DNA from: Chloroflexota bacterium
Lineage (GTDB): Bacteria > Chloroflexota > Ktedonobacteria > Ktedonobacterales > Ktedonobacteraceae
NCBI GenBank assembly: GCA_005881995.1
Contig: VBHV01000102.1
Coordinates: 1-10,192 of the forward strand
Length of the DNA: 10,192 bases
Direction: 5' to 3'
The position numbers were made by a program, and so were the translations under genes. Each line of letters begins with the position of its first letter. Within the stretch, counting starts at the first letter, position 1. Below, one piece after another: positions 1 through 10,192 of the stretch. The notes below the pieces were generated by a model. The model did not search any database. It worked only from the letters and a program-made list of their open reading frames with translations, and was not told the DNA's origin.

Positions 1-612
1 CTCTCCAATTTTATTGGCGCTCAATTCGGTAAACCAGAGATGTCCGAACTGATCAAAGGTTAGATCAAAAGGACTGGCGCCCGAGGTAGTTACGCTCCAC
101 TGGTTCCAATTGCCCATCGTATCGTATTCCCCGATGGCATTGGTGGCAGGCTCGGTGAACCAGAGGTCCCCCTTGCTATCAAAGACAAGAAAAAATGGGC
201 TGGAATACCCTTGAGGCTCCTGGAGCTTTTGCATAGGGGACGAGTTACTGTTAAAACCACTTGAGGAATATTCAAGAATACCGGTTGGAATGGCATTAGT
301 GCAAATAGGTACATTACCGACATTGGGGTCGCACTGCGGCTCGGCCGCCCAGACATGGCCACCGCTATCAACTGCAATGCCCCAGGGGTTTTGGTTAAAC
401 GAGGAATTGAACTGCGGCACCCTCGCTTGAATAAGCGTTGGGTCCGCGTGCGCTGCTGAATGCGCATGCATCAATACACTGAATGCGAATGCGACACTTG
501 CTACAAGAGAACAGCAAACGAACACAATACGAAGAGCTTTAGCATAGGTTGATCTGGTCGAAAATATTTGCCTAAGAGGTCTAAAAGCATAACTACTACG
601 ATTACGATGCAT
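1..612 (-). CDS. Vgb/NHL-type beta-propeller secreted protein, 3' end outside window
   Basis: Read on the minus strand, this frame runs open from ATG at 612-610 to the window edge and gives 204 residues. A basic N-terminus is followed by a hydrophobic segment (about residues 28-49) and a signal-peptidase-like AHA/D site near 56-57. The mature part then shows repeated blades: GGHVWAAE (84-91), GDLWFTEPATNAIGEYD (148-164) and GHLWFTELSANKIGE (190-204). The D.GN.LWFTE...N.IG pattern is the signature repeat of the virginiamycin B lyase/streptogramin lyase-like propellers. Most such proteins in environmental bacteria are of unknown function, and the catalytic residues of true Vgb lie beyond the part seen, so no antibiotic-inactivating activity is claimed. 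An in-frame stop lies just upstream at 621-619. An AGGAG sits about 13 bases before the start, which is rather far. The family call is firm; substrate and role are unknown. Confidence 0.82.
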   Translation of the reverse strand, partial: MHRNRSSYAFRPLRQIFSTRSTYAKALRIVFVCCSLVASVAFAFSVLMHAHSAAHADPTLIQARVPQFNSSFNQNPWGIAVDSGGHVWAAEPQCDPNVGNVPICTNAIPTGILEYSSSGFNSNSSPMQKLQEPQGYSSPFFLVFDSKGDLWFTEPATNAIGEYDTMGNWNQWSVTTSGASPFDLTFDQFGHLWFTELSANKIGE

Positions 613-656
613 ACAAAAACTTCAACTCCTGCCCAGGTGAGTTTCTTGATAAGGAT

Positions 657-675
657 CCCGGTTTATCGAACCGGG
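657..675 (-). other. Perfect hairpin in the leader of the propeller gene
   Basis: CCCGGTT and AACCGGG form a perfect 7-bp inverted repeat around a 5-base loop. It lies 45 bases before the propeller gene's start and downstream of that gene's proposed promoter, so it would be in the 5' leader of the mRNA. There is no T-run after it on either strand, so it is not a normal intrinsic terminator. It may be a leader stability element or a protein site. Confidence 0.4.
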
Positions 676-719
676 CGCTCATATCAATAATTATCCTGAA
701 TCTAATGAAATGGAACCAG

Positions 720-747
720 ACTCTAAGGTATCAACTTTATGTGTCAA
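720..747 (-). promoter_or_regulatory. Candidate sigma-70 promoter for the propeller gene
   Basis: On the minus strand a consensus TTGACA (747-742) is followed after 16 bases by TAGAGT (725-720), four of six matches to TATAAT. It would give a leader of about 100 bases before the ATG at 612. It lies just past the terminator of the response regulator gene, as expected for an independent unit. Confidence 0.45.
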
Positions 748-760
748 TCGGTTATACCTT
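725..760. promoter_or_regulatory. Inverted repeat around the -35 box, possible operator
   Basis: AAGGTATCAAC at 725-735 and GTTATACCTT at 751-760 are inverted copies, with one extra C in the left arm. They enclose 15 bases that contain the TTGACA -35 hexamer of the propeller-gene promoter. A dyad placed on a promoter is typical of a repressor or activator site. The regulator is unknown. Confidence 0.35.
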
Positions 761-776
761 TAATGCGCGATGCGTG

Positions 777-801
777 AAAAGCTACCAGCCAGCTGTGTAG
801 C
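777..801 (-). terminator. Intrinsic terminator of the response regulator gene
   Basis: Read on the minus strand, GCTAC-A-CAG pairs with CTG-GTAGC (8 pairs, one bulged base, CTGG loop) and is followed at once by TTTTC. It starts 23 bases after the TAG stop of the response regulator gene at 824. Stem, tight loop, T-run and position all fit a rho-independent terminator. Confidence 0.6.
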
Positions 802-823
802 AGCCTGAAAGGCCATCTTCAGC

Positions 824-1270
824 CTATCTACCAGTAGTAAACGAAAGCATCAAAGCATCGATCTGGAATGGTTTCGCGACGTAGTCTATCGCTCCCTGTA
901 CAGAGCTGGCACTGCGAACACGGCCATCTGCCGTCATGATGATGATGGGAAGATGCCGATAGCGCTCGCTTTGCGAAAGTTTACTGGCAATTTCGTAGCC
1001 GGATAGTACTGGCATCATCAAGTCCAGGAGGATAACCGAGGGGAACTGATCGGTCTCTAGCTGCGATAAAAAGGGGAAAACATTGCGGCTATCCGTTATT
1101 CCGATGCCGGAGAGCCCTTCGCCCTCAAGCAGAAGCAAGAGGACGGAAACGATGGCCTCATCGTCGTCAACGACCAGGACATAGGGGGAACGGAGCAGCT
1201 GATCAGAAATAGTTGAGGCGCTTTTATCATCAATGAAAATAGAGGCTGTGCTTACACCTGCATATTGCAT
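824..1270 (-). CDS. Single-domain response regulator (receiver domain only)
   Basis: This 148-residue protein is a phosphoryl-accepting switch of two-component signalling. An N-terminal extension of about 29 residues precedes a receiver domain: the acidic metal cluster is VVDDDE (DDD at 35-37), the phospho-acceptor is D83 in LLDLMMP, the switch threonine is T113 in IIMTAD and the conserved lysine is K133 in AKPF. All key residues are present, so phosphorylation is expected. There is no DNA-binding or enzymatic output domain, and the chain ends soon after the KPF motif, giving a short last helix (DALMLSFTTGR). It could act by protein contact, like CheY or Spo0F-type regulators, or as a phosphate sink. 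No histidine kinase is adjacent. The start is supported by a GAGGAG eight bases upstream, and the gene has its own TATAAT promoter and terminator. Confidence 0.9.
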   Translation of the reverse strand: MQYAGVSTASIFIDDKSASTISDQLLRSPYVLVVDDDEAIVSVLLLLLEGEGLSGIGITDSRNVFPFLSQLETDQFPSVILLDLMMPVLSGYEIASKLSQSERYRHLPIIIMTADGRVRSASSVQGAIDYVAKPFQIDALMLSFTTGR

Positions 1271-1321
1271 TGCTAAGTCTCCTCTCTAAAACTACATCCC
1301 ACGTACACAAATCACAAAGAA

Positions 1322-1349
1322 ATTATACCTTGCAGGGCAACAATATCCA
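1322..1349 (-). promoter_or_regulatory. Candidate promoter of the response regulator gene
   Basis: A perfect TATAAT -10 hexamer lies at 1327-1322 on the minus strand. Sixteen bases upstream of it is TGGATA (1349-1344), four of six matches to TTGACA. The leader would be about 45-50 bases and ends in the strong GAGGAG ribosome site before the ATG at 1270. Confidence 0.5.
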
Positions 1350-1421
1350 GTTTGGCTTTTTGAAATCGCAGCCCCTAATGTAATACGGGCAATGCTTCTC
1401 CAGGTTCATCACGCTATGCAG

Positions 1422-3287
1422 TTATTGCCGCCGTTTGTAGAGAACGCCAGAGATTCCTAACAGCGTCATGGAGAGACAATAACACGACACCATCACCCAT
1501 AGCAGTGGAGAAACAGTTGTCAGCCGTGCGCCAAAGGACGTACCTCCGCTCGCATTGAGGTCATTGCCCAGGTTGGAGCCACCCGTGGAGGGGCTTGCGG
1601 TTGGACTGTGCGCCGCCCCGGTAGGAGTCACAGTCGGAGTGGTTTTTACTGTTGGCGTTACTGTCGGAGTGGTTTTTACCGTCGGAGTCACGGTTGGCGT
1701 GGTAGTCGGCGCGTGCGTCGGTGATGGAGATGGCGAGGCGACGGGCGCCGTCGGTGTTGGTGACGTGGGGACAGGTGTTTTATTGACCGGAGAGCCTTGT
1801 ACACCCGGCGTAGTAGTGGGCGTCGGGGTATGGGTTGCGCCCGGCGTTGAAGTGCTTGCTGGCGTAGATGTAGAGTCAGCTGTGGTTCCATTCGTGCTGG
1901 CGGCCAGCTCAATGTTGGTGACCGCCAGCCGTCCGGTGGCTACGTCTCGCGCAATAATGATATGGCTTCCAGAAGTCCATCCGTTTCCGCTGTGGTCATC
2001 AGTGAGCGTCGAGCCGGGTTTGTCACCTTGATTATATAAAGGCAGCGACCCATCAAGAGAAAATGTGACCTGGCTCGAGTGGCTGAAGCCACGCCCGCGC
2101 AGTTGAACAGGTTGGCCGGGTACTGCAGGCCCTTTATCCACGCGTTCCATCCACAGGCCCGGTGATGAAGTTATGTTTGCGATATGACTCTGCGCCCCGC
2201 TGTTGCCTGTAGTCAGGGGAGCAGGAACGCCCGGAATAAGCCACTGAAAGCTGAATGCTGAAACAAGCAATAATACACAGGTCACGCCGATCAAAAGCAG
2301 AGTGCCACCCAGCCACAGCATAAATTCGATGCGTCCTGGGCGCAAGAGCCACCAGCGCAAATGCTCCAGCGGATTAAGGGTGCTGATCCGCTTCCTTCGT
2401 TTCGACGGGTTCACCAGCAGCTGTGCATAGGGCGAAACGCTCGCTCCGCCAGCCGTCCAGGATGAGCCCGGCGATGCTTTGAGCGCGTTCGAGTGAGCTG
2501 GCACGAGGGCGCGCATGCCGCGCTGCTCGCTGAGTTGGGGAGCGGTATCGATTTCATCGACGTGCTGGGCAGAGACAGGGATCATCGCCAGCGAAGGATG
2601 GGATGCCTCATCGAGGCGCAGAGAAATAGGCGCTGTTGGTGCATCGTGTGGGTTGTGTGCATTATTTCCGTTCTGTGCCGTATGGGAAGACGGCCCAGGT
2701 GAGCCAGGCGGAACGGTATCGATCTCGTCGAGTTCGGGCAACCGGCGCGTTGCACGCGCGCGAACGGGCCGCTGCGGTTGTGTTGGCGCTTCCGGCACGA
2801 ACATGGAAAGCGCCGGAAGGCTCCCGGCAGCTTCGTAATCTGGCGATTCGTACTGCCAAATAGGTGACGCTGCTGGAACTGGCCCTTTGAGATTCCCTGT
2901 TGTCCTGTGATGCTGCTCTCCTTCATTGGCAAAGTACCGGCTGGCAGGAAAGCGGCGGGTTGTACCAGGCTGAGCCGGATGCGAGGATGCCCGCGGAGGA
3001 ATGGGCGTTGTTGGATCGGGTTGTCTCCTGGGTTGGGGGGTAGATGGTACGATGCGTTCCCTTCCGGGCCGACCACCGGATTGATGCGGCATGACGTATT
3101 GATAGCCATGCATAGCGGGATCAATCCAGACCGCCGATGTTGCTGGCGCCGCTGACGTTGGAAATACAGGCGATGGATTGAGGGTAAAGCCACAGGCGTA
3201 GCATGTTCCCGCTCCGCGTCTCAACAATTTACTACACATGGGACATTGATCGTAATTATTATCTGTCAGCCAATTATCCGTCTGCAT
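1422..3287 (-). CDS. Zinc-ribbon, Ig/IPT-like, Thr/Pro-stalk membrane protein
   Basis: The product has 621 residues and no function I recognise. The order of parts is: an N-terminal zinc ribbon with CPMC (15-18) and CYAC (29-32); a long Pro/Arg-rich, probably disordered region (about 40-300) containing two copies of a DEIDT.P motif (187-193, 244-250); a basic patch SKRRKR (295-300); a first membrane span (about 322-350); an Ig/IPT-like beta domain (about 375-462, with PGQPVQLRGRGF as the typical first strands); a Thr/Pro stalk (about 463-570) with a ten-residue tandem repeat; and a second span (about 592-616) ending in YKRRQ. The basic residues suggest that both ends are cytoplasmic and the Ig domain plus stalk are outside. 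The ATG at 3287 is the only one after an upstream stop at 3305-3303; its ribosome site is weak (GAAAGAAT). The neighbours lie more than 150 bases away. Confidence 0.85.
   Translation of the reverse strand: MQTDNWLTDNNYDQCPMCSKLLRRGAGTCYACGFTLNPSPVFPTSAAPATSAVWIDPAMHGYQYVMPHQSGGRPGRERIVPSTPQPRRQPDPTTPIPPRASSHPAQPGTTRRFPASRYFANEGEQHHRTTGNLKGPVPAASPIWQYESPDYEAAGSLPALSMFVPEAPTQPQRPVRARATRRLPELDEIDTVPPGSPGPSSHTAQNGNNAHNPHDAPTAPISLRLDEASHPSLAMIPVSAQHVDEIDTAPQLSEQRGMRALVPAHSNALKASPGSSWTAGGASVSPYAQLLVNPSKRRKRISTLNPLEHLRWWLLRPGRIEFMLWLGGTLLLIGVTCVLLLVSAFSFQWLIPGVPAPLTTGNSGAQSHIANITSSPGLWMERVDKGPAVPGQPVQLRGRGFSHSSQVTFSLDGSLPLYNQGDKPGSTLTDDHSGNGWTSGSHIIIARDVATGRLAVTNIELAASTNGTTADSTSTPASTSTPGATHTPTPTTTPGVQGSPVNKTPVPTSPTPTAPVASPSPSPTHAPTTTPTVTPTVKTTPTVTPTVKTTPTVTPTGAAHSPTASPSTGGSNLGNDLNASGGTSFGARLTTVSPLLWVMVSCYCLSMTLLGISGVLYKRRQ
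1628..1696. repeat. 30-bp tandem repeat coding for a Thr/Pro stalk repeat
   Basis: Two copies of a 30-base unit (1628-1657 and 1658-1687), with the start of a degenerate third, encode PTVTPTVKTT twice in the stalk of the 621-residue protein. The block GTCGGAGTGGTTTTTAC occurs in both copies at exactly 30 bases spacing (from 1633 and 1663). Such units commonly expand or shrink by slippage and so change stalk length. Confidence 0.75.
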
Positions 3288-3563
3288 ACGTCTATTCTTT
3301 CGCTACGAGATACTGTTTCATCCACCTGTTCCCTATCCAACTAGAGCGTGAAATAAAGGTCACCCCAGATCTGTTCAAGAGTTTCGTCCCAGACACAATG
3401 AAATAAACGGCTTTTTCGGGCAATTTGGTTGAAGTGCGTGGTTCGCCCTCGAATGCGTGAACACGGCTCAAAAGTGGGGGAAAATCCACAGCGAACGGAA
3501 AAAATTTCCAGGAAAGCGACCGGTATTGACGCTATTGCATGTAGCAGGGGCGTGTAATGAAAC
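3288..3563. other. Intergenic stretch between divergent genes, left half
   Basis: No convincing gene is seen. The reading frames here have no ribosome site and no recognisable domain. The stretch must hold the promoter of the minus-strand zinc-ribbon gene, but I see only weak hexamers, such as TTGAAC followed after 17 bases by TATTTC. A TGCATG box at 3536-3541 may belong with the TGCAT-type sites further right. Confidence 0.4.
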
Positions 3564-3595
3564 TGCATGAAAAGGCGCTTCATGCATAGATGCAT
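3564..3595. promoter_or_regulatory. Perfect palindrome plus ATGCAT boxes upstream of the sigma gene
   Basis: TGCATGAA (3564-3571) and TTCATGCA (3579-3586) form a perfect 8-bp inverted repeat with a 7-base spacer. The right arm overlaps ATGCAT (3582-3587), and a second ATGCAT follows at 3590-3595. The arrangement resembles a cluster of sites for a dimeric DNA-binding protein. It lies about 150-175 bases before the sigma factor start. Confidence 0.45.
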
Positions 3596-3610
3596 TTGAA
3601 AAATCGGTTT

Positions 3611-3630
3611 ATATGTGGATTGGCACATAT
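3611..3630. promoter_or_regulatory. Second perfect palindrome upstream of the sigma gene
   Basis: ATATGTG (3611-3617) and CACATAT (3624-3630) form a perfect 7-bp inverted repeat with a 6-base spacer. It overlaps the left half of the sigma-54-like element, so occupancy of this site would block or compete with that promoter. It may be an operator. Confidence 0.45.
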
Positions 3631-3636
3631 CTTGCA
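3620..3636 (+). promoter_or_regulatory. Sigma-54-like -24/-12 element before the sigma-70 gene
   Basis: TTGGCACATATCTTGCA matches the sigma-54 consensus YTGGCACG-N4-TTGCW except for A in place of G at the seventh base of TGGCACG. The GG and GC dinucleotides have the required spacing. It lies about 104 bases before the sigma factor ATG. Whether this organism has RpoN is unknown, and the left part also belongs to a palindrome, so this could be a chance match. Confidence 0.35.
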
Positions 3637-3659
3637 AGAATAGGGAGCAGGGGGGAGAA

Positions 3660-3680
3660 AACTGGAAATATTTTCCGGTT
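3660..3680 (+). other. Leader hairpin before the sigma gene
   Basis: AACTGGAAA and TTTCCGGTT pair as nine base pairs (one U-G) around a TAT loop, followed by GATTTTCTATT. It would lie in the mRNA leader if transcription starts near 3648. It could be an attenuator-like or stability structure, but the T-run is interrupted and the evidence is weak. The word GAAATATTT occurs at 3665-3673 and again at 3695-3703, exactly 30 bases apart. Confidence 0.3.
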
Positions 3681-3739
3681 GATTTTCTATTCCCGAAATA
3701 TTTGTGTTAAGTGGATTAGAGGTAAAGGAGTGGTTTGAC

Positions 3740-4294
3740 ATGGTAGCTTTGGCAAAGAGAGCTTTGCCAGGTGTAGAGGATCAGCGACCGACGCGGTCCA
3801 TGTTGCGCCTGGAGGATGATGTATTTGAGGAAGAGGAGGACGAGGATGTGGAAGAGGAGTGTGAGGACGAGGAGGCGGAAGACGACCTCGGCGTTGATAA
3901 CGCCATTCGACAGTATCTCGCGGAGATCGGGCGTTTTCCCCTCTTGACCGGCGAACAGGAACAGGCCCTGGCGTGGCGAGTGGTGGATGGAGATATGGAG
4001 GCGCAGCAGCGATTGGTTGAAGCGAATCTTCGCCTGGTTGTGAGCATCGCCAAACGCTACAACAATCACGGGATTGGCCTGCTCGATCTTGTGCAAGAGG
4101 GCAACCTGGGACTCATTCGTGCCGCGCAAAAATTTGATCCCGCGCGCGGCTTCCGTTTCAGCACCTACGCGACCTGGTGGATCCGCCAGGCAATCAGCCG
4201 CGCCGTCGCGGAGCACACACGCACAATTCACATTCCGGTACACGTGGTCGAATTGATCTATAAGATGAAACGCATCGCTCGTAATCTTTACTAG
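3740..4294 (+). CDS. Sigma-70 family sigma factor, N-terminal part (regions 1.2-2), ends at in-frame UAG
   Basis: This is the promoter-recognition subunit of RNA polymerase, group 1/2 type. Start ATG 3740 is chosen because AAAGGAG lies nine bases before it; an in-frame GTG at 3704 has no such site. The 184 residues contain an extremely acidic stretch (25-49, 20 of 25 residues Asp/Glu), region 1.2 ([20 protein letters not shown], 53-72) and region 2 with the core-binding and -10 recognition helices ([17 protein letters not shown] at 91-107, [18 protein letters not shown] at 138-155). It stops at TAG 4292-4294. The frame continues past the stop with ELGRDPVAEEIA, the normal start of region 3; relatives read LYQELGRDP, so a Gln codon CAG appears changed to TAG. 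See the following entry for the other half. It could be a decaying gene, a sequencing error or a truly short product. Confidence 0.82.
4292..4294 (+). other. In-frame amber codon inside the sigma factor gene
   Basis: TAG is codon 185 of a frame otherwise open from 3740 to 4714 (324 residues without it). One base, C to T, separates it from the CAG expected by comparison with the sigma family. No insertion or deletion is involved. A small GGGA/TCCC stem (4300-4312) follows closely, but it is too short to argue for programmed readthrough. Confidence 0.85.
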
Positions 4295-4312
4295 GAACTG
4301 GGACGTGATCCC

Positions 4313-4714
4313 GTGGCTGAGGAGATCGCCAAAGCCGCCAGGCTGACGAAGGAGCGCGTGGTTGAGCTGCAAAGCATGGCCGAGACGCCTATCTCGCTGG
4401 ATGCGCCCCTGATTGACGATGAGCAATACCACCTGGCCGATACGTTGGAGGATACGCGCGCAACGGCCCCGGCAGACGTCGTGACCCACCAGGCGCTACG
4501 TGACCAGATCGCACACGCGCTGGAGACGCTGAACTCACGCGAACGCCAGGTGATCGAACTCCGCTATGGACTGCATGATGGTCATTGCCATACTTTGGAG
4601 GAACTGAGCGCCTTTTTCAAGTTGACCCGCGAACGCATTCGCCAGATCGAGGTCAAGGCGCTGCGCACGCTGCGGCACCCGATCCAGGTGCACCTGCTGC
4701 GCGATTTTGCGTAG
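4313..4714 (+). CDS. Sigma-70 family sigma factor, C-terminal part (regions 3-4)
   Basis: This is the continuation of the sigma factor in the same frame, after the UAG. It holds region 3 (EEIAKAARLTKERVVELQSM, then a linker with ISLDAPLIDDE) and a full region 4: LNSRERQVIELRYGL followed by the -35 recognition helix-turn-helix HTLEELSAFFKLTRERIRQIE and KALRTLRHP. Conservation is not relaxed after the stop, so the change is either recent or not harmful. As a separate protein it would need a restart. GTG 4313 has only a weak GGGA nine bases before it. GTG 4358 has a good AAGGAG, but only three bases away. I therefore read this as the second half of one 324-codon gene rather than as an independent gene. 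A two-protein sigma, as in the SigO/RsoA pair of Bacillus, is a less likely alternative. Confidence 0.75.
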   Translation: MAEEIAKAARLTKERVVELQSMAETPISLDAPLIDDEQYHLADTLEDTRATAPADVVTHQALRDQIAHALETLNSRERQVIELRYGLHDGHCHTLEELSAFFKLTRERIRQIEVKALRTLRHPIQVHLLRDFA

Positions 4715-4730
4715 CTGATTTCCCCGTTGG

Positions 4731-4760
4731 AAGCTTTCACATTGAAAGTTCTTTCTTCTT
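4731..4760 (+). terminator. Possible terminator of the sigma gene
   Basis: CTTTCA (4734-4739) and TGAAAG (4743-4748) pair around CAT and can extend by a G-U and an A-T pair. A pyrimidine tract TTCTTTCTTCTTT follows. The stem is short and AT-rich, and the tail is mixed T and C, so this is only a candidate. The same convergent spacer (4715-4902) also has a longer-range inverted pair, GAAGGGCTGCCA (4767-4778 region) against TGGCAGCTTC (4823-4832), and a small palindrome at 4865-4877. Confidence 0.25.
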
Positions 4761-4902
4761 TGCCAGAAGGGCTGCCATCCCGAAGGGTTTTTGTAGCACC
4801 CTCACCGTTGGTAATGCCCTCCTGGCAGCTTCAATCTCCCACCAACACGCAGCTGATTTGCTGGGACGGCGGCCGTCGCAAGCGTCCCCGCTCCACAGAG
4901 AT

Positions 4903-7719
4903 TTACTTGGCCTCGGTCGTTAATTCGGGTGGAAGCGCTTCTATAAGTGGGCCTGGCACACCGGCATTTTCCTGCTCGTCGAGCACCTGGAGAAATGCCT
5001 CTACCACCTGTGAGTCAAACTGGTTGCCAGAGCAGCGTAGTAACTCGGCCCTGGCTTGCAACGTAGACAACGGCTCGCGGTAGACGCGGCGAGAAGTCAT
5101 CGCATCGAATGCATCCACTACGGTGAGAATACGAGCATGCACGGGTATGGCTTCGCCTGCCAGTTGATTAGGGTAGCCCGTGCCGTCCCAGCGTTCGTGA
5201 TGGGCCACAATTATGGTAGCCAATTGCTGGAAGACTCCGCCTATCTCCTCGAGAATCTGGCGACCAATAACCGAGTGCGTGCGCATCACTACCCATTCCT
5301 CCTCAGTCAATGGCCCTGGCTTATATAGGATGGTGTCGGGAATACCGATCTTACCGATATCGTGCAGGATGGCCCCCAGACGCAGTAGATGCAAATCTTC
5401 CTCAGATTGGCCAAGTTTCCGGGCGGTGGCGACAGCAAATTCTGCCAGTCGATAGGCATGCACCAGGGTTCCGCCATCACGTGCTGCTGCTGCAGCGGTA
5501 AGGGCCTGCATACCTACGATCTCACGCACATTTTGATCACCTGCTTCGCGCAGCTCATCAGGGAGAATTATTTCCTTTGAAGGAGTAGGCTCTACGTCAG
5601 CGATGCAGACGCGATTCCTGCCACCCTTTTTGGCCTGGTACATAGCCTGGTCCGCGCATTCAATCAGTTCTTCACGCGTAATCCCGTGAAGTTGATAGAT
5701 GGCTACGCCGATACTGCCACTGACCGCAATCGGCACCACTGCCTGCGTTTCTTCCATCTCCCAATTGAAGGGTTGTGAGTTGAGCGCGATCAGTAAACGC
5801 TGCGCAGTTTGATTCGCGCTCAGCACATCTGTCTCTGTTAAGATGACGGCAAATTCCTCGCCGCCATAGCGTCCCACAAAGTCTTCCAGGCGTACCGTTG
5901 CGCGCAAGCGACTACCGACTTCGCGCAGGATAGCATCACCGGCGCGGTGGCCATAGGTATCATTGATGCGTTTAAAATGATCCAGGTCTACAAAGACGAC
6001 GGCGCAAGAGCTGTCGGTACGCTGACTGCGCGACAGCTCTTCATCGAGCCTGCTCATGATGGCACGGTGATTGGGCAGGCCTGTGACGGCATCGGTGATA
6101 GCGGCCCTGGCCTGTTCTCGATAGAGCCGGTCCAGTTCCAATACCAGCACTTGCTGTTGATCGTAGCCTTCCTGCAATTGTGAGCGCAGCGTCACCTCGC
6201 GATCATTGAGAAACTTCTGTTCTCTCAACAGGGCGTGGACTCGTGGGAGTTCACTGGCGACCAGGCCAACCAGGAACGAAATTATCGTAATGCCCAGAAC
6301 AAGTATAGCCCAGTTACTATTAGGGATGAAAGTAGGTAGCCAGGAACTGGAAACCGTCGCCCAGATGCCGATCAGAGAGGCCCCGGAACCTACGAGGGAC
6401 ATCACCAGTAGAGTTAAACGCTGCCTGCTCGGGAGTTCGATACGATTTCTCCGGCGGTAGAGGAGCCAGAGGACAAACCAGAAAAGCTGGACAATCGTAC
6501 ATACCCAGATAACGGTTGTTCCCGCTTGCAACACGTTGTAGATAGCCAGCGCCAGGTCATCCGGACGTATCACTGAGCCAAAGAGCGCTGGTAAAAGGAT
6601 CAGGGACAGGACGGCCACAATAGCGACAATGAACCCCTGTATAACAATGCTGAAGGCCGGTACACCGTAGCGATTGACCTTTGCCAGTGATATGGGCAGG
6701 CGGCGGTCCTGAGCAACAACCACTAGCAAGCGCGAAAACATGAGGATATAGGCGATGGTAAGCGCAACCTGGCTTACAGCAAGTACGATCGCCGTCACTG
6801 TACCAACCGTTGCACCAAAAACCATCTGGATGGCAAGGATATTTGCCCCCATGCCTCTCGATGCAGAAGACGGCACAATCACCATTATGCCAAAGGTTCC
6901 CATCATGTAGGCGATAAACGCAATCGCTGACCCCCACCAGACAAACGCTGTGGCACGCCTGGCTCCCGGTGTTCCACCACGAAGCTCGCCACCCATGAAC
7001 AGGGGAATATCCACGCCAAGATATGCCAGAATGACTACTCCGTAGACGGCAAAGTTTCCCTGGTTAGGCAGCCACATTTGCGGGCTGGTCAACATTGTTG
7101 CTGCCGGGCGTCCCACCGAAAGCCACCATACGCCAGCGAACCCCAGCAGTAGAAAGACACTTACATAAAGAGTGGCCAGCACCAGCAGGATGCGTTTGAC
7201 CCAGCGCAATGGCAAACAGGCGATGGCTGTTGGCACAATCAGGATGAACACGATGGCGATACCTTGCTGTAACGGGGTCGTAAACCACGTTGGAACAAGA
7301 TACTGAATGAAGATCAGACCAGTTTGTATTGCTGAGACGACGGCAAGCACACCTGGCAACCAGGCGCAAAAGGCTGAAAAAAAACTCCACCTTTGACCGA
7401 GAATACGTGTCGCCCAGAGATAGGGAGCGCCTTGCCCCGGATAGCGCAGTGCCAGCCAGCGGGTGACAAACGCGCAGGGAACGAGAAAGGTAAGCAGACC
7501 CAGCACCCAGTAGACAAACGCCGCTGGACCGCCGAACTGTACACCATCATTATTTGCAACAAATAGAACAATCAGCAGCATTAATACCGTCAGGTCCCGC
7601 GTCCCCAACACTGTCGGCAGCCTGTGTTGCTCCGGCATATCAGAAGGTTGGAAAGCCAGTTCCGGGGAATACGGTTGTTCAGGTGGCACAACCACCTGGG
7701 ACGGTGAATCTATGACCAT
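4903..7719 (-). CDS. APC-type permease fused to GGDEF and HD-GYP domains (c-di-GMP turnover)
   Basis: The product has 938 residues. Residues about 35-490 form a complete 12-span amino acid permease (APC superfamily) module; GGPAAFVYW, LRYPGQGAPYLWATRILG and, in the sixth span, FMGGELRG fit that family. A likely coiled coil (about 497-540) leads to a GGDEF domain (about 541-705) with VDLDHFKRINDTYGH, active motif RYGGEEF (617-623) and inhibitory site RLED (610-613) at the correct distance. An HD-GYP domain (about 730-912) follows, with HDIGKIG (786-792), HHERWDGTGYP (840-850) and the DAFDA metal motif (869-873). Both enzymatic halves look intact, so synthesis of c-di-GMP from GTP and its hydrolysis are both predicted, at the inner face of the membrane. 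The permease part may sense, or transport and sense, an amino acid. AGGAG lies six bases before the ATG. The gene is divergent from the gene at 7981, with no operon partner. Confidence 0.92.
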   Translation of the reverse strand: MVIDSPSQVVVPPEQPYSPELAFQPSDMPEQHRLPTVLGTRDLTVLMLLIVLFVANNDGVQFGGPAAFVYWVLGLLTFLVPCAFVTRWLALRYPGQGAPYLWATRILGQRWSFFSAFCAWLPGVLAVVSAIQTGLIFIQYLVPTWFTTPLQQGIAIVFILIVPTAIACLPLRWVKRILLVLATLYVSVFLLLGFAGVWWLSVGRPAATMLTSPQMWLPNQGNFAVYGVVILAYLGVDIPLFMGGELRGGTPGARRATAFVWWGSAIAFIAYMMGTFGIMVIVPSSASRGMGANILAIQMVFGATVGTVTAIVLAVSQVALTIAYILMFSRLLVVVAQDRRLPISLAKVNRYGVPAFSIVIQGFIVAIVAVLSLILLPALFGSVIRPDDLALAIYNVLQAGTTVIWVCTIVQLFWFVLWLLYRRRNRIELPSRQRLTLLVMSLVGSGASLIGIWATVSSSWLPTFIPNSNWAILVLGITIISFLVGLVASELPRVHALLREQKFLNDREVTLRSQLQEGYDQQQVLVLELDRLYREQARAAITDAVTGLPNHRAIMSRLDEELSRSQRTDSSCAVVFVDLDHFKRINDTYGHRAGDAILREVGSRLRATVRLEDFVGRYGGEEFAVILTETDVLSANQTAQRLLIALNSQPFNWEMEETQAVVPIAVSGSIGVAIYQLHGITREELIECADQAMYQAKKGGRNRVCIADVEPTPSKEIILPDELREAGDQNVREIVGMQALTAAAAARDGGTLVHAYRLAEFAVATARKLGQSEEDLHLLRLGAILHDIGKIGIPDTILYKPGPLTEEEWVVMRTHSVIGRQILEEIGGVFQQLATIIVAHHERWDGTGYPNQLAGEAIPVHARILTVVDAFDAMTSRRVYREPLSTLQARAELLRCSGNQFDSQVVEAFLQVLDEQENAGVPGPLIEALPPELTTEAK

Positions 7720-7980
7720 ATACTTCTCCTGACCTGGGTATTCTACTCAGTCACAGTAGTAAAAGCTGTGCTTCACCAATGTTTATCGGCATGGACAGGC
7801 AGATCATTAGCACCCTCAGGTTGAGATTAAGCTGCTAGAAGCAAGGAAAGTAGTACAAATTGCCCTATTGCTTGACATACAAACTCTACCTCTTCTACAC
7901 TCGCACCATAGGGGGAAGTCACACAGGTTTTACAGGTCACTCGCACCTGACTTGATGCTGGGTTATGAAGGATTATCGCC
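7720..7980. other. Divergent intergenic region
   Basis: This stretch separates the c-di-GMP gene (minus) from the stalk-protein operon (plus) and contains no gene. It holds the plus-strand promoter described separately and a weak dyad CAGGT...ACCTG near 7940-7955. I see no convincing minus-strand promoter for the permease fusion; TAGAAT close to its ribosome site lacks a proper -35 box. Confidence 0.5.
7872..7901 (+). promoter_or_regulatory. Promoter of the two-gene stalk-protein operon
   Basis: Consensus TTGACA at 7872-7877 is followed after 18 bases by TACACT (7896-7901), four of six matches to TATAAT. It lies about 80 bases before the ATG at 7981, which has AAGGA eight bases upstream. Position, strand and -35 quality support it. 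Confidence 0.5.
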
Positions 7981-9486
7981 ATGCAAAAGCAAACCAATCA
8001 AACGCAGTGGGGAGCGAGCGCTTTGCTGGTTGTCAGAGGTGCCAGCATTGTAGGGATCGTAATGCTATGTCTGACAGTATTGTTCTTTACAGCATTCCGT
8101 TCGCATGTTTTTGCGGTGAGCAATAGCGGAACAGGCAGTGCAACAAGCGGCCCAACTTCGGGGCCGGTTGGAACCACCATTACGGTCAATGGTACTGGCT
8201 GGTCTGAGGCTGATGGCAAGCAGGCCAGTTTCGGCTACATGAGTAACTCCAACTGTTCCACGGTAGCGGATTCACAAACTGGCACCTTGCAAGGCGGTAA
8301 ATTCAATGGTTGGTTTCGCTGGCCGCAGGGTACCCCATTGGGCACTTATACAGTATGCGTCACCGTTGCCGGCACTATTGCTATTGCCGGGTCCTTTAAC
8401 GAACTCTCAACCTCGCCACCACAGGTATCGGTCTCTCCTGGCACACTGGTCGAAAGACAGCAGGCAACCATTACCGCGTCAAACTATTACCCCCAGGGGA
8501 CGACAGTCAACTTCAACTGGGTATCCCTGAGTAATCAAGTCGAATTTGGTATAAACGGTACTACTTCAGATAGCAACGGCATGGCGAAGGTGAATTTTAT
8601 TGTGCCGGTCACATCAATGGAAAGCGGACCTTATATGATAGAGGCGATTGTGGGCAGTGGACAACCGCCGACACTCTCTTCATCGGTGAATTTTATCTAT
8701 AATGCGCCTGCGGTGCGACCATCACCTACACCCGGCAGAACACCGTCGCCTACGCCTTCACCGACCGCTACGCCGACCGCCGACCCGACTCCCGCAAATA
8801 CGCCGACGGTTCAGGCTAGCACAACAGCGGCAACAGGCGCAACGCCCACTCCAGTAATCACTCAAACTACGGGCGGAAATTCGACCCCAACAACCAACAC
8901 CACCCCTGGCAGCAAGGGAAGCACAACCAATCCACCCAACATGCTCCTCCTGGTCGGCGGTGTGGCAGGCACGCTCTTCCTGTTGATTACTATCCTTATC
9001 ATTGTTCTGTTTGTCCGGCGTAGACGTTCAACATTTGCGGCTGCGCTGCCAGAGGTGCAAGTGAGGCTACCTTTCCCACCCGCTGGCGCAGCACCGAGTC
9101 CCTGGTCAAGGCAGCCGGGGACCTTCATGAACAATGGAGGACTACCTCCCAACGGGTTCAATGCTAATCCCGGCGGAAATGGATCATATCCTCCCAATTG
9201 GCCTACTGGTATCTTTACGCCGCCACCAGACAGCGTCCCTATTCAAACTAATTTGTCCGCGCAGCTAGCTTCACCGGCCAATGGTTTCCAGCCCGGCGGC
9301 CCGCCTTCGTTTATCCCGTCGCAGAAGTCACCGGTCCCATCTTATGCCGGCGTGGCGCCGGGGGCAGGCGGTAACGGTGTGGCTCCCGTCCCTCTCGATC
9401 CAACGCTAGAAGCTTTACGGCGGCAGGCCCAGACAGGTTTATTTGCCCCACCACGGCCACGCCTGGATGAAGTAAGCACAAAATAA
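7981..9486 (+). CDS. Membrane-anchored protein with two Ig-like domains and a Thr/Pro stalk
   Basis: The product has 501 residues and is not recognised as a named family. A hydrophobic N-terminal segment (about 21-46) acts as signal or anchor. Two Ig/IPT-like beta domains follow: 53-145, with GPVGTTITVNGTGW as its first strands and a possible disulfide C92-C126, and 146-240, starting PPQVSVSPGTLVERQQATITASNY. A Thr/Pro/Ser stalk spans 245-320. Then comes a strong membrane span (321-346) with RRRR just inside, and a 150-residue Pro/Gly/Asn-rich tail likely in the cytoplasm that ends in a charged helix-prone patch (PTLEALRRQAQTG). GPVGTTITVNGTG is typical of bacterial IPT/TIG-like surface modules. 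The layout repeats that of the zinc-ribbon protein at 1422-3287. The next gene starts 41 bases after the stop, so the two are probably co-transcribed. Role unknown; surface adhesion or sensing is a guess. Confidence 0.85.
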   Translation: MQKQTNQTQWGASALLVVRGASIVGIVMLCLTVLFFTAFRSHVFAVSNSGTGSATSGPTSGPVGTTITVNGTGWSEADGKQASFGYMSNSNCSTVADSQTGTLQGGKFNGWFRWPQGTPLGTYTVCVTVAGTIAIAGSFNELSTSPPQVSVSPGTLVERQQATITASNYYPQGTTVNFNWVSLSNQVEFGINGTTSDSNGMAKVNFIVPVTSMESGPYMIEAIVGSGQPPTLSSSVNFIYNAPAVRPSPTPGRTPSPTPSPTATPTADPTPANTPTVQASTTAATGATPTPVITQTTGGNSTPTTNTTPGSKGSTTNPPNMLLLVGGVAGTLFLLITILIIVLFVRRRRSTFAAALPEVQVRLPFPPAGAAPSPWSRQPGTFMNNGGLPPNGFNANPGGNGSYPPNWPTGIFTPPPDSVPIQTNLSAQLASPANGFQPGGPPSFIPSQKSPVPSYAGVAPGAGGNGVAPVPLDPTLEALRRQAQTGLFAPPRPRLDEVSTK

Positions 9487-9509
9487 CTCCCCCAGATGGT
9501 GCCTGGGAG
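9487..9509 (+). other. Hairpin between the two operon genes
   Basis: CTCCC (9487-9491) pairs with GGGAG (9505-9509), or alternatively CCCAG with CTGGG just inside it. There is no T-run and the next gene's ribosome site follows, so it is more likely an mRNA processing or stability element than a terminator. Confidence 0.3.
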
Positions 9510-9527
9510 CTGTCGAGGAAAAGTATA

Positions 9528-10192
9528 ATGAAAGATGGTCCGCCGTCAGAATTACACAGGCCTGTGTGTCTGGCTAAACATCTATTTGCTAGGCCCACCT
9601 TGCTCCAGTACGGCATTGGTATTCTTTCGTTCTTGCTCTTAGGCGTTTCTTGCTACAGCGTTATTACCGTCGCTACATCGGCACATGCAAATGTGTCTCT
9701 TCAGCAGTTCAGTGGCAAGGTAATCGCTAGACGGCCACCTGCCGATGCCGGTACTCCGACCATAACCGATACTTCATCACCGACAGTAACGACCACGCCT
9801 TCAGCAACTCCCACCAACACACCGTCTCCTACACCGACAACCACCTCGACTCCTACAACTACGCCCACCAACACACCATCGCCTTCAGTGACAAATACGC
9901 CTTCACCGACTTCCACAAGTACCCGCACACCCCATTCCTCACCGACAACCACACCGCCATCACCAACGGCATTTGTTGGACAAACCACAACTCCTGGCCC
10001 GACACCGGCAAGTAGCGCGACGGCGACAGCCGTTATCAGGCCGGGAACAGGTCAGAATCAAACACCAGGCACCACACCCGCTCCATCAAACAATGAGAAT
10101 AGGCAAAGCGGCCCACCGGCGGACAATGGCTTCCCTTACATGTACATCGTGGTTGGCCTGTCAGGTATTGCGATCGTCGGATTCCTGTTTAT
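9528..10192 (+). CDS. Secreted Thr/Pro-stalk membrane protein, 3' end outside window
   Basis: The ATG at 9528 has GAGGAA seven bases upstream, and the frame stays open to the window edge (221 residues seen). A cytoplasmic leader is followed by a signal peptide (hydrophobic 28-50) with a cleavage-like SAHA/N site near 54-55. Then comes a short segment (VSLQQFSGKVIARRPPADAG) and a Thr/Pro/Ser stalk of roughly 110 residues (75-185) with repeated PTNTPSP units. A Gly/Asn-rich part and the start of a membrane span (YMYIVVGLSGIAIVGFLF, 204-221) close the visible part. Unlike its upstream neighbour it has no Ig domain before the stalk. By analogy a cytoplasmic tail should follow the span. It is 41 bases downstream of the 501-residue gene on the same strand, so a shared operon is likely. 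The gene was found by reading the frame directly from a good ribosome site. Function unknown. Confidence 0.8.
   Translation, partial: MKDGPPSELHRPVCLAKHLFARPTLLQYGIGILSFLLLGVSCYSVITVATSAHANVSLQQFSGKVIARRPPADAGTPTITDTSSPTVTTTPSATPTNTPSPTPTTTSTPTTTPTNTPSPSVTNTPSPTSTSTRTPHSSPTTTPPSPTAFVGQTTTPGPTPASSATATAVIRPGTGQNQTPGTTPAPSNNENRQSGPPADNGFPYMYIVVGLSGIAIVGFLF
9810..9917 (+). repeat. Imperfect 54-bp repeat in the Thr/Pro stalk
   Basis: CCCACCAACACACC occurs at 9810 and again at 9864, 54 bases apart, marking two imperfect 18-residue units that each begin PTNTPSP. The second copy has diverged in its later half. It lies wholly within the stalk-coding part of the last gene. Confidence 0.55.

What the first reader, a model, noticed from the sequence alone, without database searches (positions are those of the whole stretch)
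4903..7719. A 12-span amino acid permease fused to active-looking GGDEF and HD-GYP domains
One chain carries a full APC-type transporter, a coiled coil, an intact diguanylate cyclase (GGEEF, RxxD) and an intact HD-GYP phosphodiesterase. Transporter modules fused to histidine kinases are known (SLC5-type CbrA). I do not know a characterised APC-GGDEF-HD-GYP protein. It suggests a nutrient receptor that sets c-di-GMP in both directions, with the ligand state deciding which activity wins.
Basis: partly seen in the sequence, partly recalled or inferred. Interest (0 to 1): 0.78.

Follow-up and report, generated by a model that had tools for sequence, protein, structure and literature searches.

The report
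Amino-acid permease turned c-di-GMP receptor
A bacterium's amino-acid-transporter-like membrane protein is fused to enzyme domains predicted to make and destroy the messenger c-di-GMP, and it belongs to a large family in which the same kind of transporter fold also feeds a histidine kinase, so it probably works as a nutrient sensor.

Summary
In detail: one 938-codon ORF (4903-7719, minus) encodes an AdiC/GadC-like 12-span permease, a continuous helix, an intact GGDEF (GGEEF, RLED) and an intact HD-GYP domain. It is no assembly join: 118 of 120 listed homologues carry all three domains, and 9 of 47 genomes of the class Ktedonobacteria hold the fusion.

(1) Related genomes fuse the same permease type to HisKA-HATPase, or to GGDEF without HD-GYP: it is an exchangeable input. 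(2) The TM12-to-GGDEF helix differs between members almost only by whole heptads: 148 of 149 measured lengths equal 4 mod 7, with at least 19 length changes on a tree and one of phase; the GGDEF-to-HD-GYP linker shows 51 and 46. This is expected if the permease drives the cyclase through a coiled coil of fixed phase. (3) Both fused groups share marks that unfused relatives lack (Gln61; a junction motif).

Best reading: a solute-sensing receptor ('transceptor') controlling c-di-GMP. Ligand, transport and direction of control are untested. Ten paper searches listed no description. New variant of a known kind.

The parts
4903..7719 (-). whole fusion gene, 938 aa: APC permease - signalling helix - GGDEF - HD-GYP
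6250..7614 (-). APC-type permease domain, residues 36-490, 12 spans
   Evidence: Pfam AA_permease_2; AdiC/GadC matches
7537..7539 (-). Gln61 in TM1, in over 90% of GGDEF- and HK-fused permeases, not among the four commonest letters in unfused ones
6241..6252 (-). E-x-P-R junction, residues 490-493, end of TM12; start of the P-R-x6-E-Q motif shared with the HK fusions
6097..6249 (-). signalling helix (predicted coiled coil), residues 491-541; length changes almost only in whole heptads in the family
5611..6102 (-). GGDEF (diguanylate cyclase) domain, residues 540-703
5881..5892 (-). I-site RxxD (RLED), residues 610-613
5851..5865 (-). GGEEF signature, residues 619-623
5005..5490 (-). HD-GYP domain (HD_5), residues 744-905
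5359..5364 (-). HD metal pair, residues 786-787
5170..5202 (-). HHERWDGTGYP, residues 840-850
3704..4714 (+). convergent RpoD-like sigma gene (in-frame stop at 4292-4294); the same neighbour lies beside the fusion in several related loci; synteny marker, not part of the mechanism

Best explanation
It is a membrane receptor made from an amino-acid permease. A small solute, probably an amino acid or amine, binds in the central pocket of the 12-span domain and shifts its conformation. TM12 continues without a break into a parallel coiled coil of a dimer, and the shift is passed along this coil as a change of register or rotation, as in other coiled-coil-linked cyclases. This changes how the two GGDEF domains meet and so the rate of c-di-GMP synthesis; the I-site gives feedback; the HD-GYP domain degrades c-di-GMP. 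Shown by sequence and model: intact motifs, uninterrupted helix, heptad-phased linker, exchange of outputs behind the same permease type. Inferred: dimer, ligand, direction of control, enzyme activities. Whether solute is also transported is open; I lean to binding with little transport, as in Ks-Amt5 and Ssy1.
For: Full architecture in 118 of 120 listed homologues. GGEEF, HD and GYP residues in 82 of 82 aligned rows; GGEEF in 149 of 151 GGDEF-fused rows, the two others being cut frames. Same permease type fused to HisKA-HATPase or GGDEF alone. Linker length: 148 of 149 rows are 4 mod 7; at least 19 changes, one of phase; control linker 51 changes, 46 of phase. HK fusions: 48 residues in 121, 41 in 1, unmeasured in 2 of 124 rows. 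Unbroken helix 467-541; 471-560 in the HK fusion model, of lower confidence (pLDDT 73.6). Fusion-specific Q61, P170, W453 and junction motif, while core positions N56, W120, G235, P239, E245 match unfused relatives. Permease domain diverges faster than GGDEF (61 of 66 pairs among 12 chosen rows). Precedents: Ks-Amt5, CbrA, Ssy1, IsPadC coil.
Against: No ligand, activity or dimer is shown. AlphaFold gave a monomer with pTM 0.59, so domain placement is unsure. Hydrophobic a/d contrast along the coil is modest (234 of 5000 shuffles as high). One row (P0118) breaks the heptad rule. Heptad steps could partly be slippage in a repetitive helix. Two related ORFs (G033:C1, G036:C2) match P0001 only from residue 392-394 on, so an output can persist behind a partial permease. 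Two of four GGDEF-only rows scanned do not reach AA_permease_2, and that clade has long branches, so some copies may have lost the pocket. PilZ was found in 0 of 6 genomes, so the c-di-GMP target is unknown. One common origin of the GGDEF and HK fusions is neither shown nor rejected.
Confidence: 0.7

Rival explanations
1. Reverse direction: a working amino-acid transporter whose activity is set from inside, the GGDEF/HD-GYP part acting as a c-di-GMP-binding or c-di-GMP-setting regulator of transport.
For: An APC-fold protein with a bound cyclic dinucleotide is solved (KimA with c-di-AMP, in the match list). I-site kept in 80-81 of 82 rows.
Against: Output swap to a histidine kinase behind the same permease type fits an input role. 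Both active sites are kept. D237 at the TM6 break is Asn in 28% of GGDEF-fused rows but Glu in all HK-fused and 71% of the 41 unfused rows, odd for a conserved proton-coupled carrier, though the role of this residue is recalled only.
Confidence: 0.12
2. Dual-function transporter-receptor (a variant that overlaps with the best explanation): it transports its ligand and signals flux or occupancy at the same time, as CbrA does with histidine.
For: Core permease positions are shared with unfused relatives. CbrA binds histidine and mediates its proton-gradient-driven uptake (passages).
Against: 8 of the 9 genomes with the fusion also hold unfused permeases of this type at E <= 1e-70 (none for G008), so uptake need not be its job. 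Asn at D237 in 28% of rows.
Confidence: 0.3
3. The permease is only a membrane anchor that places a constitutive cyclase/phosphodiesterase; no ligand gating.
For: ORFs with only part of the permease before GGDEF-HD-GYP exist. AA_permease_2 is not reached in two of four GGDEF-only rows.
Against: Heptad-phased linker, fusion-specific residues inside TM1 and conserved core positions, and 37 fusion-labelled rows with permease domains of at least 370 residues in one clade.
Confidence: 0.08
4. Assembly or frameshift joining of two genes.
For: None found beyond the oddity; the neighbouring sigma gene does have an in-frame stop.
Against: 118 of 120 listed homologues, 52-99% identical, have the same joined form; also in 9 of 47 genomes.
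Confidence: 0.01

Closest known systems
CbrA of Pseudomonas (SLC5-STAC-PAS-histidine kinase transceptor)
   Same: LeuT-fold transporter at the N-terminus fused to a cytoplasmic signalling output; senses an amino acid (PMC13022988, passages including parts of the abstract)
   Different: SLC5 not APC family, 13 spans, STAC and PAS between membrane and output, kinase output; here TM12 runs straight into a predicted coiled coil and the output is GGDEF-HD-GYP
Ks-Amt5 of Kuenenia (ammonium transporter-histidine kinase)
   Same: uptake transporter recruited as sensory module; binds its ion but does not efficiently translocate it (PMC5764959, abstract, outline and section 7)
   Different: Amt fold, kinase output
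Ssy1 of yeast
   Same: amino-acid receptor derived from amino-acid transporters, transport undetectable (PMC12958826, passages)
   Different: eukaryotic, signals through partner proteins, no fused enzyme
AdiC / GadC (APC antiporters)
   Different: plain transporters
IsPadC-type phytochrome-linked cyclases
   Same: input drives the GGDEF dimer through a coiled coil with two registers (PMC6005682, passages)
   Different: soluble photoreceptor input
5TMR-LYT sensors
   Same: transporter-like (S-component) membrane fold behind exchangeable outputs including GGDEF and kinases (PMC11109136, passages)
   Different: unrelated 6-helix fold

Membership tests
APC superfamily, AA_permease_2 | Pfam profile over the gathering score and 12-span AdiC-like fold | tested here: met
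APC superfamily, AA_permease_2 | Gly-x-Gly break motif of TM1 (recalled) | tested here: inconclusive
   printed AdiC alignments begin at chain residues 31-34, after the motif as recalled; GadC aligns through TM1 without one
APC superfamily, AA_permease_2 | solute transport | not testable with these tools
   needs uptake assay
GGDEF diguanylate cyclase | GGDEF/GGEEF signature, metal and base-binding residues (roles recalled) | tested here: met
   GGEEF 82 of 82; D578, N586, D587, D595 81 of 82 with one gap
GGDEF diguanylate cyclase | enzyme activity | not testable with these tools
   needs assay
HD-GYP phosphodiesterase | HD pair and HHExxDGxGYP | tested here: met
   82 of 82 for H786, D787, H840, E842, D845, G846, G848, Y849, P850; H841 81 of 82
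HD-GYP phosphodiesterase | enzyme activity | not testable with these tools
   needs assay
SLC5-STAC-HK transceptors (CbrA type) | STAC domain between membrane and output | tested here: not met
   no STAC among the Pfam matches at E <= 0.01; unbroken helix 467-541 instead
SLC5-STAC-HK transceptors (CbrA type) | SLC5 membrane domain | tested here: not met
   AA_permease_2 and AA_permease are the only membrane families matched
transporter-derived receptor (transceptor), functional sense | transporter fold covalently joined to an intact signalling output | tested here: met
transporter-derived receptor (transceptor), functional sense | ligand occupancy changes output | not testable with these tools
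   only indirect support

The most novel reading that the evidence does not exclude
Ktedonobacteria turned an SLC7/AdiC-like permease into a general sensory domain: one ancestral receptor permease, marked by Gln61 and the P-R-x6-E-Q junction, had its output exchanged between diguanylate cyclase, cyclase/phosphodiesterase and histidine kinase, each driven through a heptad-locked coil straight off TM12 with no adaptor domain. It would be a bacterial APC-type nutrient receptor family and the main input to c-di-GMP in some of these genomes.
Probability: 0.45. Interest if true: 0.8.

Novelty: new variant of a known kind. Interest (0 to 1): 0.66.

Why it matters
What tells most diguanylate cyclases to switch on is unknown (general knowledge). 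Here the candidate signal class can be read from the input domain, and the family offers one input fold with three outputs plus natural coil lengths (39 to 81 residues between anchors) in heptad steps. That makes it a ready test bed for how a transporter's conformational cycle becomes an enzyme signal. In 6 genomes examined, 25 of the 32 GGDEF hits of at least 119 bits (49 hits listed in all) lie in stretches matching this fusion, 20 of them over the whole permease and 5 over part of it, so the permease looks like the main c-di-GMP input there.

Tried and rejected
Rejected: assembly join. A frameshift in the neighbouring sigma gene, my first guess (note), was wrong: it is an in-frame stop. Spread beyond the class: in 400 Chloroflexota genomes (E <= 1e-85, only two candidates per genome scored), permease + GGDEF spans were found only in the same 9 genomes; the other matches begin at residue 470 or later, save one cut copy (from 235) in G033, one of the nine. 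Rfam: no match at gathering score in the window; no tRNA. One origin against two of the fusions: unresolved (AU p 0.385 for all fused as one clade). The first control-linker script found nothing because of a bad pattern and was replaced. Two further loop distances in the permease hardly vary and so say little.

Rows and labels: labels 50 rows 'APC' alone; P0227 and P0167 (altered or cut HK fusions) and L029_3556 (cut copy of an L045 fusion) are mislabelled there. In one search two of these (L029_3556, P0227) sit among the 42 'alone' rows; 13 rows were dropped (6 short, 7 duplicates). In one search P0167 is among the 41 unfused rows; the single 'unfused' row with the junction motif is P0167 (sequence). 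Linker: of 151 rows (near-copies included; the 149 measured are 121 proteins and 28 locus rows), 16 anchors were set by eye; P0003 and P0086 had no anchor in the script (P0086 counts 60 by hand from the print; P0003 lacks residues 530-606). Control: 128 of 135 rows measured.

Papers: ten searches; no title or abstract start in the listings describes an APC-GGDEF or APC-kinase protein; only open-licence PMC text is covered. Passages of PMC8871633 and PMC10433425 gave nothing on such fusions. Motif roles of GGDEF, I-site, HD-GYP and of AdiC Glu208 are recalled.

Full report

Is it real? Of 262 homologues at E <= 0.001 the best 120 are listed; 118 of these carry permease, GGDEF and HD domains, and those whose source name gives an organism are Ktedonobacteraceae. 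A scan of genome contigs gave one locus, in Ktedonosporobacter rubrisoli (L001; class Ktedonobacteria). In 47 genomes of its class, itself included, 9 have a match at E <= 1e-150, and each of the 9 holds at least one full-span fusion; G034 has five matches, three of them full and two without HD-GYP. K. rubrisoli itself has 16 permease-only matches and no fusion. So an assembly join is excluded. No genome is held for the window itself.

Enzyme sites. In 82 aligned rows GGEEF and the HD and GYP residues are in all rows and the I-site in 80-81. Over all 151 GGDEF-fused rows gathered (near-copies included), 123 have I-site, GGEEF, HD and GYP; 9 more lack only the I-site pattern; GGEEF is missing only in two cut frames (L040, L046); four rows have a degenerate HD-GYP (L025, L027, L028, L042) and P0084 misses the GYP pattern. 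None of the 9 genomes has an EAL match and all 9 have HD_5 matches, so HD-GYP is the only one of the two c-di-GMP phosphodiesterase families found. PilZ is in 0 of 6 and MshEN in 8 of 9. The target of the messenger is thus open.

One input, several outputs. A wider search of the class (E <= 1e-75) and the fetched regions show the same permease type followed by a histidine kinase in five genomes (G021, G032, G045, G046, G047; Pfam HisKA and HATPase_c on the three scanned), and by GGDEF without HD-GYP in others (L030, L043, L044, and a tandem pair in L045; AA_permease_2 itself is not reached in two of four such rows scanned). The protein search with the HK fusion lists 120 of 1390 hits; all but P0227 and P0242 of the listed carry permease, HisKA and HATPase. 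The search with the GGDEF-only form found just two APC-GGDEF proteins among 34 hits, a near copy (P0122) and a full fusion (P0123). Conversely, an output half 57% identical to ours stands behind a HAMP domain in L049.

Tree. 92 permease domains (IQ-TREE quick): all GGDEF-fused ones lie on one side of a branch (support 100), all HK-fused ones form another group (100), once two mislabelled rows are put right (L029_3556, P0227). Holding all fused rows together is not rejected (p-AU 0.385). GGDEF-only rows form one group inside the GGDEF clade (99), apart from the broken L040; loss of HD-GYP is the simpler reading, but the root is not fixed. Several branches are long, so deep order is unsure.

What fused permeases share. 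In 149 GGDEF-fused, 123 HK-fused and 41 unfused rows (one of them, P0167, a cut HK fusion), Gln61 at the end of TM1 has frequency 0.91, 0.93 and is not among the top four letters in the unfused; P170 0.97, 0.74, against Arg 0.93; W453 0.87, 0.98, against mostly Val/Ile. The motif P[RHKYQ]x6[EQDK]Q after TM12 is in 130 of 152, 122 of 125 and 1 of 48 rows, the one being P0167; the strict form PRx6EQ in 114, 114 and 1. N56, W120, G235, P239 and E245 are common to all three groups. This looks like a retained binding fold with receptor-specific additions. D237, opposite the Glu of AdiC's G-V-E in the alignment (Glu208 by recall), is Asp 0.64 / Asn 0.28 in GGDEF fusions, Glu in all HK fusions, Glu 0.71 in unfused ones: a hint, no more, that some GGDEF fusions do not couple to protons.

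The heptad rule. From the Glu of the TM12 junction to the Asp that opens the GGDEF domain, 149 of 151 rows were measured: 60 (71 rows), 53 (46, the window's own among them), 67 (25), 74 (3), and one each of 39, 46, 81 and 35. All but the last (P0118) equal 4 mod 7. On a FastTree of permease plus GGDEF the lengths need at least 19 changes, the phase only 1; the GGDEF-to-HD-GYP linker (128 of 135 rows, 22 lengths) needs 51 changes of length and 46 of phase. HK fusions have 48 residues from junction to phospho-acceptor motif in 121 of 124 rows, 41 in one, two unmeasured. Over 82 rows the coil has a hydrophobic stripe at one heptad position (0.93, Ala counted), but the a/d contrast without Ala is only modest (234 of 5000 shuffles as high). 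The strict phase is what a rotating or register-shifting dimeric coil needs and what a loose tether does not; slippage in a repetitive helix could contribute. IsPadC shows such a register switch for a GGDEF enzyme (passages).

Mechanism. Shown: architecture, conservation, exchange of outputs, phase rule. Inferred: ligand binding in the permease pocket; a dimer with a parallel coil; ligand-dependent register; c-di-GMP as output. The permease part diverges faster than the output (12 chosen rows: mean pairwise identity 0.34 against 0.50; 61 of 66 pairs), as expected if different copies see different ligands, though relaxed constraint would give the same. [quoted passage not shown]

Neighbourhood. 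A convergent RpoD-like sigma gene lies beside the fusion in the window and, in the same convergent order, at L014, L018, L022, L023, L024 and L050 (the last with a partial permease); at L015 (by eye) and L016 with one ORF between. No such match appeared in the roughly 1.5 kb flanks of the other fusion loci. This speaks for old, vertical inheritance of one lineage. I see no gene nearby that names the ligand.

Known or new. Fusing transporters to signalling outputs is a known kind (CbrA, Ks-Amt5). I saw no description of APC-GGDEF-HD-GYP or APC-kinase proteins in the listings of ten searches of the held papers. I file it as a new variant of a known kind; the swap of outputs and the heptad rule raise its interest above a simple odd fusion.

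Noticed in passing
window 3704-4714 (+): RpoD-like sigma gene interrupted by an in-frame stop at 4292-4294, while relatives (e.g. L014, 318 aa) have an intact reading frame; sequence error, pseudogene or strain variant cannot be told apart.
   Followed up: partly
L034-L038: Large family of APC permease-histidine kinase fusions in Ktedonobacteria (118 of 120 listed hits of 1390 carry permease, HisKA and HATPase); no partner regulator sought.
   Followed up: partly
L045:2325-6512: Two APC-GGDEF fusions in tandem, three bases apart.
   Followed up: no
L025, L027, L028, L042: Fusions with degenerate HD-GYP but intact GGEEF.
   Followed up: no
genomes G021, G033-G036, G044 (PilZ); also G008, G022, G023 (EAL): No PilZ (0 of 6) and no EAL (0 of 9) although GGDEF and HD-GYP proteins are present: c-di-GMP targets unknown; MshEN in 8 of 9.
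   Followed up: partly
L049:807-3167: HAMP-GGDEF-HD-GYP protein whose output half is 57% identical to the window's, i.e. the same output behind another input.
   Followed up: no
window 1422-3287, 7981-9486, 9528-10190: Pro/Thr-rich, probably surface proteins (by eye) without a Pfam family over cut-off (Mucin below cut-off for the last).
   Followed up: no
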